From Desulfobaccales bacterium (GTDB taxonomy: Bacteria; Desulfobacterota; Desulfobaccia; Desulfobaccales; 0-14-0-80-60-11): a DNA stretch of 64,000 nt. The first letter of the stretch is position 1. Each line of letters opens with the position of its first letter. The notes beneath the pieces are model-generated. The model did no database searches. It worked only from the letters and a program-made list of their open reading frames with translations, and was not told the origin of the DNA. The DNA is taken from contig JBBFLF010000007.1 in assembly GCA_037481655.1 (NCBI GenBank), positions 1-64,000 of the forward strand, given 5' to 3'. The position numbers and the translations under genes were made by a program. Positions 1 to 64,000 of the stretch are shown in pieces.

Positions 1-101
1 GCCCTCCCCCAAACCCCCGCCCAACCCCCCATAAGGGGTTGGGGGTGGGGTTGGGGGAGGGGGCAGGGGTTGTCAACCCCTGGCCCCCTCCCCCAGCTCT
101 C
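1..101. repeat. Composite palindromic intergenic repeat, copy 1
   Basis: Two back-to-back imperfect palindromes made of C-runs and G-runs. The first pairs a CCCCCAAACCCCCG arm with a GGGGTTGGGGGTGGGG arm around CCATAA. The second is centred on GTTGTCAAC, with GGGGGAGGGGG and CCCCCTCCCCC outer arms. Related palindromes recur at 34972-35052, 35169-35296 and 47949-48079, always between genes. This copy follows the psd stop on the minus strand and may act as a transcript end structure. No coding sequence is seen. Confidence 0.7.
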
Positions 102-755
102 TTACCGCCAGCGGGCCACGGGGGTGGTGCCGGCGGTGAGGTGGTCGCCTTTGTGGGTGATGATCTCACAGGTGGCCGGGAGATACAGGTCCACCCGGGA
201 GCCGAAGCAGATCATGCCGATACGTTGGCCCTTCTCCAGGTGATCGCCGGGTTTGACCCGGGTGATGATGCGCCGGGCAAGAAGACCGGCGATCTGGATT
301 ATTTTCAGGCGGCGCTCGGGGGCCACTTCCAGGAGGGTCACCTGGCGCTCGTTGCTGGTGTCGGCCTCCTCCTTGAAGGCCGCCAGGAAGCGGCCGGGGA
401 AGTGGCGGCTCAGGAGCACGGTGCCGGCCGCCGGGGCCCGGTTGACGTGCACGTCGAAGATATTCATGAAGGTGGCCACCCGCCAGGCGGGGCCCACGTC
501 CTCATCCGTCACCCGGTCCACCCGGATGACCCGGCCGTCGGCGGGGGCCACCACCACCTGGTCGTCGGCGGGGGGCTGCCGTTCCGGGTCCCGGAAGAAG
601 TAGCCGAAAAAGGTGGCCAGCCCCAGGGCTGCCACGGCCACCAGCGGCCAGTCCAGGGCCAGGGCCAGGAGGCACAGGCCCAGGGGCGCCAGGATGAAGG
701 GGTAGCCCTCCTTGGCCAGGGGCAGGGCCGGGGGCCTGCCGGGAGCCGCCTTCAT
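102..755 (-). CDS. psd: Phosphatidylserine decarboxylase, short form
   Basis: Makes phosphatidylethanolamine from phosphatidylserine at the cytoplasmic membrane. The 217-residue protein is the short form of the family. Two hydrophobic stretches (about 19-36 and 38-53) precede FRDPER (54-59), PADGRV (71-76) and FMNIFDVHVNR (96-106). The pyruvoyl group should arise by self-cleavage at Gly185-Ser186 in CFGSRVDLYLP, leaving an alpha chain of about 32 residues. It is the last visible gene of the ilv operon, 19 nt after ilvC. A phosphatidylserine synthase gene would be expected beyond the window start but is not seen. Confidence 0.93.
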   Translation of the reverse strand: MKAAPGRPPALPLAKEGYPFILAPLGLCLLALALDWPLVAVAALGLATFFGYFFRDPERQPPADDQVVVAPADGRVIRVDRVTDEDVGPAWRVATFMNIFDVHVNRAPAAGTVLLSRHFPGRFLAAFKEEADTSNERQVTLLEVAPERRLKIIQIAGLLARRIITRVKPGDHLEKGQRIGMICFGSRVDLYLPATCEIITHKGDHLTAGTTPVARWR

Positions 756-774
756 GGTGAGTGTCCGCTTCCCG

Positions 775-1770
775 TCAACGCTTCAGCCAGGACATCATGC
801 CCCGGAGTTTTTTGCCCACTTCTTCGATGGGGTGGGCGGCTTCCAGGCGCCGGAGGGCGTTGAACACCGGCCGGCCCGCCTGGTTTTCCAGGATCCACTC
901 CTTGGCGAACTCGCCGGTCTGGACCTCATAAAGGATCTGGCGCATCTCCTCCCGGGTCTCCTCGGTGATGATGCGTTTGCCCCGGGTGTAGTCGCCGAAC
1001 TCGGCGGTGTCGGAGACGGAATAGCGCATATAGCTCAGGCCGCCCTGGTAGAAGAGGTCCACGATGAGCTTGAGTTCGTGCAGGCATTCAAAATAGGCGA
1101 TCTCCGGGGCGTAGCCCGCCTCCACCAGGGTGTCGAAACCGGCCTTCACCAGTTCGCTCACCCCGCCGCAGAGCACGCACTGCTCGCCGAAGAGGTCGGT
1201 TTCGGTCTCTTCCCGGAAGGTGGTCTCCAGGACTCCGGCCCGGGTGGCGCCGATGCCCTTGGCGTAGGCCAGGGCGGTCTTGAGGGCCTGCCCTGAGGCG
1301 TCCTGGTGCACCGCCACCAGGGACGGCACTCCGGCGCCTTTCTCGTATTCGCTCCGCACCAGGTGGCCGGGGCCTTTGGGGGCCACCATGACCACGTCGA
1401 TTTTCGGGTCCGGCACGATCTGGCCGTAGTGGATATTGAAGCCGTGGGAGAACATCAGGGTTTTGCCCGCGGTCAGGTGGGGTTTTAAGTCCTGCTCATA
1501 GATGCGGGCCTGGACGTGGTCGGGGGTGAGCATCTGCACCACCTGGGCCTGGGCCGCGGCCTCGGCGGCGCTCACCGGCTGGAAGCCATACTTCAGGGCC
1601 AGCTCGTAGTTGGGGGTACCGGGAACCTCGGACACCACCACTTCCACGCCGGAGTCCCGAAGATTGAGGGCCTGGGCATGGCCCTGGGACCCGAAGCCGA
1701 TGATGGCCACTTTTTTGCCCGCCAACACGCCCAAATCCGCATCCTGGTCATAGTAAATGGTTATGGCCAT
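775..1770 (-). CDS. ilvC: Ketol-acid reductoisomerase
   Basis: Second common step of valine and isoleucine synthesis: isomerises and reduces 2-acetolactate or 2-aceto-2-hydroxybutyrate with NADPH and Mg2+. The 331-residue length is that of class I enzymes. The Rossmann glycine motif GFGSQG is at residues 25-30, and the C-terminal knotted domain carries the acidic metal-ligand region [12 protein letters not shown]. The start at 1770 is chosen because AAAGGAG lies 5 nt before it; the in-frame ATG at 1785 is part of that ribosome binding site. It follows ilvB, ilvN and the DsrE-like gene in one operon; ilvD is not in the window. Confidence 0.97.
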
Positions 1771-1794
1771 GGAGGCTCCTTTCATAAGTCACGT

Positions 1795-2115
1795 TCAGTA
1801 GTTGAGAATCCGGTCGGCTTTCTTGACCTCGTCGTAGAGAATCTTCATGTTCCCCACTTTGATGGGGTCTTCGGCCTCCGCCCCGCGGAGGGCCAGGCAT
1901 TTCCCTCAGGCGAAGAGCTGCCCCTCGCTCAGGCCGAAGAGTTTGACCTGCTCCCGGATGGGGAACTGGGGGGAGTCGCCGGCATAGACGTCGGTGGCCG
2001 GCCCGTTGAGAAAGACCGTCACTTCCTCCCCTTCATTCAGCAGCACATTGGCAAACCGGAGGGCGTTCCACTTGATCTCCGGATCCGGACTGGAAATGAC
2101 GATGAGCACCTGCAT
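1795..2115 (-). CDS. DsrE-family selenoprotein (UGA read as selenocysteine)
   Basis: A small DsrE/sulfur-relay-like protein, 106 residues if the TGA at 1906-1908 is read as selenocysteine. Residues 1-69 start MQVLIVISSP and include NALRFANVLLNEG and FLNGPATD, typical of the fold. Sec70 then begins a U-G-K-C motif (Sec70, Cys73), replacing the C-x-x-C normally found in relatives, followed by LALRG. The frame stays open for 36 more codons and ends ILYDEVKKADRILNY, the expected C-terminal helix. A hairpin suited to a bacterial SECIS follows the UGA. The start at 2115 matches the family; a GTG at 2196 overlapping the ilvN stop (GTGA) is an alternative with an unconvincing extension. It sits between ilvN and ilvC. 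A sulfur- or redox-transfer role is inferred. If the UGA terminates, only a truncated 69-residue product results. Confidence 0.85.
1873..1908 (-). promoter_or_regulatory. Candidate bacterial SECIS element with Sec UGA codon
   Basis: Read on the minus strand, UGA (1908-1906) is followed after 21 nt by a 3-nt GGG loop. The loop is closed by six perfect pairs (CUCCGC with GCGGAG), then a bulged C and three more pairs (GGC with GCC). Bacterial SECIS elements lie in the coding region just after the UGA, typically with 16-37 nt between codon and apical loop and a G early in that loop. Both conditions are met. The pairing is read from sequence; SelB binding is inferred. Confidence 0.72.
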
Positions 2116-2192
2116 GGCTCGCACCCGATGATGGCCCGGCGAGAGGGGCGTGGAAGGGAAGCCCCTTTGGCCTTCGGCCTTCTCCCCCCGGC

Positions 2193-2696
2193 TCACTCCT
2201 TCTTGGCCCGCTGGATGGCCAAGGTGCCGCTGCGGACGATGTCCAGGATGCCGTGGCTTTTGAGCAGGCTCAAGACCGCCTGGATCTTTTCGTGGTTGCC
2301 GGTGATCTCCAGGGTGTAGGTGGTGGGGGAGACGTCCACCACCCGGCAGCGGAAGATGTCGGCGATGCGCAGGACCTCGGCCCGGGACTTGTCCTCGGCC
2401 TTGACCCTGACCATGGCCATCTCCCGCTCCACATGGTCCAGCTCGCTTAAGTCCACCACCTTCTGGGTGTTGATGAGCTTGCGGAGCTGCTTGATGATCT
2501 GCTCGATGATCTGCTCATCGCCGCTGGTCACCAGGGTGATGCGGGAGGTGTTGGGGTCCATGGTCTCGGCGACGCACAGGGATTCGATGTTGAAGCCCCG
2601 GCCGGAGAAAAGCCCGGTGACCCGGGAGAGCACCCCGGGCTGGTTGTCCACCCAGACGGAAATGGTATGGCGACGGTTCTTCTTGGTGGCTTCCAT
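2193..2696 (-). CDS. ilvN: Acetolactate synthase small (regulatory) subunit
   Basis: Regulatory partner of IlvB that gives valine feedback inhibition. The 167-residue protein begins with an ACT domain (HTISVWVDNQPGVLSRV, about 10-26, then GLFSGRGFNIESL), followed by the ALS small-subunit C-terminal domain. The start at 2696 is set by AGGGGAGG a few nucleotides upstream; a longer frame to 2765 lies inside ilvB and is rejected. It begins 11 nt after the ilvB stop. Its stop overlaps a GTG of the next frame. The symbol ilvH would be equally valid. Confidence 0.96.
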   Translation of the reverse strand: MEATKKNRRHTISVWVDNQPGVLSRVTGLFSGRGFNIESLCVAETMDPNTSRITLVTSGDEQIIEQIIKQLRKLINTQKVVDLSELDHVEREMAMVRVKAEDKSRAEVLRIADIFRCRVVDVSPTTYTLEITGNHEKIQAVLSLLKSHGILDIVRSGTLAIQRAKKE

Positions 2697-2707
2697 GGCT
2701 TCCTCCC

Positions 2708-4411
2708 CTAGGCCAGGAGCATCTCGTGGGTGGCTTTGCCCGGCGGCACCATGGGCATGACGCACTCCTCCCGGTCCACCACGAAGTCCATGATCACCGG
2801 CCGTTTGATCTCCATGGCCTTCCGGATCACCGGCTCCACCTCCTCGGGCTTGGTGGCCCGGAAGCCCACGGCGCCGAAGGCCTCCGCCACCTTGACGAAA
2901 TCCGGCTGGGCGGAGAGGTCGGTGGCGCTGTAGCGCTTGTCATAGAGGAGCTGCTGCCATTGGCGCACCATCCCCAGGTAGGCGTTGTTCAGGATGGCGA
3001 TCTTCACCGGCAGGTTGTTTTCCACCACGGTGACCAGCTCCTGGATGTTCATCAGGATGCTGCCGTCGCCGGCGATGTCGATGACGATGGCGTCGGGCTT
3101 GGCCACCTGCACCCCCATGGCCGCCGGAAAGCCGTAGCCCATGGCTCCCAAGCCCCCGGAGGTCATGAACTGGCGGGCCCGCTTGAACTTGAAGAACTGC
3201 GCGGCCCACATCTGGTTCTGCCCCACCTCGGTGGTAATGTAGGCATCCCCGCCGGTGACCTCCCAGAGCTTCTCCACCACGTATTGGGGCTTGATGACCT
3301 CTTTGGACTTCTTGTATTTCAGGGGGTGCTTGCGCTCCCACTCCCGGATGCGCCCCAGCCACTCCTCCCGGATGGCGGCCCAATCCCGGGGCTCCTCTTT
3401 TTTGAGGAGATTGTTGAGCTGGTGCAGGGCGTCCCGGCAGTCCCCCACGATGGGGATGTCCACCACCACGTTTTTGCTGATGGAGCTGGGGTCGATGTCG
3501 ATGTGGATGATTTTGGCGTGGGGCGCAAAGGCATCCAGGCGGCCGGTGACCCGGTCGTCGAAGCGGGCCCCCACGGCGATGAGCACGTCGGAGTTGGCCA
3601 CCGCCATGTTGGCGCAGTAGGTGCCGTGCATGCCCAGCATGCCCATCCACAGGGGGTGGATACCGGGGAAGCCCCCCAACCCCATGAGGGTGCTGGTCAC
3701 CGGGATCTGTAGGGCCTCAGCGAACTTGATGAGTTCCTCGGAGGCGTTGCTGTGGATGATGCCGCCGCCGGTGTAGAGGACCGGCTGCTTGGCCTCGAGG
3801 ATAAGATCCAAGGCCCGGCGCACCTGCCGGGGGTTGGCGTGCACCGTGGGCTGGTAGCTGGGAATCTTGATGTCTTTCGGGTCAATGGGCTCCGGCACGA
3901 TGCTGGCCTGCTGCACGTTTTTGGGCAAATCCACCAGCACCGGCCCAGGGCGGCCCGAGCGGGCGATGTAGAAAGCCTCGTGAATGGTGCGGGCCAGATG
4001 GCGGATGTCCGTCACCAGGTAGTTGTGCTTGGTGCACGGCCGGGTGATGCCCACGATGTCCACCTCCTGGAAGGCATCGTTGCCGATGAGGTGGGTGGGC
4101 ACCTGCCCGGAAAAGACCACGATGGGGATGGAATCCATGTAGGCGCTGGCAATACCGGTGACGGTGTTGGTGGCGCCGGGTCCGGAGGTCACCAGGGCCA
4201 CCCCCACCTTGTCCGAAGCCCGGGCATAGCCGTCGGCGGCGTGCACCGCGGCCTGCTCATGACGCACCAGATAGTGCCTGATGTGGGGGCGACGGGTCAG
4301 CTCATCATAGATGTCAATGACCGCTCCCCCGGGATACCCGAAGATGTGCTGGACGCCCTCCCGCTCCAGACAATCCAGGAAGATTTGGGCGCCGGTGCGC
4401 TTGGTGCTCAT
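2708..4411 (-). CDS. ilvB: Acetolactate synthase large (catalytic) subunit
   Basis: Thiamine diphosphate and FAD-dependent enzyme condensing two pyruvates, or pyruvate with 2-oxobutyrate; first common step of branched-chain amino acid synthesis. The 567 residues carry the N-terminal ThDP-activating glutamate in [15 protein letters not shown], the GPGATN turn, and the ThDP/Mg motif [11 protein letters not shown] with the following ILNN. Its start overlaps the DUF465 stop as ATGA, and ilvN follows after 11 nt. The shared promoter is at 4686-4714. Confidence 0.97.
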
Positions 4412-4665
4412 GAAATCCCTTCCTTTTCCCGGTACTTGGCCAGGATCTGCTCGATGCGGTCCCGGCCTGCCAGCTTCAGTTTCTGCAGCCGTTTCCTCTC
4501 CAGCGTTTCTTCGCTGGTGAGATAGGGACGCCGGTTGAATTCCTCCAGCCGGCGCTCAAATTCCTCGTGTTCCGCCAGCCGCTGCTTCAGTTCCGGCTCC
4601 TGGTCAATGACCCGGCGGATCAGCTCCAAATCCCGTTCTTCCATAGCCTGGCCCCATGTCGACAT
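4408..4665 (-). CDS. DUF465 small helical protein heading the ilv operon
   Basis: An 85-residue charged helical protein of the YdcH/DUF465 type. [32 protein letters not shown] and the closing [17 protein letters not shown] give two predicted amphipathic helices joined near RRPYLTSEE. No function is established for the family as far as I know. An internal ATG at 4644 is a possible start and gives a more typical length of 78 residues. The consensus promoter places the transcript start about 14 nt before the first ATG. The stop overlaps ilvB by ATGA, so translation is probably coupled. Confidence 0.85.
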
Positions 4666-4685
4666 AAACTTCCAGGTAGCCTTTG

Positions 4686-4714
4686 ATTTTAAAAAAATTC
4701 CCGCTAGTTGTCAA
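4686..4714 (-). promoter_or_regulatory. Sigma-70 promoter of the DUF465-ilvBN-dsrE-ilvC-psd operon
   Basis: On the minus strand TTGACA (4714-4709) is separated by exactly 17 nt from TAAAAT (4691-4686). The predicted transcript start near 4679 lies 14 nt before the 4665 ATG. The serine operon at 55.8 kb has the same hexamers and spacing. Confidence 0.8.
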
Positions 4715-4868
4715 CGACATGACCTGAAAGAGTTTGCGCCGGGGTGGGAGGGCCAGGGCTGGCCGCGCCGATCCCCCTTTCGGCGCTTAGTCACCCAGCC
4801 CTCTAGAGGGCAAGCGTTAAGGGCGGTGGAGGAGCCAATGCTCCCCCCACCTTCTTGCCCCCAAATGA

Positions 4869-4903
4869 GAAGAGGCCGCGCCGTTTCCGGTCGCGGCCTC
4901 TTC
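4869..4903 (-). terminator. Strong hairpin with GAAA tetraloop, possible terminator
   Basis: Arms 4869-4880 and 4892-4903 are perfectly complementary over 12 bp (GAAGAGGCCGCG). On the minus strand the interior adds CCG-GAAA-CGG, giving about 15 pairs, one bulged A and a GNRA tetraloop. No long U-tract follows, so classic intrinsic termination is doubtful. It lies 33 nt after the short ORF at 4936-5019 and upstream of the ilv promoter. Confidence 0.45.
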
Positions 4904-4935
4904 CGGCCAGTCAGCCAGGAGGGGCTGCAACTCCC

Positions 4936-5019
4936 TCATCCCTTCGCCTTCCAGACGCAGTGCTTGAGGCGGGCCGGCAATGCAGACTTTCCGGTCCTCT
5001 GGCTGCTGGCTCTAATCAT
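4936..5019 (-). CDS. Possible 27-codon small ORF
   Basis: A minus-strand ATG at 5019 is preceded 8 nt upstream by AGAGGTG, a strong ribosome binding site, and the frame runs 27 codons (starts MIRASSQRTGK, ends CVWKAKG) to TGA. It is basic, with one Cys and one Trp. It has no run of branched-chain residues, so a classical ilv attenuator leader is unlikely. The start codon lies inside the palindrome at 5011-5023 and the ORF is followed by the 4869-4903 hairpin. Function unknown; it may be spurious. Confidence 0.35.
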   Translation of the reverse strand: MIRASSQRTGKSALPARLKHCVWKAKG

Positions 5020-5023
5020 TAGA
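5011..5023. promoter_or_regulatory. AT-rich perfect palindrome, operator-like
   Basis: TCTAAT-C-ATTAGA is a perfect 6+1+6 palindrome standing out in GC-rich surroundings. It covers the start codon of the small minus-strand ORF. A dimeric repressor site is possible; no adjacent regulator gene points to an owner. Confidence 0.35.
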
Positions 5024-5216
5024 TAATCACCTCTTTGCCAGGATCAAGAGGGGGGGGCGAAAATTTTTTGCCGGGCAATGCCCCTTGCCGGGTCTGGCTT
5101 CCACGTCTAAGTGCCCACGTAAGGGGCTCACCCTGGGCCCCCTCCGCCAGGAACCTCTTCCATCCCCGTCCCATCATCCACCTGAGGTGGCCCTGCTTAG
5201 GGAATTTCCGGTGCGC

Positions 5217-6074
5217 TCAAAAATTGCGGGCCATAAAGGCAGCGGCGGAAAGTTTCCCTTCCGTGGCCAGGAGCTCCTGCACCTTCAGGCGCCGGCTCTC
5301 CGGGAGCAGGGTGCTGCTCACCTTGCCGTAACGCATAAACTTGGCCCAGGCCCGGGTGGCCACCCCCTCCTGGTCCAGGAGGGCCTGCACCTCCCGGCCT
5401 TCGGTCTCCAGGAGCTCGTCATCCAGGATGATGGTGACCCGCCGGCCTTCGGGGGTGAGTGGCCCCACCCGGAAGACCACCTCCTCGGGCTTGGGATAGG
5501 GCACGGTGGGCAGGCGCACTACGTCCCCTTCCTTGATCTCCTGCAGACGCAGGCGCTGGTTGTAATAAAAGCTTAAGGGGTCGGTGAGCTGGTCATCCAG
5601 GGGGCCTTCCCATTTTTTGACCAGGGCCCGTTTGTTCCGATCCCACTTCCAGACCTCCACCCGTTTGGCCTCATGATCGAAGCGGTGCTCGGTGACGTGC
5701 AGCTTGCCCCGGCGCTCGGTCTTTTCCCGGTAGAGGAGGGGCCGGAAGCGGCCGTTGGTGAAAATCATGTCGGTGCTGTATTCCCCCCGGAAGTTGCCGC
5801 TCAGCAGGGCCAAGACCCCCTTGGCCTGGCCGGAGATGGAGGCCCGGTAGTGTTTGTCCCCCAGCCGGGTCAGGACCATGCGGGCGGGGACGGAATCGTT
5901 GAAGATCCACAGGTCCACCCGGTATTTCAGGTCCTCCAGGATCTGGGGCCCGGGGGTGGCGGAGGGCGCCGCCCGGGGCAGAGCGGCCGGCGGCCATCCG
6001 AGCAAGACCACGATGAACAGGGTCAGGGCAAAGAATCGGCTGACGGGCTCCGTCAACAAGCGTTGGCTGGACAT
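5217..6074 (-). CDS. DUF3108 exported protein
   Basis: A 285-residue predicted periplasmic protein. An N-terminal signal-like segment (FFALTLFIVVLLGW) is followed by a beta-rich body with DLWIFNDSVPARMVLT, SGNFRGEYSTDMIFTNGRFRPLLY and the late DPLSFYYNQRLR motif, which together resemble the DUF3108 family. Biochemical function is not established. The ATG at 6074 is preferred over one at 6107 because it places a short basic segment before the hydrophobic core; a weak AGAGGA lies upstream. It follows the J-domain gene on the same strand after 164 nt containing an AT-rich stretch (about 6208-6238) and stands apart from the ilv operon. Confidence 0.8.
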   Translation of the reverse strand: MSSQRLLTEPVSRFFALTLFIVVLLGWPPAALPRAAPSATPGPQILEDLKYRVDLWIFNDSVPARMVLTRLGDKHYRASISGQAKGVLALLSGNFRGEYSTDMIFTNGRFRPLLYREKTERRGKLHVTEHRFDHEAKRVEVWKWDRNKRALVKKWEGPLDDQLTDPLSFYYNQRLRLQEIKEGDVVRLPTVPYPKPEEVVFRVGPLTPEGRRVTIILDDELLETEGREVQALLDQEGVATRAWAKFMRYGKVSSTLLPESRRLKVQELLATEGKLSAAAFMARNF

Positions 6075-6238
6075 GGCGAAGAGTCCTCTAAATGGCAGGC
6101 GTCCCAAAAACCCGGCGAATTGCCCCCGTCACGGCTTCCTGCTTTATAGACCTGAAATTCCCGGTGGTATTAATTCACCTCTCCCTTCGGAATTTCTTTC
6201 CCTTTCATTAAATTTTTTAAAACTTTTTAAAATTAACT

Positions 6239-6550
6239 TCACTTTTCCCCGTCCGGCGGAGGCCCCGGACCGCTCCAGACCCCCACATTGAAACGTTCCC
6301 GCCACCAGCGCTCCACGTCGCCCTCCTCTTCACTCTCCTCCAGGCGATAGCGGTAGTTTTCCAGGAATTCCTTCAGGCGCTGGTAGGCGGCGTTCACCGC
6401 CTGCATGCGGCGGCGGAACTCTTCTTCGGCGCCGGCGGGGGCCCGGTCCGGGTGCCAGCGGCGGGCCGCCCGGCGGTAGGCGTCCCGGATCTCCCGGCGG
6501 GTGGCCACCGGGCCCAAACCCAGGATCTGACAGGCCTCCTTCAGGGTCAT
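6239..6550 (-). CDS. Short J-domain (DnaJ-like) protein
   Basis: A 103-residue protein consisting mostly of a J-domain (about 3-62): LKEACQILGLGPVATRREI, then DAYRRAARRWHPD with the HPD tripeptide needed to stimulate DnaK ATPase, then AVNAAYQRLKEFL. A charged tail ends RWWRERFNVGVWSGPG. It has no Gly/Phe, zinc or client domains, so it is a single-domain co-chaperone rather than DnaJ. The start at 6550 has GGAG 6 nt upstream; the longer frame to 6793 lacks recognisable protein sequence. A TATAAT at 6718-6713 may be its -10 box. Confidence 0.85.
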   Translation of the reverse strand: MTLKEACQILGLGPVATRREIRDAYRRAARRWHPDRAPAGAEEEFRRRMQAVNAAYQRLKEFLENYRYRLEESEEEGDVERWWRERFNVGVWSGPGPPPDGEK

Positions 6551-6979
6551 CACCGGCTCCGGTGGGCGAGGCCGACAAGCCCCCGTCCTTCTCCCCGCGA
6601 CTCGGATACTTTTAAGGCTGAGACCTTTGCCAAAGTCACCCAACCTTCCGCACCCACCCAGATTTAAGGAGGGTGCCTTTCCAGATAAAAAGTCTCCTGC
6701 CCAGCATGAACTATTATACGCCGGGAACAAAAACAAATAAACTGGGACCGTTGCAGATAGTCCTGATCGACAACTGGGCCTCAAATGCCCCAAGCTGGAG
6801 AGGAGATAGGGACGGGCGGAGGTCCATGGATGCCCTTCCCCCGAAAATCACTGCCGCCACGGCCTCAAACTCCCAGGTGGACGGAGGCGCTTTCCCTGAG
6901 GTGTGAGCGGCCGCAGCTTGTCAAGGGCTTCTCTCCGTGGTAAGGTAAGGTAATTTTTTGCAAAAGAGGGATTGACCCC
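6551..6979. other. Divergent intergenic region between J-domain gene and pyrR
   Basis: About 430 nt without a convincing gene. On the minus strand a perfect TATAAT (6718-6713) with TTTATT 17 nt upstream could drive the J-domain gene. On the plus strand TTGTCA (6918-6923) and TAAGGT (6941-6946) are spaced by 17 nt ahead of pyrR. No PyrR-binding attenuator with a terminator T-tract is apparent. Confidence 0.5.
6918..6946 (+). promoter_or_regulatory. Probable promoter of the pyrR gene run
   Basis: TTGTCA and TAAGGT are separated by 17 nt, with the transcript start expected near 6953 and the pyrR ATG at 6980. AGAGGG lies 9 nt before that ATG. Confidence 0.5.
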
Positions 6980-7534
6980 ATGCCCGTGGACAAGCGTCTG
7001 GCCCTGTCGGCGGCCGAGCTCACCGCCACCCTGGAGCGCCTGGCCGAGGAGGTTAGGCAGGCCTGCCCCCGCCCGGCCGATCTGGTGGTGGTGGGCATCC
7101 GCACCGGCGGCGCCTATCTGGCCCAACGCCTGGCGGACCTCCTGAGTCGCCGGGCCCCGACGCCCCTGAAGGTAGGGGTCCTGGATATCACCCTCTATCG
7201 GGACGATTGGACCCGCATCAGCCACAAACCCCTGGTGGGGAAAACGGAACTCCCCGGCTCCATCGACGACCAGGAGGTGCTGCTGGTGGACGATGTGCTC
7301 TTCACCGGCCGCACGGTGCGGGCCGCCCTGGATGCCCTGATGGATTACGGCCGGCCCAAGCGCATCCGCCTGGCGGTGCTGGTGGACCGGGGCGGTAGGG
7401 AGCTCCCCATCTGCCCGGATTTCGTCGGCCTGACGGTGGATTTGCCCCCGGAGCAGCGGGTGAATGTCTACCTCCGGGAAATGGGCCAGGAGGATGCGGT
7501 GGCCATTGAATCCGGACACCCCGAGCGCCCATGA
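6980..7534 (+). CDS. pyrR: PyrR-type uracil phosphoribosyltransferase / pyrimidine regulator
   Basis: A 184-residue PRPP-dependent phosphoribosyltransferase-fold protein. The PRPP loop is VLLVDDVLFTGRTVRAALD (about 94-112) and the flexible loop region is LDITLYRDDW followed by a Thr-Arg pair. PyrR proteins either regulate pyr operons by RNA binding or convert uracil to UMP. No pyr biosynthesis gene or attenuator is seen nearby, so the regulatory role here is uncertain. It heads a plus-strand run and its stop overlaps the next start as ATGA. Confidence 0.88.
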   Translation: MPVDKRLALSAAELTATLERLAEEVRQACPRPADLVVVGIRTGGAYLAQRLADLLSRRAPTPLKVGVLDITLYRDDWTRISHKPLVGKTELPGSIDDQEVLLVDDVLFTGRTVRAALDALMDYGRPKRIRLAVLVDRGGRELPICPDFVGLTVDLPPEQRVNVYLREMGQEDAVAIESGHPERP

Positions 7535-8748
7535 GCCCCGGCCGCAAGAAAACCCCTGCGTCGCTCCCTCCCCTGTCCCCGGAAGCTGCCGCCCGGCTGG
7601 CGGCGCTGAAAGAGGAGGTGCGCCGCGGCCTGGAGGCCGAGCTCCCCGTGGAGGAGCTCCTGGCCCGGATGGGGGCGCCGGAGCCGGACCCGGCCTGGCC
7701 GGAGCACCTCCTGGCCACCCTGGCGGAGCTGCGTCATCCCGGGGTGCCCCGGCTGTTGGCCGCCCTCTTCGGCCGGGAGCCGGACCCCCGCCTGCGGAAA
7801 GCGCTGAAAAAGGCCCTGCACCGCTTACAGACCCAGGGCATCCCGGTGCCGCCGGACCTTTTGCCCGCCCCTGAGGCCGCCTCCCGACCACCGGTGGCTC
7901 CGGAGGTAACGGCCCGGGTGACCCCCATCTTCGGCCAGGGGGAGCGGTTTCTGGTCCTGGAGGGGTCCCGGGCGGTTTTGGGCGGCACCGTGGTCGTGGC
8001 CCGGCTGAGTGACACTGCCGGGCTGCTGGAATTCCACAACCTGGCCGCCAACCGGGCCCAGCGCCAGGAGCTCAAAGACAGCCTGGCGGAGCAGGGCCTC
8101 TCGGAATGGGCCGAAGTGCCGCCGGCGTATGCCGTGCGCCTCCTGGAGGAGGCCTACGCCCTCCATCCCGAGGCGGCCGCGGCAGCGGAGTATGCCGCCA
8201 TCCGGGAGCGTCTGTGGCGTTACCTGGGCCGGCCGGAGGAGGCGCCGGACCCGGAGAGCGCCGTCCCGGCGGTGAGCGACCTGGAGCGGGCCCCGGCCCT
8301 GGAGTATGCCCGGGAGCTGGCCCGGCACCCCTGGTTTTACTCCTGGCTGCCGGAGCCGGCCCGCCTCACCCCCTGGCTGGCGAAGCTGGCGGAGGCCGAG
8401 GCCAGCCCCCTGATCCTGGCGGAACACCAGAAGCAGGCCCGCCGGGAGGGCATCCTGGAGGAGGCGGTCCGGGAGCTCTTTCCGCCGGAAGGCCGGGAGC
8501 TCCTCCGGCGACGATTGCTGCATCAGGCCTACTACTGCCACCTCCGCCATTTTCTCCGGGAGGCCCAGGCCCTGAAAGCCGCGGCTCAGGACCTGGCGGC
8601 GCGGCAACAAAGCCCCCTCTTGGGGGAAAGCCCCTTCTTGCTGGCCCTGGTGGAGTCGGGCTTACGGCTGGCCCGGGAGTCCCAGCGGCCCCAGGCCCCC
8701 GGGCTGGTGGCGCCTCCGGTGGGCTCTCCCCTGATCTTAAGGAAGTGA
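7531..8748 (+). CDS. Conserved-looking protein of unknown function, 405 aa
   Basis: I do not recognise this protein. It is rich in Ala, Leu, Glu and Arg and appears almost wholly helical. Residues about 55-105 (HLLATLAELRHPG, LLAALFGREPDPRLRKALKKAL) resemble a HEAT-like helical pair. A short beta-prone stretch follows (GERFLVLEGSRAVLGGTVVVARLS, broken here for description) and then a long helical C-terminal half. No signal peptide or membrane segment is evident. Its start overlaps pyrR by ATGA and yjbQ starts 2 nt after its stop, so it is co-translated with both. Codon use matches its neighbours. Confidence 0.75.
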   Translation: MSPGRKKTPASLPPLSPEAAARLAALKEEVRRGLEAELPVEELLARMGAPEPDPAWPEHLLATLAELRHPGVPRLLAALFGREPDPRLRKALKKALHRLQTQGIPVPPDLLPAPEAASRPPVAPEVTARVTPIFGQGERFLVLEGSRAVLGGTVVVARLSDTAGLLEFHNLAANRAQRQELKDSLAEQGLSEWAEVPPAYAVRLLEEAYALHPEAAAAAEYAAIRERLWRYLGRPEEAPDPESAVPAVSDLERAPALEYARELARHPWFYSWLPEPARLTPWLAKLAEAEASPLILAEHQKQARREGILEEAVRELFPPEGRELLRRRLLHQAYYCHLRHFLREAQALKAAAQDLAARQQSPLLGESPFLLALVESGLRLARESQRPQAPGLVAPPVGSPLILRK

Positions 8749-8750
8749 CC

Positions 8751-9149
8751 ATGCTCACCACCCTGACGGTGCGTACCAGTTCCAAGACGGAGTTCGTGGA
8801 CATCACCCCGCAGGTGGCGGAGGCGGTGCGGGCCAGCGGGGTTAAGGAGGGGCTGTGTCACCTCTTTGTGCCCCATACCACCGCGGCGGTCACCATCAAC
8901 GAGAATGCCGACCCCACCGTCAAGGCGGATATTCTCATGGTGCTGAACAAGGTCATCAGCGACCGGGAGGCCTACCGCCACCTGGAGGGCAACTCCCCGG
9001 CGCACATCAAGGCCACCCTGGTGGGGCCGGACCTGACCGTCATCATCACCGGCGGCAAATTGCTTCTCGGGACCTGGCAGGGCCTCTTTTTCTGCGAATT
9101 CGACGGACCGCGCACCCGCAAGGTCCATCTCAAGATCCGCGAGGGCTGA
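8751..9149 (+). CDS. YjbQ / UPF0047 family protein
   Basis: A 132-residue protein with the full family signature: LCHLFVPHTTAAVTINENAD (about 35-54), DREAYRHLEGNSPAHIKA and GTWQGLFFCEFDGPR. Family members form trimers, and some have reported thiamin-phosphate synthase-like activity; the physiological role is uncertain. The ATG at 8751 has AAGGAAG upstream and starts just after the preceding stop; the longer frame inside the upstream gene is a shadow. Its TGA overlaps the next ATG (TGATG). Confidence 0.93.
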   Translation: MLTTLTVRTSSKTEFVDITPQVAEAVRASGVKEGLCHLFVPHTTAAVTINENADPTVKADILMVLNKVISDREAYRHLEGNSPAHIKATLVGPDLTVIITGGKLLLGTWQGLFFCEFDGPRTRKVHLKIREG

Positions 9150-10885
9150 TGGAGGGGGGCGAATTTTTCCGGGAGGTCACCATTAACAACCTCAAGCTCC
9201 CCGCCTACCTCAAGGGCGAGGCCCCCATCCGCGACCGCCAGGTCCTCAAGGAATTTCTGGAATACCTCCACATCCGCCACGGACTATTGGTCCCTTACCG
9301 CTCCGACTATCCCCTGGTGGAGCCCCGGGAGCTGCTCCCCTCCTTTGAGAAGAATTTCTATGAATTCCGGGACCTGCCCGGGTTTTCGCTGGTGGCCCTC
9401 AACCGCCCCCTCTCCTACCAGGAGGAGATCTTTCAGTTTGAACTTCTCCACCCCCACTACGAAGGCAAAAGGCGGCACCGGGAGAACCTGGAGAAGATCG
9501 CCCCGCATCTGGACCGGGAGCTCAGGACCCAGTTCCGGCAGCGCTTTGCCCATCGGGACGTCACCGACCTGGCGAACTACGATGATCTCCTGCCCTTTCT
9601 CCTGCACATGGACCGGGCCCAGGTGATCGCCCGGGATGCACAGGGCGACTTTCGCCTCCTGGGGGTCTACGGCTCCTTCCCCTCGGATCTGGACACGGAG
9701 ATCAAGACCTTCGGCCGGGAGTTGGGCAAATTCAAAAAACTGGACAACGACCTCTATGAGCGGGAGCGGGATTTTGTCTATCAGTTCCTCATGGAGCTCT
9801 ACGGCTTTCCCATCGCCGCGGAGCGGCGCACTTCCGCAGCCATGTTTGCCCGCAAGCTCTCCCGCCTGAAGGAATCTTACCTGATCAAGGTCCTGGGCTC
9901 CTCGGACCGCACCATCACCAGCCTGTCGGGCTTTGAGCTGAAGAAATACCCCCTGGTGGAGAAGGTGGCCCTGGTGGCCCTGCCCCCGTCTCTGGCCGAG
10001 CGCCACGGCTCTCTTCTGGACCGGGGCTTTTATGTGGACCCGGAACGCCGGGCCCTCATCCTCAAGGTGACCTACCAGCAGCACAAATACAACCGGAACA
10101 ACATCCTGGAGGACCGGGCCCTGTCGGTGGTCAGCCAGGAGATCATCCATCCCCACCACGGCGGCCGGGAAGCGGGCATCAATATCCTCAAGGACACCCG
10201 GCGCTTCCTCAAGGACCTCACCGACATCGTCCGGGGGGAGTATCTGGGCTCCATTGTCTATAAGCGCTCCGAGCTTCTCACTGCGCCCAAGACCCACGAA
10301 GAGCGCCTGAAATTTCTGGCGGCCTGGCTGGCGAAAAACGCCCGACGCCTGGCCACTTACAGCGATGAGTCCTTTGAGGCCATACGCCGGCTCTTAAACG
10401 GCTACCTCCTCAGCCGGGAGTACAAGGAGGCCTTTGGACGGCATGCGGACCTGCACCGGGAGGCCCTGCGGCAGATGGTCTACCTCAACCAGGCGCATCA
10501 GCTCCACCAGCTGGAAAAACTGGTGCGCAAACCCGGCGACAGCCGCCGCCTGGCGCCCTTGCAACGCATCTCCGCCGCCGTGGCCTTCCTGGAGGAGAAA
10601 AAGGAAGAACTCCCCTATTTTTACCCGGACCTCTTCCGGAAATTCCTGAGCCTCTGGGAGGAATTGCTGGAATATCCCTACTTCCGGCGCCTGAAGGAGC
10701 TGAAGGCCCCGCCTCCCTTGCCCTACCGTCACCGGGTCTGGCGCCTGCTTATTCTGGGACAGCGACTGGTGGAGGACCTGGCACAGCAGCATTCCCTTAT
10801 CCAAAAGGAGGCGGCCCGGGGGGTGGTTCTGCCGGTGGTGGTGCCCCGCACGGAAACCTTGCGGCCGCAGCCGGAGACCTCATGA
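9149..10885 (+). CDS. Large protein of unknown function, 578 aa
   Basis: Not recognised. A soluble, charged protein with no signal peptide or membrane segment. Notable blocks: an N-terminal region with IRDRQVLKEFLEYLHIRHG and LVPYRSDYPLVEPRELLPSF; a middle region with GVYGSFPSDLDTEIKTFGREL, then a conserved-looking RRTSAAMFARKLSRLKESYL; QQHKYNRNNILEDRALSVVS; and a basic helical C-terminal part. An acidic metal or nucleotide site could be imagined around FPSDLDTE, but no known motif is matched. It overlaps yjbQ by TGATG and the hydrolase by ATGA, so its dosage is tied to both. Confidence 0.8.
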   Translation: MEGGEFFREVTINNLKLPAYLKGEAPIRDRQVLKEFLEYLHIRHGLLVPYRSDYPLVEPRELLPSFEKNFYEFRDLPGFSLVALNRPLSYQEEIFQFELLHPHYEGKRRHRENLEKIAPHLDRELRTQFRQRFAHRDVTDLANYDDLLPFLLHMDRAQVIARDAQGDFRLLGVYGSFPSDLDTEIKTFGRELGKFKKLDNDLYERERDFVYQFLMELYGFPIAAERRTSAAMFARKLSRLKESYLIKVLGSSDRTITSLSGFELKKYPLVEKVALVALPPSLAERHGSLLDRGFYVDPERRALILKVTYQQHKYNRNNILEDRALSVVSQEIIHPHHGGREAGINILKDTRRFLKDLTDIVRGEYLGSIVYKRSELLTAPKTHEERLKFLAAWLAKNARRLATYSDESFEAIRRLLNGYLLSREYKEAFGRHADLHREALRQMVYLNQAHQLHQLEKLVRKPGDSRRLAPLQRISAAVAFLEEKKEELPYFYPDLFRKFLSLWEELLEYPYFRRLKELKAPPPLPYRHRVWRLLILGQRLVEDLAQQHSLIQKEAARGVVLPVVVPRTETLRPQPETS

Positions 10886-11691
10886 GCAATTCCACCCCTT
10901 GGCATTGCCTGGAAGCGGGGGCGGGGCCCCCGGTCCTTTTGATCCACGGGCTGGGGGCCTCCAGCTTTTCCTGGCGGGAGCTTCTCCCCCGCCTGGCCCC
11001 CCACTTCCACCTGCTGGCGCCGGACCTCCCGGCCCATGGCGCCACCCCCGCCGCCGCCACTCCGGACTTCCGCCTGGAGACCTTGGTGACCGGCCTCCTG
11101 GCGCTTTTGGACCGCCGGGGGGTGGCCAGGTGTGCGGTGGTGGGGAACTCTTTGGGAGGCGGCCTGGCGTTGCTCCTGGCGGCGCGGGCCCCGGAGCGGG
11201 TGATGGCCCTGGCGCTGTTGGACCCGGCGGCGGTCATCAAACGCTACCCCCTCCTCTTCCAGCCCCTGCGCCTTCCCGGGCTGGGCCTTCTCACCGCCCT
11301 GGCCCTGGGGCCCTGGGTCGTGCCCTATGGCCTGAAGCTCGCCTACCATCGCCACGAACTCATCACCTCGGAGGTGGTGGCGGGCTACGCCCCCACCTTC
11401 CGCCCCGTATCCAACCGCCTGGGACTGCGCCGGCTGGCCCTTGAGAACGACCCCTGGCCGGCGGATAAGGTCCGGAATCTGTTGGCCCGCATCCACCAGC
11501 CGGTAGCCGTCATCTGGGGGCACAGAGACCGCATCCTGCCGGTCTCCCAGGCCACGGAGCTGAAGGCCCTGCTCCCTCAGGCGGAGTTGCACCTCCTCCC
11601 GCAGGTGGGCCATGCCCCCCAGGAGGAGGCTCCCGAGGCCACCGCGGAAATACTCATTGCTTTTTTGACCGGGGCGGGAAAAAATGACTGA
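10882..11691 (+). CDS. Alpha/beta hydrolase
   Basis: A 269-residue alpha/beta-fold hydrolase. The oxyanion-loop motif LLIHGLGASSFSWRELLPRL (about 19-38), DLPAHG (48-53) and nucleophile elbow VVGNSLGG with Ser90 are followed by a cap and the late IWGHRDRILP (acid residue) and QVGHAPQEEAP (catalytic His). The substrate cannot be told from sequence; esterase, C-C hydrolase and haloperoxidase-like relatives share this layout. Its start overlaps the unknown 578-aa gene by ATGA, suggesting a shared pathway. Confidence 0.9.
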   Translation: MSNSTPWHCLEAGAGPPVLLIHGLGASSFSWRELLPRLAPHFHLLAPDLPAHGATPAAATPDFRLETLVTGLLALLDRRGVARCAVVGNSLGGGLALLLAARAPERVMALALLDPAAVIKRYPLLFQPLRLPGLGLLTALALGPWVVPYGLKLAYHRHELITSEVVAGYAPTFRPVSNRLGLRRLALENDPWPADKVRNLLARIHQPVAVIWGHRDRILPVSQATELKALLPQAELHLLPQVGHAPQEEAPEATAEILIAFLTGAGKND

Positions 11692-11758
11692 TAAGAGGGG
11701 GACCATCGGGGCCTTGGGTGGCCTCCCCCCTCACCCATTCCCGGAGCCACGGAGCACC

Positions 11759-11983
11759 ATGACCAGAAACATCATCCCCTTTGAGAAAGCCAAGCGTTCG
11801 GTCCAGGAGGTGGTGGACCGCTTCTACCAGGACCTGGACGACATCGAGGAGATCGTCATCATCGCCAAGGACAAGGATGGCGAGTGGATCTTTGCCAACT
11901 CCGAGCTGGCCAACGAACTGGAGTGGATCGGCAGCCTCTACAAATTCATTCACCAGGGCATCATGGCCGAGGAAGAGTATTAA
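11759..11983 (+). CDS. Small acidic protein of unknown function, 74 aa
   Basis: Begins MTRNIIPFEKAKRSVQEVV and is strongly acidic further on (YQDLDDIEEIVIIAKDKDGE), ending HQGIMAEEEY. The alternation of charged helices and one beta-strand (EEIVIIAKDKDGEWIFAN) recalls a degenerate PAS- or roadblock-like unit, but this is only an impression. The ATG at 11759 with GGAG upstream is chosen over one at 11684, whose extra residues are Pro/Gly-rich and overlap the hydrolase gene. It is the last gene of the pyrR run. Confidence 0.7.
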   Translation: MTRNIIPFEKAKRSVQEVVDRFYQDLDDIEEIVIIAKDKDGEWIFANSELANELEWIGSLYKFIHQGIMAEEEY

Positions 11984-12133
11984 GGCACAAGAAACTTATC
12001 TCTCAAACATTCATGGCAGCCTCAATTCTGCGGCCTGGCATTTCTTCAGCAAACTTCCTGGAAAATAAAATGGAAAAAAATATTTCATAAGGTCATGATT
12101 GCCGGTGGCAGACAGCGGCCTGGAGCGTATAAT

Positions 12134-12904
12134 ATGGACCCAACTCACTTAACAACCCAGCCACTGAACAAATACCATGAAGTGCAATGGACCGATGAGA
12201 CTATCAGCCGCTTTTGGGAATATTTCTCTCTTAATGAGGCGGCCCACGCCCACCACTTCAGCAAGATTTTCGGAGAAGCCATTCTGCGGGTGGCCCGGAG
12301 ATATCTCAAACTTGAGGGAACTGTGGTAGATTTGGGTTGCGGTCCGGGATATTTGCTGCCCCATCTGCTCAACCATGGTCTGACGGTAAAAGCGCTGGAT
12401 TCCTCCCCCCAATCCATTCGACTGATTGAGGAGCGTTTTGCCGGCCATCCCGGTTTCCTGGGCGCCCAGGTGGGGGATATATGCTCCTTGCCCCTCCAGG
12501 ACCAGGACGCCGACGCGGTTTTTCTTATTGAAGTTCTGGAGCATCTGTCCCCGGAAACCACCAGCCAAGCTCTCCCTGAACTGCTTCGGGTCCTCAAGCC
12601 AGGCGGTCAGGTGTTTATCACCGTCCCCCATCAGGAAAATCTGGCCAGCCAGAAAATCGCCTGCCCGGAATGCGGCTGTGTCTTCCACCGGGTGCAACAC
12701 CAGCAGAGTTTTAACGTCTCCTCCTTGAAGGAACTCCTCATCCGTCACGGCTTTGAGCCCTTAATGGTTAAGGCCCTCAATTTTCGGGACTATGCGGGAA
12801 AAGGTCTGAAGCGGGCGGAAGGGTGGCTTCGGCGAACCCTGGCCGGTTTCCGGAGAACCCCCAGATGGCAGCCACATTTGGTGGCCATCGGCAGGCGACC
12901 GTGA
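12134..12904 (+). CDS. SAM-dependent class I methyltransferase
   Basis: A 256-residue methyltransferase with motif I VVDLGCGPGYLL (about 64-75), an acidic end of strand 2 (ALDSSPQSI), motif II-like DADAVFLIEVLEHL and the LRVLKPGGQVFITVP strand. A CPECGCVF segment plus nearby His may bind zinc. The substrate is unknown. The start is uncertain: ATG at 12134 follows a TATAAT immediately, while ATG at 12095 has AAGG just upstream and adds 13 residues. It is less GC-rich than its neighbours and stands alone before a terminator, which hints at acquisition. Confidence 0.85.
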   Translation: MDPTHLTTQPLNKYHEVQWTDETISRFWEYFSLNEAAHAHHFSKIFGEAILRVARRYLKLEGTVVDLGCGPGYLLPHLLNHGLTVKALDSSPQSIRLIEERFAGHPGFLGAQVGDICSLPLQDQDADAVFLIEVLEHLSPETTSQALPELLRVLKPGGQVFITVPHQENLASQKIACPECGCVFHRVQHQQSFNVSSLKELLIRHGFEPLMVKALNFRDYAGKGLKRAEGWLRRTLAGFRRTPRWQPHLVAIGRRP

Positions 12905-12930
12905 TCCCATAAAATTCCGAGGCTTTCCTG

Positions 12931-12975
12931 AAAAAAGAAAAGGCGCTTCCCAAGCGCCTTTTTCTGTTTTTGTCA
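12931..12975. terminator. Bidirectional intrinsic terminator
   Basis: AAAGGCGCTT (12939-12948), loop CCC and AAGCGCCTTT (12952-12961) form a 10-bp stem. T-rich sequence follows on the plus strand (TTTTTCTGTTTTT) and an A-run on the other side gives U-rich RNA on the minus strand. It ends the methyltransferase transcript and also the converging pnp-M16 peptidase transcript. Confidence 0.88.
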
Positions 12976-13009
12976 TCTGCAATGAAAACAGAGGTTAAAA
13001 GTTTCAGGA

Positions 13010-14257
13010 TTAAAAATCCAAATCCAGGCTTTCCTCCGCCACCGGCCCCAGGAGGGCCATGCCCCAGCGCTCCGCCCGGAAGAACTCCCGGGCCAGCTCC
13101 TGCACCTGGGCGGCGGTGACCCGGTTCAGGCCCGCCACCACGTCCTCAATGGGAATGTAATCGCCGAAGTGAATCTCGTTTTTGGCCAGCCGGAGCATGC
13201 GCTGCTCCACCTCCTCGGCGTGGAGATAAATGGAGCCTCTGAGATACTCCTTGGCCGCAGCCAGCTCGGTGTCGCTGACCCCCTCCTCCTTCAGGCGGCG
13301 CAGCTCCCGGGACACCGCCTGGAGCAGAGCCGGCAGGTGCTTGGGGCTCACCCCGGCGGCGATCTCCCACACCCCGGTGTCGCTGAGAAAGCTCAGGAAA
13401 GAGTAGATGGTGTAAGCCAGGCCCAATTGCTCCCGGATGACCTGAAAGAGGCGGGAGCTCATGTTGCCCCCCAAGATGGTCTGAAGCACGGTGGCGGTGA
13501 AGCGCCGGGGGTCGGCGGCAGCCAGCCCTTCGGTGCCTAGGCAGACATGCACCTGCTCCAGGTCCCGGGGGATAAGGTGCGTGCCCGGCACCGCCGCGGC
13601 AGGCTCCCGTTGGCGGGGCGGGGCGCCGTTGGCAAAGGCTGCAAGGGCCGGGCCGGCCAGGTCCAGGACCTCCTCGTGGCTGAGCCGCCCAGTCACCGCC
13701 ACCAGGAGCTGCTCGGGCCGGTAGGTGGCGGATCGGTATCTGAGGAGGTCTTCCCTCCTGACCCGCAGCACATCCTCGGCATCCCCCAAAAGAGGCCGCC
13801 CCAGAGCCTGGCCGGGCCAGAAACGGCGGGCAAACTCCACCTGCACCAGATCCTCGGGGCTGTCCTCCTGGGCGGCGATCTCCTCCAGGATGACCTGGCG
13901 CTCCCGCTCCAGGTCTTCTTCCCGGTAGGCCGGCTGAAGCACCAGGTCGGTGAGGAGGTCCAGGGCCACCGGCAGGTGCTCCGCCAGCACCCGGGCATGG
14001 TAGCAGGTGCACTCCTTGGTGGTGAAGGCGTTCACCGAGCCCCCCAGGCGGTCGGCCTCCCGGGCGATGGCCAGGGCGTCCCGCCGGGCGGTGCCCTTGA
14101 AGGCCATGTGCTCCAAGAAGTGGGATAGCCCGTGCTCGGCCTCGGTTTCGTCCCGGCCCCCCACCGTGAGCCAGAAGCCCACCGCCACGGAGTGGAAGTG
14201 GGGCAGCTCCTCGGTGACCAGCCTTACCCCGTTAGGAAGAACGCTTTTTCGGTACAC
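13010..14257 (-). CDS. M16 family zinc metallopeptidase
   Basis: A 415-residue pitrilysin/processing-peptidase-type protease. The inverted zinc motif HFLEH (in GLSHFLEHMAFKGTA, about 44-58) has the expected glutamate downstream in EIAAQEDSPED, and the second half carries the inactive repeat of the fold (YTIYSFLSFLSDTGVWEIAA). Members are commonly found after pnp. GTG at 14257 is the start: AAGAAGGACC precedes it, inside the end of pnp, so the genes overlap by 26 nt. Cytoplasmic, no signal peptide. Confidence 0.93.
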   Translation of the reverse strand: MYRKSVLPNGVRLVTEELPHFHSVAVGFWLTVGGRDETEAEHGLSHFLEHMAFKGTARRDALAIAREADRLGGSVNAFTTKECTCYHARVLAEHLPVALDLLTDLVLQPAYREEDLERERQVILEEIAAQEDSPEDLVQVEFARRFWPGQALGRPLLGDAEDVLRVRREDLLRYRSATYRPEQLLVAVTGRLSHEEVLDLAGPALAAFANGAPPRQREPAAAVPGTHLIPRDLEQVHVCLGTEGLAAADPRRFTATVLQTILGGNMSSRLFQVIREQLGLAYTIYSFLSFLSDTGVWEIAAGVSPKHLPALLQAVSRELRRLKEEGVSDTELAAAKEYLRGSIYLHAEEVEQRMLRLAKNEIHFGDYIPIEDVVAGLNRVTAAQVQELAREFFRAERWGMALLGPVAEESLDLDF

Positions 14258-16376
14258 GGTCCTTCTTGGGCTGCTCCTGGGGGGAGGATTTGGGCTCCGG
14301 GGGCAAGAGGGCCTTCCGGGACAGGCGGATCTTGCCCTGCCGGTCGATCTCCAGCACCTTCACCGTCACCTCATCCCCTTCTTTCAGCACATCGGAGACG
14401 GATTTGACCCGATGGTGCGCCAGCTCGGAGATGTGCACCAGCCCGTCGGTGTTGGGCAGGATCTCCACGAAGGCCCCGAAGTCCATGATCTTTTTGACCT
14501 TGCCGGTGTAGATGCCGCCCACTTCGGCTTCGGCGGTGAGCTCCCGGATGATCCGGATGGCTTCGTCCGCCGCCTTCTGGGTGGGGGAGGAGATATGCAC
14601 CCGGCCATCGTCCTCGATGTCGATCTTGACCCCGGTCTGGGCCACGATCTGCTTGATGATCTTGCCGCCGGGGCCGATGACCTCCCGGATCTTGTCCGGA
14701 TTGATCTGGATGACCACGATCTTGGGGGCGTGCTCCTTGAGGACCGGCGAGGGCGCGGCGATGACCTTGTTCATCTCCCCCAGGATGTGGAGGCGGGCCT
14801 CCCTGGCCTGGGCCAGGGCCTGCGCCAGCACCTCCCGGGTGATGCCCGTCATCTTGATGTCCATCTGCAGGGCGGTGATGCCCTCCGCCGTGCCTGCCAC
14901 CTTGAAGTCCATGTCCCCCAGGGCGTCCTCATCCCCCAGGATGTCGGAGAGGACCGCCACCTCCTCCCCTTCCTTGATGAGGCCCATGGCCACTCCGGCC
15001 ACCGCGCCCTTCACCGGCACGCCGGCATCCATCAGGGCCATGGAGGTGCCGCACACCGTGGCCATGGAAGAGGAGCCGTTGGAGGACAGCACCTCCGAGA
15101 CGATGCGGATGGTGTAAGGGAATTCCTCCGCCGAGACCAGCACCGGAGTGATGGCCCGCTCCGCCAGGGCGCCGTGCCCGATCTCCCGCCGGCTGGGCCC
15201 CCGGAGCATCCGGGCCTCGCCCACGCAGTAAGGCGGGAAGTTGTAGTGCAGCATGAAGGACTTGAAGGTCTCGCCCAACAGGGTCTCGATGCGCTGCTCG
15301 TCCGAGGGCGTCCCCAAGGTGGTCACCGCCAAGGCCTGGGTCTCGCCCCGGGTGAAGATGGCGGAGCCGTGGGTGCGGCTCAACATGCCCACCTCGCCCC
15401 AGATGGGGCGGATATCGGTGAAACTGCGGCCGTCGATGCGGCGCTTTTCGCTCAGCACATAGCGGCGCACCACCTTCTTTTGCAGGTCCTGGAAGATGGC
15501 GGCCACGTCTTTTTCCCGGCCGGCGGCCTCGGGCCCCAGGGCCTCCAGGACCTCCCTCAGGAGGGCCTCCACCCCCTCCCGCCGGGCCTTTTTCTCCGGC
15601 TGGGTCACGGCCATCAGTAGCCGGGCTTCGGCCAGCTCCCGGACCCGCTCCGGCAGATCGCCGTAGTCGGGCGCCTCGGGCAGGGGCCACTTGGTCTTGC
15701 CCACCTCTTCCCCCATGAGCCTGATGGTGGCCAGGATAGGCTGCAGCCGCTCCTGGGCGAAGAACAGGGCCTCCAGGATTTCGTCCTCCGTGGCCATGCG
15801 GGCGCCGCCCTCCACCATCACCAGGCCGTCAGGCACCCCGGCCACGATGAGATTGAGGGTGCTGTCCTTGAGCTCGGTGTTGGTGGGGTTGACCACCAGG
15901 CGGCCGTCCACCTTGCCCACCCGCACTGCGGCCACCGGGCCCTTGAAGGGCGCCGGGGAGATCTCCAGCGCCGCGGCGGCGCCGTTTAGGGCCGAGATGT
16001 CCGGGTCGATCTCCAGGTCGCCGGAGAGCACCGTGGCGATGATCTGGACCTCGTTGAACAGGCCTTTGGGGAAAAGGGGCCGCAAGGGGCGGTCAATGAG
16101 CCGGGAGGTGAGGGTCTCCTTTTCGCTGGGGCGCCCCATCTCCCGCCGGAAGAACCCCCCCGGAATGCGGCCGGCGGCATAGGCCTTCTCGATGTAATCC
16201 ACCGTCAGGGGGAGGAAGTCGATGCCCTCCCGCTTCTGCTCGGAGATCACCGCGGTGGCCAGGACCGCGTTCTCGCCATAACGGACCAGGACCGAGCCGC
16301 TGGCCTGCTGGGCCAACCGCCCCACCTCGAAGGTGAGGTCCCGGCCGCCCACTTCGACGACGTATTTCTTCATCAT
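14232..16376 (-). CDS. pnp: Polyribonucleotide nucleotidyltransferase (PNPase)
   Basis: Phosphorolytic 3'-5' exoribonuclease of the degradosome. The 714 residues contain two RNase PH-like domains: the N-terminal one includes FFRREMGRPSEKE and RLIDRPLRPLFPKG, the second GSAIFTRGETQALAVTTLGT and the catalytic-site DILGDEDALGDMDFK. These are followed by a KH domain (VIGPGGKIIKQI) and an S1 domain (GKVKKIMDFGAFVEILP). A short basic tail ends PKKRSS. It follows rpsO by 18 nt, the usual rpsO-pnp arrangement. Confidence 0.98.
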   Translation of the reverse strand: MMKKYVVEVGGRDLTFEVGRLAQQASGSVLVRYGENAVLATAVISEQKREGIDFLPLTVDYIEKAYAAGRIPGGFFRREMGRPSEKETLTSRLIDRPLRPLFPKGLFNEVQIIATVLSGDLEIDPDISALNGAAAALEISPAPFKGPVAAVRVGKVDGRLVVNPTNTELKDSTLNLIVAGVPDGLVMVEGGARMATEDEILEALFFAQERLQPILATIRLMGEEVGKTKWPLPEAPDYGDLPERVRELAEARLLMAVTQPEKKARREGVEALLREVLEALGPEAAGREKDVAAIFQDLQKKVVRRYVLSEKRRIDGRSFTDIRPIWGEVGMLSRTHGSAIFTRGETQALAVTTLGTPSDEQRIETLLGETFKSFMLHYNFPPYCVGEARMLRGPSRREIGHGALAERAITPVLVSAEEFPYTIRIVSEVLSSNGSSSMATVCGTSMALMDAGVPVKGAVAGVAMGLIKEGEEVAVLSDILGDEDALGDMDFKVAGTAEGITALQMDIKMTGITREVLAQALAQAREARLHILGEMNKVIAAPSPVLKEHAPKIVVIQINPDKIREVIGPGGKIIKQIVAQTGVKIDIEDDGRVHISSPTQKAADEAIRIIRELTAEAEVGGIYTGKVKKIMDFGAFVEILPNTDGLVHISELAHHRVKSVSDVLKEGDEVTVKVLEIDRQGKIRLSRKALLPPEPKSSPQEQPKKDRVPKKRSS

Positions 16377-16394
16377 GTAAGTCTAACCGTCCTC

Positions 16395-16664
16395 CTACTT
16401 CCGGAGCCCCAGTTGCTCGATGAGGGCCCGGTAGCGCTCAATGTCTTTTCTTTTCAGGTAGTTCAGGAGACGGCGCCGCTGACCCACCAGCTTGATGAGA
16501 CCCCGCCGGGAGTGGTGGTCCTTGGCGTGGGTCTTGAAGTGGCCGGTGAGGTAAGAGATGCGCTCGCTTAAGATGGCCACTTGCACTTCCGTGGACCCGG
16601 TGTCGCTCTCGTGCAGCTTGTAGCGGTCGATGATCTCCTTTTTCTGCTCTGCTGTTAACGCCAC
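16395..16664 (-). CDS. rpsO: Ribosomal protein S15
   Basis: An 89-residue primary 16S rRNA binding protein. It shows [20 protein letters not shown], the [18 protein letters not shown] segment that contacts the three-way junction, and the C-terminal [15 protein letters not shown] at 16664 is chosen because AAGGAGGAG lies just upstream and the length then matches the family. A longer ATG-started frame to 16697 reads through the ribosome binding site. A hairpin at 16692-16718 may be a leader element. Confidence 0.97.
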
Positions 16665-16691
16665 TGTCTCCTCCTTGTCAGGGATGTCGGC

Positions 16692-16718
16692 CGGCAAGGC
16701 AGCGGCCCGCCCTTGCCG
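16692..16718 (-). promoter_or_regulatory. rpsO leader hairpin, possible S15 autoregulatory structure
   Basis: CGGCAAGG (16692-16699) pairs perfectly with CCTTGCCG (16711-16718), and GCGG/CCGC inside the loop can extend the helix. It lies 28 nt before the rpsO start. In several bacteria S15 represses its own mRNA through structures that mimic its rRNA site. The pairing is seen; the role is inferred. Confidence 0.4.
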
Positions 16719-16785
16719 CCGAAAAATTTTGCTTTCGCACCCTCAAAAAGGGCTCAGGCCTCCTCCATCCGCCCCTCCCCCAGGT

Positions 16786-17700
16786 TCACTCCGGTGAGCG
16801 GGAAAAGACCCGCACCGGCGCCAGCATGAGCCCCCGGGGGTCCCGGCGCCACTCCGCCACCGCCAAAAGGCGCCCCTCGCTCAGCACCCGCACCCGACCA
16901 TTGGGGCCCTCGGCGGGTGGAGGGACGGCCACCGCCTGCCCCTGGGCCAGGCGCTGGGCCTCCCGGGAGTCCACTTGCAGCGCCGGCAGGAAAGGCAGGC
17001 AGTCGGCCAAAGGGATGAGGCGCTCCCGGGCCAGCTCCGGGTTTTGGGTCGCCTCCGCCAAAGGCAGGGCCGCATCCACCCGGAAGGGCCCCACCGCCAG
17101 GCGCCGCAAAGCCGCCAGATGCCCCCCGCAGCCCAGAGCCCGGCCCAGATCGTGGGCCAGGGTGCGCATGTAGGTGCCCTTGGAGCAGGTCACCTCCAGG
17201 ACCACCCGGGGGAGCCGGATCTCCTGGATCTCCAGCCGGTAAATGGTCACTTTCCGGGGGTGCACCTTCACCTCGATGCCCCGCCGGGCCAGCTCATAGA
17301 GCCGCCGCCCCTGGTGGCGCAGGGCGGAATAGAGGGGCGGCACCTGCTCAATGTCGCCCACGAAGCGGGCCGCCGCGGCCCTCACCTCCGTCTCGGTGAC
17401 CGCCACCGGCCTTTCCGCCACCACCCGGCCGGTGGGGTCCTGGGTGTCCGTCTCTTTTCCCAGCTCCACCGTCGCCAGGTAGGTCTTGTCCAGGTCCTCC
17501 AGGAACGGCACCAGGCGGGTGGCCGCGCCCAGGGCCAGGGGCAACAGCCCTGTGGCAAAGGGGTCTAGCGTCCCCAGGTGCCCGGCTTTGCGCACCTTGA
17601 GGGCCCGCCGGATCTGGCGCACCACCTCAAAGGAGGTGGGCCCCGCCGGCTTGTCGATCAAGAGCAGCCCGTTCACGCCGTTTTCAGGAATGCGCCTCAC
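16786..17700 (-). CDS. truB: tRNA pseudouridine-55 synthase
   Basis: Makes pseudouridine 55 in the T-loop of tRNAs. The 304 residues include NGLLLIDKPAGPTSFEVV, the catalytic-Asp motif GHLGTLDPFATGLLPLALG (Asp46 region), KTYLATVELGKETDTQDPTG, and the later CSKGTYMRTLAHDLG. A PUA-like C-terminal region closes the protein. It overlaps the HepT stop by ATGA, which ties its translation to an inserted toxin-antitoxin pair; in other genomes rbfA usually precedes truB directly. Confidence 0.97.
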   Translation of the reverse strand: MRRIPENGVNGLLLIDKPAGPTSFEVVRQIRRALKVRKAGHLGTLDPFATGLLPLALGAATRLVPFLEDLDKTYLATVELGKETDTQDPTGRVVAERPVAVTETEVRAAAARFVGDIEQVPPLYSALRHQGRRLYELARRGIEVKVHPRKVTIYRLEIQEIRLPRVVLEVTCSKGTYMRTLAHDLGRALGCGGHLAALRRLAVGPFRVDAALPLAEATQNPELARERLIPLADCLPFLPALQVDSREAQRLAQGQAVAVPPPAEGPNGRVRVLSEGRLLAVAEWRRDPRGLMLAPVRVFSRSPE

Positions 17701-18038
17701 TGCTGCTCGTCCAGAATTTGCCTGATCTGCCGCGCCAGTTCAGGTAATTTGTTGTGAACAATATCCCAGATGATCTTCAGGGAGAGGCCGAAATATTCAT
17801 GAATCAAAATATTTCTCAGCCCGACAATCCTTTTCCATTCTATCTCGGAATAGCGATGTCGAATCTCTTCCGGAATCTTACTGCTGGCCTCGCCGATGAT
17901 CTCTAGATTACGAATCACTGCATCAATGGTTTTGTCATCCTCAATAAAGCCTTCATACGTCATGTTTTGAGTATATTTAAAAACTTTTTGTATTGCCTCC
18001 TCTATATCAGCCAAATAATTTTTAAAATCCCGGGGCAT
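17697..18038 (-). CDS. hepT: HepT-like RNase toxin (DUF86)
   Basis: A 113-residue HEPN-family protein. It carries the exact R-x4-H-x-Y motif: Arg75, His80 and Tyr82 in RNILIHEY. In studied pairs this motif is the RNase active site, and its tyrosine is the AMPylation target of MntA. The helical body (YLADIEEAIQKVFKYTQNM; DAVIRNLEIIGEASSKIPEE) fits the family. The base composition is clearly more AT-rich than in truB and rbfA. It overlaps mntA by 17 nt and truB by 4 nt. RBS: GGGAAG before 18038. Confidence 0.93.
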   Translation of the reverse strand: MPRDFKNYLADIEEAIQKVFKYTQNMTYEGFIEDDKTIDAVIRNLEIIGEASSKIPEEIRHRYSEIEWKRIVGLRNILIHEYFGLSLKIIWDIVHNKLPELARQIRQILDEQQ

Positions 18039-18330
18039 AAACGGCTTCCCGCAGGATACTGTCCCGCAGGCGCGGTTTGATGGCGTCCGTCAGAACGAGG
18101 TCCACCGGACACGCAAATAAATCTTCCAGAAATTCTTTGACCTCCATATAAGAGTCAAAGGTTTCGTGTTCGAGTTCCACCAGGAAATCCAGGTCGCTGG
18201 TTTCCCGGGCCTCGTGGCGGACCAAAGAGCCGAACAGTCCCAGCTTGCGAACCCCCAAAGCGCGCAGCCTTTCCCGGTGTTCTTCGAGGACCCGGAAGAC
18301 CTCATCCACACTTCGAGGTCTCATGTACAA
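18022..18330 (-). CDS. mntA: MntA-like minimal nucleotidyltransferase antitoxin
   Basis: A 102-residue minimal nucleotidyltransferase. The signature GSLVRHEARETSDLDFLVEL has Gly34-Ser35 and the metal-binding pair Asp46 and Asp48. In the MntA-HepT system the antitoxin transfers AMP to the HepT tyrosine and so blocks its RNase. The N-terminal helix VDEVFRVLEEHRERLRALG is typical. The gene overlaps hepT by 17 nt. A second ATG two codons downstream could be the true start. Confidence 0.92.
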   Translation of the reverse strand: MYMRPRSVDEVFRVLEEHRERLRALGVRKLGLFGSLVRHEARETSDLDFLVELEHETFDSYMEVKEFLEDLFACPVDLVLTDAIKPRLRDSILREAVYAPGF

Positions 18331-18356
18331 AGATCCTCACTCATTTCGCTGCTCAC

Positions 18357-18725
18357 TCATTCACCCCGGGGCTCTCCCTGGCCGATCTCCCGGAGAAGGG
18401 CCTCCAGGCGTGCGGCCCGGTCCAGGGTCTCATCCGGCAGAAAGTGAAACTCCGGCATAAGCCGCAGGATATGGGCCTTGGCCACCTCCCCCCGGATGAA
18501 GCCCAGGGCCTTGTGCAAGGCCGCCAGCACCTGCTCCCGATCGGCGCCCTGCCGCACCACATAGTAAACCCGGGCCTGCTTCAGGTCCGGCGTCATCTCC
18601 ACCTCGGTGAGGGTGAGCTCCAGGAGGCGGGGATCGGCGCACTTGGTGAGGAGGATGGTGGCCAGGGTCTCCTTCAAGAGCTCGGCCACCCTCACCGGCC
18701 GTTTCACGGGGGCGCGGCGACGCAT
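18357..18725 (-). CDS. rbfA: Ribosome-binding factor A
   Basis: A 122-residue KH-like factor that binds the 30S subunit during late 16S maturation. Visible features: RVAELLKETLATILLTKCADPRL, then EVEMTPDLKQARVYYVV and FIRGEVAKAHILRLMPEFHF with LPDETLDRAARLEALL. The start at 18725 overlaps the DUF503 stop as TGATG; a longer frame to 18875 is a shadow of DUF503. The 26 nt to mntA marks where the toxin-antitoxin pair begins. Confidence 0.95.
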   Translation of the reverse strand: MRRRAPVKRPVRVAELLKETLATILLTKCADPRLLELTLTEVEMTPDLKQARVYYVVRQGADREQVLAALHKALGFIRGEVAKAHILRLMPEFHFLPDETLDRAARLEALLREIGQGEPRGE

Positions 18726-19018
18726 CAGGATTCCAGAAAACAGAGCTCCACCTGGGAGTCCACGATCTCCGCCAGGTGCTGCTCCTCCACAAAGCGCATG
18801 ATCTGCTCCAGCCGGGTGGTGAGGAGGCCGGCGTCGTTTCCCACCAGGGCCACCCCCACCTGGGCCTTCTGCCACAGGTCGTGGTCGTCCACCTCCGCCA
18901 CCGCGGCCTCAAAGCGGTGCCGCACCTTGTCGATGAGGCTTTTCACCACCTTGCGCTTCCCCTTCAGGGAATGGTTCTCGGGGAGGAGCAGGATGATCCG
19001 GGCGGCGGCCACCACCAT
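18725..19018 (-). CDS. DUF503 / YlxP-like protein
   Basis: A 97-residue ferredoxin-like-fold protein: ARIILLLPENHSLKGKRKVV, KSLIDKVRHRFEAAVAEVDD, then LWQKAQVGVALVGNDAGL. YlxP homologues sit between infB and rbfA in many bacteria and have been linked to ribosome maturation; the molecular role is not settled. It lies between the heptamer repeat region and rbfA and overlaps rbfA. Confidence 0.92.
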   Translation of the reverse strand: MVVAAARIILLLPENHSLKGKRKVVKSLIDKVRHRFEAAVAEVDDHDLWQKAQVGVALVGNDAGLLTTRLEQIMRFVEEQHLAEIVDSQVELCFLES

Positions 19019-19345
19019 TAATTATTCCTCAGAGTCCAAAGTCCAAGGTCCAAGGTCCAAAGTCCAAAGTCCAAGGTCCAAAGTCCAAGGTCCAAAGCCC
19101 AAGGTCCAAAGCCCAAAGCCCAAAGTCAATGGTCCAAGGTCAAAAGCCCAAAGCCAGAAGTGAGAAGTCCAGGGTTCAAAGTCCATAGCCCAAGGTCAAA
19201 GATTTAAGTCGATAGTCACTTCCATTGAGAAAGTTCCGGCTTGTTGGGTATCGCTTTTACGCGCTGAGCCCCTGTCATTTCCGATTCTGCCCTTCGGACC
19301 GGGGACTTTGCGCCTGACTTTGGACTTTGGACCAGGGACTTTGGA
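19019..19345. repeat. Degenerate heptanucleotide repeat tract with inverted copy
   Basis: From about 19033 to 19190 the sequence is a run of 7-nt units of the form GTCCAAA or GTCCAAG, decaying into CCCAAAG variants. A second, shorter block in reverse orientation (units TTTGGAC) lies at about 19303-19345, touching the infB stop. The intervening 110 nt shows no gene. The two blocks can pair with each other in a transcript of the infB operon. No equal-length spacers are present, so it is not a CRISPR. Confidence 0.85.
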
Positions 19346-22153
19346 CTACTCCCTGGCTTCGCCCCGGCTCGGCCCGGAGAGCTCGGCCTTGACCTTCTCC
19401 TGGACGTAGACCTCGATGAGATCGCCGGGCTGGAAGTCGGTGAAGCGGTCCAGGCCGATGCCGCATTCGTAGCCGGCCTGCACTTCCTTGACATCCTCCT
19501 TGAAGCGCTTGAGGGAGACGAGCTTGAGGCCCTCGGCCAGCACCTCGCCGCCCCGCTTCACCCGGGCCAGGGCGTTTCTCTCCACCTTGCCGTCGGTCAC
19601 CATGCAGCCGGCCACGGTGCCCACCTTGCTGATGGTGAACACGGCCCGCACCTCGGCGGTGCCCAGAGCCCGCTCGGCCACCACCGGCTCCAGCATGCCT
19701 TCGAGGGCGGCCTGGACATCATGGAGTAGGTTGTAGATGATGTCGTAGAAGCGCACATCCACGTGCTCCTGCTCCGCCAGGGCCTGGGCCTTGGGGTTGG
19801 CCTTGACGTTGAAGCCCACCACGATGGCGTCCGAGGCGGAGGCCAGCATGATGTCGCTTTCGCTCACCTCGCCGATGCCGGTGTGGATGAGGTTGACCTT
19901 GATCTCCTCGTTGCCCAGCTCCGAGAGGGCCTTGGTCAAGGCCTCGATGGAGCCCATGACGTCGGCCTTGAGAACGATCTTCAGCTCCTTGACGGTGCCT
20001 TCCTTGATCTGCTGGTAGAGCTTCTCCAGGCTGACGCGGCTCAGCTTGGCCAAAGCCGCCTCCCGCTGCTTCTGCTGGCGCATCATGGCGATCTGCTTGG
20101 CCTTGCGCTCGTCTTCCAGGACCTGGAACTCATCCCCGGCCTCGGGGACGCCGCTGAACCCCTGGACCTCCACCGGCAGGCCCGGGGTGGCCTCCTCCAC
20201 CCGGTTGCCCCGGTCGTCGAACATGGCCCGCACCCGGCCGTACTGGGTGCCGCAGACGAAATAGTCGCCCTGCTTCAGAGTGCCCTTGAGCACCAGCACG
20301 GTGCCCACCGGCCCCCGGCCTTTGTCCAGCCGGGATTCCACGATGCGGCCCTGGGCGGGGCAGTCCACCGGCGCCTTCAGGTCCAGGATCTCGGCCTGGA
20401 GGAGGATCTTCTCCAGCAGGTCATCGATGCCCAGGCGCTGCTTGGCGGAGACCTCGGAGAAGAGCACATCGCCGCCCCACTCCTCGGGGACGATGCCCAG
20501 GTTGGCCAGCTCCCGCTTCACCCGCTCGGGGTTGGCCCCCGGCTTGTCGATCTTGTTCACCGCCACCACCACCGGCACATTGGCGGCCCGGGCGTGGCTG
20601 ATGGCCTCCTGGGTCTGCTCCATGACGCCGTCGTCGGCGGCCACCACCAGGACCACCAGGTCGGTGACCTGGGCGCCCCGGGCCCGCATGGCGGTGAAGG
20701 CCTCGTGGCCGGGGGTGTCCAGGAAGACCACCTCGCCCCGGTCCTCGGGGAGCTTGACGTGATAGGCGCCGATGTGCTGGGTGATGCCGCCGGCCTCCGT
20801 CTCGATGACCCGGCTCTTGCGGATGGCGTCCAACAGGGAGGTCTTGCCGTGGTCCACGTGGCCCATGATGGTGACCACCGGCGGCCGGGGCACCAGGGCG
20901 GTGCCTTCCGTCACCGCCGCGGCCTGGGCCAGCAGGTCCTCTTCCTGGGGGGTGGCCCGCTCCACCTCGAAGCCGAACTCGCTGGCCACCAGCACCGCGG
21001 CGTCAAAGTCGATGGGATGGTTGATGGTGGCCATGAGCCCCATCTTGAGGAGCTGCTTGATGACCTCGCCGGACTTGATGCCCATGCGCTTGGCCAGGTC
21101 GCCCACGGTGATGGACTCCCCCACCTTGATGCGGCGCTTGATGGCCTTGGGCACGGTGAGTTCGGCCCGGGAGACCTTCTTCACCGCCTTTTTCAGGCCC
21201 TTTTTCTTGCCGGGCAGGCGGATCTCCCCCTCGCCGTAAAGGGTGTCCCGCTCCCTGACCTCCCGCTTTTTGCCGGCCTTGCCGGCCTTGGGGATCTCCA
21301 CCACTTCCGGGCGCTTGCCCTTGGCGGCCTTCTTGGGTTTGGGCACCTCCGCCGGCTTCTTCTCCGGGAGCACCACCGGCTTGACCTCTCCGGTCGCCCG
21401 GGCGGGGCCCGCAGGGGCTTCCGCCGCCGGGGAAACCACCGGGCGCACGGGCGGCGCTTCCACCTTGGGCGGCTCCGGGGGCAGGCTGATGATCCTGGCC
21501 GGAGTTTCCTTTTTGCGCGCCTTGGGTTTGGGCCGCTTGGGGGCAGGGGTCACCGGCTCCGCCGGGGCCACGGGTGTGGGGGAAAGCGCGGCCTCCGCCG
21601 GAGCGGGAGTGGTTTCCGGAGCAGATGGGGCCTCCGCAGCCGCCACCGGAGGCTCCACCAGGGGTGTTTCCGGCACGGCCTCCACCGGGGGCACTGCCTC
21701 GACTGGCGGTGTTGGAGCCGTCTCCTCCGCAGGCGGCGCCGGGGCGGGGACGGGCTTCTCTTTTACGGGCAGGGTCACCACCCGGGCCCGGGACTCCCGA
21801 CGCGGTCGGGGCGGCCGGGGAATTTCCGGGACCGGTCGCGTCGGTTCCGGCGCCACGGCTACGGGCGACACCGGGGCGGCCGCGCCGGTCTCCGTCTCCG
21901 CCGGCGGGGTCACCGCCCGGGGCACCACCGGGGCCACCCGGCGGCGCCGCTTCACGTTGTCGCCGATGCGCTTCTCCTCCACCTGCGGCGTCATCTGACT
22001 GAGAAGCTGGCGCACCCGCTCGCTGGTGGCCTCGTCGATGGTGCTGTATGGATTCCCCACCTCCAGACCGAAGTCCTCCCGCAGGCGCTGAATCAGCTCC
22101 CGGACTTCAATCTTGAGATCTTTCGCTAACTTGAAAACCCTGGTCTCCGCCAT
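19346..22153 (-). CDS. infB: Translation initiation factor IF-2
   Basis: GTPase that places initiator tRNA on the 30S subunit. 935 residues: an IF2_N module at the start ([19 protein letters not shown]), a long Pro/Ala/Glu/Lys-rich linker (about 90-330), a second IF2_N-like module ([18 protein letters not shown]), then the G domain with GHVDHGKT (about 430-437), DTPGHEAF and NKID, followed by domains II-IV. The linker is long for the family. The stop abuts the inverted heptamer repeat block; nusA lies 41 nt upstream. Confidence 0.98.
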
Positions 22154-22194
22154 AAAAGAAGCTCAACCCCCACACCTGATTTGCGTCGCCTGCG

Positions 22195-23484
22195 TCAGGG
22201 CAACGTGCTTTCCGCCTCCGCCGCCGCGGTCTCGGCAGCTTCCGCCGCTTTCTGGCCCATGAGTTCCCGGGCCGCCTCAATGAGGCTGGCCGCCTTCTTC
22301 TCATGCAGCCCGGTGGCATTCATCAGGTCCTCCACGGTGCTCTCCGCCACCTCCTTGGCCGAGGTGTAGCCCGCCTCATGGAGCACACTGGCGGTGATCT
22401 CCCCCACCCCCGGGATGCGCAGGAGGGAGAGATAGCCGTCCTTCAAGGACTTGGAGTACTTGGACTCCGTTTTCACATCGATCTTCCAGCCCACCAGCTT
22501 GGAGGCCAGCCGGACATTTTGGCCCCTTTTCCCGATGGCCAGGGAGAGCTGGTCATCGGGCACGATGACCTCCATGGTCTGGGTGGCCTGGTTGAGGATG
22601 ATGCGGCTCACCTCCGCCGGCTGCAGGGCATTGGTGGCAAAGCGGGCCACATCCGGGCTCCAGGGGATGATGTCAATCTTTTCCCCTCGGAGCTCCTGGA
22701 CGATGTTCTGCACCCGGGAGCCCTTGAGGCCCACGCAGGCGCCCACCGGGTCCACATCCGAGTCCCGGGAGGCCACCGCAATCTTGGAGCGGCTCCCCGG
22801 TTCCCGGGCGCAGGCCAGGATCTGCACCGTGCCGTCGGCGATCTCCGGCACCTCGGCCTCAAACAGGGCCACCAGGAAGTTGGGGTGCGTCCGGGAGAGG
22901 ATGATCTGCGGCCCTTTGCTCTGGCGCTTCACCTCCAGGATGTAGGCCCGGATGCGCTCCCCCTTGTGGTAGATCTCCTTGGGCACCTGCTCCGAGGGCG
23001 GCAGCACCGCCTCGGTGCGCCCCAGGTTGACGATGATGCCGTCCTGGTCCAGCCGCTGCACGATGCCGCTGATGATCTCGCCTTTGCGGTCCTTGTATTC
23101 TTCATAGACCAGATCCCGCTCGGCATCCTTCATGCGCTGCATGATGACCTGCTTGGCGGACTGGGCGGCGATGCGCCCGAACTGGCTGGCGTCCATCTTG
23201 AACCCCAGCTGGTCCCCCGCCTCGCATTCGGGATCGATCTGGCGGCCTTCCTCCAGGGACACCTGGGTGAGGGGGTCGGTTACCTCCTCCACCACTTCCT
23301 TGTATTGGAACACCTCGATCTCGCCGGTGTCGTCCTTGTAGTCCACCTCAATATCCAGCTTGGGGCCGTATTTCTTCCGGGCCGCCGAACGCACCGCGTC
23401 CTTGATGGCGCTGATGAGCAGCTCCTTGTCAATGCCTTTGTCGCGGCTCACTTGATCGATGAGGCGCCTCAATTCCAGATTCAT
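22195..23484 (-). CDS. nusA: Transcription termination/antitermination factor NusA
   Basis: RNA polymerase elongation factor. 429 residues: the N-terminal polymerase-binding domain (starts MNLELRRLIDQVSRDKGID), an S1 domain (RKGEIISGIVQRLDQDGIIVNLG), KH1 (RDSDVDPVGACVGLKGSRVQ) and KH2 (SLAIGKRGQNVRLASKL). One C-terminal helix-hairpin-helix region (RIPGVGEITASVLHEAGYT) closes it, ending in a short Ala/Glu tail. rimP precedes it by 242 nt, longer than usual. Confidence 0.97.
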   Translation of the reverse strand: MNLELRRLIDQVSRDKGIDKELLISAIKDAVRSAARKKYGPKLDIEVDYKDDTGEIEVFQYKEVVEEVTDPLTQVSLEEGRQIDPECEAGDQLGFKMDASQFGRIAAQSAKQVIMQRMKDAERDLVYEEYKDRKGEIISGIVQRLDQDGIIVNLGRTEAVLPPSEQVPKEIYHKGERIRAYILEVKRQSKGPQIILSRTHPNFLVALFEAEVPEIADGTVQILACAREPGSRSKIAVASRDSDVDPVGACVGLKGSRVQNIVQELRGEKIDIIPWSPDVARFATNALQPAEVSRIILNQATQTMEVIVPDDQLSLAIGKRGQNVRLASKLVGWKIDVKTESKYSKSLKDGYLSLLRIPGVGEITASVLHEAGYTSAKEVAESTVEDLMNATGLHEKKAASLIEAARELMGQKAAEAAETAAAEAESTLP

Positions 23485-23726
23485 GGTGCGTCTCTGTCCT
23501 CCTTGACCGGCTGCCTCAAGGCCTTTAGCCCCTTGGCAGCACCAACTTCTGTTCGTCTGCGGTGCCCTTGCGGCACCCTTTCTGTTCCCGAGGGATTAAA
23601 ACCCTTTCCCCTCGCTCTGGGAGAGGAGCCAGGAAGGAGCGCCCCCCTCCCCATGCCCTCTCCTTCAGCCTTTATGGTATCGAGGCCGAAACCTCGCATC
23701 TCCGAAAAATTTCGTTAGAGCATCAC

Positions 23727-24221
23727 CTACAGGTCCAGCCGGGCCTTGGCGATCTCTTCCAGGGGCAGGCGCACGAGGGCGCCCTTCACCTCCACCAGCA
23801 CCTCGTCCCCTTCCAGGCCCTTCAAAATGCCCCGGTGCACCTGGCGACCCTCCACCGGCCGGCGGCTGGTGAGGCGCACCTTGCGGCCGGCGTAGCGGGC
23901 ATAATCCCGAGGGCCCTTGAGCTCCCGGGTCAGCCCCGGCGAGGAGACCTCCAGGGTGTAGGAGGGCCCGATGGGGTCATGGACATCCAGGAGCTCGCCG
24001 ATCACCCGGCTCATGCGGGTGATCTCGTCCAGGGTGATGCCCCCCACCCCCGGCCGGTCCAAGTAAATGCGCAAGGTGGCTCGACCCCGGGCGGGGCGGT
24101 GATACTCCACCTCCACCACCTCCAACCCCTGGGCGGTGACGTAGGGGGTGATGAGCTCCTCCACCCGTTGGGCGATGTCGTCAGGGCTGGCGGTGGTCGG
24201 CACCGACTGCCACTCCCTCAT
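23727..24221 (-). CDS. rimP: Ribosome maturation factor RimP
   Basis: A 164-residue 30S maturation factor. The N-terminal domain shows VEELITPYVTAQGLEVVEVEY, LRIYLDRPGVGGITLDEITR and DPIGPSYTLEVSSPGLTREL; a C-terminal SH3-like barrel follows (KGLEGDEVLVEV). The start at 24221 overlaps the TSUP stop by ATGA; the upstream extension to 24389 is a shadow of that gene. rimP-nusA-infB is the conserved order. Confidence 0.94.
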   Translation of the reverse strand: MREWQSVPTTASPDDIAQRVEELITPYVTAQGLEVVEVEYHRPARGRATLRIYLDRPGVGGITLDEITRMSRVIGELLDVHDPIGPSYTLEVSSPGLTRELKGPRDYARYAGRKVRLTSRRPVEGRQVHRGILKGLEGDEVLVEVKGALVRLPLEEIAKARLDL

Positions 24222-24583
24222 TTGGCCAGGATCATCTTCAGGGCGATGAACAGCATGGCCACCCCGAAGATCCGCTCCAGGGCCAGGTTGCTCAGATGAT
24301 TGGCGAACTTCGCCCCCAACAGGCCGCCCACGAAAAACCCGGCGCAGATCAAGGCGGCGTAGTGGATATTCACATAGCCTTCCTGCCAATAGGTCCAGGC
24401 GGCCAGCAAGCCGATGGGCGGCACCAGCAGCGCCAGGGTGGTGCCCTGAGCCTCATGCTGGGACATGCCGAAGAGAAAGACCAGGGCCGGCACGATGATG
24501 ACCCCGCCGCCGACGCCGATCAGGCCGCTGAAGGCCCCGGCGACCACTCCCAGGAGCACCAAGAGAATATCCATAAGCTGCAC
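24218..24583 (-). CDS. TSUP (TauE/SafE) family membrane protein, half length
   Basis: A 121-residue membrane protein with about four hydrophobic segments: ILLVLLGVVAGAFSGLIGVG, then GGVIIVPALVFLFG, TLALLVPPIGLLAAWTYW, and ALICAGFFVGGLLGAKFA with a final IFGVAMLFIALKMI. The GLIGVGGG turn and PALVFLFG are family marks of one TSUP repeat. Full-length members have two repeats, so this must dimerise or be a half-size form. Sulfite, sulfonate or other organic anion export is a family-level guess. It overlaps rimP by ATGA. Confidence 0.88.
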   Translation of the reverse strand: MQLMDILLVLLGVVAGAFSGLIGVGGGVIIVPALVFLFGMSQHEAQGTTLALLVPPIGLLAAWTYWQEGYVNIHYAALICAGFFVGGLLGAKFANHLSNLALERIFGVAMLFIALKMILAK

Positions 24584-24782
24584 GGCGGCTGTCTCCCCGG
24601 ATCACATTCCAAATAAAAAAGCGGGCCGCGGCCCACTTCCGGGAAAATCCAAGATCGCAGTTAATCTCGGGGCGTCCCCAGAGTACCGTCATTCTCCGCC
24701 CGCAAAGCAGGCCGGCGATTCGCCCCTGACGTTGGCGCCGGCCCCCTCGCCGGGGGAAGCGGGTTTCCCAATCTTCCGGGAA

Positions 24783-24858
24783 TGGAGCGGGCAACGGGAT
24801 TCGAACCCGCGACACCAAGCTTGGGAAGCTTGTACTCTACCAACTGAGCTATGCCCGC
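24783..24858 (-). tRNA. tRNA-Gly (anticodon CCC), CCA encoded
   Basis: A 76-nt cloverleaf read on the minus strand. The 7-bp acceptor pairs GCGGGCA with TGCCCGC and is followed by T and an encoded CCA. The D-arm has AGCTCAGTTGGTAGAG, the anticodon stem is CAAGC/GCTTG with loop TTCCCAA, and the T-arm loop is TTCGAAT. Positions 34-36 are CCC, decoding GGG. Confidence 0.96.
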
Positions 24859-24869
24859 TTCCACCTATT

Positions 24870-24898
24870 TGTTTAATGGATTTTCTTCCGCCTGTCAA
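24870..24898 (-). promoter_or_regulatory. Probable tRNA-Gly promoter
   Basis: TTGACA (24898-24893) is followed after 17 nt by TAAACA (24875-24870), placing the start of transcription about 5-6 nt before the tRNA 5' end at 24858. The -35 box is perfect; the -10 box is weak. Confidence 0.55.
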
Positions 24899-24997
24899 GT
24901 CGTTTTTTGGGCGGACGGGCCGCCAGAAAGCCTCATTTTCCGCCCCTCTCCGGCCAAACATGGAGCGACTCGCCGGCAGGCGCGTGCCGGACCTGCC

Positions 24998-26338
24998 TCA
25001 GAAGGTCTTGCCCACCGCCTTGTCGAGGCGGGCCTCCACGATGCGGTAGTTGAGGAGCGCCCGCACGTACTCCAGGTCGGCCCGGGCAAACTGGGTCTGG
25101 GCGTCGGTGACCTCGATGATGTTCCCCACTCCGGCCCGGTAGCGGCCCCAGGCCAGGCGCAGGTTCTCCTCCGCCGCCTCCCGGGCTTTTTTACTGGAGC
25201 GGATGACCTCCCAGGCGGCCTTCAGATCCAGGTAATTCTGCTCCACCTCCTTCATCACCTCCAGGGTAAGGAGGTCGGCGTTGGCCAGGGTGGCCCGAAG
25301 CTGCGCCTTGGCCTGGCTTACCTGGTGCAGGGTGCGGCCCCCTTCAAAGAGGGGGAAGCTCATCCCCACCCCCAGCCACCAGTTGTCGTCCAGGGGATAG
25401 CCGCTTCCCTGCCAGCCGTACGCCGAGGTGGAGGAGAAGGTGGGGAAATAGCCCGCTCGGGCCACCTGTATGGAGGCCTGGTCTCGCTGCTGCTGGGCCC
25501 GGTTGCGCAAGAGCTCCGGCCGCTGGCGCAGGGCCTGGGAGCGCAGGTCCTCGAGGTTGAGGACCTGGTGGGAGACCTCCAGGACGTCCTCCACGTCGGC
25601 ATAAGGCCAGGATTTGAGCCCCAGGGCCTTCATTAAATCCACCCGGGCCACCTCCTCGGCGTTTTTGGCCCGGATGAGCTCGGATTCGGCCTGGTAGAGA
25701 TTGGCCTCGGCCTTGGTGACATCGATCTTGGCCCGCAAGCCCACCTGGTAGAAGCCCTGGGCCTGCTTGAGGAGCTCCCGGTTCTGCCGGACGTTCTGCT
25801 CCTCCACCTTTACCGCCCGGCGGGCGGCCAGATAGTTGAAGTAAGCAGTGCGGGTGTCCAGGACCACCTGCTGGCGGGCGCCGGCGTAGTCCTCCTGGGA
25901 GGCCTTGTAAGAAGCGGTGGCCTCCGCCACCTGGCCCGGGGTCTTCCCGAAGTCATACAGGAGCTGGTTCAATGAAAAGCGGTAAATATAGAAATCCCGG
26001 GGGTTGTTGGTGAGGGACAGTGGCCGGGCGGTGCCCGGGGCGGTGCCCCCCTGAAAGGCGGCGCCGGCGGAGCTCGAGGAAAAGGCGGTGCCGTAATAGA
26101 AATCCCCCCGGAAACTCAGCTGGGGAAAATAGGCCGCCCGGGAGATGCCGATGCCCTCTTTGGCCGCGGCCATGAGCTCCCGGTATTGGGTCACCTGGGG
26201 GTTCTGCTTCAGGGCCGTGTCGATGGCCTCCTTGAGGCTAAGGCGCCGGGCGCCCTCCTGGGTCTGAGCCGACGCCAGGCCCACCAGGCCCAGGGTCAGG
26301 ATGACAGTTATAAAATACACACAACCCAATCTCTTCAT
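24998..26338 (-). CDS. TolC-family outer membrane efflux protein
   Basis: A 446-residue outer membrane channel component. A signal peptide (MKRLGCVYFITVILTLGLVG) is followed by two OEP repeats with long coiled-coil helices: LSLKEAIDTALKQNPQVTQY and YLAARRAVKVEEQNVRQNRE in the first, RPELLRNRAQQQRDQ and the matching helix in the second. It acts with an inner membrane transporter and a periplasmic adaptor in type I secretion or RND efflux; no such partner is in the window. RBS GGAGGAAGGGAGG directly upstream of 26338. Confidence 0.93.
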   Translation of the reverse strand: MKRLGCVYFITVILTLGLVGLASAQTQEGARRLSLKEAIDTALKQNPQVTQYRELMAAAKEGIGISRAAYFPQLSFRGDFYYGTAFSSSSAGAAFQGGTAPGTARPLSLTNNPRDFYIYRFSLNQLLYDFGKTPGQVAEATASYKASQEDYAGARQQVVLDTRTAYFNYLAARRAVKVEEQNVRQNRELLKQAQGFYQVGLRAKIDVTKAEANLYQAESELIRAKNAEEVARVDLMKALGLKSWPYADVEDVLEVSHQVLNLEDLRSQALRQRPELLRNRAQQQRDQASIQVARAGYFPTFSSTSAYGWQGSGYPLDDNWWLGVGMSFPLFEGGRTLHQVSQAKAQLRATLANADLLTLEVMKEVEQNYLDLKAAWEVIRSSKKAREAAEENLRLAWGRYRAGVGNIIEVTDAQTQFARADLEYVRALLNYRIVEARLDKAVGKTF

Positions 26339-26539
26339 GACCCTCCCTTCCTCCGGCGGGCATCTTCGCGCCTCAGAGGCAGGCTGATCTTCAGGTATTC
26401 AAAGGCTACTGGTTAAGGGGCGAACATGACTGCGGTGGCTCCCGTCCTTCCGCACCCTCTCCTCCCACCCCCGCCAGGAGGCACAGCAAAAATTCGGCAG
26501 ATGGGGCCAAATTTCCACCCCCGCCCCCTTGGCAGCCCC

Positions 26540-28000
26540 TCACAGGGGCGGCTTTTGCCGATGAAACTCCGTGGCCTGCTCAAAGGCGTAGGCCGTCTGA
26601 AGCACCACCTCCTCCCCCAGAGGCGGGCCCAGGATCTGCAGGCCGATGGGGAGACCCTCGTGGCTGAAGCCGCAGGGCACCGAGATGGCCGGCAGCCCCG
26701 CCAGGTTCACCGGGATGGTGAAGATGTCCGAGAGATACATGGTGAGGGGGTCGGCCAGCTTCTCCCCCAGGCGAAAGGCCGGAGTGGGGGCCACCGGCCC
26801 GGCCAGGACGTCGCAAGACGCGAAAGCGGCGTCAAAATCCCGCCGGATGAGGGCCCGCACCTGGGAGGCCTTGCGGTAATAGGCCTCATAGTAACCGGCG
26901 GACAGGGCGTAGGTGCCCAACATGATGCGGCGGCGCACCTCCGGCCCGAACCCCTGGGTGCGGGTCTCCAAGTAGGTCTCCAGCAGATTTTTCCCCGCCG
27001 CCCGAAAGCCGTATTTCACCCCGTCATAGCGGGCCAGGTTGGAGGAGGCCTCCGCGGTGGCGATGAGATAGTAGGCGGCCACGGCGTAGGCCGTGTGGGG
27101 CAGGCTCACCTCCAGAAGCCTGGCTCCCAGGCCCTCCAGGGTGCAAAGCGCCCGGGTCACCGCCTCCTTCACCTCCGGGTCCACCCCTTCGCCTAAGTAC
27201 TCCCTGGGGACGCCGATGGTAAGGCCTTTGATCTCCCGTCCCAGAACCGCCGGGTAATCCGGCACCGGCGCCCGCATGGCGGTGGAGTCCCGGGGGTCAT
27301 GGCCAGCGATGGCACCCAGGAGAACCGCCGCATCCCGCACCTCCTTGGTGATGGGGCCGATCTGGTCCAGGGAGGAGGCGTAGGCGATGAGGCCGAAGCG
27401 GGAGACCCGGCCGTAGGTGGGCTTGAGCCCCACCACCCCGCAGTGGGAGGCGGGCTGGCGGATGGAGCCGCCGGTGTCCGAGCCCAGCGAGGCGGTGCAC
27501 AGATCCGCGGCCACCGCCGCAGCGGAGCCGCCGCTGGAGCCCCCGGGGGTGCGCTCCCGCTGCCAGGGGTTGTGGGTGGGGCCGAAGGCCGAAGTCTCGG
27601 TGGAGGAGCCCATGGCGAACTCATCCAGGTTCACCTTGCCCAGAAAGACCGCCCCTGCCTCCCGAAGCCTTGCCACCACGGTGGCGTCATAAGGCGGCAC
27701 GAAATTGGCCAGCATCCTGGAGGCGCAGGTGGTGCGCAGGCCCCGGGTGGCCAGGATGTCCTTCAGGGCCACCGGGATGCCGGTGAGGGGGCCTGCTTCC
27801 CCCCTGGCCAGCCTGTCCTGGGCGGCCTTGGCCTGCTCCCGGGCGCCATCGGCGTCCACCGTCAGATAGGCCCGGATGCCAGCGTCCACCTTGTCGATGC
27901 GGGCCAGGAAGGCCTCGGTCACCTCCGGAGCGGAGACCTCACCGGCCTGAAGCCACCGGCTGAGGTCAGTCAGGCTGAGGCGGCATAGTTCGTCAGTCAT
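26540..28000 (-). CDS. gatA: Asp-tRNA(Asn)/Glu-tRNA(Gln) amidotransferase subunit A
   Basis: Amidase subunit that releases ammonia from glutamine for transamidation of mischarged tRNA. 486 residues with the Ser-cisSer-Lys triad: Lys in [14 protein letters not shown], and the Gly/Ser-rich core [21 protein letters not shown] followed by [22 protein letters not shown] at 28000 is preferred over a TTG at 28009. gatC lies 90 nt upstream; gatB is not in the window. Confidence 0.97.
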
Positions 28001-28090
28001 GGCAGCCAAAGCAGTTCTTTTCCCCTAACATTCGCTTGCCGGTCTCGGAAAGGAAGTCCGGCGGTCTTTACCTCTGCCGCCCCTTAGCGC

Positions 28091-28375
28091 TCAGATCACC
28101 CGGGGCACCATAAAGGCGCCCTCCTCCTTGGCCGGGGCGTTGGCCAAAGCCTCCTCCCGGGGCAGGCTCTCGGTCACCACATCCTCCCGAAAGGCCTCGG
28201 GCTCAGGGAGGACATGGGTCATGGGCGCTACGCCGGTGGTGTCCACCTGGGCCAGCTGGTTCACATAGGCGAGAATGTCGCCCAGCTGCCGGGTGAAGAG
28301 CTCCACTTCCTCCGGCGCCAGGGTCAGTCGGGCCAAAGAGGCCACGTGCAGCACTTCGTCTTGGGTGATGGCCAT
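28091..28375 (-). CDS. gatC: Asp-tRNA(Asn)/Glu-tRNA(Gln) amidotransferase subunit C
   Basis: A 94-residue belt-like subunit that stabilises GatAB. It starts MAITQDEVLHVASLARLTL and shows FTRQLGDILAYVNQLAQVDT, VAPMTHVLP and REDVVTESLPREEALANAP. It heads gatC-gatA on the minus strand with a candidate promoter at 28462-28490. Confidence 0.96.
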   Translation of the reverse strand: MAITQDEVLHVASLARLTLAPEEVELFTRQLGDILAYVNQLAQVDTTGVAPMTHVLPEPEAFREDVVTESLPREEALANAPAKEEGAFMVPRVI

Positions 28376-28833
28376 TTTATCACCTGTGGGCGAGGCATAT
28401 CCCCGCCAGGCCGCGGGCAGAACTCCGAAGCCTGGCGGTCAAACCTGCCATATAAATTGCCATATATGGAGAGAAAAACAGGAGTTTCAAACTGTTGAAA
28501 AAATCAACATTTTCTGGGCCCAACGGACGTGGCAAAGGTCCGCTCCTGCCTCCTCTCACGCCCTCTCCTTAAGCCTTATCGGGGATGGAGATGAGATCCT
28601 GGGAGGGGGGCCAGGATCCCCCGCCCCTTCCCTCAATTTGGCCGCCGTTTCATTATATACCCCGGGGTGGGCCAGGGGACAAAGGAAATCGGGCAGGAGG
28701 TCTCGAAGGAAAATCATCCGCCCCCCTTGTCGGCCTTGCAGTGCCTCCCGGCTTATGATACCAACTTATAGCAGGGGGTGGCGATTTTCCTTGCAGCCCG
28801 CCTGAAGCGCTCATCACTGCCGGTGCCCTATAG
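28376..28833. other. Divergent intergenic region between gatC and transketolase genes
   Basis: About 458 nt with no convincing gene. It contains the gatC promoter candidate, two copies of GCCATATA about 14 nt apart (28448-28467), and a perfect 8-bp hairpin (GATCCTGG 28595-28602 with CCAGGATC 28611-28618). No clear sigma-70 promoter for the rightward transketolase genes was found. Confidence 0.5.
28462..28490 (-). promoter_or_regulatory. Candidate gatC-gatA promoter
   Basis: TTGAAA (28490-28485) lies 17 nt before ATATAT (28467-28462) on the minus strand, in a locally AT-rich stretch. The -10 sits in a CCATATATGG palindrome that might also be an operator. Confidence 0.45.
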
Positions 28834-29652
28834 ATGGATGTGATTACCGACCCGGAGCGACTGCGGGAGCTCGCCCGCCAGGTGCGCCGGGACATTGTGG
28901 AGATGATCTACCGGGCCGGCTCCGGCCATGTGGGGGGGTCGCTGTCCGCCGCGGATCTTCTGGTGACCCTGTTTTTCGCCCGCCTCCGCCACGGCAACGG
29001 CCGGGAGCCCCGGGATTACTTTGTCCTCTCCAAGGGCCACGCTGCGCCGGCCCTGTATGCGGTCCTGGCCCGGCTGGGGCATTTTCCGCCGGAGGAGCTG
29101 CTTCGCCTCCGCCGCTTCGGCAGCCCCTTGCAGGGCCACCCCGACTCCGGCTGGCTTTCCGGGGTGGAGGTGCCCACCGGCTCCCTGGGACAGGGCCTGT
29201 CGGTGGCCAACGGCCTGGCCCTGGCCGCCCGCCTCAACGGCACCGGCCAGCGGGTCTATGTGCTTTTGGGGGACGGCGAGGTGCAGGAGGGCCAGATCTG
29301 GGAGGCCGCCATGACCGCGGCCCACTACCGCCTGGGGCATCTCACCGCCATGCTGGACCGCAACCGCCTGCAGATCGACGGCCGCACCCGGGAGGTCATG
29401 CGCCTGGAGCCCCTGGCGGACAAATGGCGGGCCTTCGGCTGGCAGGTGATCGAGGTGGACGGCCACGACCCCGCCGCCATCCTGGCGGGCCTCACGGAAC
29501 TGGAAAAAGACGCACACACGCCTGGCATCCTCATCGCTCACACCGTCAAGGGCAAAGGCGTCTCCATTTTTGAGGATCAGGTAAAGTTTCACGGGGTGGC
29601 CCCCACCACCGAGGAGTACGAACAGGCGATAAAGGAGCTTTCGGCCCCCTGA
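28834..29652 (+). CDS. Transketolase, N-terminal subunit (split form)
   Basis: ThDP-binding half of a two-subunit transketolase. 272 residues with GSGHVGGSLSAADLLVTLFF, FVLSKGHAAPALYA, the GSLGQGLSVANGLALAAR loop and the ThDP/Mg motif LLGDGEVQEGQIWEA, followed by LTAMLDRNRLQ. The paired C-terminal subunit starts at its stop codon (TGATG). The role is interconversion of pentose phosphates with triose and hexose phosphates; relatives using other substrates exist. Confidence 0.94.
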   Translation: MDVITDPERLRELARQVRRDIVEMIYRAGSGHVGGSLSAADLLVTLFFARLRHGNGREPRDYFVLSKGHAAPALYAVLARLGHFPPEELLRLRRFGSPLQGHPDSGWLSGVEVPTGSLGQGLSVANGLALAARLNGTGQRVYVLLGDGEVQEGQIWEAAMTAAHYRLGHLTAMLDRNRLQIDGRTREVMRLEPLADKWRAFGWQVIEVDGHDPAAILAGLTELEKDAHTPGILIAHTVKGKGVSIFEDQVKFHGVAPTTEEYEQAIKELSAP

Positions 29653-30644
29653 TGGCTGGCAAGGTGGACAGCGGCGCCCAGAGTGCCGGGGTGCCCCAGG
29701 AAAGCACCCGGGTGGAATACGGCAAGGCCCTGGCGGAGCTGGGCGGAGAGAACCCGGACATCGTGGTCTTGGACGCCGATCTCTCCGGCTCCACCCAGAC
29801 CAGCCGCTTTGCCAAGCTCTACCCGGAGCGCTTCTTCAATGTGGGCATCGCCGAGCAGGACCTCATGGGCACCGCCGCCGGCCTGGCCGTGGGGGGCAAG
29901 ATCCCCTTTGCCAGCACCTTCGCCATCTTCGCCGCCGGCCGGGCCTGGGAGCAGATCCGCCAGACCATCGCCTACGGCCATCTGAACGTCAAGATCGTGG
30001 CCAGCCACGGGGGGCTCACGGTGGGCGAGGACGGCGGCTCCCACCAGGCCCTGGAGGACCTGGCCCTCATGCGGGTGCTTCCCAACATGGTGGTGCTGGT
30101 GCCGGCGGACGGCCCGGAGACCCGGGCCATGGTGCGCTGGGCCGCCGCTTATGACGGCCCGGTGTATATCCGCACCTCCCGGCTGCCCTTCCCGGTGCTC
30201 CACTCCCCGGAGCACCAGTTTCGCCTGGGGCAGGGCACAATCTTAAGGGAGGGCACGGAGGTCACCCTGGCAGGCATCGGGCTCATGGTGCACCACTGTC
30301 TGAAGGCGGCCCGGCACCTGGAGGCGGAGGGCATCTCCGCCCGGGTCCTCAACCTCTCCTGCCTCAAGCCCCTGGACTGGGAGCTGGTGGTGGACTCGGC
30401 CCGGCGCACCGGCGCCCTGGTCACCGTGGAGGAACATTTGGTCACCGGCGGCCTGGGGAGCGCGGTGAGTGAAGTGCTGACGGACATGTACCCGGCCCCC
30501 TTGGAGCGCCTGGGGGTGAAGGACATCTTCGGCCAGTCCGGGAAGCCCGAGGAGCTGCTCAAGCATTACGGCCTTACGCCCGAAGACATTGTCAAGGCGG
30601 CGAAGCGGGCCATGCGGCGCAAACAGGGTCGTCCCGCATCTTAG
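29652..30644 (+). CDS. Transketolase, C-terminal subunit (split form)
   Basis: Pyrimidine-binding and C-terminal half of transketolase. 330 residues: RVEYGKALAELGGENPDIVV, DLSGSTQTSRF, FNVGIAEQDLMGTAAGLAVG with the proton-relay Glu, then the ASHGGLTVGEDGGSHQALED region and the regulatory transketolase C-domain (TVEEHLVTGGLGSAVSE). The overlap with the N-terminal subunit suggests balanced synthesis. About 230 nt without features follow before the S41 pair. Confidence 0.94.
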   Translation: MAGKVDSGAQSAGVPQESTRVEYGKALAELGGENPDIVVLDADLSGSTQTSRFAKLYPERFFNVGIAEQDLMGTAAGLAVGGKIPFASTFAIFAAGRAWEQIRQTIAYGHLNVKIVASHGGLTVGEDGGSHQALEDLALMRVLPNMVVLVPADGPETRAMVRWAAAYDGPVYIRTSRLPFPVLHSPEHQFRLGQGTILREGTEVTLAGIGLMVHHCLKAARHLEAEGISARVLNLSCLKPLDWELVVDSARRTGALVTVEEHLVTGGLGSAVSEVLTDMYPAPLERLGVKDIFGQSGKPEELLKHYGLTPEDIVKAAKRAMRRKQGRPAS

Positions 30645-30875
30645 CTACACCAGAAGCCGCACGGGAGACCCCGTCGCCGGGCGGGAGAGGCGGGCATCGG
30701 GGCTGACACCGGGTAGTAGAAGTGAGGACAATACCCAGGGAGAGACAGAAGGTGCAGACTCCCTGGAATCTGAGTGGTTATCAGGTAAACACCCGCCGGG
30801 GTCCGGCTGTGGCCGGGTGCCGGCCGCGGGTCCAAACGGCCCGCCACCACTACCTTTCATGAGGCAGGCGCATCC

Positions 30876-32105
30876 GTGAAACCTGCAGGTCTGGCCGGCT
30901 TTTGCCGTCGCCGTCTCCTTCCCCTGGTCCTATTGGCGGGGCTTTGCCTGGCCCTGCCCGCCGCCGGCCCGCCGCCGGCCCCAGCCACCTCTGGCCAGGA
31001 CAGCTACGAGGCCCTGAGGCTGGCCTCGGAAGCCTTCTACGAAATCGGGCAGAAATATGTGCAGCCCAAGGATGAGGGCGAGCTCATGCAGGGGGCGCTC
31101 CGGGGCATGATGAACGCCCTGGACCCCGACTCCTCCTATCTCACCCCGGAGGAGTACCGGGAATTCCAGCGGGGCGGGCGCGGCGCTCCGGCGGAGGCGG
31201 GCTTGGAGCTCATCTACAAGGACCACCTGCTCACTGCGGTGTCGGTCCTGGACCATGGCCCCGCGGCCCGGGCGGGCCTCAAGTCCGGCGATCTCATCCT
31301 GAAGATCAACGGCCAGCTGGTGCGCAACCTCACCACCCAGGAGGGCATGCGCCGCTTCCAGGGCCCCCCCGGCACCGTCATTCGGGTCCAGGTGGTGCGC
31401 AACGGCCTGCCTAAACCCCTGGACCTGAGCATCACCCTGGAGCCCCTGTCGCCGCCCAAGCTCACCAGCCAGGTGCTCAAGGGGGACTATGCGTATGTGC
31501 GGATCCCCTATTTCCAGGATGACACTCCCGCCGTTCTGGCCGGGGTCCTTAGGGACCTGAAGCGGCAGCACCCGGGCCTCAAGGGCCTCATCCTCGACCT
31601 GCGCAACAATGCCCGGGGGTCCCTGGAGCAGGCGGTGCGCACTGCTTCCCTCCTGGTGGGCAACCGGGAGGTGGTCTCCACCCGGGGCCGCAAGGGCGGC
31701 GAGTCCCAGGTCTATCGGGGCAAGGAGCAGGACTTGGTCTTTAAGACCCTGCCGCCCACTGTGGTGCTGGTGGATCAAGGCACCGCCCGGGGAGCGGAGA
31801 TTGTCAGCGGCGCCCTGCAGGATCATGGGCTGGCCACCCTCCTGGGGGACAAGACCTTCGGGCTGTGCGGCATTACCAAGGCCTTCCCCCTCAAAGACGG
31901 CGCCGCGGTAATCATGACGGTGGCCGCCGCCTACACTCCCAAAGGCCGCAAGATCACCGGCAACGGCCTGGTCCCGGACGTGGAGGGGAAAAAGCCCGCC
32001 CCCGGGGAACCGGCCCCGGCGCCGCCGACGCTGGAGCAGGATCCCTGGGTCATGCAGGCGCTGGACTATCTGAAACGGGGCGCCGCCCCGGCGAAACGCT
32101 CGTAA
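30876..32105 (+). CDS. S41 carboxy-terminal protease homologue lacking catalytic Ser and Lys
   Basis: A 409-residue CtpA-like protein: hydrophobic N-terminus (LLPLVLLAGLCLALPAA), LDPDSSYLTPEEYREF, a PDZ domain (about 100-185) and the S41 core with LILDLRNNARGSLEQAVR. The catalytic signature is broken. Where active enzymes have GSASASE the sequence is GTARGAE, putting Arg305 at the serine position, and 25 residues on, FGKG becomes FGLC with Leu330 at the lysine position. It is otherwise intact and in frame, so it is probably a pseudoenzyme rather than a decayed gene. The active paralogue follows 33 nt later. Confidence 0.9.
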   Translation: MKPAGLAGFCRRRLLPLVLLAGLCLALPAAGPPPAPATSGQDSYEALRLASEAFYEIGQKYVQPKDEGELMQGALRGMMNALDPDSSYLTPEEYREFQRGGRGAPAEAGLELIYKDHLLTAVSVLDHGPAARAGLKSGDLILKINGQLVRNLTTQEGMRRFQGPPGTVIRVQVVRNGLPKPLDLSITLEPLSPPKLTSQVLKGDYAYVRIPYFQDDTPAVLAGVLRDLKRQHPGLKGLILDLRNNARGSLEQAVRTASLLVGNREVVSTRGRKGGESQVYRGKEQDLVFKTLPPTVVLVDQGTARGAEIVSGALQDHGLATLLGDKTFGLCGITKAFPLKDGAAVIMTVAAAYTPKGRKITGNGLVPDVEGKKPAPGEPAPAPPTLEQDPWVMQALDYLKRGAAPAKRS

Positions 32106-32138
32106 GGAGTCTCCCCCGCCGCGCTCCGGCCGGGGAAA

Positions 32139-33527
32139 GTGCCCAACCTCAGGCGTGAGGATGTGAAGAACATGTTGGCATCTTATGCCCTCCGTTCGCT
32201 GACCCTGCTGCTCGGCCTCCTGGGCATGGTGGCCGGCGCCCATTGGGTGGCGGGAGAGCCCTTGCAGCCCCCGGCCCGGGAGACCCTGCGCCTGCGCCTG
32301 GGCGGCCCCGCCCCCGCCCCGCCGCCCCTGGCGGATGCCCACCTGCAGAACTTCTCCCAGGTGCTGCACCTCATCGAACAGCACTACGTGGAGCCCAAGC
32401 CCGCCAAAGAGATCATCCACGGCGCCATTCAGGGCGCGGTGAGCACCCTGGATCCCCACTCCTCCTTCATGACCCCGGAGGAGTTCCGGGAACTGCAGAT
32501 CGAGACCAAGGGGAAGTTCAGCGGCATCGGCATCGAGATCACCATGAAGGACCGCATCCTCACGGTGGTCTCCCCCATTGAGGGCACTCCGGCCTTCCGG
32601 GCGGGCCTGCGGGCCGGAGACCAGATCGTCAAGATCGACGGCAAGCCCACCCGCAACCTGAGCCTCACGGAAGCGGTGAAGATGATCCGGGGCCCCAAGG
32701 GCTCCAAGGTGACTCTGACCATCAACCGCCCGGGTTTCCCGGCCCCCAAGGACTTCACCATCGTTAGGGAGATCATCCCCATCCGCAGCGTCAAGGCCCG
32801 CATCGTGGAGGGCGGCCTGGGCTACATCCGGGTGGCCAACTTCCAGGACCAGACCGATCAGGATGTCCGGGGCTACCTCACTAAGATGCAGCAGAAGGCC
32901 GGCCCCTTGAAAGGGCTTATCCTGGACCTGAGAAACGACCCCGGGGGCTTGCTGGAGCAGGCGGTGCAGGTAGCGGATGAATTTTTAAGCTCCGGCCTCA
33001 TCGTCTATACCCAGGGCCGCACGCCGCAGCAGAACATGCGCTTCTACGCCCGCCCCGGCCAGCCCGGGGAGGACCGCTCCCTGCCCATGGTGGTGCTCAT
33101 CAATGAAGGCAGCGCCTCGGCCTCGGAGATTGTGGCCGGCGCCCTCAAGGACCAGAAGCGGGCCGTGGTGGCCGGCGCCAAGAGCTTCGGCAAGGGCTCG
33201 GTGCAGACCATCATCCCCCTGGAGGACGGCTCGGCCCTGCGCCTGACCACGGCGCTGTACTACACCCCCAGCGGCCGCACCATCCAGGATAAAGGCATCG
33301 AGCCGGATATCCTCCTCAAGGAGCCGGAGCCCACGGACGCCAAGGCCCTGCAGGCCCTGAGGGAGGAGGCCATGGAGCGCCACATGCGGGGCGAAGGGAT
33401 CACCGACAAGCCCTGGAACCAGCCCCTCACCGCCGCGGATCTGGAGCAGGACCAGGTGCTGAAGCGGGCGGTGGAGATCCTGAGGAACTGGCCCCCCAAA
33501 ATCGTGGCCCAGCAATCGGCCTCCTGA
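32139..33527 (+). CDS. ctpA: S41 carboxy-terminal processing protease
   Basis: A 462-residue periplasmic or membrane-attached serine protease trimming C-termini of exported proteins. An N-terminal hydrophobic anchor (SLTLLLGLLGMVAGAHW) is followed by LDPHSSFMTPEEFRELQ, a PDZ domain with GIGIEITMKDRILTVVSPI, and the S41 core LILDLRNDPGGLLEQAVQ. Catalytic Ser327 is in GSASASE and Lys352 in SFGKGSVQ. The start is GTG at 32139; ATG at 32172 is an alternative. It pairs with the dead paralogue just upstream. Confidence 0.94.
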   Translation: MPNLRREDVKNMLASYALRSLTLLLGLLGMVAGAHWVAGEPLQPPARETLRLRLGGPAPAPPPLADAHLQNFSQVLHLIEQHYVEPKPAKEIIHGAIQGAVSTLDPHSSFMTPEEFRELQIETKGKFSGIGIEITMKDRILTVVSPIEGTPAFRAGLRAGDQIVKIDGKPTRNLSLTEAVKMIRGPKGSKVTLTINRPGFPAPKDFTIVREIIPIRSVKARIVEGGLGYIRVANFQDQTDQDVRGYLTKMQQKAGPLKGLILDLRNDPGGLLEQAVQVADEFLSSGLIVYTQGRTPQQNMRFYARPGQPGEDRSLPMVVLINEGSASASEIVAGALKDQKRAVVAGAKSFGKGSVQTIIPLEDGSALRLTTALYYTPSGRTIQDKGIEPDILLKEPEPTDAKALQALREEAMERHMRGEGITDKPWNQPLTAADLEQDQVLKRAVEILRNWPPKIVAQQSAS

Positions 33528-33633
33528 TCACGTGAGCCTCGTGACTGCGGCCGTGAGGCGCGTCCTTCCCCGCCGGGCCGGCCCTGGCCGGGAAGGCAGC
33601 CGCCGGCCGCAGTTGTTTTTGTGTTCCGGTGAT

Positions 33634-34965
33634 ATGACCCTGACGGCCTCTTCCGCTCCCGGCCTGCCCCTGGTGGCCATTGTTGGCCGGGCCAACGTGG
33701 GCAAATCCACCCTCTTCAATCGCCTGACCCAGTCCAGCCGCGCCCTGGTGGCGGACACCCCGGGGGTCACCCGGGACCGCCTGGTGGCTAAGGTGCAGTG
33801 GGGGGAGCGGGAATTTCTTTTGGTGGACACCGGCGGGCTCACCGGCGCCGAGGACGAGCTGGAGCCCCTCATCCGCCGCCAGGCCGAGGCCGCGGTGGCC
33901 GCCGCGGATGTCATCCTCCTGGTGATGGACGGCAAGACCGGGCCGCTGCCCGCCGATGCCGAAGTGGCGGCTTATCTTAGGGCCACCGGCAAGCCGGTGC
34001 TGTTGGTCATCAACAAGATGGACCACCCCGGCCGGGACGAGGTCCTGCCGGAGTTCTACCGCTTCGGCTACGACCCCTTATATCCCATCTCCGCCGAACG
34101 CCGCTTAGGTTTGGAGCGGCTGCTGGAGGACTTGGTGGGCCTCCTGCCGCCGGTGGCCGCGGCCCCGGAAGAATCGGAGGCCGTGCGGGTGGCGGTGGTG
34201 GGGCGGCCCAATGTGGGCAAAAGCTCCCTCATCAACCGCCTCCTGGGGGAGGAGCGCCTCATCGTCAGCGAGCGGCCGGGCACCACCCGGGACAGCATCG
34301 ACACCCCGGTGACGGTGGGCGGCCGGGAGTATGTTCTCATCGACACGGCCGGGCTTAGGCGCCCCAGTCTCAGGGAGCCGGGCCTGGAGCGCATCATGGC
34401 CCTAAAGGCGGTCAGAGCTCTCGAGCGGGCCCAGGTGGCGGTGCTTCTCATCGACGCCGCCGAAGGGGTCACCGCCCAGGACCTGCGCATCGCCCGCCTC
34501 ATTGATGAGGCGGCCAAGGGGTGCCTGGTGGGCCTCAACAAATGGGACCTGGTTCCCAAAGAGGCCCAGAAAGATGTGCTGGCCCAGGCCAAGACCGCCC
34601 TGAACTTTCTCCCTTACGCCCCCTTCCTCACCCTCTCGGCCCTGACCGGCCTGAATGTTAGGCGCATCTTCCCTTGGATCGACCGCATCCACGCCCAGAT
34701 GGGTCTTAGGGTGGGGACCGGGGAGCTGAACCGGGTGCTCCAGGAGATCACCGGCCGCACCAAACCGCCGCTTTTCCAGTTCCGCCCGGTGAAATTCTAC
34801 TACCTCACCCAGCCGGAGACCCACCCCCCCACTTTCGTGGCCTTCGTCAACCACCCGGAGGGGGTTACCGAGGCCTACCGCCGCTACCTGGTGCGGCAAC
34901 TGCGGGAGCGCCTGGGGCTCACTTACACACCGCTCCGCCTGTTTCTGAAAAAGCGCCGCCGGTGA
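33634..34965 (+). CDS. der: GTPase Der (EngA), 50S assembly factor
   Basis: A 443-residue double-GTPase essential for 50S maturation. First G domain: VGRANVGKST, DTGG, NKMD. Second: VGRPNVGKSS, DTAGLRRPS, LNKWDLV. A KH-like domain closes the protein (QEITGRTKPPLFQFRPVKFYY; LGLTYTPLRLFLKKRRR). ATG at 33634 begins just before the first G domain; the in-frame extension to 33532 has no family support. A possible GGTGAT precedes the chosen ATG. Confidence 0.96.
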   Translation: MTLTASSAPGLPLVAIVGRANVGKSTLFNRLTQSSRALVADTPGVTRDRLVAKVQWGEREFLLVDTGGLTGAEDELEPLIRRQAEAAVAAADVILLVMDGKTGPLPADAEVAAYLRATGKPVLLVINKMDHPGRDEVLPEFYRFGYDPLYPISAERRLGLERLLEDLVGLLPPVAAAPEESEAVRVAVVGRPNVGKSSLINRLLGEERLIVSERPGTTRDSIDTPVTVGGREYVLIDTAGLRRPSLREPGLERIMALKAVRALERAQVAVLLIDAAEGVTAQDLRIARLIDEAAKGCLVGLNKWDLVPKEAQKDVLAQAKTALNFLPYAPFLTLSALTGLNVRRIFPWIDRIHAQMGLRVGTGELNRVLQEITGRTKPPLFQFRPVKFYYLTQPETHPPTFVAFVNHPEGVTEAYRRYLVRQLRERLGLTYTPLRLFLKKRRR

Positions 34966-34971
34966 ATTTCT

Positions 34972-35052
34972 CTCCTCCCCACCCCCTTCACGGGGTGGGG
35001 GGAGTGGGCTCGGGAGAGGGGCAGGGGGCCACGCTCCCTGGCCCCCTCTCCC
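34972..35052. repeat. Composite palindromic intergenic repeat, copy 2
   Basis: An A-type palindrome (CTCCCCACCCCCTTCACGG against its complement GGGGTGGGGGGAG) is followed by a B-type palindrome (GGGAGAGGGGC...GCCCCCTCTCCC around CACGCTCC, 35012-35052). It is almost identical to 35215-35296, making an 80-nt direct repeat 243 nt apart. It follows the der stop. Confidence 0.8.
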
Positions 35053-35168
35053 GCCACTACGGGAAAAGATTCGCCGGCTCTTGGGCTTGCTCCATAAACC
35101 TTCCTGGGTTAACCCCCTTGGCCGCGGGTTCGAACTTTCACTCTCCTTTGCGGCAGGACTTATTTGAT

Positions 35169-35296
35169 GAGGGGAGGGCCGGGGGAGCGGTGGCTCCCCC
35201 GCCCTCCCCTCAGGCTCCCCTCCCCACCCCCTTCACGGGGTGGGGGGAGAGGGCTCGGGAGAGGGGCAGGGGGCCACGCTCCCTGGCCCCTCTCCC
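35169..35296. repeat. Composite palindromic intergenic repeat, copy 3
   Basis: Three palindromes in a row: C-type (GAGGGGAGGG...CCCTCCCCTC around GCGGTGGC, 35169-35211), A-type (35215-35250) and B-type (35257-35296). Types A and B duplicate copy 2; type C reappears only in copy 4 at 48035-48079. The region between copies 2 and 3 shows no gene. Confidence 0.8.
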
Positions 35297-35329
35297 GACA
35301 CCTATAAATAAGGAAAAGGGGCAAAAATC

Positions 35330-35359
35330 CCTGAGCCCTCAGGCCTGGCGGCTTTTTTT
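35330..35359 (+). terminator. Weak intrinsic terminator candidate before arsR
   Basis: CCTGA-GCCC-TCAGG (35330-35343) is followed 9 nt later by seven T residues (35353-35359); AGCC/GGCT can extend pairing toward the T-run. It would separate the der transcript from arsR. Confidence 0.4.
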
Positions 35360-35390
35360 GTTGGCCGGGGGGAAATTCTTTCCTTCCCCC

Positions 35391-35419
35391 TTGACGCCGC
35401 CAGACTGAGTCAGTAATAT
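35391..35419 (+). promoter_or_regulatory. arsR promoter, probably giving a leaderless mRNA
   Basis: TTGACG (35391-35396) and TAATAT (35414-35419) are separated by exactly 17 nt. Transcription would begin about 35425-35427, and the arsR ATG is at 35427. No ribosome binding site precedes that ATG. Confidence 0.65.
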
Positions 35420-35442
35420 TGTTGCAATGATGCGAAACAATA
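35417..35442. promoter_or_regulatory. Operator-like inverted repeat over the arsR start codon
   Basis: TATTGTT (35417-35423) and AACAATA (35436-35442) are perfect inverted repeats. The interval overlaps the -10 box, the predicted transcript start and the first codons of arsR. It shares the core TTGCAAT followed by CG with the site at 35834-35853. Autorepression is inferred. Confidence 0.6.
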
Positions 35443-35801
35443 CGAAAACTGAAGGCCCGAGCCCCGAAGAGCGCCTGTGGGAGCTGCAGGCGGATATCTG
35501 CCAGACCCTGGCCAACCCCAAGCGCCTGCAGATCCTGGCCCTGCTCAAGGACCAAAAGGAGCTCTCGGTGGGCGAGATGGTGCGGGCCCTGAAAATCCCC
35601 AAGCCCAACCTCTCCCAGCACTTGGCCCTCATGCGGCAGAAGGGCATCCTCAGGGCCCGGCGTCAGGGCACGGTCATTTACTACCGCCTGGCCACCCCGG
35701 CGATCACCGCGGCCTGCGAGGTGATGCGCCAGGTGCTCCTGCAGGCCCTGCAGGAAAAAGGGGAGCTCTCGGCCCGGCTGGAGATAGCCGTTGAGGGCTG
35801 A
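35427..35801 (+). CDS. ArsR-family winged-helix repressor
   Basis: A 124-residue winged-helix regulator: CQTLANPKRLQILALLKDQ, LSVGEMVRALKIPKPNLSQHL (recognition helix) and GTVIYYRLATPAITAACEVM (wing and dimer helix). The metal-site ELCVCDL motif of ArsR/SmtB sensors is absent (ELSVGEM instead). Only two cysteines are present, in the first helix and in the last helix region (Cys24 and about Cys98), so a thiol/redox or other signal is more likely than a classical metal site. It is probably autoregulated and controls the polyferredoxin gene downstream, which carries a matching operator. Confidence 0.92.
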   Translation: MMRNNTKTEGPSPEERLWELQADICQTLANPKRLQILALLKDQKELSVGEMVRALKIPKPNLSQHLALMRQKGILRARRQGTVIYYRLATPAITAACEVMRQVLLQALQEKGELSARLEIAVEG

Positions 35802-35833
35802 GAGTTGAGGCTGACAAAATTTTTTCCCGATAT

Positions 35834-35853
35834 TATTGCAATATTTCGCAATA
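35834..35853. promoter_or_regulatory. Second operator-like inverted repeat, upstream of polyferredoxin gene
   Basis: TATTGC (35834-35839) and GCAATA (35848-35853) are inverted repeats around AATATTTC, 22 nt before the polyferredoxin start. The TTGCAAT and following CG align with the arsR operator, supporting one shared repressor. Confidence 0.55.
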
Positions 35854-35875
35854 ACTTAATAAAGGAGGTATGCTC

Positions 35876-36622
35876 GTGTCCTGCAATCCTGTGCACCCTT
35901 TCCCGGGGCTTGACCCCGTGGAGTCCTCTTCCGGCCCTGGCGTCCGGACCCTGCCGTCCCGGTTTTCCCAGGCGCTGGCTACCCGGCGACGCCGGCAGAT
36001 GGTCCTGGGCGCCCTCTTCCCGGTGATCGTGGCCGCGGGCTGGCTCTCTCCCCTGGTGGGCTTTTTCATCCCTTTATGCATGGCCCTGGGCTTGGGGCTG
36101 GCGGCCTTTCACGGCCGCACCTGGTGCGACTGGCTCTGCCCCCGGGGTTCCTTTGAGGACGCCTGGCTGGCCCGCCTCAGCCGCAACACCCGCATCCCGG
36201 AGGTCTTCCGCCGGGTTCCCCTCCGGCTGGCGGTCCTGGCTTTCCTGATGGCCATGCTCACCTGGCAGCTCCTCGTGCGCTGGCCGGATCCCTACGCCAT
36301 CGGCGCCTTCTTCGTCCTGCTCCTCACTGTCACCACGGCGGTGGCGGTGGTCCTGGGGGTGATCTATCACCCGCGGACCTGGTGTTACCTCTGCCCCATC
36401 GGCACCTTGGCCCATTGGCTGGGGAAAAATCGCCGCCCCCTCGCGTTGGCGGCAGAACAGTGCACCACCTGCCAGCTCTGCACCCGGCGCTGCCCCATGC
36501 AGCTGGCGCCGGTGGCCCTGAAGGCGGCGCCCCGGATGCCCTCGGGCGGCGACTGCCTCAAATGCGGGCTGTGTGTGGCCACCTGTCCCCGGCAAGCCCT
36601 GAGCTTTGAGAAGGCGGCCTGA
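35876..36622 (+). CDS. Membrane polyferredoxin (NapH/NosR-like 4Fe-4S protein)
   Basis: A 248-residue membrane protein with four or five hydrophobic segments and two CxxxCP motifs typical of the NapH/NosR/RdxA group (TWCDWLCPRG; TWCYLCPIGTLAHW). Two cytoplasmic-type 4Fe-4S clusters follow: CTTCQLCTRRCP and CLKCGLCVATCP. It likely moves electrons between the membrane pool and a soluble partner; the partner is unknown. GTG at 35876 is the start because AAAGGAGG lies 7 nt before it; the ATG at 35870 is too close to that site. An ArsR-type gene and operator precede it. Confidence 0.9.
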   Translation: MSCNPVHPFPGLDPVESSSGPGVRTLPSRFSQALATRRRRQMVLGALFPVIVAAGWLSPLVGFFIPLCMALGLGLAAFHGRTWCDWLCPRGSFEDAWLARLSRNTRIPEVFRRVPLRLAVLAFLMAMLTWQLLVRWPDPYAIGAFFVLLLTVTTAVAVVLGVIYHPRTWCYLCPIGTLAHWLGKNRRPLALAAEQCTTCQLCTRRCPMQLAPVALKAAPRMPSGGDCLKCGLCVATCPRQALSFEKAA

Positions 36623-36641
36623 AGTGCGGACGGACACCAGG

Positions 36642-36742
36642 GGCGAGGGCTGCCAGGCTCTCGCCTCCCTGGCCGTAGTGAGGAATGCCAGAGGTGAGGT
36701 AGGAAAAAAGAGGTGTGTCTCCGGAAAGCGCAGCTTTCCCGG
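36642..36742. terminator. Two hairpins between polyferredoxin and the minus-strand unknown gene
   Basis: GGCGAG (36642-36647) pairs with CTCGCC (36660-36665) with further pairing inside. CCGGAAAGC (36721-36729) pairs with GCTTTCCCGG (36733-36742) with one bulged C and loop GCA. Neither has a strong T-run. They lie between converging genes, so a transcript-end role is likely. Confidence 0.4.
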
Positions 36743-36782
36743 ATAACGGTGAGCAGCGGGGAAGCAGACGGTTTTGACCGCC

Positions 36783-37070
36783 TCAGGCCTTGACCAGGCG
36801 CAGACTCGGAGTCTCCGGCGGCCGGCGGTGCCGTTCCTTGCCCTTCTTCAGCACGTTTTTCATCCGGAGACCGTTGAGGAGGAAATAGGCGATGACGGCC
36901 CGCTCCCAGGAGCGGTCGGGTTCATCCCCGGCCATTCTGTTTTTGTAGTGCTCCAGGAGGTGGTGCCAGTCCGAGTCGTCGAGAGCCAAGACCCGATCCG
37001 CAATCATTTCAATTGCTTCAGGAATCATAGAGGGCATATCGTCCGTGGGCGGGGTTTCCTTCATGGACAC
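36783..37070 (-). CDS. Small protein of unknown function, 95 aa
   Basis: Begins MSMKETPPTDDMPSMIPEAI and continues with DRVLALDDSDWHHLLEHYKN, RSWERAVIAYFLLNGLRMK and a basic tail (KKGKERHRRPP). Predicted all-helical and soluble. I do not recognise a family. The size, charge pattern and good coding composition support a real gene. It is 53 nt downstream of the creatininase-family gene on the same strand. Confidence 0.6.
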   Translation of the reverse strand: MSMKETPPTDDMPSMIPEAIEMIADRVLALDDSDWHHLLEHYKNRMAGDEPDRSWERAVIAYFLLNGLRMKNVLKKGKERHRRPPETPSLRLVKA

Positions 37071-37123
37071 CCCTCATGTTTACTAAACCTGGCCCTAATG
37101 TCAAGAAAAAGATGGTGCAAGAG

Positions 37124-37858
37124 TTACAAGCCCGGCATTTTTTCCAGGCTGTCGATAACCTCGCATAATCGTTGGGTTTCTGCCTCCAGAAGCGCCTCCC
37201 CCTGCTCTGGGGTGGCCCTGGCCGGATCCCCCCACACCCCCCCGGGCCAAAAGCGCCGCTTGTCCCGGACGAGGAGATAGCGGGGAAAGGCGGGCCACTC
37301 CGCCGGCCCCCGCCCTTGGACCAGCTCCGGCCGGCAGGCCAGCATCAGGGCGGTCTCCACCTCCCCGGCGTGGGCGTCCCCTTTGGTGGCCACCAGCTCC
37401 GGCCGGGCCGCCAGCACTTCCCGGAGGAGCTCCAGGATGTTCACCACCGCCACCCGGAGGTCCGGAAGCTCCGCCAATAACGCCTCCCCGGCATCGGTGA
37501 GCATGGCCATATGGGTGCCGCCGGCGTGGCCGCTTAAAATCAGGAGGCGAGTGAAGCCTTGGCGGTGAAACTCCCGGCCCAGATCCAGGATCACGGCCCT
37601 AAGGGTCAGACTGCTCAGGCTGATGGTGCCAGGGTGCTCCGAGGTGGAGCGGCACAGGCCGTAAAACAGGGGCGGGGCCACCAGGACCGGCCGCCGCTGC
37701 TCCACCCGGCGGGCCAGCTCAATGGCGTGGTAGGCGTCGGTCCCCAGAGGCAGATGGGGGCCGTGCTCCTCCACCGAGCCCACCGGCAGCAGCACCGTCT
37801 GGGTCTTCTCCCGCCACTCGGCCAAGGCGGGCATGGTCAGATCCGCCCAGTGGGGCAT
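37124..37858 (-). CDS. Creatininase-family amidohydrolase
   Basis: A 244-residue metal-dependent amidase-fold protein. Metal-site blocks are VLLPVGSVEEHGPHLPLGTD (about 23-42), then a second-shell GTISLSSLTLR, LILSGHAGGTHM and GDAHAGEVETALML. Family members hydrolyse creatinine, formamides of riboflavin/F420-type pathways, or act on mycofactocin precursor. Substrate cannot be assigned; no mycofactocin or F420 genes are nearby. Confidence 0.9.
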   Translation of the reverse strand: MPHWADLTMPALAEWREKTQTVLLPVGSVEEHGPHLPLGTDAYHAIELARRVEQRRPVLVAPPLFYGLCRSTSEHPGTISLSSLTLRAVILDLGREFHRQGFTRLLILSGHAGGTHMAMLTDAGEALLAELPDLRVAVVNILELLREVLAARPELVATKGDAHAGEVETALMLACRPELVQGRGPAEWPAFPRYLLVRDKRRFWPGGVWGDPARATPEQGEALLEAETQRLCEVIDSLEKMPGL

Positions 37859-38093
37859 GGCTCCTCCGTCACGGCGCCTCTTCAGGCATGAGCGTCATAC
37901 GCCCTGCCAAGGCCTCAGCAGCTCCTCCCTCTCGGGCCGGAGGGAAAGGCTGAGGTGAGGTCTGATCCATGAATTCCATGAAAAGGAGCGGGAAATCCTG
38001 GGCTTTTGCCCCCGCTCACCCCCGCCCCTTTTACCCCTTTCCATACCCCTTCCTCCCCTCATCGGCAAGGGGGAATTTTTTGTGAAAAATTTC

Positions 38094-38122
38094 TTGAGAA
38101 AATTTACCGGCCGCGGTATATA
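38094..38122 (+). promoter_or_regulatory. nuo operon promoter
   Basis: TTGAGA (38094-38099) and TATATA (38117-38122) are separated by exactly 17 nt, putting the transcript start near 38129, about 34 nt before the preferred nuoA start. Confidence 0.7.
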
Positions 38123-38162
38123 AGGCGACAGCTTTTGTACTATATTGCACAAGGGGTGGCGC

Positions 38163-38555
38163 TTGGAGATCCCTGAAGCCTTGACGGATTTCTCCTACGT
38201 GTTGGTCTTCCTGGTGGCTGCGGCCCTCTTCGCCCTGGGGCCGCTGATCATCGCCCATTTCATCGCCCCCAGAAGTTTCGGAGCCGCCCGGGATGAGATC
38301 TACGAGTGCGGCATGCCCATCATCGGCGGCGCCTGGGTGCAGGTGGCGGTCATTTATTATCTCTTCGCCCTGCTCTTCCTGGCCTTCGATGTTGACGTGC
38401 TCTTCCTCTTCCCGGTGCTCCTGGCCTACGGCAAGGGCTACGTCTGGCGGGACTTCATCGAAATCACCATCTTCATCGGCATTCTCTCCCTGGTGATTGT
38501 CTATGCCTGGTGCAGGGGGGTCTTCACTTGGAAAAGAAAACCGGAGAACCTCTGA
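38163..38555 (+). CDS. nuoA: Complex I subunit A
   Basis: A 130-residue membrane subunit with three transmembrane helices: [17 protein letters not shown], then [20 protein letters not shown] carrying the conserved FDVD region, then [30 protein letters not shown] is the characteristic loop linked to the quinone site. TTG at 38163 is chosen because AAGGGG lies 6 nt before it; an in-frame TTG at 38145 has no ribosome binding site. First gene of an 11-gene operon; nuoB overlaps its end by 28 nt. Confidence 0.93.
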
Positions 38556-39028
38556 TCCATCTCGGGGTCCTGGAAGAGGCCCTGAATCTGGCCCGGGCCA
38601 ATTCCCTGTGGCCCATGACCTTTGGCTTGGCCTGCTGCGCCATTGAAATGATGGCCGCCGGCGCCGCCCGCTTCGATCTGGACCGCTTCGGGGCCGGCGT
38701 CTTCCGCCCGTCGCCCCGGCAGTGCGACCTGATGATCGTGGCCGGCACCATCTCCAAGAAGATGGGCCCCGCGGTGGTGCGCCTCTATGAGCAGATGCCC
38801 GCGCCCAAGTGGGTCATCGCCATGGGCAACTGCGCCATTTCCGGCGGGCCCTTCTACTACCCCGACATGTATGCCATCGTCCCCGGCGCCGACCTCCTCA
38901 TCCCGGTGGACGTCTACGTGCCGGGCTGCCCGCCCCGGCCGGAAGGCCTCATCGAGGGCATCCTCCTTCTGGAGGAGAAGATCACCGGCCGCGGCCGCTT
39001 GAGGAAATTCCGCGATGTTGCTGAATGA
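38528..39028 (+). CDS. nuoB: Complex I subunit B (N2 cluster)
   Basis: A 166-residue peripheral-arm subunit that binds the terminal 4Fe-4S cluster N2. Ligands are visible in [14 protein letters not shown] (the tandem Cys pair), [12 protein letters not shown] and [16 protein letters not shown] at 38528 is the likely start because AGGGGGG lies 7 nt before it; a GTG at 38510 is an in-frame alternative lacking such a site. The overlap with nuoA indicates coupling. nuoC overlaps its stop by 14 nt. Confidence 0.94.
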
Positions 39029-39467
39029 GCTCACCCAGGCCTTGAACCGCCTGAATCTGGCCCAGGTGGCCCCCGGGGACTACGCCAAGACCGGCTGCCA
39101 CCTGGAAGTAGAGGCCGCCCCGGCCCAGATGCCGGACGTGGCCCGGCTGATGCTGGAGAAGGGCTGTTTCCTCGAATCTCTCACCGCGGTGGACTTCCCG
39201 GAGCATTTCACCCTGGTGTATCACTTCAATCATTTCCGGGAGCTCTGCCGCACCGTGGTGCACGCCCAGGTCCCCAAGGAGGCCGCCGCCCCCACCATCA
39301 GCCATATCTACCCGGCGGCCAACTGGTACGAGCGGGAGGTCTATGACCTCTTCGGCCTCACCTTCGCCGGCCACCCGGATATGCGGCGCATCCTGCTGCC
39401 CTTTGAGGCGGATTTCCACCCCTTGCGGAAAAAATTTGCCCCCAGCGAGACCCCGGCCGATGCTTGA
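39015..39467 (+). CDS. nuoC: Complex I subunit C (30 kDa)
   Basis: A 150-residue peripheral-arm subunit. The 30-kDa signature [20 protein letters not shown], followed by [18 protein letters not shown], is complete (about 103-136). No fusion to nuoD: the next gene begins 8 nt before its stop. Helps dock NuoD and shape the quinone cavity. Confidence 0.94.
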
Positions 39468-40572
39468 GCGCGGATTGGAAGAAAAGTTCTATGTGTTGAA
39501 TCTGGGCCCCCAGCATCCCAGCACCCACGGCGTGCTCCGGGTGGAGCTGCAGATGGAGGGGGAGTTCATCGTCAAGGCCGACCCGGACATCGGCTACGGC
39601 CACCGCGGCCACGAGCACATGGCGGAGAACCGCAGCTACCTGCAGTTTCTCCCCAATCTGGGCCGGGTGGACTACCTCCATGCCTTGGCCTACAACCAGT
39701 GCTACTGCATGGCGGTGGAGAAGCTCCTGGAGCTCAAGGTGCCGGAGCGGGCCGAATTCATCCGGGTCATCACCTGCGAGCTGAACCGCATCGCTAGCCA
39801 CCTGTTGTGGATCGGCGCCTATCTCCTGGACCTGGGAGCCTTCACCCCCTTCCTCTACTGCTTCGATGACCGGGAAAACATCCTGGACCTCCTGGACCGG
39901 GTCACCGGCTCCCGCCTCACCTATTGCTATTACCGCTTCGGCGGCGTGCCCCGGGACGTGGATGACGACTTCCTCGCCGGCTGCAAGGCCTTCGCCAAGC
40001 GCCTGCGCAGCCGCTACCGGGACTACGAAAACCTGGTGAACAAAAACGTCATCTTCCTGGAGCGCACCAAGGGGATCGGCATTATCAGCCAGGAGCAGTG
40101 CGTCAAATACGGCCTCACCGGCCCCATGGTGCGGGGGAGCGGCATCCCTTACGACATCCGCAAGTGCGAGCCCTACTCCGCCTATCCGCTCTTTGACTTT
40201 GAAATCCCCGTGGGCACCACCGGCGACATCTACGACCGCTACATGGTGCGCTACCGGGAGATGGAGCAGAGCCTGCGCATCATCGAGCAGGCGGTGGACA
40301 AGATTCCTTCCGGTCCCATCATGGCGGAGAAGGTGCCCAAGCGCATCAAGCCCGCGCCCGGCGAGGTCTACACCGCGGTGGAGGCGGCCCGGGGCGAGTT
40401 CGGCATTTATCTGGTGAGCCAGGGCGACACCAATCCTTACCGGCTGAAACTGCGGGTGCCTTCCTTTGGAAATTTGAGCATCCTGCCGGAGATCGCGGTG
40501 GACACCCTGGTGGCGGACCTGGTGGCCATCCTGGGCTCCATCGACGTGGTGGTGCCAGAAATCGACCGTTAG
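39460..40572 (+). CDS. nuoD: Complex I subunit D (49 kDa)
   Basis: A 370-residue peripheral-arm subunit lining the quinone chamber. It shows LNLGPQHPSTHGVLRVELQM with the quinone-binding histidine, DIGYGHRGHEHMAENRSYLQ, FIRVITCELNRIASHLLWIG and RGSGIPYDIRKCEPYSAY. The C-terminal Asp-rich part lacks hydrogenase Ni-ligand cysteines, as expected for complex I rather than a hydrogenase. ATG at 39460 overlaps nuoC. Confidence 0.96.
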   Translation: MLERGLEEKFYVLNLGPQHPSTHGVLRVELQMEGEFIVKADPDIGYGHRGHEHMAENRSYLQFLPNLGRVDYLHALAYNQCYCMAVEKLLELKVPERAEFIRVITCELNRIASHLLWIGAYLLDLGAFTPFLYCFDDRENILDLLDRVTGSRLTYCYYRFGGVPRDVDDDFLAGCKAFAKRLRSRYRDYENLVNKNVIFLERTKGIGIISQEQCVKYGLTGPMVRGSGIPYDIRKCEPYSAYPLFDFEIPVGTTGDIYDRYMVRYREMEQSLRIIEQAVDKIPSGPIMAEKVPKRIKPAPGEVYTAVEAARGEFGIYLVSQGDTNPYRLKLRVPSFGNLSILPEIAVDTLVADLVAILGSIDVVVPEIDR

Positions 40573-40598
40573 CGACCTCATAACGACAGGCTGAACCT

Positions 40599-41567
40599 AT
40601 GGCGACCGCAGCGCAAAGTGTGAGTATCTTCGGCATGATCGCCGGGCTCATCGGGGTCATGGCCCTGGTGGCGGTGAACGCCCTCTTTCTCATCTGGATG
40701 GAGCGCAAGGTCTCGGCCCACATGCAGCTCCGCCCCGGTCCCATGGAAGTGGGCTGGCACGGCGCCATCCAGACCATCGCCGACGCCTTGAAGCTCTTGG
40801 GCAAGGAGCTCATCACCCCCCGGGACGTGGACAAGCCCGTGTATCTGGCCGCGCCTATCGTCATCTTTCTCCCGGTGCTCGTCTCCTTTCTGGTGATCCC
40901 CTTCTCCCAGAACCTCATCATCCGGGACATGAATGTGGGGGTGCTCCTCATCCTCTCCTTTGCCGCCCTCACGGTCCTGGCCATCCTCATGGCGGGCTGG
41001 GCCTCCAACAACAAATACGCCGTCTTCGGGGCCATCCGCTCCGTGGCCCAGAACGTGGCCTATGAGATCCCGCTGCTCATCACCCTGATGAGCGTCATCC
41101 TCATGGTGGGGTCCTTCCGGCTGACGGACATCGTGGCGGCCCAAAGCCGCATCTGGTTCGTGTTCCTGCAGCCTATTGCCTTCATCCTCTACATCATCTG
41201 CGCCACCGCCGAAACCAACCGGGCCCCCTTTGACCTCCCCGAGGCCGAATCCGAGTTGGTGGCCGGCTTCCACACCGAATATTCCGGCATGCGCTTCGCC
41301 CTCTTTTTCCTGGCGGAGTACACCAACATGTTCATCGTGGCGGCCCTGGCCACCATCTTCTTCCTGGGCGGCTGGCGGGGGCCCTTTTTGCCCGGCATCG
41401 TCTGGTTCCTGATCAAGGTCTACGCCATCATCTTTCTCATCATGTGGTTCCGCTGGACCTTCCCCCGGGTGCGGTTCGACCAGCTCATCACGTTGTCCTG
41501 GAAGATCCTCATCCCCTTGGCCCTGGCGAACCTCATTGTCACTGCCTTTGTCCTGAAACTGGTGTAA
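40599..41567 (+). CDS. nuoH: Complex I subunit H
   Basis: A 322-residue membrane subunit with eight or nine helices forming the heel of complex I and much of the quinone channel. Motifs: [20 protein letters not shown] and the later [20 protein letters not shown] acidic loop essential for coupling, followed by [15 protein letters not shown]. The start codon ATG is 27 nt after nuoD. Confidence 0.96.
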
Positions 41568-41602
41568 CCGGCATGAGTGCTCACGTGAAGGTGTCCTGAC
41601 CT

Positions 41603-42226
41603 ATGACCAGTTACGTGAAAGAGATTCTGACGGGGTTCTACAGCCTGCTGGCCGGCATGGGCGTCACCATCCGTTACTTTGTCAAGCCCATCGTCACGGT
41701 GCAGTATCCCCGGGAAAAGCTCCAGATGAGCCCGGCCTACCGGGGGCACACCGAGTTCGTCCTGGACCCGGAGACCCAAACGCACCGCTGCATCGCCTGC
41801 GAGCTCTGCTCCCGCACCTGCCCCTCCCAGCTCATCCACCTGGAGGGGGTGAAGGTGGGGAAAAAGAAGCTCCCCAGCAAGTACGTGATTGAGTATCACC
41901 TCTGCAGCCTCTGCGGCCTCTGTGTGGAGGTCTGCCCCACCCAGGCCCTGCAGTTCTCCAAGGAGTACCGCCTGGCGGGGTACTCCCGGCAGGATGCGGT
42001 CATTGATGTCTTTGCCCGCATGCAGGCCCAGCAGCGGCGCCTGGGCTGGCCGGTGACCCCTATCCCCGAACCCCAGCCCGAGGCCGAGGGCGAAGCCGAG
42101 GCCAAGCCCAAACCGGCCAAGGCCAAGCCGGCGGCCAAAAAGGCGGAGAAGCCGGCTGAGGCTGAAGCCGCCCCGGCGGCCCCTGAGACCCCGGCCACCC
42201 CGGCGGAGGAGGAGGAAAAGTCATGA
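41603..42226 (+). CDS. nuoI: Complex I subunit I with Ala/Lys/Glu-rich tail
   Basis: A 207-residue 2[4Fe-4S] subunit linking the soluble arm to cluster N2. The clusters bind at HRCIACELCSRTCPSQ and LCSLCGLCVEVCPTQ. Residues 1-150 are the normal NuoI. Residues about 155-207 are an added low-complexity tail, mostly Glu, Ala, Lys and Pro (PKPAKAKPAAKKAEKPAE). The tail has no known function; repetitive composition suggests a flexible tether. It overlaps nuoJ by ATGA. Confidence 0.95.
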   Translation: MTSYVKEILTGFYSLLAGMGVTIRYFVKPIVTVQYPREKLQMSPAYRGHTEFVLDPETQTHRCIACELCSRTCPSQLIHLEGVKVGKKKLPSKYVIEYHLCSLCGLCVEVCPTQALQFSKEYRLAGYSRQDAVIDVFARMQAQQRRLGWPVTPIPEPQPEAEGEAEAKPKPAKAKPAAKKAEKPAEAEAAPAAPETPATPAEEEEKS

Positions 42227-42732
42227 GCCTGCTCGTCGCCACCTTGAGCTTCTACCTGGTGGTGGCCGCCACCGTGGTGGGCGCGGTCATCGCCGTGGCC
42301 GCCAGAAACATCTTCCACAACGTCCTGGGGCTGGCCCTCTCCCTCATCGGCGTGGCGGGGCTCTTCCTCTATCTCAACAGCCCCTTTGTGGCCCTGATGC
42401 AGATCCTCATCTACGTGGGCGCCATCACCATCGCCATCTGCTTTGCCATCATGCTCTCCCAGCCCCTGTATCTGCCGGCGCCGCCCCGGAACCCCTTAAA
42501 GATCCAGGGCGCCGCCTTCGGGGCCGGGCTGATCTTCATCTTCCTGGGCCTGCTCACCCGCCAGACCGTCTGGACCCCGGCGGCGGAGCGGGTCAACGAC
42601 TGGTCCATCACCACCATCGGCCACTACCTGCTCACCCAGTATGTGGTCATCTTTGAACTCATCTCGCTCCTGCTTCTCGTGGCCATGCTGGGCGCCATCG
42701 TCACCGCCCGGGGCGGCCGGGGCAGCGCGTAG
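42223..42732 (+). CDS. nuoJ: Complex I subunit J
   Basis: A 169-residue membrane subunit with five helices: FYLVVAATVVGAVIAVAARN, ALSLIGVAGLFLYLNSPFVA, LIYVGAITIAICFAIMLS (containing the pi-bulge region), GAGLIFIFLGLLT and YVVIFELISLLLLVAMLGAI. It starts within the nuoI stop (ATGA) and ends 16 nt before nuoK. Confidence 0.94.
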   Translation: MSLLVATLSFYLVVAATVVGAVIAVAARNIFHNVLGLALSLIGVAGLFLYLNSPFVALMQILIYVGAITIAICFAIMLSQPLYLPAPPRNPLKIQGAAFGAGLIFIFLGLLTRQTVWTPAAERVNDWSITTIGHYLLTQYVVIFELISLLLLVAMLGAIVTARGGRGSA

Positions 42733-42748
42733 GAAAGGGGGCCGCCGG

Positions 42749-43066
42749 ATGGCTGCTTTCAACCAGTTAAACACCTATCTCTATCTGGCCGTCATCCTCT
42801 TCTGCCTGGGGCTCTACGGGGTGCTCTCCCGGCGCAACCTCATCGCGGTGCTCATCTCCGTGGAGCTCATGCTCAACGCCGCCAGCATCAACTTCATGGC
42901 CTTCAACCGCTTCCTGGCGCCGCACCCGGCGGTGGGCCAGATCGTGGCGTTGTTCATCATGGCGGTGGCCGCGGCGGAAGCCGCCATCGCCCTGAGCATC
43001 ATCGTGGCCCTGTATCGCAAACTCAAATCCATTAACATTGAACAAGCCAACGAGCTGAGGGGTTAA
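42749..43066 (+). CDS. nuoK: Complex I subunit K
   Basis: A 105-residue three-helix membrane subunit. The two conserved membrane carboxylates are visible as the Glu in LISVELMLNAASINFMAF and the Glu in MAVAAAEAAIALSIIVALY. The ATG at 42749 is preceded by AAAGGGGG; the upstream in-frame extension belongs to nuoJ out of frame and is rejected. Confidence 0.96.
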   Translation: MAAFNQLNTYLYLAVILFCLGLYGVLSRRNLIAVLISVELMLNAASINFMAFNRFLAPHPAVGQIVALFIMAVAAAEAAIALSIIVALYRKLKSINIEQANELRG

Positions 43067-43068
43067 GC

Positions 43069-45039
43069 ATGCCGGCGCTCGATCCCTTGTTTGTCCTCTG
43101 TGCCGCCTGCGTCATCCTGCCGCTATTGGCCTTCGGCGGCATCATGATCTTCACCTGGCGGCGGCCGTTCCTCTCCCTGGCGGTCTCCCTGACGGCCTCC
43201 ACCGCCTGCCTCCTTATCGCCTGGTACATCTTCTGGCAGCGCTGGGGCGACCCCACGCCCCTGATTCTCAACGTGGACTGGATGGTCTCGGATCTGGTGC
43301 GGGTGCCCTTCGGGTTCCTTCTCGACCCGGTGAGCCAGCTCATGCTGGTCCTGGTGGCCACCATCAGCTTCCTCATCCAGATCTACTCCATCGGCTACAT
43401 GTGGGGCGATCCGGGCTTCGGCCGCTACTACGCCGATCTCTCCCTTTTCGCCATGGCCATGCTGGGGCTGGTCATCTCCAGCGGTCTTCTCCAGCTCTTC
43501 ATCTGCTGGGAGCTGGTGGGCCTGGCCTCCTATCTCCTCATCGGCTTCTGGTATGAGAAGTTCTCCGCCTCCGAGGCCGGCAAAAAGGCCTTCGTGGTCA
43601 CCCGCTTCGGCGACATCTTCTTCTTCATGGGCCTGGCCATCCTGGTGATCTTTTACGGCTCTCTGGACATCGCCAGCATCAACGCCGCGGCCCTGGCCCA
43701 GAAGATGGAGCCCTGGCTCATCACCACCTGCGCCCTGTTGATCTTCGGCGGCATCTGCGGCAAGAGCGCCCAGTTCCCCATCCATGTGTGGTTGCCGGAC
43801 GCCATGGAGGGTCCCACCCCGGTCTCGGCGTTGCTGCACTCCGCCACCATGGTGGCCGCGGGCGTCTATCTTTTGACCCGCATCTTCCCCTTCTTTGCCG
43901 CCTCGGCTCCGGCCATGACCTACGTGCTGGCGGTGGCCAGCCTCACCTATGTGCTCTCCTCCACCGTGGGCATGGTGGCCCGGGATATCAAGCAGGTTTG
44001 GGCCTACTCCACCATCAGCCAGCTGGCCATGATGGCCATGGGGCTGGCGGCCGCGGGGCTGGCCCACGGCACGCTCTTCGCCGGCTACTTCCACCTCACC
44101 ACCCATGCGGGCTTTAAGGCCCTCCTCTTTCTGTGCGCCGGCGCCTTCATCCACCACTACGGCACCAACAGCTTCTTCATGATGAGCAAGGGGGGCGCGA
44201 AAAAGCTCACCATCCCCATGGTCACCGTCACCATCGGCGCCCTGGCCTTGGCGGGCATCTTCCCCTTCTCCGGCTTCTTCAGCAAGGAGCTCATCCTGGG
44301 GAACCTCTGGCACCTGGACAACAAGCTCTGGGTGGGCATCGGCCTTCTGGGCGCCTTCCTCACCGCCTATTACACCTTCCGGGTGATCTTCGTGCTGCTT
44401 TTCCCCCGCCCGGAAGACCACCCCGCCTGGGAGAAATACTATGAGCCGGTGGCCGGCGGACATGGGCACGGCCACGGTGAGGAGGAAGAGGCCCACGGCC
44501 ACGGGCATGGCGGCCATGGCGGCGACTTCCCCGGCCACGCCCCGGAGTGGGCCATCAACCTGCCCCTCATCGTGCTGGCGGGCGTCACCATCATCCTGGG
44601 CTTCCTCCAGGGCACCCTGGAGCGCTTCCTCCTGGGTGAATCCCACCCCCACGAAATGAATTATCTGCTCTTGGTGCTGGCGGTGGGCCTGGCCCTGGCG
44701 GGCATCGGCCTGGCCTGGTGGGACTGGGGCCGCAAAGGTGCCACCTGGGAGGGGTTCCTCAGCAAGGTGCCGGCTCTCGAGAACTTCTTCATCCAGAAGT
44801 GGTATATGGACCACTTCTGGCGCTGGTTCCTCAATGCCGTGATCTACAACATCTTCTCCAAAACCTTTACCTATAACGACCGGCGGGTGGTGGACGGCGG
44901 CGTGGACGCCGTGGCCTTGGGCTGCATCGGCAGCGGCCGCTTCCTGAGCTTCCTCCAGACCGCCCTGTTGCAGTTGAACCTGCTCTTTATGGTCCTCGTC
45001 CTGGCGGGCGTCGGGATCTATCTCCTCATGGGTCGCTGA
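43069..45039 (+). CDS. nuoL: Complex I subunit L with His-rich insert
   Basis: A 656-residue antiporter-like proton pump subunit with about 16 helices and the lateral helix near the C-terminus. Motifs: QIYSIGYMWGDPGF, ICWELVGLASYLLIGFWY with the ion-pair Glu, LIFGGICGKSAQFPIHVWLP and DAMEGPTPVSALLHSATMVA. A histidine/glutamate-rich insert occupies about 462-490 (HGHGHG, EEEEAHGHGH) between helices. The insert could bind divalent metal; that is inference. Confidence 0.96.
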   Translation: MPALDPLFVLCAACVILPLLAFGGIMIFTWRRPFLSLAVSLTASTACLLIAWYIFWQRWGDPTPLILNVDWMVSDLVRVPFGFLLDPVSQLMLVLVATISFLIQIYSIGYMWGDPGFGRYYADLSLFAMAMLGLVISSGLLQLFICWELVGLASYLLIGFWYEKFSASEAGKKAFVVTRFGDIFFFMGLAILVIFYGSLDIASINAAALAQKMEPWLITTCALLIFGGICGKSAQFPIHVWLPDAMEGPTPVSALLHSATMVAAGVYLLTRIFPFFAASAPAMTYVLAVASLTYVLSSTVGMVARDIKQVWAYSTISQLAMMAMGLAAAGLAHGTLFAGYFHLTTHAGFKALLFLCAGAFIHHYGTNSFFMMSKGGAKKLTIPMVTVTIGALALAGIFPFSGFFSKELILGNLWHLDNKLWVGIGLLGAFLTAYYTFRVIFVLLFPRPEDHPAWEKYYEPVAGGHGHGHGEEEEAHGHGHGGHGGDFPGHAPEWAINLPLIVLAGVTIILGFLQGTLERFLLGESHPHEMNYLLLVLAVGLALAGIGLAWWDWGRKGATWEGFLSKVPALENFFIQKWYMDHFWRWFLNAVIYNIFSKTFTYNDRRVVDGGVDAVALGCIGSGRFLSFLQTALLQLNLLFMVLVLAGVGIYLLMGR

Positions 45040-45040
45040 C

Positions 45041-46513
45041 ATGGCCGAGCATCCAGCTTCCTTTCCGGTTCTCACCTGCATGCTGCTCTCCCCGGTGGTG
45101 GGCATCGCCATCCTCCTGTGCCTCAAGGAGGAGCAGCGCTTCCTCATCCGGGCGGTGGCCCTCGTGGCCGCGGGCATCAGTTTCGCCCTCTCCATCTACA
45201 CCTTCGCCGGCTATGACAAGCAGCTGGGCGGCATCCAGTTCGTGGAAAAATACGACTGGGTCAAGGCCTTCGGCATCTCCTACTTCGTAGGGGTGGAAGG
45301 CATGAACGCGCCCCTCCTGCTGCTGACGGGCATCGTCATCTTCACCGGTGTCCTCACCATGTGGGAGTTGCAACACCGGGTGAAGGAGTACTTCATCTTT
45401 CAGCTGGCGCTGGTCACCGGGGTCTTCGGCGTCTTCATGTCCTATGACCTCTTCTTCTTCTTCCTTTTCTATGAGATTGCGGTGGTGCCCATGTATGTCC
45501 TCATCCTCGTGTGGGGCTCCACCCGCCGCATCTACGCCGCCATGAAGCTCACCCTCTACCTCATGGCAGGAAGCGGCCTCATCATCCCGGGCATGCTCCT
45601 GTTGTATTCCAGCTCCGGGCTTTTCACCTTTGATATGCTGAAACTCCACGGCGTGCCCTTCTCGCCCTGGATCCAGAATGTCGCCTTTGTGCTCCTGTTC
45701 CTGGGATTCGGGGTATTGGCCGCGGTCTGGCCGTTCCACACATGGTCTCCCGTGGGCCATGTGGCCGCGCCCACCGCCGTGAGCATGCTCCACGCCGGCG
45801 TGCTCATGAAGCTAGGCTCCTTCGCCATCCTCCGGGTGGCCATGTATCTCTGCCCCCTGGGCTTCCAATATTGGGCCCAGTTCATGGCGCTTCTGGCCGC
45901 CATCGGCATCGTTTACGGCGTCTTTGTGGGGCTGGCCCAGACCGACCTCAAATACGTCATCGGTTATTCCTCCGTCTCCCACATGGGCATCGTCTCCCTG
46001 GGCCTGGCCACCGGCACCGTGGACGGCTTAAACGGCGCCGTCTTCCAGATGTTCGCCCACGGCGTTATGACCGCCCTCTTCTTCTCTGCGGTGGGCTTCA
46101 TCTACGACCGCACCCACACCCGGGAGATCCACGAGCTGGGCGGTTTCTCCCGCATCATGCCCGTGGCCTCCGCCTTCTTCATCACCGCGGCCCTCTGCGG
46201 CGCCGGTGTCCCGGGCATGGCCAGCTTCTGGGCCGAGCTCTTGGTGATGGTGGCCGCGGTCAAGGTCTTCCCCATCCGGGGCCTGCTGGCCATCGCCGCC
46301 TTGGTGGTGGGCGCCCTGTTTGCCCTGCGGGTGGTGCAGACCACCTTCTACAACGAGCCCAACCCCAAATTCGTGCACTTTGAGGACGTCAGTCCCTTCC
46401 TGGGGCTGCCCCGGATGATCCTCATCGGCTTTCTGGTGTTTTTCGGCATCTTCCCCCAGTACATGCTGGGCTTGATTAAGACCTCCATCGTACCCTTCAT
46501 CCAGGGATTGTAA
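45041..46513 (+). CDS. nuoM: Complex I subunit M
   Basis: A 490-residue antiporter-like proton pump subunit. It shows YFVGVEGMNAPLLLLTGIVI, LFFFFLFYEIAVVPMYVLIL with the conserved Glu, FHTWSPVGHVAAPTAVSMLH and LKYVIGYSSVSHMGIVSLGL. Starts 1 nt after the nuoL stop. Confidence 0.96.
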   Translation: MAEHPASFPVLTCMLLSPVVGIAILLCLKEEQRFLIRAVALVAAGISFALSIYTFAGYDKQLGGIQFVEKYDWVKAFGISYFVGVEGMNAPLLLLTGIVIFTGVLTMWELQHRVKEYFIFQLALVTGVFGVFMSYDLFFFFLFYEIAVVPMYVLILVWGSTRRIYAAMKLTLYLMAGSGLIIPGMLLLYSSSGLFTFDMLKLHGVPFSPWIQNVAFVLLFLGFGVLAAVWPFHTWSPVGHVAAPTAVSMLHAGVLMKLGSFAILRVAMYLCPLGFQYWAQFMALLAAIGIVYGVFVGLAQTDLKYVIGYSSVSHMGIVSLGLATGTVDGLNGAVFQMFAHGVMTALFFSAVGFIYDRTHTREIHELGGFSRIMPVASAFFITAALCGAGVPGMASFWAELLVMVAAVKVFPIRGLLAIAALVVGALFALRVVQTTFYNEPNPKFVHFEDVSPFLGLPRMILIGFLVFFGIFPQYMLGLIKTSIVPFIQGL

Positions 46514-46515
46514 CC

Positions 46516-47928
46516 ATGAGCGTGCTACAGTTCGGAGTGGAACTTTATTACCTGGTGATGGCCCTGGTGCTGTTCTTCCTGACCCTGCGGCGGGAGCCCA
46601 AAGCCGCGGCGGATCACCGCATCGCCTTCAGCCTCTCCGCCGTGGGCCTGCTGGTGGCCCTGCTCTGCCTTACCCAGCAGGGGGAGCTCTTCTTCCGCTC
46701 CTACCGGGTGGACCTCTTCAGCCAGATCTTCAAGCTCGCCCTGGCTCTGGGGCTCTTCCTGGTGCTGGCCATCTCCCGCAATCTCCCCAGCATCGCCGAG
46801 CGCAACCACGCCGAGTTCTACCTCTTCCTCACCACCTGCACCATCGGCATGATGATGCTGGTGAGCTCGGTGGAACTCCTCACTATTTACGTCTCCCTGG
46901 AGCTCTCCTCCTACTCCCTTTATATTTTGGTGCCGCTCAGGCGGGGGGACGACATTGACGTGGAGGCGGGCATTAAATACCTCTTTTTCGGCGCCGTCTC
47001 CAGCTGCTTCATGCTCTTCGGTCTGAGCTACATCTTCGGCGCCACCCACTCCACCTATCTCTCGGACATCATGGCCCGCATGCCGGAGCTGGTGGCCAGC
47101 CCCATCGGGGTGGTGGGCCTGATTTTGGCCATGGCGGGGTTCTTCTTCAAGCTGAGCATCTTCCCCTTCCACTTCTGGGCCCCGGATGTCTACCAAGGCG
47201 GTGCCCATCAGGTGGTAACCTTCATCGCCACCGCCTCCAAGGCCGCGGCGGTGGCCCTGCTCATCCGGCTGGCGGTCCTGGGCGCCCAATACGGCTACCA
47301 CTTTACCCAGATCCTGGTCTTCCTCTCCATCATCTCCATGACCCTGGGGAACCTGGTGGCCATCATCCAGAAAGACTTCAAAAGAATGCTGGCCTACTCT
47401 AGCATCGCCCACGCCGGCTACGTCCTCATCGGCGTCCTCACCCTGCAGGAGACCGGGCTGGCCAGCTCCATTTACTACGCCCTGGCCTACCTGGTGATGA
47501 ACTTCACCGTCTTCATGGTGCTCACCCAGGTGGCCCAGGACGGCCGGGACCTCAAGATCGCCGAGCTGGCCGGGCTGTACCACCGCAGCCCGCTCCTCTC
47601 CATGAGCCTCATCCTGGGGATCTTCGCCCTGGCCGGGGTGCCGCCCTCCATCGGCTTCACCGGCAAACTCTTCCTCTTCACCAGCGCCATGAACCAAGGC
47701 TACTTCTGGCTGGTCCTCATCGGCGCAGTGAACGGCACCCTCTCCCTCTACTTTTACCTGCGGGTGGTCTACGCCGCCTACTTCGTGGACGCCAAACTGC
47801 CCCCCATCCAGCTCTCCCCGCCCATGCGGGCCCTGAATTACGCCCTGTGCGCCACCATCCTCTATTTCGGGGTGGCCCCCAACAGCATCATGGAACTGGC
47901 CCGCGCCGCCGTGCGCGCCGTGCTGTAG
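46516..47928 (+). CDS. nuoN: Complex I subunit N
   Basis: A 470-residue antiporter-like proton pump subunit, 14 or so helices. Motifs: VSLELSSYSLYILVPLRRGD, ILAMAGFFFKLSIFPFHFWA, PDVYQGGAHQVVTFIATASK and FKRMLAYSSIAHAGYVLIGV. Last gene of the nuo operon; a palindromic repeat region follows. nuoE, nuoF and nuoG are absent from the operon. Confidence 0.96.
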   Translation: MSVLQFGVELYYLVMALVLFFLTLRREPKAAADHRIAFSLSAVGLLVALLCLTQQGELFFRSYRVDLFSQIFKLALALGLFLVLAISRNLPSIAERNHAEFYLFLTTCTIGMMMLVSSVELLTIYVSLELSSYSLYILVPLRRGDDIDVEAGIKYLFFGAVSSCFMLFGLSYIFGATHSTYLSDIMARMPELVASPIGVVGLILAMAGFFFKLSIFPFHFWAPDVYQGGAHQVVTFIATASKAAAVALLIRLAVLGAQYGYHFTQILVFLSIISMTLGNLVAIIQKDFKRMLAYSSIAHAGYVLIGVLTLQETGLASSIYYALAYLVMNFTVFMVLTQVAQDGRDLKIAELAGLYHRSPLLSMSLILGIFALAGVPPSIGFTGKLFLFTSAMNQGYFWLVLIGAVNGTLSLYFYLRVVYAAYFVDAKLPPIQLSPPMRALNYALCATILYFGVAPNSIMELARAAVRAVL

Positions 47929-47948
47929 AGAATACGGCCAGGATTATT

Positions 47949-48079
47949 GGGAGAGGGGGCCAGGGGTCATAGACCCCTGCCCCCTCTCCCAATGCCCTCA
48001 CCCCCAACCCCATAAAGGGGGTGGGGAGGGGAGTTTGAGGGGAGGGCGGGGGAGCCATGCTCCCCCGGTCCTCCCCTCA
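47949..48079. repeat. Composite palindromic intergenic repeat, copy 4
   Basis: B-type palindrome (GGGAGAGGGGGCC...CCCCCTCTCCC around GTCATAGAC, 47949-47990), A-type (CCCCCAACCCCATAAAGGGG and complement, 48001-48033) and C-type (GAGGGGAGG...CCTCCCCTC around CCATG, 48035-48079). It separates converging nuoN and the sigma-54 activator gene and ends in AAAAATTT, so the structure may stop both transcripts. Confidence 0.8.
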
Positions 48080-48087
48080 AAAATTTC

Positions 48088-49167
48088 CTATCCTGATAAA
48101 GAGGCGGAAAGGTGGGCTGGGCTGGGCTTCTGCCAGGTGTGCCAGGAGGCGAGGCTGACGGTTCTTAGGTGCTGCACGTCCAGGTCCAGGGATTTGAGCC
48201 AGCGGTAGACGGTGCGGCTGCACACCCCCAGCCGTCGGGCCACCGCGGAGACGTTGCCGCCGCTTTCCCTGAGCATCTCTTCCAGCTCTTCCCGCACCGG
48301 GCGGATGGGCACCGCGGATTGACTGGAGCGGACATGGCCGGCTGTGGCCGGGGCAAAGAGCAGGTCCTTCTCCCGGATGAGACTGCCCCGGCTGAAGACC
48401 ACCGCCCTGAGGATGACGTTTTTCAGTTCCCGGACATTGCCGGGCCAGGGGTGTTGCCTGAGGCGCCGCTCTGCTGCGGATGAGAGGCGCAAACCATGGC
48501 GGCCGTAGCGCCGGCCCTCCTCGGCCAGGAACCGCCGGGCCAGATGGATGACGTCCTCCCCCCGCTCCCTGAGCGGCGGCAGGCGCACCATGAGCACCGC
48601 CAGGCGGTCGAAGACGTCCTGGCGGAAGCGGCCCTGGGCCATGAGCTGGGGCAGGGGCTGGTTGGTGGCGGCTAAAACCCGGACATCCACCCGCAGGGGC
48701 TCGCTCCCTCCCACCGGCACAATCTCCCCCTGCTCCAGGGCCCTCAGGAGCTGCGGCTGGACGGCCAAAGGCAGGTCCCCCACTTCATCGAGAAAAAGCG
48801 TCCCCCGATGGGCCAGGCGGAAGCTCCCGGGCCGGCGGCGCATTGCCCCGGTGAAGGCGCCCCGCTCATGGCCGAAGAGCTCGCTGGCGGCCAGCTCCGG
48901 GGAGAGGGTGGCGCAGTTGAGGCGGATAAAGGGCTGAGGACGGCGAGGACTTAAGGCCCAGAGGGCGTGGGCCACCAGTTCCTTCCCGGTGCCGGGCTCC
49001 CCTAAAATGAGGACCGGCAGGTCGGTGGCCGCCAGCTGCGGCAGGCTCTGGATGAGATCAACGAGGGGGGGATGCCAGGTCCAAAACCCTGCAAAGGGTT
49101 CCCCGGGAAGAGGGACCGACGAATCGGTGAGAAGGTCAGAGGCGGCGCTGGCCGGATTCCCTCCCAT
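48088..49167 (-). CDS. Sigma-54-dependent transcriptional activator without receiver domain
   Basis: A 359-residue enhancer-binding protein. The AAA+ domain begins near residue 30: Walker A GEPGTGKE (56-63), sigma-54 contact loop GAFTGA (103-108), Walker B GTLFLDEVGDLP and the arginine-finger region RQDVFDRL. A Fis-type HTH ends the protein (NVSAVARRLGVCSRTVYRWL). The N-terminal 30 residues are too short for a receiver, PAS or GAF domain, so it is either constitutive or controlled by a partner. RBS AAGGAGGTG before 49167. No target -24/-12 promoter was identified. Confidence 0.92.
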   Translation of the reverse strand: MGGNPASAASDLLTDSSVPLPGEPFAGFWTWHPPLVDLIQSLPQLAATDLPVLILGEPGTGKELVAHALWALSPRRPQPFIRLNCATLSPELAASELFGHERGAFTGAMRRRPGSFRLAHRGTLFLDEVGDLPLAVQPQLLRALEQGEIVPVGGSEPLRVDVRVLAATNQPLPQLMAQGRFRQDVFDRLAVLMVRLPPLRERGEDVIHLARRFLAEEGRRYGRHGLRLSSAAERRLRQHPWPGNVRELKNVILRAVVFSRGSLIREKDLLFAPATAGHVRSSQSAVPIRPVREELEEMLRESGGNVSAVARRLGVCSRTVYRWLKSLDLDVQHLRTVSLASWHTWQKPSPAHLSASLSG

Positions 49168-49238
49168 GGCACCTCCTTGTGCACATGCCCGAGGGGCGGG
49201 CGGTCTGTGGCCGCTGGAACCGGCCCATGGTAGGGATG

Positions 49239-49268
49239 AATATATCTTTACATAAAATATTATGTCAA
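49239..49268 (-). promoter_or_regulatory. Promoter of the sigma-54 activator gene
   Basis: TTGACA (49268-49263) and TATATT (49244-49239) are separated by 18 nt inside an unusually AT-rich island (about 49236-49305). The predicted start of transcription is near 49232. Confidence 0.6.
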
Positions 49269-49338
49269 ATATTTTTTATAAAAAAATAATATTTTTCTTC
49301 AGTTTGAGTACGTCCCCTCGCCAGCCCACCACCCTCCC

Positions 49339-49830
49339 TCAGGCCAGACTGGCCAGCAGCTCCTCGGCCCGCTGCCGCACCCTGGCCTGGGGGCTGGTGA
49401 GCTGCAGGATCTTCAGCCGGCTTTTGAAGCCCTGCTTTTCCACAAAGCTGCGCTGAGGCCATTGTGCCGCCATGGCCGCCAGGGCCTCCAGAGCCACCTC
49501 CGCGTCCGGGAAATCCAGAAACAGATTGAGGATGCCCCATTCCTCCGGCAGGCCGTATTCTTCCAGGAATTTCCTGGCCACCGGCAGGAATTTTTTGCTC
49601 CCCCGGGCGGCCTCCAGCTCCTTGACGGCCTGCTGATATTCCGGCCGGCCCCGCTTGCCTTTGAAGAGGGCCTCGGCCTGCTTCAGGGCCATCTTGCGGA
49701 CCCACTCCGCCTGTTTCTTGGGCAGCCGCTCCCGGGCCGGAGCCCGCTCCCGGGGCCGGTCCCGCCGCTGGTCGATCTCTCGCCAACTGGGGCGCTCCCG
49801 CTCTTCGTCATCCTCCCGCCGGGGGGTCAT
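49339..49830 (-). CDS. Protein of unknown function, 163 aa, downstream of pth
   Basis: A highly charged N-terminal 45 residues (REDDEERERPSWREIDQRRD, RERAPARERLPKKQ) is followed by a helical domain: QAEALFKGKRGRPEYQQAVK, LPVARKFLEEYGLPEEWGIL, ALEALAAMAAQWPQRSFVEK and RLKILQLTSPQARVRQRAEE. No family recognised; the helical repeats and Arg-rich start suggest a nucleic-acid or ribosome partner, consistent with its position, but this is inference. It overlaps pth by ATGA. Confidence 0.7.
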   Translation of the reverse strand: MTPRREDDEERERPSWREIDQRRDRPRERAPARERLPKKQAEWVRKMALKQAEALFKGKRGRPEYQQAVKELEAARGSKKFLPVARKFLEEYGLPEEWGILNLFLDFPDAEVALEALAAMAAQWPQRSFVEKQGFKSRLKILQLTSPQARVRQRAEELLASLA

Positions 49831-50492
49831 GATCCTTTTCCTCCACCTGAGGTGGCGCCGCTTCCCTCCACCATATGCTTCTCCCCTGCCGAGCCCGGGC
49901 TGGCTCCCGCTCCATGGAAACGGTTTTGGGCCGTCGCCAGGCCTTCCTGAACCAGCACCTCCACCGCCTGGGCCGCACGGGCCGCCGCCTCCTCCAGCAG
50001 CTTCCACTCTTCCGGGCCCGCCGGCGCCAGGACATAGGCCTCCGCTGGCATCCCCGCCGGGGGCCGCCCGATCCCCACCTTCACCCGATAAAAATCCAAA
50101 GTATCCAGCGCCGCGGCTACGGAGAGCACTCCCTTATGCCCCCCGGCGCCGCCGTCCCAGGCCAGCTTCAGGCGCCCGGCGGGGAGATCCAGGTCGTCGT
50201 GCACCACCACCAGGGCCTTCGGGGAAAGCTGGAAATACCGCAATAAGGGAGCCACTGCCTGGCCGCTTAAGTTCATGTAGGTCTGGGGCTGGGCCAGAAT
50301 CACCCGGCGCTCCCCCAGCCGCCCCTGGCCCCACACTGCCGCCCATTTTTCTTTGGTGAGGGGAATCCCCCAGCGCTCGGACAGGGCCGCCACCACCAGG
50401 AAGCCCAGGTTGTGCCGCGTCCGGGCATAGCGGGGGCCGGGATTGCCTAAGCCGGCAATGAGCCAGGTGTCCGGCGGGGAAGGTGGCGTCAT
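49827..50492 (-). CDS. pth: Peptidyl-tRNA hydrolase
   Basis: Releases peptides from stalled peptidyl-tRNA. 221 residues with LIAGLGNPGPRYARTRHNLG containing the catalytic His, LAQPQTYMNLSGQAVAPLLR, LVVVHDDLDLPAGRLKLAWD and GGAGGHKGVLSV. The C-terminal tail beyond about 190 is Gly/Ser-rich and longer than usual. prs lies 75 nt upstream. Confidence 0.96.
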   Translation of the reverse strand: MTPPSPPDTWLIAGLGNPGPRYARTRHNLGFLVVAALSERWGIPLTKEKWAAVWGQGRLGERRVILAQPQTYMNLSGQAVAPLLRYFQLSPKALVVVHDDLDLPAGRLKLAWDGGAGGHKGVLSVAAALDTLDFYRVKVGIGRPPAGMPAEAYVLAPAGPEEWKLLEEAAARAAQAVEVLVQEGLATAQNRFHGAGASPGSAGEKHMVEGSGATSGGGKGS

Positions 50493-50567
50493 GGGGTTTG
50501 GGGGTGATAGTTGGGCCCAACTGCCCCTGGTCAGAGGGACAGAAACCGGCCTGTCCAGGCCTTGGGA

Positions 50568-51503
50568 TTACACAAACAGGGAACTCACCGAATCCCGGTG
50601 GTGAATCCGCCGGATGGCCTCCCCCAGAAGCGGCGCCACGGTGAGCACCCGGATCTTGTCCAGTTCCTGGGCCTCGGGGGTCAAGGGAATGGTATCGGTC
50701 ACCGCCAGGCTCTGCAAGAGCGAACCCTTGAGGCTGGCCACAGCATTGCGGGACAGGACTGCGTGGGTGACGCAGGCGTGCACCGAACGGGCCCCGTGCT
50801 GCATCAGGAGCTCCGAGGCCTTAATCAGGGTGGCGCCCGTGGTCACCATGTCGTCCAGGATGACCGCCTCCTTGCCCCAGACATTGCCGATGAGGCTCAT
50901 GGCCGTGATGACGGTGGCCTCCCGGCGCTTGTCGATGATGGCCAGCCCGGCATTGAGGCGTTTGGCGAAGGCCCGGGCCCGCTCCACGCCGCCGGCGTCC
51001 GGCGACACCATCACCAGGTCCCCCCCCAGGTTTTCCCGGATGTAGTCCAGGAGCACCGGCGCGGCATAGAGATGATCCACCGGAATGTTGAAAAAGCCCT
51101 GGATCTGGCCGGTGTGCAGGTCCATGGTGAGGAGCCGGTTGGCCCCGGCGCAGGTGATGAGGTTGGCCACCAATTTGGCGGAGATGGGCACCCGGGGGGC
51201 GGTTTTGCGGTCCTGGCGGGCATAGGCGTAATAGGGCACCACCGCGGTAATGCTGCCCGCGGAGGCCCGCCGCAGGGCGTCCATCATCAGCAGGAGCTCC
51301 ATCAGGTGCTCGTTGCAGGGGATGCAGGTGGGCTGAATGACGAAGACATCCCGGCCCCGGACGTTTTCCCGGAATTCCACCGAGATCTCGCCGTCCGAAA
51401 AGCGGCCCACCACCGCCTCCCCCAGGGGCACCCCCAGGTATTGGCAGATCTTTTCTGCCAGAGGCCGGTTGGCGTTGCCGGAAAAGATCTTCAGATCATC
51501 CAT
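50568..51503 (-). CDS. prs: Ribose-phosphate pyrophosphokinase
   Basis: Makes PRPP from ribose 5-phosphate and ATP. 311 residues: [19 protein letters not shown], the DVFVIQPTC start of the ATP region, [20 protein letters not shown], the [22 protein letters not shown]-related segment and the PRPP loop [17 protein letters not shown]. It overlaps the ispE stop by 13 nt, the common ispE-prs neighbourhood. Supplies PRPP for the PyrR-type enzyme and for nucleotide and His/Trp synthesis. Confidence 0.97.
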
Positions 51504-52372
51504 ACCTCATCCTCCCAGCCGGGGGGCTCCTGGCCCGTGAGCCCCCGGGTCACGGCCAGCCAGCCCGCAAACTCCCGCCTTAGCTCCCGGGCCGCCGCCA
51601 GGGCCGCCCCCTGCTCCCCAAACAGCCCGAAGAGGGTGGGGCCGCTCCCGGACATGCCCGCCGCCAGCGCCCCCGCCCCTTGCAAGCGCGCCACCCAGCC
51701 CGCCAACTCCGGATACGCCCGGAAGGTCACCGACTCAAGGTCGTTGGCCACCCAAGCCTGCGGCCTCTCCCCCTCCCAGGACTCCCGCCAGGGCACGCCG
51801 GCCGCCTGAAGCTGCTTAAGATCCAGGCTCCGATACACCCAGGCGGTGGACACCTTCACCCCGGGATTGAGAAGCACATACCAATAGGGCGGTAATTCCA
51901 CGGGGGTGAGTTCCGTGCCGATGCCCCGGCCCACCTGCGGCCTCAGGGACAGGAAGAAGGGCACGTCCGCGCCCAGTCCTGCCGCCAGGCGATGTAGCTC
52001 TCCCAGCGGCAGGGGCTCCCCCTCCAGGTGGTTCAAGGCCAGCAAGGTCCCGGCGGCGTCACTGGAGCCCCCGCCCAGGCCTGCCGCCACCGGAATGCGT
52101 TTCTGGAGCCGCAGCCGCACCCGGGGCTCCTGCCCCAGCGTCTCATAAAAAACCGCCGCCGCCCGCCACACCAGATTGTCCGGCCCCCCGGGCAGGGCTG
52201 CGGCCTCCACCTCCAGCCTCAGCCTCGGGCTGCCCGCCTCCACCTCCAGGACATCCGCCAGGCTCAGGGGCTGCATGACGGTGACCAGCTCGTGATAGCC
52301 GTCCGGCCGCCGGCCCAGGACCTTGAGGTAGAGGTTCACCTTGGCCGGGCAAAAGCGCCTTACGCCCGTCAG
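51491..52372 (-). CDS. ispE: 4-diphosphocytidyl-2-C-methyl-D-erythritol kinase, apparent CTG start
   Basis: Fourth enzyme of the MEP isoprenoid pathway. GHMP kinase motifs are present: [20 protein letters not shown] at the N-terminus, ATP loop [27 protein letters not shown] and the C-terminal [14 protein letters not shown]. The N-terminal PAK includes the catalytic lysine (Lys10 in E. coli). The first ordinary start in frame, GTG at 52339, would remove that Lys. Upstream to the preceding in-frame stop there is no ATG, GTG or TTG, only CTG, of which the one at 52372 overlaps the DUF1844 stop (CTGA) behind AAGGAGGTGAG. That gives 293 residues. Confidence 0.9.
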
Positions 52373-52758
52373 CTCACCTCCTTGACGTAGCGCATCCTCA
52401 GCTCGTAGAGCAGGTGGTCAAAGAGCTTCTCCTCATCCTCCTGGAGGTTGTTCCGGGTCTTTTCCCGCAACAGCCCCAGAAGATCGATGGTCTGCTTGGC
52501 CAGGGGCAGATTCTTGTTGATCTGCCCGGTGGTTGGGTCCGGCATGTCGCCCAGATGGATGAAGGCTGAGGAGCTCAACGAGATGATGAAGGAGGAAAAG
52601 GTGATCTCCGGTAGAGGGGTTTCCGGCGCCTTTGCCGCCGCCTCCTGGGCCTGGCGGCGGGCGGCCTCCTCCTCCCGCACCTTGGCCTTTTCCTCCTCGC
52701 TCATGTGGAGGTAGCGTTTGTCGTGAACCGTGAAGCCTTTGTCTTCCGCGTCGGCCAT
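52369..52758 (-). CDS. DUF1844 protein
   Basis: A 129-residue protein. After a charged, Ala/Glu-rich N-terminal half (KRYLHMSEEEKAKVREEEAA) comes the DUF1844 domain: ITFSSFIISLSSSAFIHLGD, the NKNLPLAKQTIDLLGLLREK helix and [20 protein letters not shown]. Function unknown; family members are widespread in Desulfobacterota-like genomes as far as I recall. ATG at 52758 has GAGG upstream; the extension to 52836 is unconvincing. Its stop overlaps the ispE start. Confidence 0.9.
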   Translation of the reverse strand: MADAEDKGFTVHDKRYLHMSEEEKAKVREEEAARRQAQEAAAKAPETPLPEITFSSFIISLSSSAFIHLGDMPDPTTGQINKNLPLAKQTIDLLGLLREKTRNNLQEDEEKLFDHLLYELRMRYVKEVS

Positions 52759-52990
52759 CTGTGCTGCCTCGCCAGCGGAAATTGAGCCTCCCGGGGAGGC
52801 GGTCACCGGTGCTTTCCGCCCGGTGCCCTGATGCAAAAGACCCGGAAGCGCATGACCTGGGGTCCGGAAGGATCACCCAAGGCAGGTCTGGCCCTGAGGC
52901 CTCTCTTCCCGGCCCTGCCCCATGACGGGAGGCGGGTTTCAGGGGAAGCCGGGAAGCCGCTCCCGGCTTACCCCTCCCCGCTTCATCATA

Positions 52991-54574
52991 CTACAATTCC
53001 AACTGGATGGCCATGGCCACGTGTTCCAGGTTGCGCACCGCCTCCAGGCACTCCGGGGTCACCGGGGTGTCGGTGGTAAGCAGGATGATGTTCTGGCCCC
53101 GCTCCTTCTCCTGGCCCACGGTCATGCGGGCGATGTTGATGTTGTGGCGGCCGATGGTGGTGCCGATGGCGCCGATGACCCCGGGGCGGTCGGTATTGTA
53201 GATGAAGAGCATGTGGCCCTCGGGGATGGCCTCCAGGCGGAACTTGTTGATCTGTACCAGCCGGGGCTCGTATTTGCCGAAGATGGTGCCCGCCACCACG
53301 TTCTCTTCCATACCCGCCCTGACCGTGAGGCGAATGAGGGTGGTGAAGTCCTCGCCGGCGGCGATCTTCTCCTCGCTCACGGTGATGCCCCGGGACTCCG
53401 CCATGGCCGGGGCGTTCACGTAGTTCACCTCATCATGCATGATGGGGTAGAGCAGGCCCTTGAGGATGGAATGCGTCAGGGGCTTGGTGTCCAGCTTGGC
53501 CACCTCGCCGATGTAGGAAATGACCACGTTGGTGATGGCCCCCTCGGTGATCTGGGCCTGGAAGCTCCCCAGGGCCTCGGCCAGGGTGAGGTAGGGCTTG
53601 AGTTGGGCAATGGCCTCCCGGGTGACGCTGGGGGCGTTCACCGCGTTGCGGATGGTACCATAGAGGAGGTACTCCAGGATCTGCTCGCAGATGGCCACGC
53701 TGACATTAGCCTGGGCTTCCTCGGTGGAGGCCCCCAGGTGCGGGGTGCAGATGACGTTGGGGAGGTCCTTTAAGGGGTAATCCGGCGGGATGGGCTCGGT
53801 CTCGAAGACGTCCAGGGCCGCGCCGGCCACTTTGCCCTCTTTCAAGGCCTCCAGAAGCGCCTCCTCGTCAATCAGGCCGCCCCGGGCGCAGTTGATGATG
53901 CGCACCCCCTTTTTCATCTTGTGGAAGGCTTCCCGGTTGAGGAGCTTGGTGGTGTCCTTGGTGCGGGGGATGTGCAGGGTGATGAAGTCCGAACGGGCAT
54001 AGAGCTCATCCAGGCTCACCATCTCCACCCCCATGGAGGCGCCCACCTCCTTGCTGATGAAGGGGTCGTAGGCCAAAACCCGCATCTTCAGGCCCAGGGC
54101 CCGCTCCGCCACCACCCGGCCGATGCGGCCGAGCCCGATGATCCCCAAGGTCTTGTTGAAGATCTCGGTGCCCTGGAACTTCTTCTTCTCCCACTTCCCT
54201 TCCCGCATGGAGGCCGCCGCCTGGGGGATGTTCCTGGCCAGGGCCAGCATGAGCGAGAGGGCGTGCTCCGCGGTGGTGATGGTGTTCCCCCCGGGGGTGT
54301 TCATCACCACGATGCCCCGTTTGCTGCAGTAGGGGATGTCCACGTTGTCCAGGCCGGTGCCGGCCCGGCCCACCACCTTGAGCCGGGGGGCGGCGTCGAT
54401 GATCTCCTTGGTCACCTTGGTGGCGCTGCGGATGGCCAGGGCGTCCGCATCCCGGATGGCCTCCTTGAGCTCCTCCGGGCTCATCCCGGGCTTCACCACC
54501 ACCTCGATGTTGGGGTTGCGCTCCAGGATGGCGATGCCGCTTTTGTGCAGGTTGTCGCTGATGAGGACCTTCAT
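52991..54574 (-). CDS. serA: D-3-phosphoglycerate dehydrogenase
   Basis: First committed step of serine synthesis. 527 residues: GRAGTGLDNVDIPYCSKRGI, the NAD-binding GIIGLGRIGRVVAERAL, catalytic Arg in RGGLIDEEALLEAL region and His in TPHLGASTEEAQANVSVAI, then an ASB domain and a C-terminal ACT domain (LEAIPEGHMLFIYNTDRPGV). It follows the aminotransferase by 3 nt; GGAAGGAGG precedes the ATG. The ACT domain suggests serine feedback. Confidence 0.97.
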   Translation of the reverse strand: MKVLISDNLHKSGIAILERNPNIEVVVKPGMSPEELKEAIRDADALAIRSATKVTKEIIDAAPRLKVVGRAGTGLDNVDIPYCSKRGIVVMNTPGGNTITTAEHALSLMLALARNIPQAAASMREGKWEKKKFQGTEIFNKTLGIIGLGRIGRVVAERALGLKMRVLAYDPFISKEVGASMGVEMVSLDELYARSDFITLHIPRTKDTTKLLNREAFHKMKKGVRIINCARGGLIDEEALLEALKEGKVAGAALDVFETEPIPPDYPLKDLPNVICTPHLGASTEEAQANVSVAICEQILEYLLYGTIRNAVNAPSVTREAIAQLKPYLTLAEALGSFQAQITEGAITNVVISYIGEVAKLDTKPLTHSILKGLLYPIMHDEVNYVNAPAMAESRGITVSEEKIAAGEDFTTLIRLTVRAGMEENVVAGTIFGKYEPRLVQINKFRLEAIPEGHMLFIYNTDRPGVIGAIGTTIGRHNINIARMTVGQEKERGQNIILLTTDTPVTPECLEAVRNLEHVAMAIQLEL

Positions 54575-54577
54575 GAC

Positions 54578-55717
54578 CTAGGCCTCCTTCCCTAAAATCT
54601 CCTGGGCCGCCTTGACGCCGACCCCCAGCTGCACTTTGTAGCCCAGGTCATTGAGCACGCTCTCCAGGGCGCCGATGGTGCCCAGGAGGTCCTGTTCGTC
54701 GATGTAGCCCATGTGGGCGATGCGGAAGATCTTGCCCTTGGCCTGAGCCTGGCCGCCGGCGATCCAGATGCCTTTCTCCCGCATCTTGGCCACCACTTTC
54801 TGGCCGTCGATCCCCGCCGGCGCCTGCACCGCGGTGAGCACATCCGACGGATACTCCTTGGAGAAGAGCTCCATCCCCATGGCCGCCACCGCCGCCCGGC
54901 AGGCCCGGGCCATCTTGGCGTTGCGGGCGAAGATGCGCTCCAGGCCCTGCTCCCTAAACCAGTTCAGCACCTGCATGAGGCCGATGGTCAGGGTCACCGC
55001 CGAGGTGTAGGCCGTCTGGTTCTTGGCCTGGCTCTTCAGCTGCTTGGCAAAATCAAAATAGTACTTGGGGCAGGTGGAGGTCTTGGTCATCTCCCAGGCC
55101 TTGGGGGAGAGGGCCGCAAAGGCCATGCCCGGAGGCAGCATCATGGCCTTCTGGGAGCCCGCCACCACCACATCCAGGCCCCACTCATCCATGGGCAGGG
55201 GATAGCCCCCTAAAGCGCTGATGGCGTCCACCACCAGGATGGTATTGGGGAATTTCTTCACCACCTGGGCCAGCTCTTTCACCGGATGGGCCACGGCGGT
55301 GGAGGTCTCATTGGCCTGCACGAAGACCGCCTTGATGGCCGGGTTGGCACTCAGGCGGGCCTCCACCTCGGCGGGCTTCACCGCGTAGCCCCACTCCACC
55401 TTGAGGCGGTCCACCTGGATGCCGTAGACCTCGCAGAGCTCGGCCCAGCGCTCCCCGAACTTGCCGCCGTCCACCACCAGGGCGGTGTCGCCGGGGGAGA
55501 GGGTGTTGGCCACCGCGCCCTCCATGGCACCGGTGCCGGTGGCGGCAAACATGAGCACTTCCTGCTCGGTCTGGAAGAGGTATTTCAGGTCCTCCCGCAC
55601 CTTGGCCAGAATGTCCATGAACGCCGGCGCCCGATGATGGATCATGGGCTGGGCCATGGCCAGCTGGGTTTCCGGCGCCACCGGAGTGGGGCCCGGAGTC
55701 ATGAGTAATCTTTTCAT
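54578..55717 (-). CDS. Class V aminotransferase (serine-pyruvate / alanine-glyoxylate type)
   Basis: A 379-residue PLP enzyme. It starts with LLMTPGPTPVAPETQLAMAQ and has the cofactor-phosphate loop AATGTGAMEGAVANTLSPGD, ANETSTAVAHPVKEL, the aspartate in LVVDAISALGGYPL, and the Schiff-base Lys190 in VAGSQKAMMLPPG. The operon with serA suggests it supplies the transamination step to serine or phosphoserine, as in anaerobes lacking a standard SerC, but glyoxylate or pyruvate specificity cannot be excluded. Confidence 0.92.
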   Translation of the reverse strand: MKRLLMTPGPTPVAPETQLAMAQPMIHHRAPAFMDILAKVREDLKYLFQTEQEVLMFAATGTGAMEGAVANTLSPGDTALVVDGGKFGERWAELCEVYGIQVDRLKVEWGYAVKPAEVEARLSANPAIKAVFVQANETSTAVAHPVKELAQVVKKFPNTILVVDAISALGGYPLPMDEWGLDVVVAGSQKAMMLPPGMAFAALSPKAWEMTKTSTCPKYYFDFAKQLKSQAKNQTAYTSAVTLTIGLMQVLNWFREQGLERIFARNAKMARACRAAVAAMGMELFSKEYPSDVLTAVQAPAGIDGQKVVAKMREKGIWIAGGQAQAKGKIFRIAHMGYIDEQDLLGTIGALESVLNDLGYKVQLGVGVKAAQEILGKEA

Positions 55718-55777
55718 CGCGCGTCCTTACCCTTCATCTGGGATTTGAGTGAAATTTCTCGGTCTTTAAAGTTTTTA

Positions 55778-55806
55778 ATTTTATTGAGACGAACGGGAAT
55801 TGTCAA
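55778..55806 (-). promoter_or_regulatory. Promoter of the aminotransferase-serA operon
   Basis: TTGACA (55806-55801), 17 nt, TAAAAT (55783-55778). Same hexamers and spacing as the ilv operon promoter. Predicted transcript start about 55771; AAGGA lies before the ATG at 55717. Confidence 0.8.
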
Positions 55807-55928
55807 GGATTTGAAGGAGATTTCCCCGGGAACGGCGCCGCCACCGCCCCGATGAGGCTCGCCCCCAAGACCGTGCGCGGCGAGGGGAACAGCGAGACGT
55901 CCGGTGAGAAAGCTCACCCGACAAAGAA

Positions 55929-55952
55929 AAGGCGGACCACTTGGTCCGCCTT
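55929..55952 (-). terminator. Intrinsic terminator of the NlpC/P60 gene
   Basis: AAGGCGGACC (55929-55938) and GGTCCGCCTT (55943-55952) form a perfect 10-bp stem with a 4-nt loop. On the minus strand TTTTCTTTGT follows. It lies 74 nt after the stop codon at 56026. Confidence 0.85.
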
Positions 55953-56025
55953 ATCATCAGTCCGCGGGGAGCGGCCTTGGCCCTTCCCGTCCCTGGGCTC
56001 TCCTCACCTAGCGCCAGCCCCGAAA

Positions 56026-56859
56026 CTAGCGCTTGGGATAATGCACTTCAAAGACCCGCTTGGCCACCACAAAGGTGTTCTGGTAGTAAGGCTGCCTAAG
56101 ATCGGTGATGACCACGCCGGTCCTGGGGTTGGAGGCATGGATCATCTTCCCTTCCCCCAGGTAAATCCCGGCATGCCCCACCGCCCGGCCGCCCCGGCGA
56201 AAGAAGAGGAGGTCCCCCGGCACCAGCTTGGAGAAATCCATGGTGTGGGTCACCACCTTGCCCACCTGGGCCTGCTCGTAGCTGGAGCGGGGCAGGTCGA
56301 TCTTGAAGCCTTCATAGATATACTGCACAAAGCCGGAGCAGTCGGTGGCCGAGCTGGTGGCCAAGGTGGCCCCCCGGCTGTAGCGGGCGCCAGTATAGGT
56401 CTTGGCCCGGCTCAAGATGAGCTCCTGGAAATTCCAGGGCTCAAACTTGAAGTGGCCCTGGCTGGCCGCCGCCTCGCTGGGCGAGGGCTGATTCAGGCGG
56501 GAGCTGGGCCGGACCAGGGGATGCAGGTCTTTTTTGGGGGTCAGGGGCTCCAGCATGAACTTGCCGTCCCGCTGGGGAATGACCCGGATCAGGGGTTTGT
56601 TGTCCGCCACCGGGGCACTGCTGCGGGGCGGGGCCACCACCTGGGCATTGGCCGGTTCAAAATCCTCATCCCGGGCGGCGCTGCGGCTGCGACGCTGGGT
56701 GGTTGACTTTTTGACCTTTTTGCTGGCTTTGCTGACGGTGCTTTTGCTGGCGGTGGTTTTTTTCTTGGAGCTGGTGTTTTTGGTGGGCACGGCGTCTGCC
56801 AACGCGGGGGCGAGCACCAAACCTAAACTCAACACTCCAAGTAAAAGCCGTTTCGCCAT
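56026..56859 (-). CDS. NlpC/P60 family cell-wall endopeptidase
   Basis: A 277-residue exported peptidoglycan hydrolase. A signal peptide (LLLGVLSLGLVLAPALADA) is followed by a Lys/Ser/Thr-rich basic linker (about 25-65), which could bind wall polymers. The catalytic domain begins near 142, with Cys174 in SATDCSGFVQYIY, His229 in VGHAGIYLG and the third residue His241 in IHASNP. RBS AAGGAGG before 56859. It has its own promoter-leader and terminator, so it is monocistronic. Confidence 0.94.
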   Translation of the reverse strand: MAKRLLLGVLSLGLVLAPALADAVPTKNTSSKKKTTASKSTVSKASKKVKKSTTQRRSRSAARDEDFEPANAQVVAPPRSSAPVADNKPLIRVIPQRDGKFMLEPLTPKKDLHPLVRPSSRLNQPSPSEAAASQGHFKFEPWNFQELILSRAKTYTGARYSRGATLATSSATDCSGFVQYIYEGFKIDLPRSSYEQAQVGKVVTHTMDFSKLVPGDLLFFRRGGRAVGHAGIYLGEGKMIHASNPRTGVVITDLRQPYYQNTFVVAKRVFEVHYPKR

Positions 56860-57342
56860 GAGAACCTCCTTGGTTAAGGGTCATCGCCGATGGGACGGGA
56901 TGCTTCACCGTCCCTCACCAGGCCCATCTGGCCAAGGATTCACCAAAAGTGCGATGTCGGGGCTGACTCGGTCTTGCGTGCAATCGCACTGCTCACGCAG
57001 GCAATCGCGAATGGGGCGTCAGATCTCGGGTGCGTGCGATTTCGGGCAGGTTAATACAGGGAGCCTGGGCATGTCAACCCTTTTTTCATCTTTTTCACGA
57101 AATTTGTCACAGAGTGAAAACGGGGCGGAAGAAATTTCAAGGAGGGTCAGGGGGTTGGCCAAGGCCTCGCCTGGCTCCCGGCAGCCCCTTGCGGAACCGG
57201 GCGCTCTTTGCCCCAAGTCCGGCCACCTGGAGCAGGGCCAGGGGGAAGGGGACCCCCTCACCCCCTGCATCGAGCTCCGCTGCCGGATAAAAAAAAGCCC
57301 CCGTCAGGGGGCTGCGGAAGATGGTCTGCGGTCCGCCGAGTT
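56860..57342. other. Intergenic region: NlpC/P60 leader and rplQ terminator
   Basis: About 480 nt without a gene. On the minus strand a TTGACA (57077-57072) with TATTAA 15 nt on (57056-57051) may be the promoter of the NlpC/P60 gene. That gives a long leader of about 190 nt with repeated ATCGCAC/GTGCGAT pieces (about 56949-57041) and a GGGACGG/CCGTCCC hairpin (56892-56914). I could not match it to a known riboswitch. The rplQ terminator lies at the left end. Confidence 0.5.
57288..57313 (-). terminator. Intrinsic terminator after rplQ
   Basis: AGCCCCC (57296-57302), loop GTCA, GGGGGCT (57307-57313); on the minus strand the stem is followed by eight or more U residues. It ends the spc/alpha ribosomal transcript. 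Confidence 0.93.
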
Positions 57343-57738
57343 TCAACCGGCGGCCTTTTTCTTCTTCTTGGGGAGCTCCTCGGGGCGGCCCACCAGCTCC
57401 AGCAGGGCCAGCTCGGCGCCATCCCCCCGCCGGGGGCCCAAGGGAATGATGCGGGTGTAGCCGCCTGCCCGCCCCTGGTAGCGGTCCTTCAGCTCCCCGA
57501 AGAGTTTCACAAAGGCCTTCTTGGTGCGGATCACCTGCAGGGACTGCCGCTTGGCGTGCAGATCCCCCCGTTTGGCCAGGGTGATCATGCGCTCGGCCCA
57601 CTTGCGGGCCTCCTTGGCCTTGGGGACGGTGGTCTGCACCCGTTCATGCTCCATGAGCGAGGTGACCAGATTGCGGAGCATGGCCTGGCGGTGTTCCGTG
57701 GTCCGTTTCAGGCGCCGGCCGGCTTTCAGGTGTCTCAT
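57343..57738 (-). CDS. rplQ: Ribosomal protein L17
   Basis: 131 residues. It has the typical start [20 protein letters not shown], then [20 protein letters not shown] and [20 protein letters not shown], ending in a lysine-rich tail (KKKKKAAG). It overlaps rpoA by ATGA and is followed by a strong terminator. Confidence 0.98.
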
Positions 57739-58748
57739 GGGGTCTCTTCCTTCCTCTCCGGCAGCTGGTCCGGGGGCACGAAGTTTTCCAGCTTCATGCC
57801 CAGGCTCAGACCCATCTCCTGGAGGATCTCCTTGATTTCATTGAGGGACTTGCGCCCGAAGTTTTTGGTCTTGAGCATCTCCTGCTCGGTCTTCTGCACC
57901 AGCTCGCCGATATAGCGGATATTGGCGTTCCGCAGGCAATTGGCGGCCCGCACCGACAGCTCCAGCTCCGTCACCGGGCGGTAGAGGTTCTCGTTGAGGA
58001 GGGGCTGCTCCTCCGCCGGCCTCTCCTCCACCCCCTCCGCCTCCTCGGGGAAGTTGATGAACAGGGTGAGCTGGTCCTTGAGGATCTTGGCGGCGTAGGC
58101 CACGGCATCTTCCGGCCGGACGCTGCCGTCGGTCCACACTTCCAACGTCAGCTTGTCGTAGTCGGTGCGCTGCCCCACCCGGGCCTGGGTCACCACGTAG
58201 TTGACCTTGCGGATGGGGGAGAAGCTGGCATCCAGGGGGATGAACCCCACCGGCTGGTTCTCTTCCTTGTTGGCCTCCGCCGGCACATAGCCCTTGCCGC
58301 TTTTGGCCACCATCTCCATGATGAGCTGGCCGTCCGCCGACAGGGTGGCCAAGTGCAACTCCGGGTTCAAAATCTCCACCGTGCCATCGGTGGTGATCTG
58401 GCCGGCGGTGACCCGGCCTTCCCCTCGGGCCTCAAGGCGCAGGGTCTTGACGCCGTCGGAGAGAAACTTCAGGCGCACCTGCTTGAGGTTGAGGAGGATC
58501 TCCGTCACATCCTCCAGCACCCCGGGGATGGCCGAAAATTCGTGGTAGACATCCCGGATGATGACCCCGGTGATGGCAGCACCCCTCAAGGACGACAGCA
58601 GCACCCGCCGCAAGGCGTTGCCCAGGGTGGTGCCGAACCCCCGCTCCAGCGGCTCACAGGAAAACTTGCCGTAGGTGGGGGTGAGGCTGTCGTGCTCGAT
58701 GTCCAGGCGCTTGGGTTTAATGAGCTCGGTCCAGTTTTTCTGAATCAT
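57735..58748 (-). CDS. rpoA: RNA polymerase alpha subunit
   Basis: 337 residues. The N-terminal dimerisation domain includes [20 protein letters not shown] and [21 protein letters not shown] linker rich in Glu/Pro (about 240-260) leads to the C-terminal domain with [20 protein letters not shown] and the helix-hairpin-helix [18 protein letters not shown] that contacts UP elements and activators. It lies 98 nt after rpsD in the ribosomal operon. Confidence 0.98.
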
Positions 58749-58846
58749 GGCCCCTCGAAATGGATAGCGTGGCGGTCGCGGCGGAACCGGGAGCCGGCCG
58801 CCTCGCCGGCACCCTGCTGCCGCCGGCCGCGGCCGGCCGGGCCGGG

Positions 58847-59473
58847 TTACTTGGAGTAGAGCTCAACGATGAGGTGCTCCTGGATGGGCATGGTGATGTC
58901 TTCCCGGGTGGGCAGCATGCTGACGCGGCCCCGGGCCGCCTCCTTGTCCAGGTCCAGCCACTGGGGCACGCCCCGCCGGGCCACGGCCTCCAGGGCGTCC
59001 CGGATGACCGGCAGGGAGCGGCTGCGCTCCGCCACCTCGATGACATCCCCCACCTTGACGAGATAGGAGGGCAGATTCACCCGCTGCCCGTTCACCAGGA
59101 TGTGGTTGTGGCGCACCAGTTGCCGGGCCTGGGCCCGGGAATTGGCAAACCCCAGCCGGTAGGTGACGTTGTCCAGGCGGCGCTCCAGAAGCACCAGAAG
59201 ATTGGTGCCGGTGACCCCCTTCATGCGCTCCGCCTTCTCGAAATAGCCCCGGAACTGCTTCTCCAGCACACCGTACATGCGCTTGACCCGCTGCTTTTCC
59301 CGGAGCTGCAGGCCGTAATCGGAGATCTTGGCCCGCCCGGCGCCGTGCATCCCCGGCGGGGTGTTGCGGCGTTTGATGGCGCACTTGTCGGTGTAGCAGC
59401 GGTCGCCTTTGAGATAGAGTTCCATGCGCTCCCGGCGGCAGAGCCGGCAGCTGGGTCCGGTGTATCGTGCCAA
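58847..59473 (-). CDS. rpsD: Ribosomal protein S4
   Basis: 208 residues, primary 16S binder and translational regulator in many bacteria. It starts [20 protein letters not shown], carrying a Cys cluster (CRLC, CYTDKC) of the zinc-binding C+ form, and has an S4 domain with [20 protein letters not shown] and [19 protein letters not shown]. The ORF ends in VELYSK. The 98-nt gap to rpoA could hold a regulatory structure. Confidence 0.97.
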
Positions 59474-59491
59474 GGTGCTTCTCCTCTTTCC

Positions 59492-59884
59492 TTAGACTCG
59501 ACGGCGTTTGGGCGGGCGGCAGCCGTTGTGGGGGATGGGGCTGACGTCCCTAATGAGGCTCACCTGCAGCCCGGCGGCCTGGATGGCCCGGATGGCCGCC
59601 TCCCGGCCGGAGCCCGGTCCCTTGACCAGCACGTCCACGGTGCGCATGCCGTGCTCCATGGCCTTCTTGGCGGCGTCGGTGGCGGCGAGCTGCGCCGCAA
59701 AGGGCGTGCCTTTGCGGGAGCCCTTGAAACCCTGCACCCCGGCCGAGGACCAGGAGACCACATTGCCCGCCGGGTCGGTGATGGTCACCAGGGTGTTGTT
59801 GAAGGTGGCCTTGATGTGCACCACCCCCACGGGGACGTTCTTTTTCTCTTTCTTCTTGCGGGGGCCTGAGGGTCGCTTGGCCAT
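59492..59884 (-). CDS. rpsK: Ribosomal protein S11
   Basis: 130 residues: basic N-terminus ([13 protein letters not shown]), then [40 protein letters not shown], and the C-terminal [20 protein letters not shown], matching the family end. The Asn-Gly in PHNGC is the site that forms isoaspartate in some bacteria. Confidence 0.98.
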
Positions 59885-59894
59885 ACCTTACCCC

Positions 59895-60269
59895 TTATCC
59901 TTTCTTGCGTTTGCCCACCACGCTGCGCCGGGGGCCCTTGCGGGTGCGGGCGTTGGTGTGGGTGCGCTGCCCCCTGACCGGCAGACCCCGGCGGTGCCTC
60001 AGGCCCCGGTAACAGCCCAGGTCCATGAGGCGCTTGATGTTCATGGAGACTTCCCGCCTGAGATCCCCCTCCACCTTGCAGGTGGAGTCGATGACCTGGC
60101 GGATGGCGGTGATCTGGGCGTCGGTGAGCTCCCCGGTCTTGATGCCGGGGTCCACCCCCGCCTCCCGGAGCACCCGGGCCGCGGTGGTGCTGCCGATGCC
60201 GTAGATGTAGGTCAGGGCGATCTCAATCCGTTTGTTCCGGGGCAGGTCAATGCCGGCTATTCTGGCCAA
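59895..60269 (-). CDS. rpsM: Ribosomal protein S13
   Basis: 124 residues. [20 protein letters not shown] is the standard N-terminus; [20 protein letters not shown] and [20 protein letters not shown] follow, and the basic tail [17 protein letters not shown] reaches the P-site tRNA. 10 nt before rpsK. Confidence 0.98.
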
Positions 60270-60284
60270 CGTCCGTCCTCCGCT

Positions 60285-60398
60285 TTAACCCTGGCGCTGC
60301 TTGTGCTTGGGGTTCTCACAGATCACCCGCACCACGCCCTTGCGTTTGATGATCTTGCATTTCACACAGATCTTTTTCACTGAGGGTTTCACTTTCAT
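60285..60398 (-). CDS. rpmJ: Ribosomal protein L36
   Basis: A 37-residue protein: [20 protein letters not shown], then [17 protein letters not shown]. The CxxC (CVKC), the later Cys and His make the zinc-ribbon (C+) form. It lies between infA and rpsM, its normal place. Confidence 0.97.
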
Positions 60399-60486
60399 GG
60401 CACTATCCCTCTTACCGCCCTGGCTTGCCGCAGAAACAATTCCACCACGAAGCGCCGCCACGGCAGCTGTCCAGGAGTCGGTCCCC

Positions 60487-60705
60487 TTATTTCACCCGAT
60501 AGACGATGCGCCCCCGGTTGAGATCATAGGGGGACAACTCCACAATGACCTTGTCCCCGGGGAGGATCTTGATGTAGTGCATGCGCATCTTCCCGGAGAT
60601 GTGGGCCAGGACGCGATGCCCGTTGGGCAGTTCCACCCGGAACATGGCGTTGGGCAAAGGTTCGATGACCTTGCCTTCCACTTCAATGGCGTCTTCTTTG
60701 GGCAT
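60487..60705 (-). CDS. infA: Translation initiation factor IF-1
   Basis: 72 residues, OB fold: [20 protein letters not shown], then [20 protein letters not shown] and [20 protein letters not shown], ending RIVYRVK. The start at 60705 gives the standard length; the in-frame extension to 60750 is not supported. Lies between map and rpmJ. Confidence 0.98.
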
Positions 60706-60800
60706 CTGGCTTACATGGGCCCCCGGAGGGCCTTCCCCTCCGGACGGCACGTGGCACGGGTCTCATTGTGGGGCTTAGGCGCCCATCAGGTTAAGTTATC

Positions 60801-61547
60801 CTAAATTCTACTCAAAATCAAGGGGCCCCGCTCCGTCACCGCCACGGTGTGCTCGAAGTGGGCCGCCAGGGAGCCGTCCTGGGTCACCGCGGTCCAACCG
60901 TCCGCCAGGATCTTCACCTCCCAGGAGCCCGCGGCAGTCATGGGCTCGATGGCCAGGGTCATGCCGGGCTTGAGGATCGGCCCCCTCCCGGGCGGCCCGA
61001 AGTTGGGGATCTGGGGGTCCTCATGCAGGGAGCGGCCGATGCCGTGCCCCACAAACTGCCGGATCACCGAAAAGCCGTACGACTCCACCACCGTCTGGGT
61101 GGCGTGGGACAGGTCCGACAGGCGGTTTCCCGGCCGGGCCTGCTCGATGGCGGCGTAGAGGGACTCCTCGGTGGCCTTCATCAACAGCTGGGCCTGGGGG
61201 CTCACCTCCCCCACCGCCAGGGTCACCGCCGCGTCCCCATAGAAGCCGTCCCGGCGCACCCCGAAATCCAGGCTCACCAGGTCGCCGGCCTTGAGCTTGC
61301 GCCGGCCCGGGATGCCGTGCACCACTTCCTCGTTCACCGAGACGCACAGGGAAGCCGGATAGCCCCGGTAGCCCTTGAAGGCCGGCTCCACCTTATGGCG
61401 GCGGCAGAGCTCCTCCGCCAGTTCGTCCAGTTCCCGGGTCTCCACCCCGGGCTTCACCCGGGTCTGCACCTCCGCCAGGATTTCGGCCACAATGCGGCTG
61501 GCCGCCTCCATCTTGGCGATCTCGGCGGGGGATTTCAACAAGATCAT
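60801..61547 (-). CDS. map: Methionine aminopeptidase, type I
   Basis: 248 residues. Removes N-terminal Met from nascent proteins. It starts MILLKSPAEIAKMEAASRIV; the metal ligands include the Asp in SLDFGVRRDGFYGDAAVTLA and the His in FVGHGIGRSLHEDPQIPNFG, with Glu in TLAIEPM and TQDGSLAAHFEHTVAVTERG. Start at 61547 has GGAG 4 nt upstream; a longer frame to 61571 is less likely. Confidence 0.96.
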   Translation of the reverse strand: MILLKSPAEIAKMEAASRIVAEILAEVQTRVKPGVETRELDELAEELCRRHKVEPAFKGYRGYPASLCVSVNEEVVHGIPGRRKLKAGDLVSLDFGVRRDGFYGDAAVTLAVGEVSPQAQLLMKATEESLYAAIEQARPGNRLSDLSHATQTVVESYGFSVIRQFVGHGIGRSLHEDPQIPNFGPPGRGPILKPGMTLAIEPMTAAGSWEVKILADGWTAVTQDGSLAAHFEHTVAVTERGPLILSRI

Positions 61548-61614
61548 AGTGCTCCGGCGGCGGCCGCCCACGGCCTCACCTCAACCGGCGACCGCCGCCG
61601 CGGTAACCGTCTCC

Positions 61615-63592
<1,978 letters not shown>

Positions 63593-63593
63593 G

Positions 63594-64000
63594 CTAGACG
63601 ACCTCCACCTTGCCGCCGGCGGCCTCGATCTTGGCCTTGGCCTGGGCGCTCACGGCATGCACCCTCACCGTCAGGGGCATGGTGATCTCGCCCTGGCCCA
63701 ACAGCTTGATGCGGCCGCCGGTGCCCTTCACCAGGCCGGCCCGGCGCAGGGCCTCTTCATCCACCACGCTGTCCGGGGCAAAGCGCACCAGGTCCCTCAA
63801 GTTCACCACCTTGTAGTCCTGCCCGAAGATATTGGTGAAGCCCCGTTTGGGCAGGCGCCGGATGAGGGGCATCTGGCCGCCCTCAAAACCGGGCCTGACC
63901 CCGCCGCCGGCCCGGGAGCGCTGGCCTTTGGTGCCCCGGCTGGCGGTCTTGCCGCTGCCGGAGGAGGGCCCCCGCCCCACCCGCTTCTTGGGGCGCTTGG
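63594..64000 (-). CDS. rplO: Ribosomal protein L15, 5' end beyond the window
   Basis: The C-terminal 135 codons of L15. Coding continues to the window edge: the frame before [20 protein letters not shown] reads KRPKKR, the expected basic N-terminal extension, so the start lies beyond 64000 (a GTG at 63980 is internal). [39 protein letters not shown] and the closing [11 protein letters not shown] fit the family. Only the start is missing. Confidence 0.95.

Follow-up and report, generated by a model that had tools for sequence, protein, structure and literature searches.

The 64,000-nucleotide stretch of Desulfobaccales DNA analysed here (the window) carries a short minus-strand gene between ilvN and ilvC (Table 1). 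Its frame comprises 69 codons, an in-frame TGA at codon 70, and a further 36 codons before a TGA stop; translation reproduced the layout proposed in an earlier note on this DNA, in which the minus strand was implied by the coordinates and left unstated. The start Met is the one that begins the full-length relatives. The read-through product scored 40.2 bits in a Pfam profile search against DsrE (PF02635; gathering cut-off 22.7 bits; query with C substituted for U), and because the match covers residues 1–105, the DsrE domain spans the in-frame stop; no NCBIfam model matches the protein. Sequence comparisons make it almost certain that the UGA at codon 70 is read as selenocysteine (Sec), and that the gene truly belongs to the DsrE-like selenoproteins. 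Genes of this kind are routinely shortened or overlooked by standard annotation.

Table 1. Features of the DsrE-like selenoprotein locus in the window, and relatives lacking Cys73 (positions within their own loci)
Feature	Position	Strand	Basis
ilvC, ketol-acid reductoisomerase	775..1785	(-)	ORF list; downstream, 9 nt away
DsrE-like selenoprotein gene, 106 aa	1795..2115	(-)	ATG 2115-2113, stop TGA 1797-1795; translation with TGA=U
SECIS hairpin, 7-bp stem CCUCCGC/GCGGAGG, apical loop GGG at 1884-1882	1875..1891	(-)	pairing and covariation in relatives
Cys73 codon TGC, second half of U-x-x-C	1897..1899	(-)	translation; not kept in all Sec relatives
UGA codon, predicted selenocysteine 70	1906..1908	(-)	TGA or Cys codon here in all full-length homologues; tRNA-Sec (TCA) in genome
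ilvN, acetolactate synthase small subunit	2193..2696	(-)	ORF list; upstream, 77 nt away
Sec-containing DsrE-like genes without Cys73	L057, L058, L059, L060, L064-L067, L056, L074 2436-2747, L090 2001-2309		

Judging from the spacing, ilvN, the DsrE-like gene and ilvC probably share one transcript. The order ilvB-ilvN-dsrE-ilvC occurs only in four genomes belonging to two genera (G000–G003), and a functional tie to branched-chain amino acid synthesis was rejected on account of this confinement. Elsewhere in the taxonomic order, the ilvN-ilvC gap is either empty or filled by unrelated genes; differing unrelated genes (lipoprotein-like, coiled-coil) occupy it in L140, L143, L146, L156 and their relatives. 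Because the contents of the gap vary across the order, genes appear to move in and out of this site.

The search for relatives covered GTDB contigs, 59 near genomes, and 395 genomes of the phylum. Among the 79 distinct full-length homologue rows, 67 have TGA at codon 70 and the other 12 have Cys, with no other residue or stop at this position; the use of the window protein as the query biases the proportion of Sec rows. Homologues extend across dozens of Desulfobacterota genomes, and the TGA recurs in about 60 separately assembled genomes, which excludes a sequencing error. Two alternatives raised in the earlier note, a misread TGC or TGT at the codon and homologues ending before it, therefore did not hold: 67 full-length relatives run through the TGA and 12 carry Cys. 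The invariant alignment columns are E13, R20, F35, G65, U/C70, and G71, a set that does not include Cys73. In the gene tree, the window-type clade comprises 31 rows, of which 30 are Sec and 1 is Cys (support 100/99), and a second clade comprises 35 rows, all Sec (support 100/99); the starred branches require at least three changes between Sec and Cys. Among the pairs of relatives for which it was computable, pN/pS was 0.10–0.43 after the UGA versus 0–0.26 before it; purifying selection acts on the codons that follow the UGA.

The copy in a congener, G002 (L025 5001-5314, L032 1501-1814), keeps TGA at codon 70 and carries a TAG and a frameshift downstream, with damage to the SECIS stem. This copy seems to be decaying, or else to contain assembly errors; being broken, it suggests that this congener may manage without the gene, provided that the assembly is sound. 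Another relative (L053 1498-1809, G142) combines the TGA at codon 70 with a TAG at codon 16, a Trp position in the others; mutation, error and a second recoding event are all candidate explanations.

The earlier note had described a hairpin of 6+3 bp with a GGG loop 21 nt after the UGA, and had taken it for a bacterial SECIS. The hairpin and its GGG loop are present (CCUCCGC-GGG-GCGGAGG), but in the register shared with relatives the stem has 7 bp, with the 5′ arm at +15 to +21 after the UGA, the loop from +22, and the 3′ arm at +25 to +31. Folded as a single sequence, it does not exceed shuffled versions of this GC-rich DNA in stability (z −0.4 to −1.5), and lone-hairpin folding was dropped as SECIS evidence because the shuffles fold equally well. 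Stem conservation and covariation across relatives nonetheless bear out the SECIS reading. Within the window's clade, 28 Sec genes have the stem paired in 98.0% of cells and a GGN loop, with compensatory changes at five of the seven stem pairs. Covariation scores 0.320 versus 0.155 in shuffles, with 0 of 500 shuffles as high, and at most 0.099 when the partner is slid by 1–3 columns; RNAalifold predicts the identical stem unaided. The hairpin is thus more than chance, being conserved and covarying across relatives. The same stem columns are paired in 98% of cells in 30 Sec genes versus 44% in 14 Cys homologues, most of which are without the stem; the exception among the latter is L055, the sole Cys form within the window's clade, which retains 6 of 7 pairs and may carry a remnant SECIS. 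In the second Sec clade, the apical loop is mostly of the GGUCU type.

Part of the stem encodes a conserved His-Gly-Val, which is self-pairing, so coding constraint contributes to the signal. It is not the whole explanation, because residue 80 switches between Glu and Asp in a way that lets its third base pair with base 1 of codon 76 in 26 of the 28 genes, and because residues 77 and 79 change jointly in the window copy. There, the pair G20-C26 stands in place of the usual A20-U26; the swap (CAC..GUG to CGC..GCG) replaces H/V with R/A, and pairing is kept. A covarying SECIS here alters the protein sequence so that the base pair persists.

The source genome (2.87 Mb, estimated 100% complete) was searched for the selenocysteine machinery. 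Hits to selA (617.1 bits), selB (350.8 bits), selD (365.2 bits), and a tRNA-Sec with anticodon TCA (73.8 bits) were all recovered, so the lack of machinery (selA, selB, selD, selC) that the earlier note had named as a ground for doubt does not apply. The selD gene (L010 1501-2421; C16:58829-59749) carries an in-frame TGA of its own, and its product is probably a selenoprotein too. The presence of selA was not kept as a discriminating criterion: the gene occurs in 69 of 70 genomes, most Cys-form genomes included, and so high a base rate makes it uninformative.

AlphaFold2 predicts a complete DsrE fold for the read-through protein (mean pLDDT 97.4, pTM 0.90), with the strands and helices after residue 70 included at high confidence; in the model, Sec70 ends strand 66–70 and precedes helix 71–76. 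By homology, it is the predicted active-site position. The best Foldseek match is Escherichia coli YchN (1jx7), followed by DsrE/DsrF-like proteins, 3mc3, and DsrEFH (2hy5); a single-sequence search against solved structures returned only profilin matches, which were judged chance. YchN shares the fold (TM 0.87 by query; profile match E 7.9e-7), and the first Cys of its C-x-x-C aligns with Sec70 of U70-x-x-C73; it differs in having Cys in place of Sec and is 22% identical in the structural alignment. The DsrE subunit of DsrEFH/TusD is likewise similar in fold (2hy5_A, TM 0.83), and its conserved Cys78 carries a persulfide and has been put forward as the superfamily's active site (PMC3397948). 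Unlike DsrE, however, the window protein has Sec at this site, and no DsrF or DsrH (TusC/TusB) genes were found next to its gene; the flanking genes are ilvN and ilvC, and identity as a DsrEFH/TusBCD subunit was set aside on that ground. According to PMC3397948, DsrEFH itself does not occur in sulfate reducers, which weighs against a sulfur-transfer role. The DsrE domain of YedF (TIGR03527) has a comparable CGxC motif, and its model weakly matches 9 of 41 family members; the window protein, however, lacks the N-terminal SirA domain and has no TIGR03527 match, and it was not assigned to YedF.

DsrE-like selenoproteins were first reported in 2005 and figure in papers of 2005, 2006, and 2008: they are described from a Sargasso Sea survey (Pfam02635, UxxC; Table 3 in PMC1088965), from Desulfovibrio vulgaris, with one such protein (PMC1794560), and from Global Ocean Sampling data, as DsrE 1 and 2 (PMC2398784). 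A 2026 review lists them among selenoproteins of largely unknown biological function (PMC13188914). The earlier note's statement that selenoprotein surveys mention such proteins agrees with these accounts. Compared by description only, the published proteins resemble that of the window in Pfam family, in Sec at the first position of U-x-x-C, and in a downstream SECIS; they differ in that the window gene lies outside Desulfovibrio and between ilvN and ilvC. Its product's relatives at 59–63% identity include Desulfovibrionaceae. As so described, the known DsrE-like UxxC family gains one member. The additions made here are an invariant Sec or Cys at position 70 together with a variable Cys73, and the placement between ilvN and ilvC in two genera only. 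The available portions of the four accounts (PMC1088965, PMC1794560, PMC2398784, PMC13188914) make no mention of Cys73 variability, and the UxxC label given there does not cover the Sec forms without Cys73 found among the relatives.

The C-x-x-C motif proposed in the earlier note thus stands in part: U70-G-K-C73 and the LALRG that follows are present in the read-through translation, but the motif is not invariant in the family. Residue 73 is Cys in 56 Sec rows and another residue in 11 (Leu in 8, Ser in 1, Ala in 2), and the Leu73 forms sit at two separate places in the tree. The proteins of L057–L059 contain Sec and no Cys at all; therefore, the mechanism common to the family cannot be a redox pair of two residues. 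A one-residue mechanism would be more general than the UxxC pair, though the window protein holds both residues.

The following sequence of events is proposed. The mRNA hairpin 15–31 nt past the UGA would act as a bacterial SECIS, recruiting SelB and the Sec-tRNA (UCA anticodon); insertion of Sec at residue 70, with translation continuing to residue 106, is strongly supported by the comparative evidence. In the finished protein, of DsrE/YchN fold, Sec70 would occupy the position of the active-site Cys. As a nucleophile, Sec70 could accept sulfane sulfur, or a different oxidised group of sulfur or selenium, then pass it on or have it released. Where present, as here, Cys73 could resolve the adduct as an Se-S bond, which thioredoxin-type partners would reduce. 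We infer that Sec70 is the equivalent of the persulfide-carrying Cys, the residue-level alignment being with YchN and not with Cys78 of DsrE; a DsrE3A protein is known to carry a thiosulfonate (PMC4175335). Fold and homology point to a sulfane-sulfur carrier or reductase with Sec70 as the nucleophile as the most likely function, with a probability of roughly 0.55.

Four readings of the gene were weighed. That the UGA is a true stop—leaving a pseudogene or a 69-residue protein, with the downstream frame due to chance or sequencing error—would accord with the ordinary folding of the lone hairpin for its GC content and with the broken copy in G002. However, the retention of TGA in some 60 genomes, the covarying SECIS, purifying selection past the UGA, the Sec machinery, and the complete fold leave this reading with a negligible chance, and conservation can be regarded as having already refuted it for the family. 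More serious is a thioredoxin-like thiol-disulfide (or peroxide) oxidoreductase of the UxxC type, in the same selenoprotein, with Cys73 as the resolving residue. The U-G-K-C of the window and the retention of Cys73 in most relatives (56 Sec rows versus 11) fit such a thiol-type redox enzyme as well; published tables class DsrE-like proteins among thiol-dependent redox selenoproteins (PMC1088965, as far as its tables describe them), and some relatives have redox neighbours (thioredoxin-reductase-like in L110, SQR-like in L129). We nevertheless consider it rather unlikely: the fold is that of DsrE/YchN and not of thioredoxin, and 11 Sec relatives have exchanged Cys73 for Leu, Ser, or Ala with Sec70 kept, Leu73 at two spots in the tree.

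A further reading has the protein handle selenium rather than sulfur, as a YedF-like carrier feeding SelD or tRNA selenation. The weak TIGR03527 matches to aligned members reach 2.4e-5 at best, a selB-like GTPase gene (named from its sequence) lies two genes away in L126 and L127, and the DsrE domain of YedF, with its CGXC, has been linked to selenium genes (PMC5322559). Yet the YedF model leaves the window protein unmatched, and the neighbourhoods have no general association with sel genes; this reading appears improbable. Returning to the sulfane-sulfur carrier, a broader version can be entertained tentatively, on balance against the odds: that DsrE-like selenoproteins are widespread one-residue, Sec-based sulfur carriers in Desulfobacterota, in which Sec70 alone is essential, Cys73 is optional, transfer proceeds through a selenenyl persulfide, and Sec and Cys have been exchanged in several lineages. 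If true, this one-residue reading would correct the published UxxC redox label. The relatives with and without Cys73 offer a clean natural test of whether, in a sulfur-transfer fold, Sec works together with a resolving Cys or on its own.

The contexts of relatives vary widely, and no consistent partner gene (TusA, DsrC, SQR) was found for the family, which likewise counts against a role in sulfur transfer. Their neighbours include ArsR-type regulators, an ArsP-type permease, DsrC, an SQR-like protein, and a selB-like gene, and point to no single pathway. As a family-wide operon partner, the ArsR-type regulator cluster (16 members among the neighbours) was rejected, since it lies outside the window's lineage. 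ArsR-type regulators stand beside or near DsrE-like selenoprotein genes in L095, L107, L116, L123, and others (cluster c0), with an ArsP-type permease in L095 and L107; these neighbours hint at a role in the response to stress or metalloids, chiefly in the second clade. In L126, two tandem DsrC-like genes lie just upstream, besides the selB-like GTPase gene.
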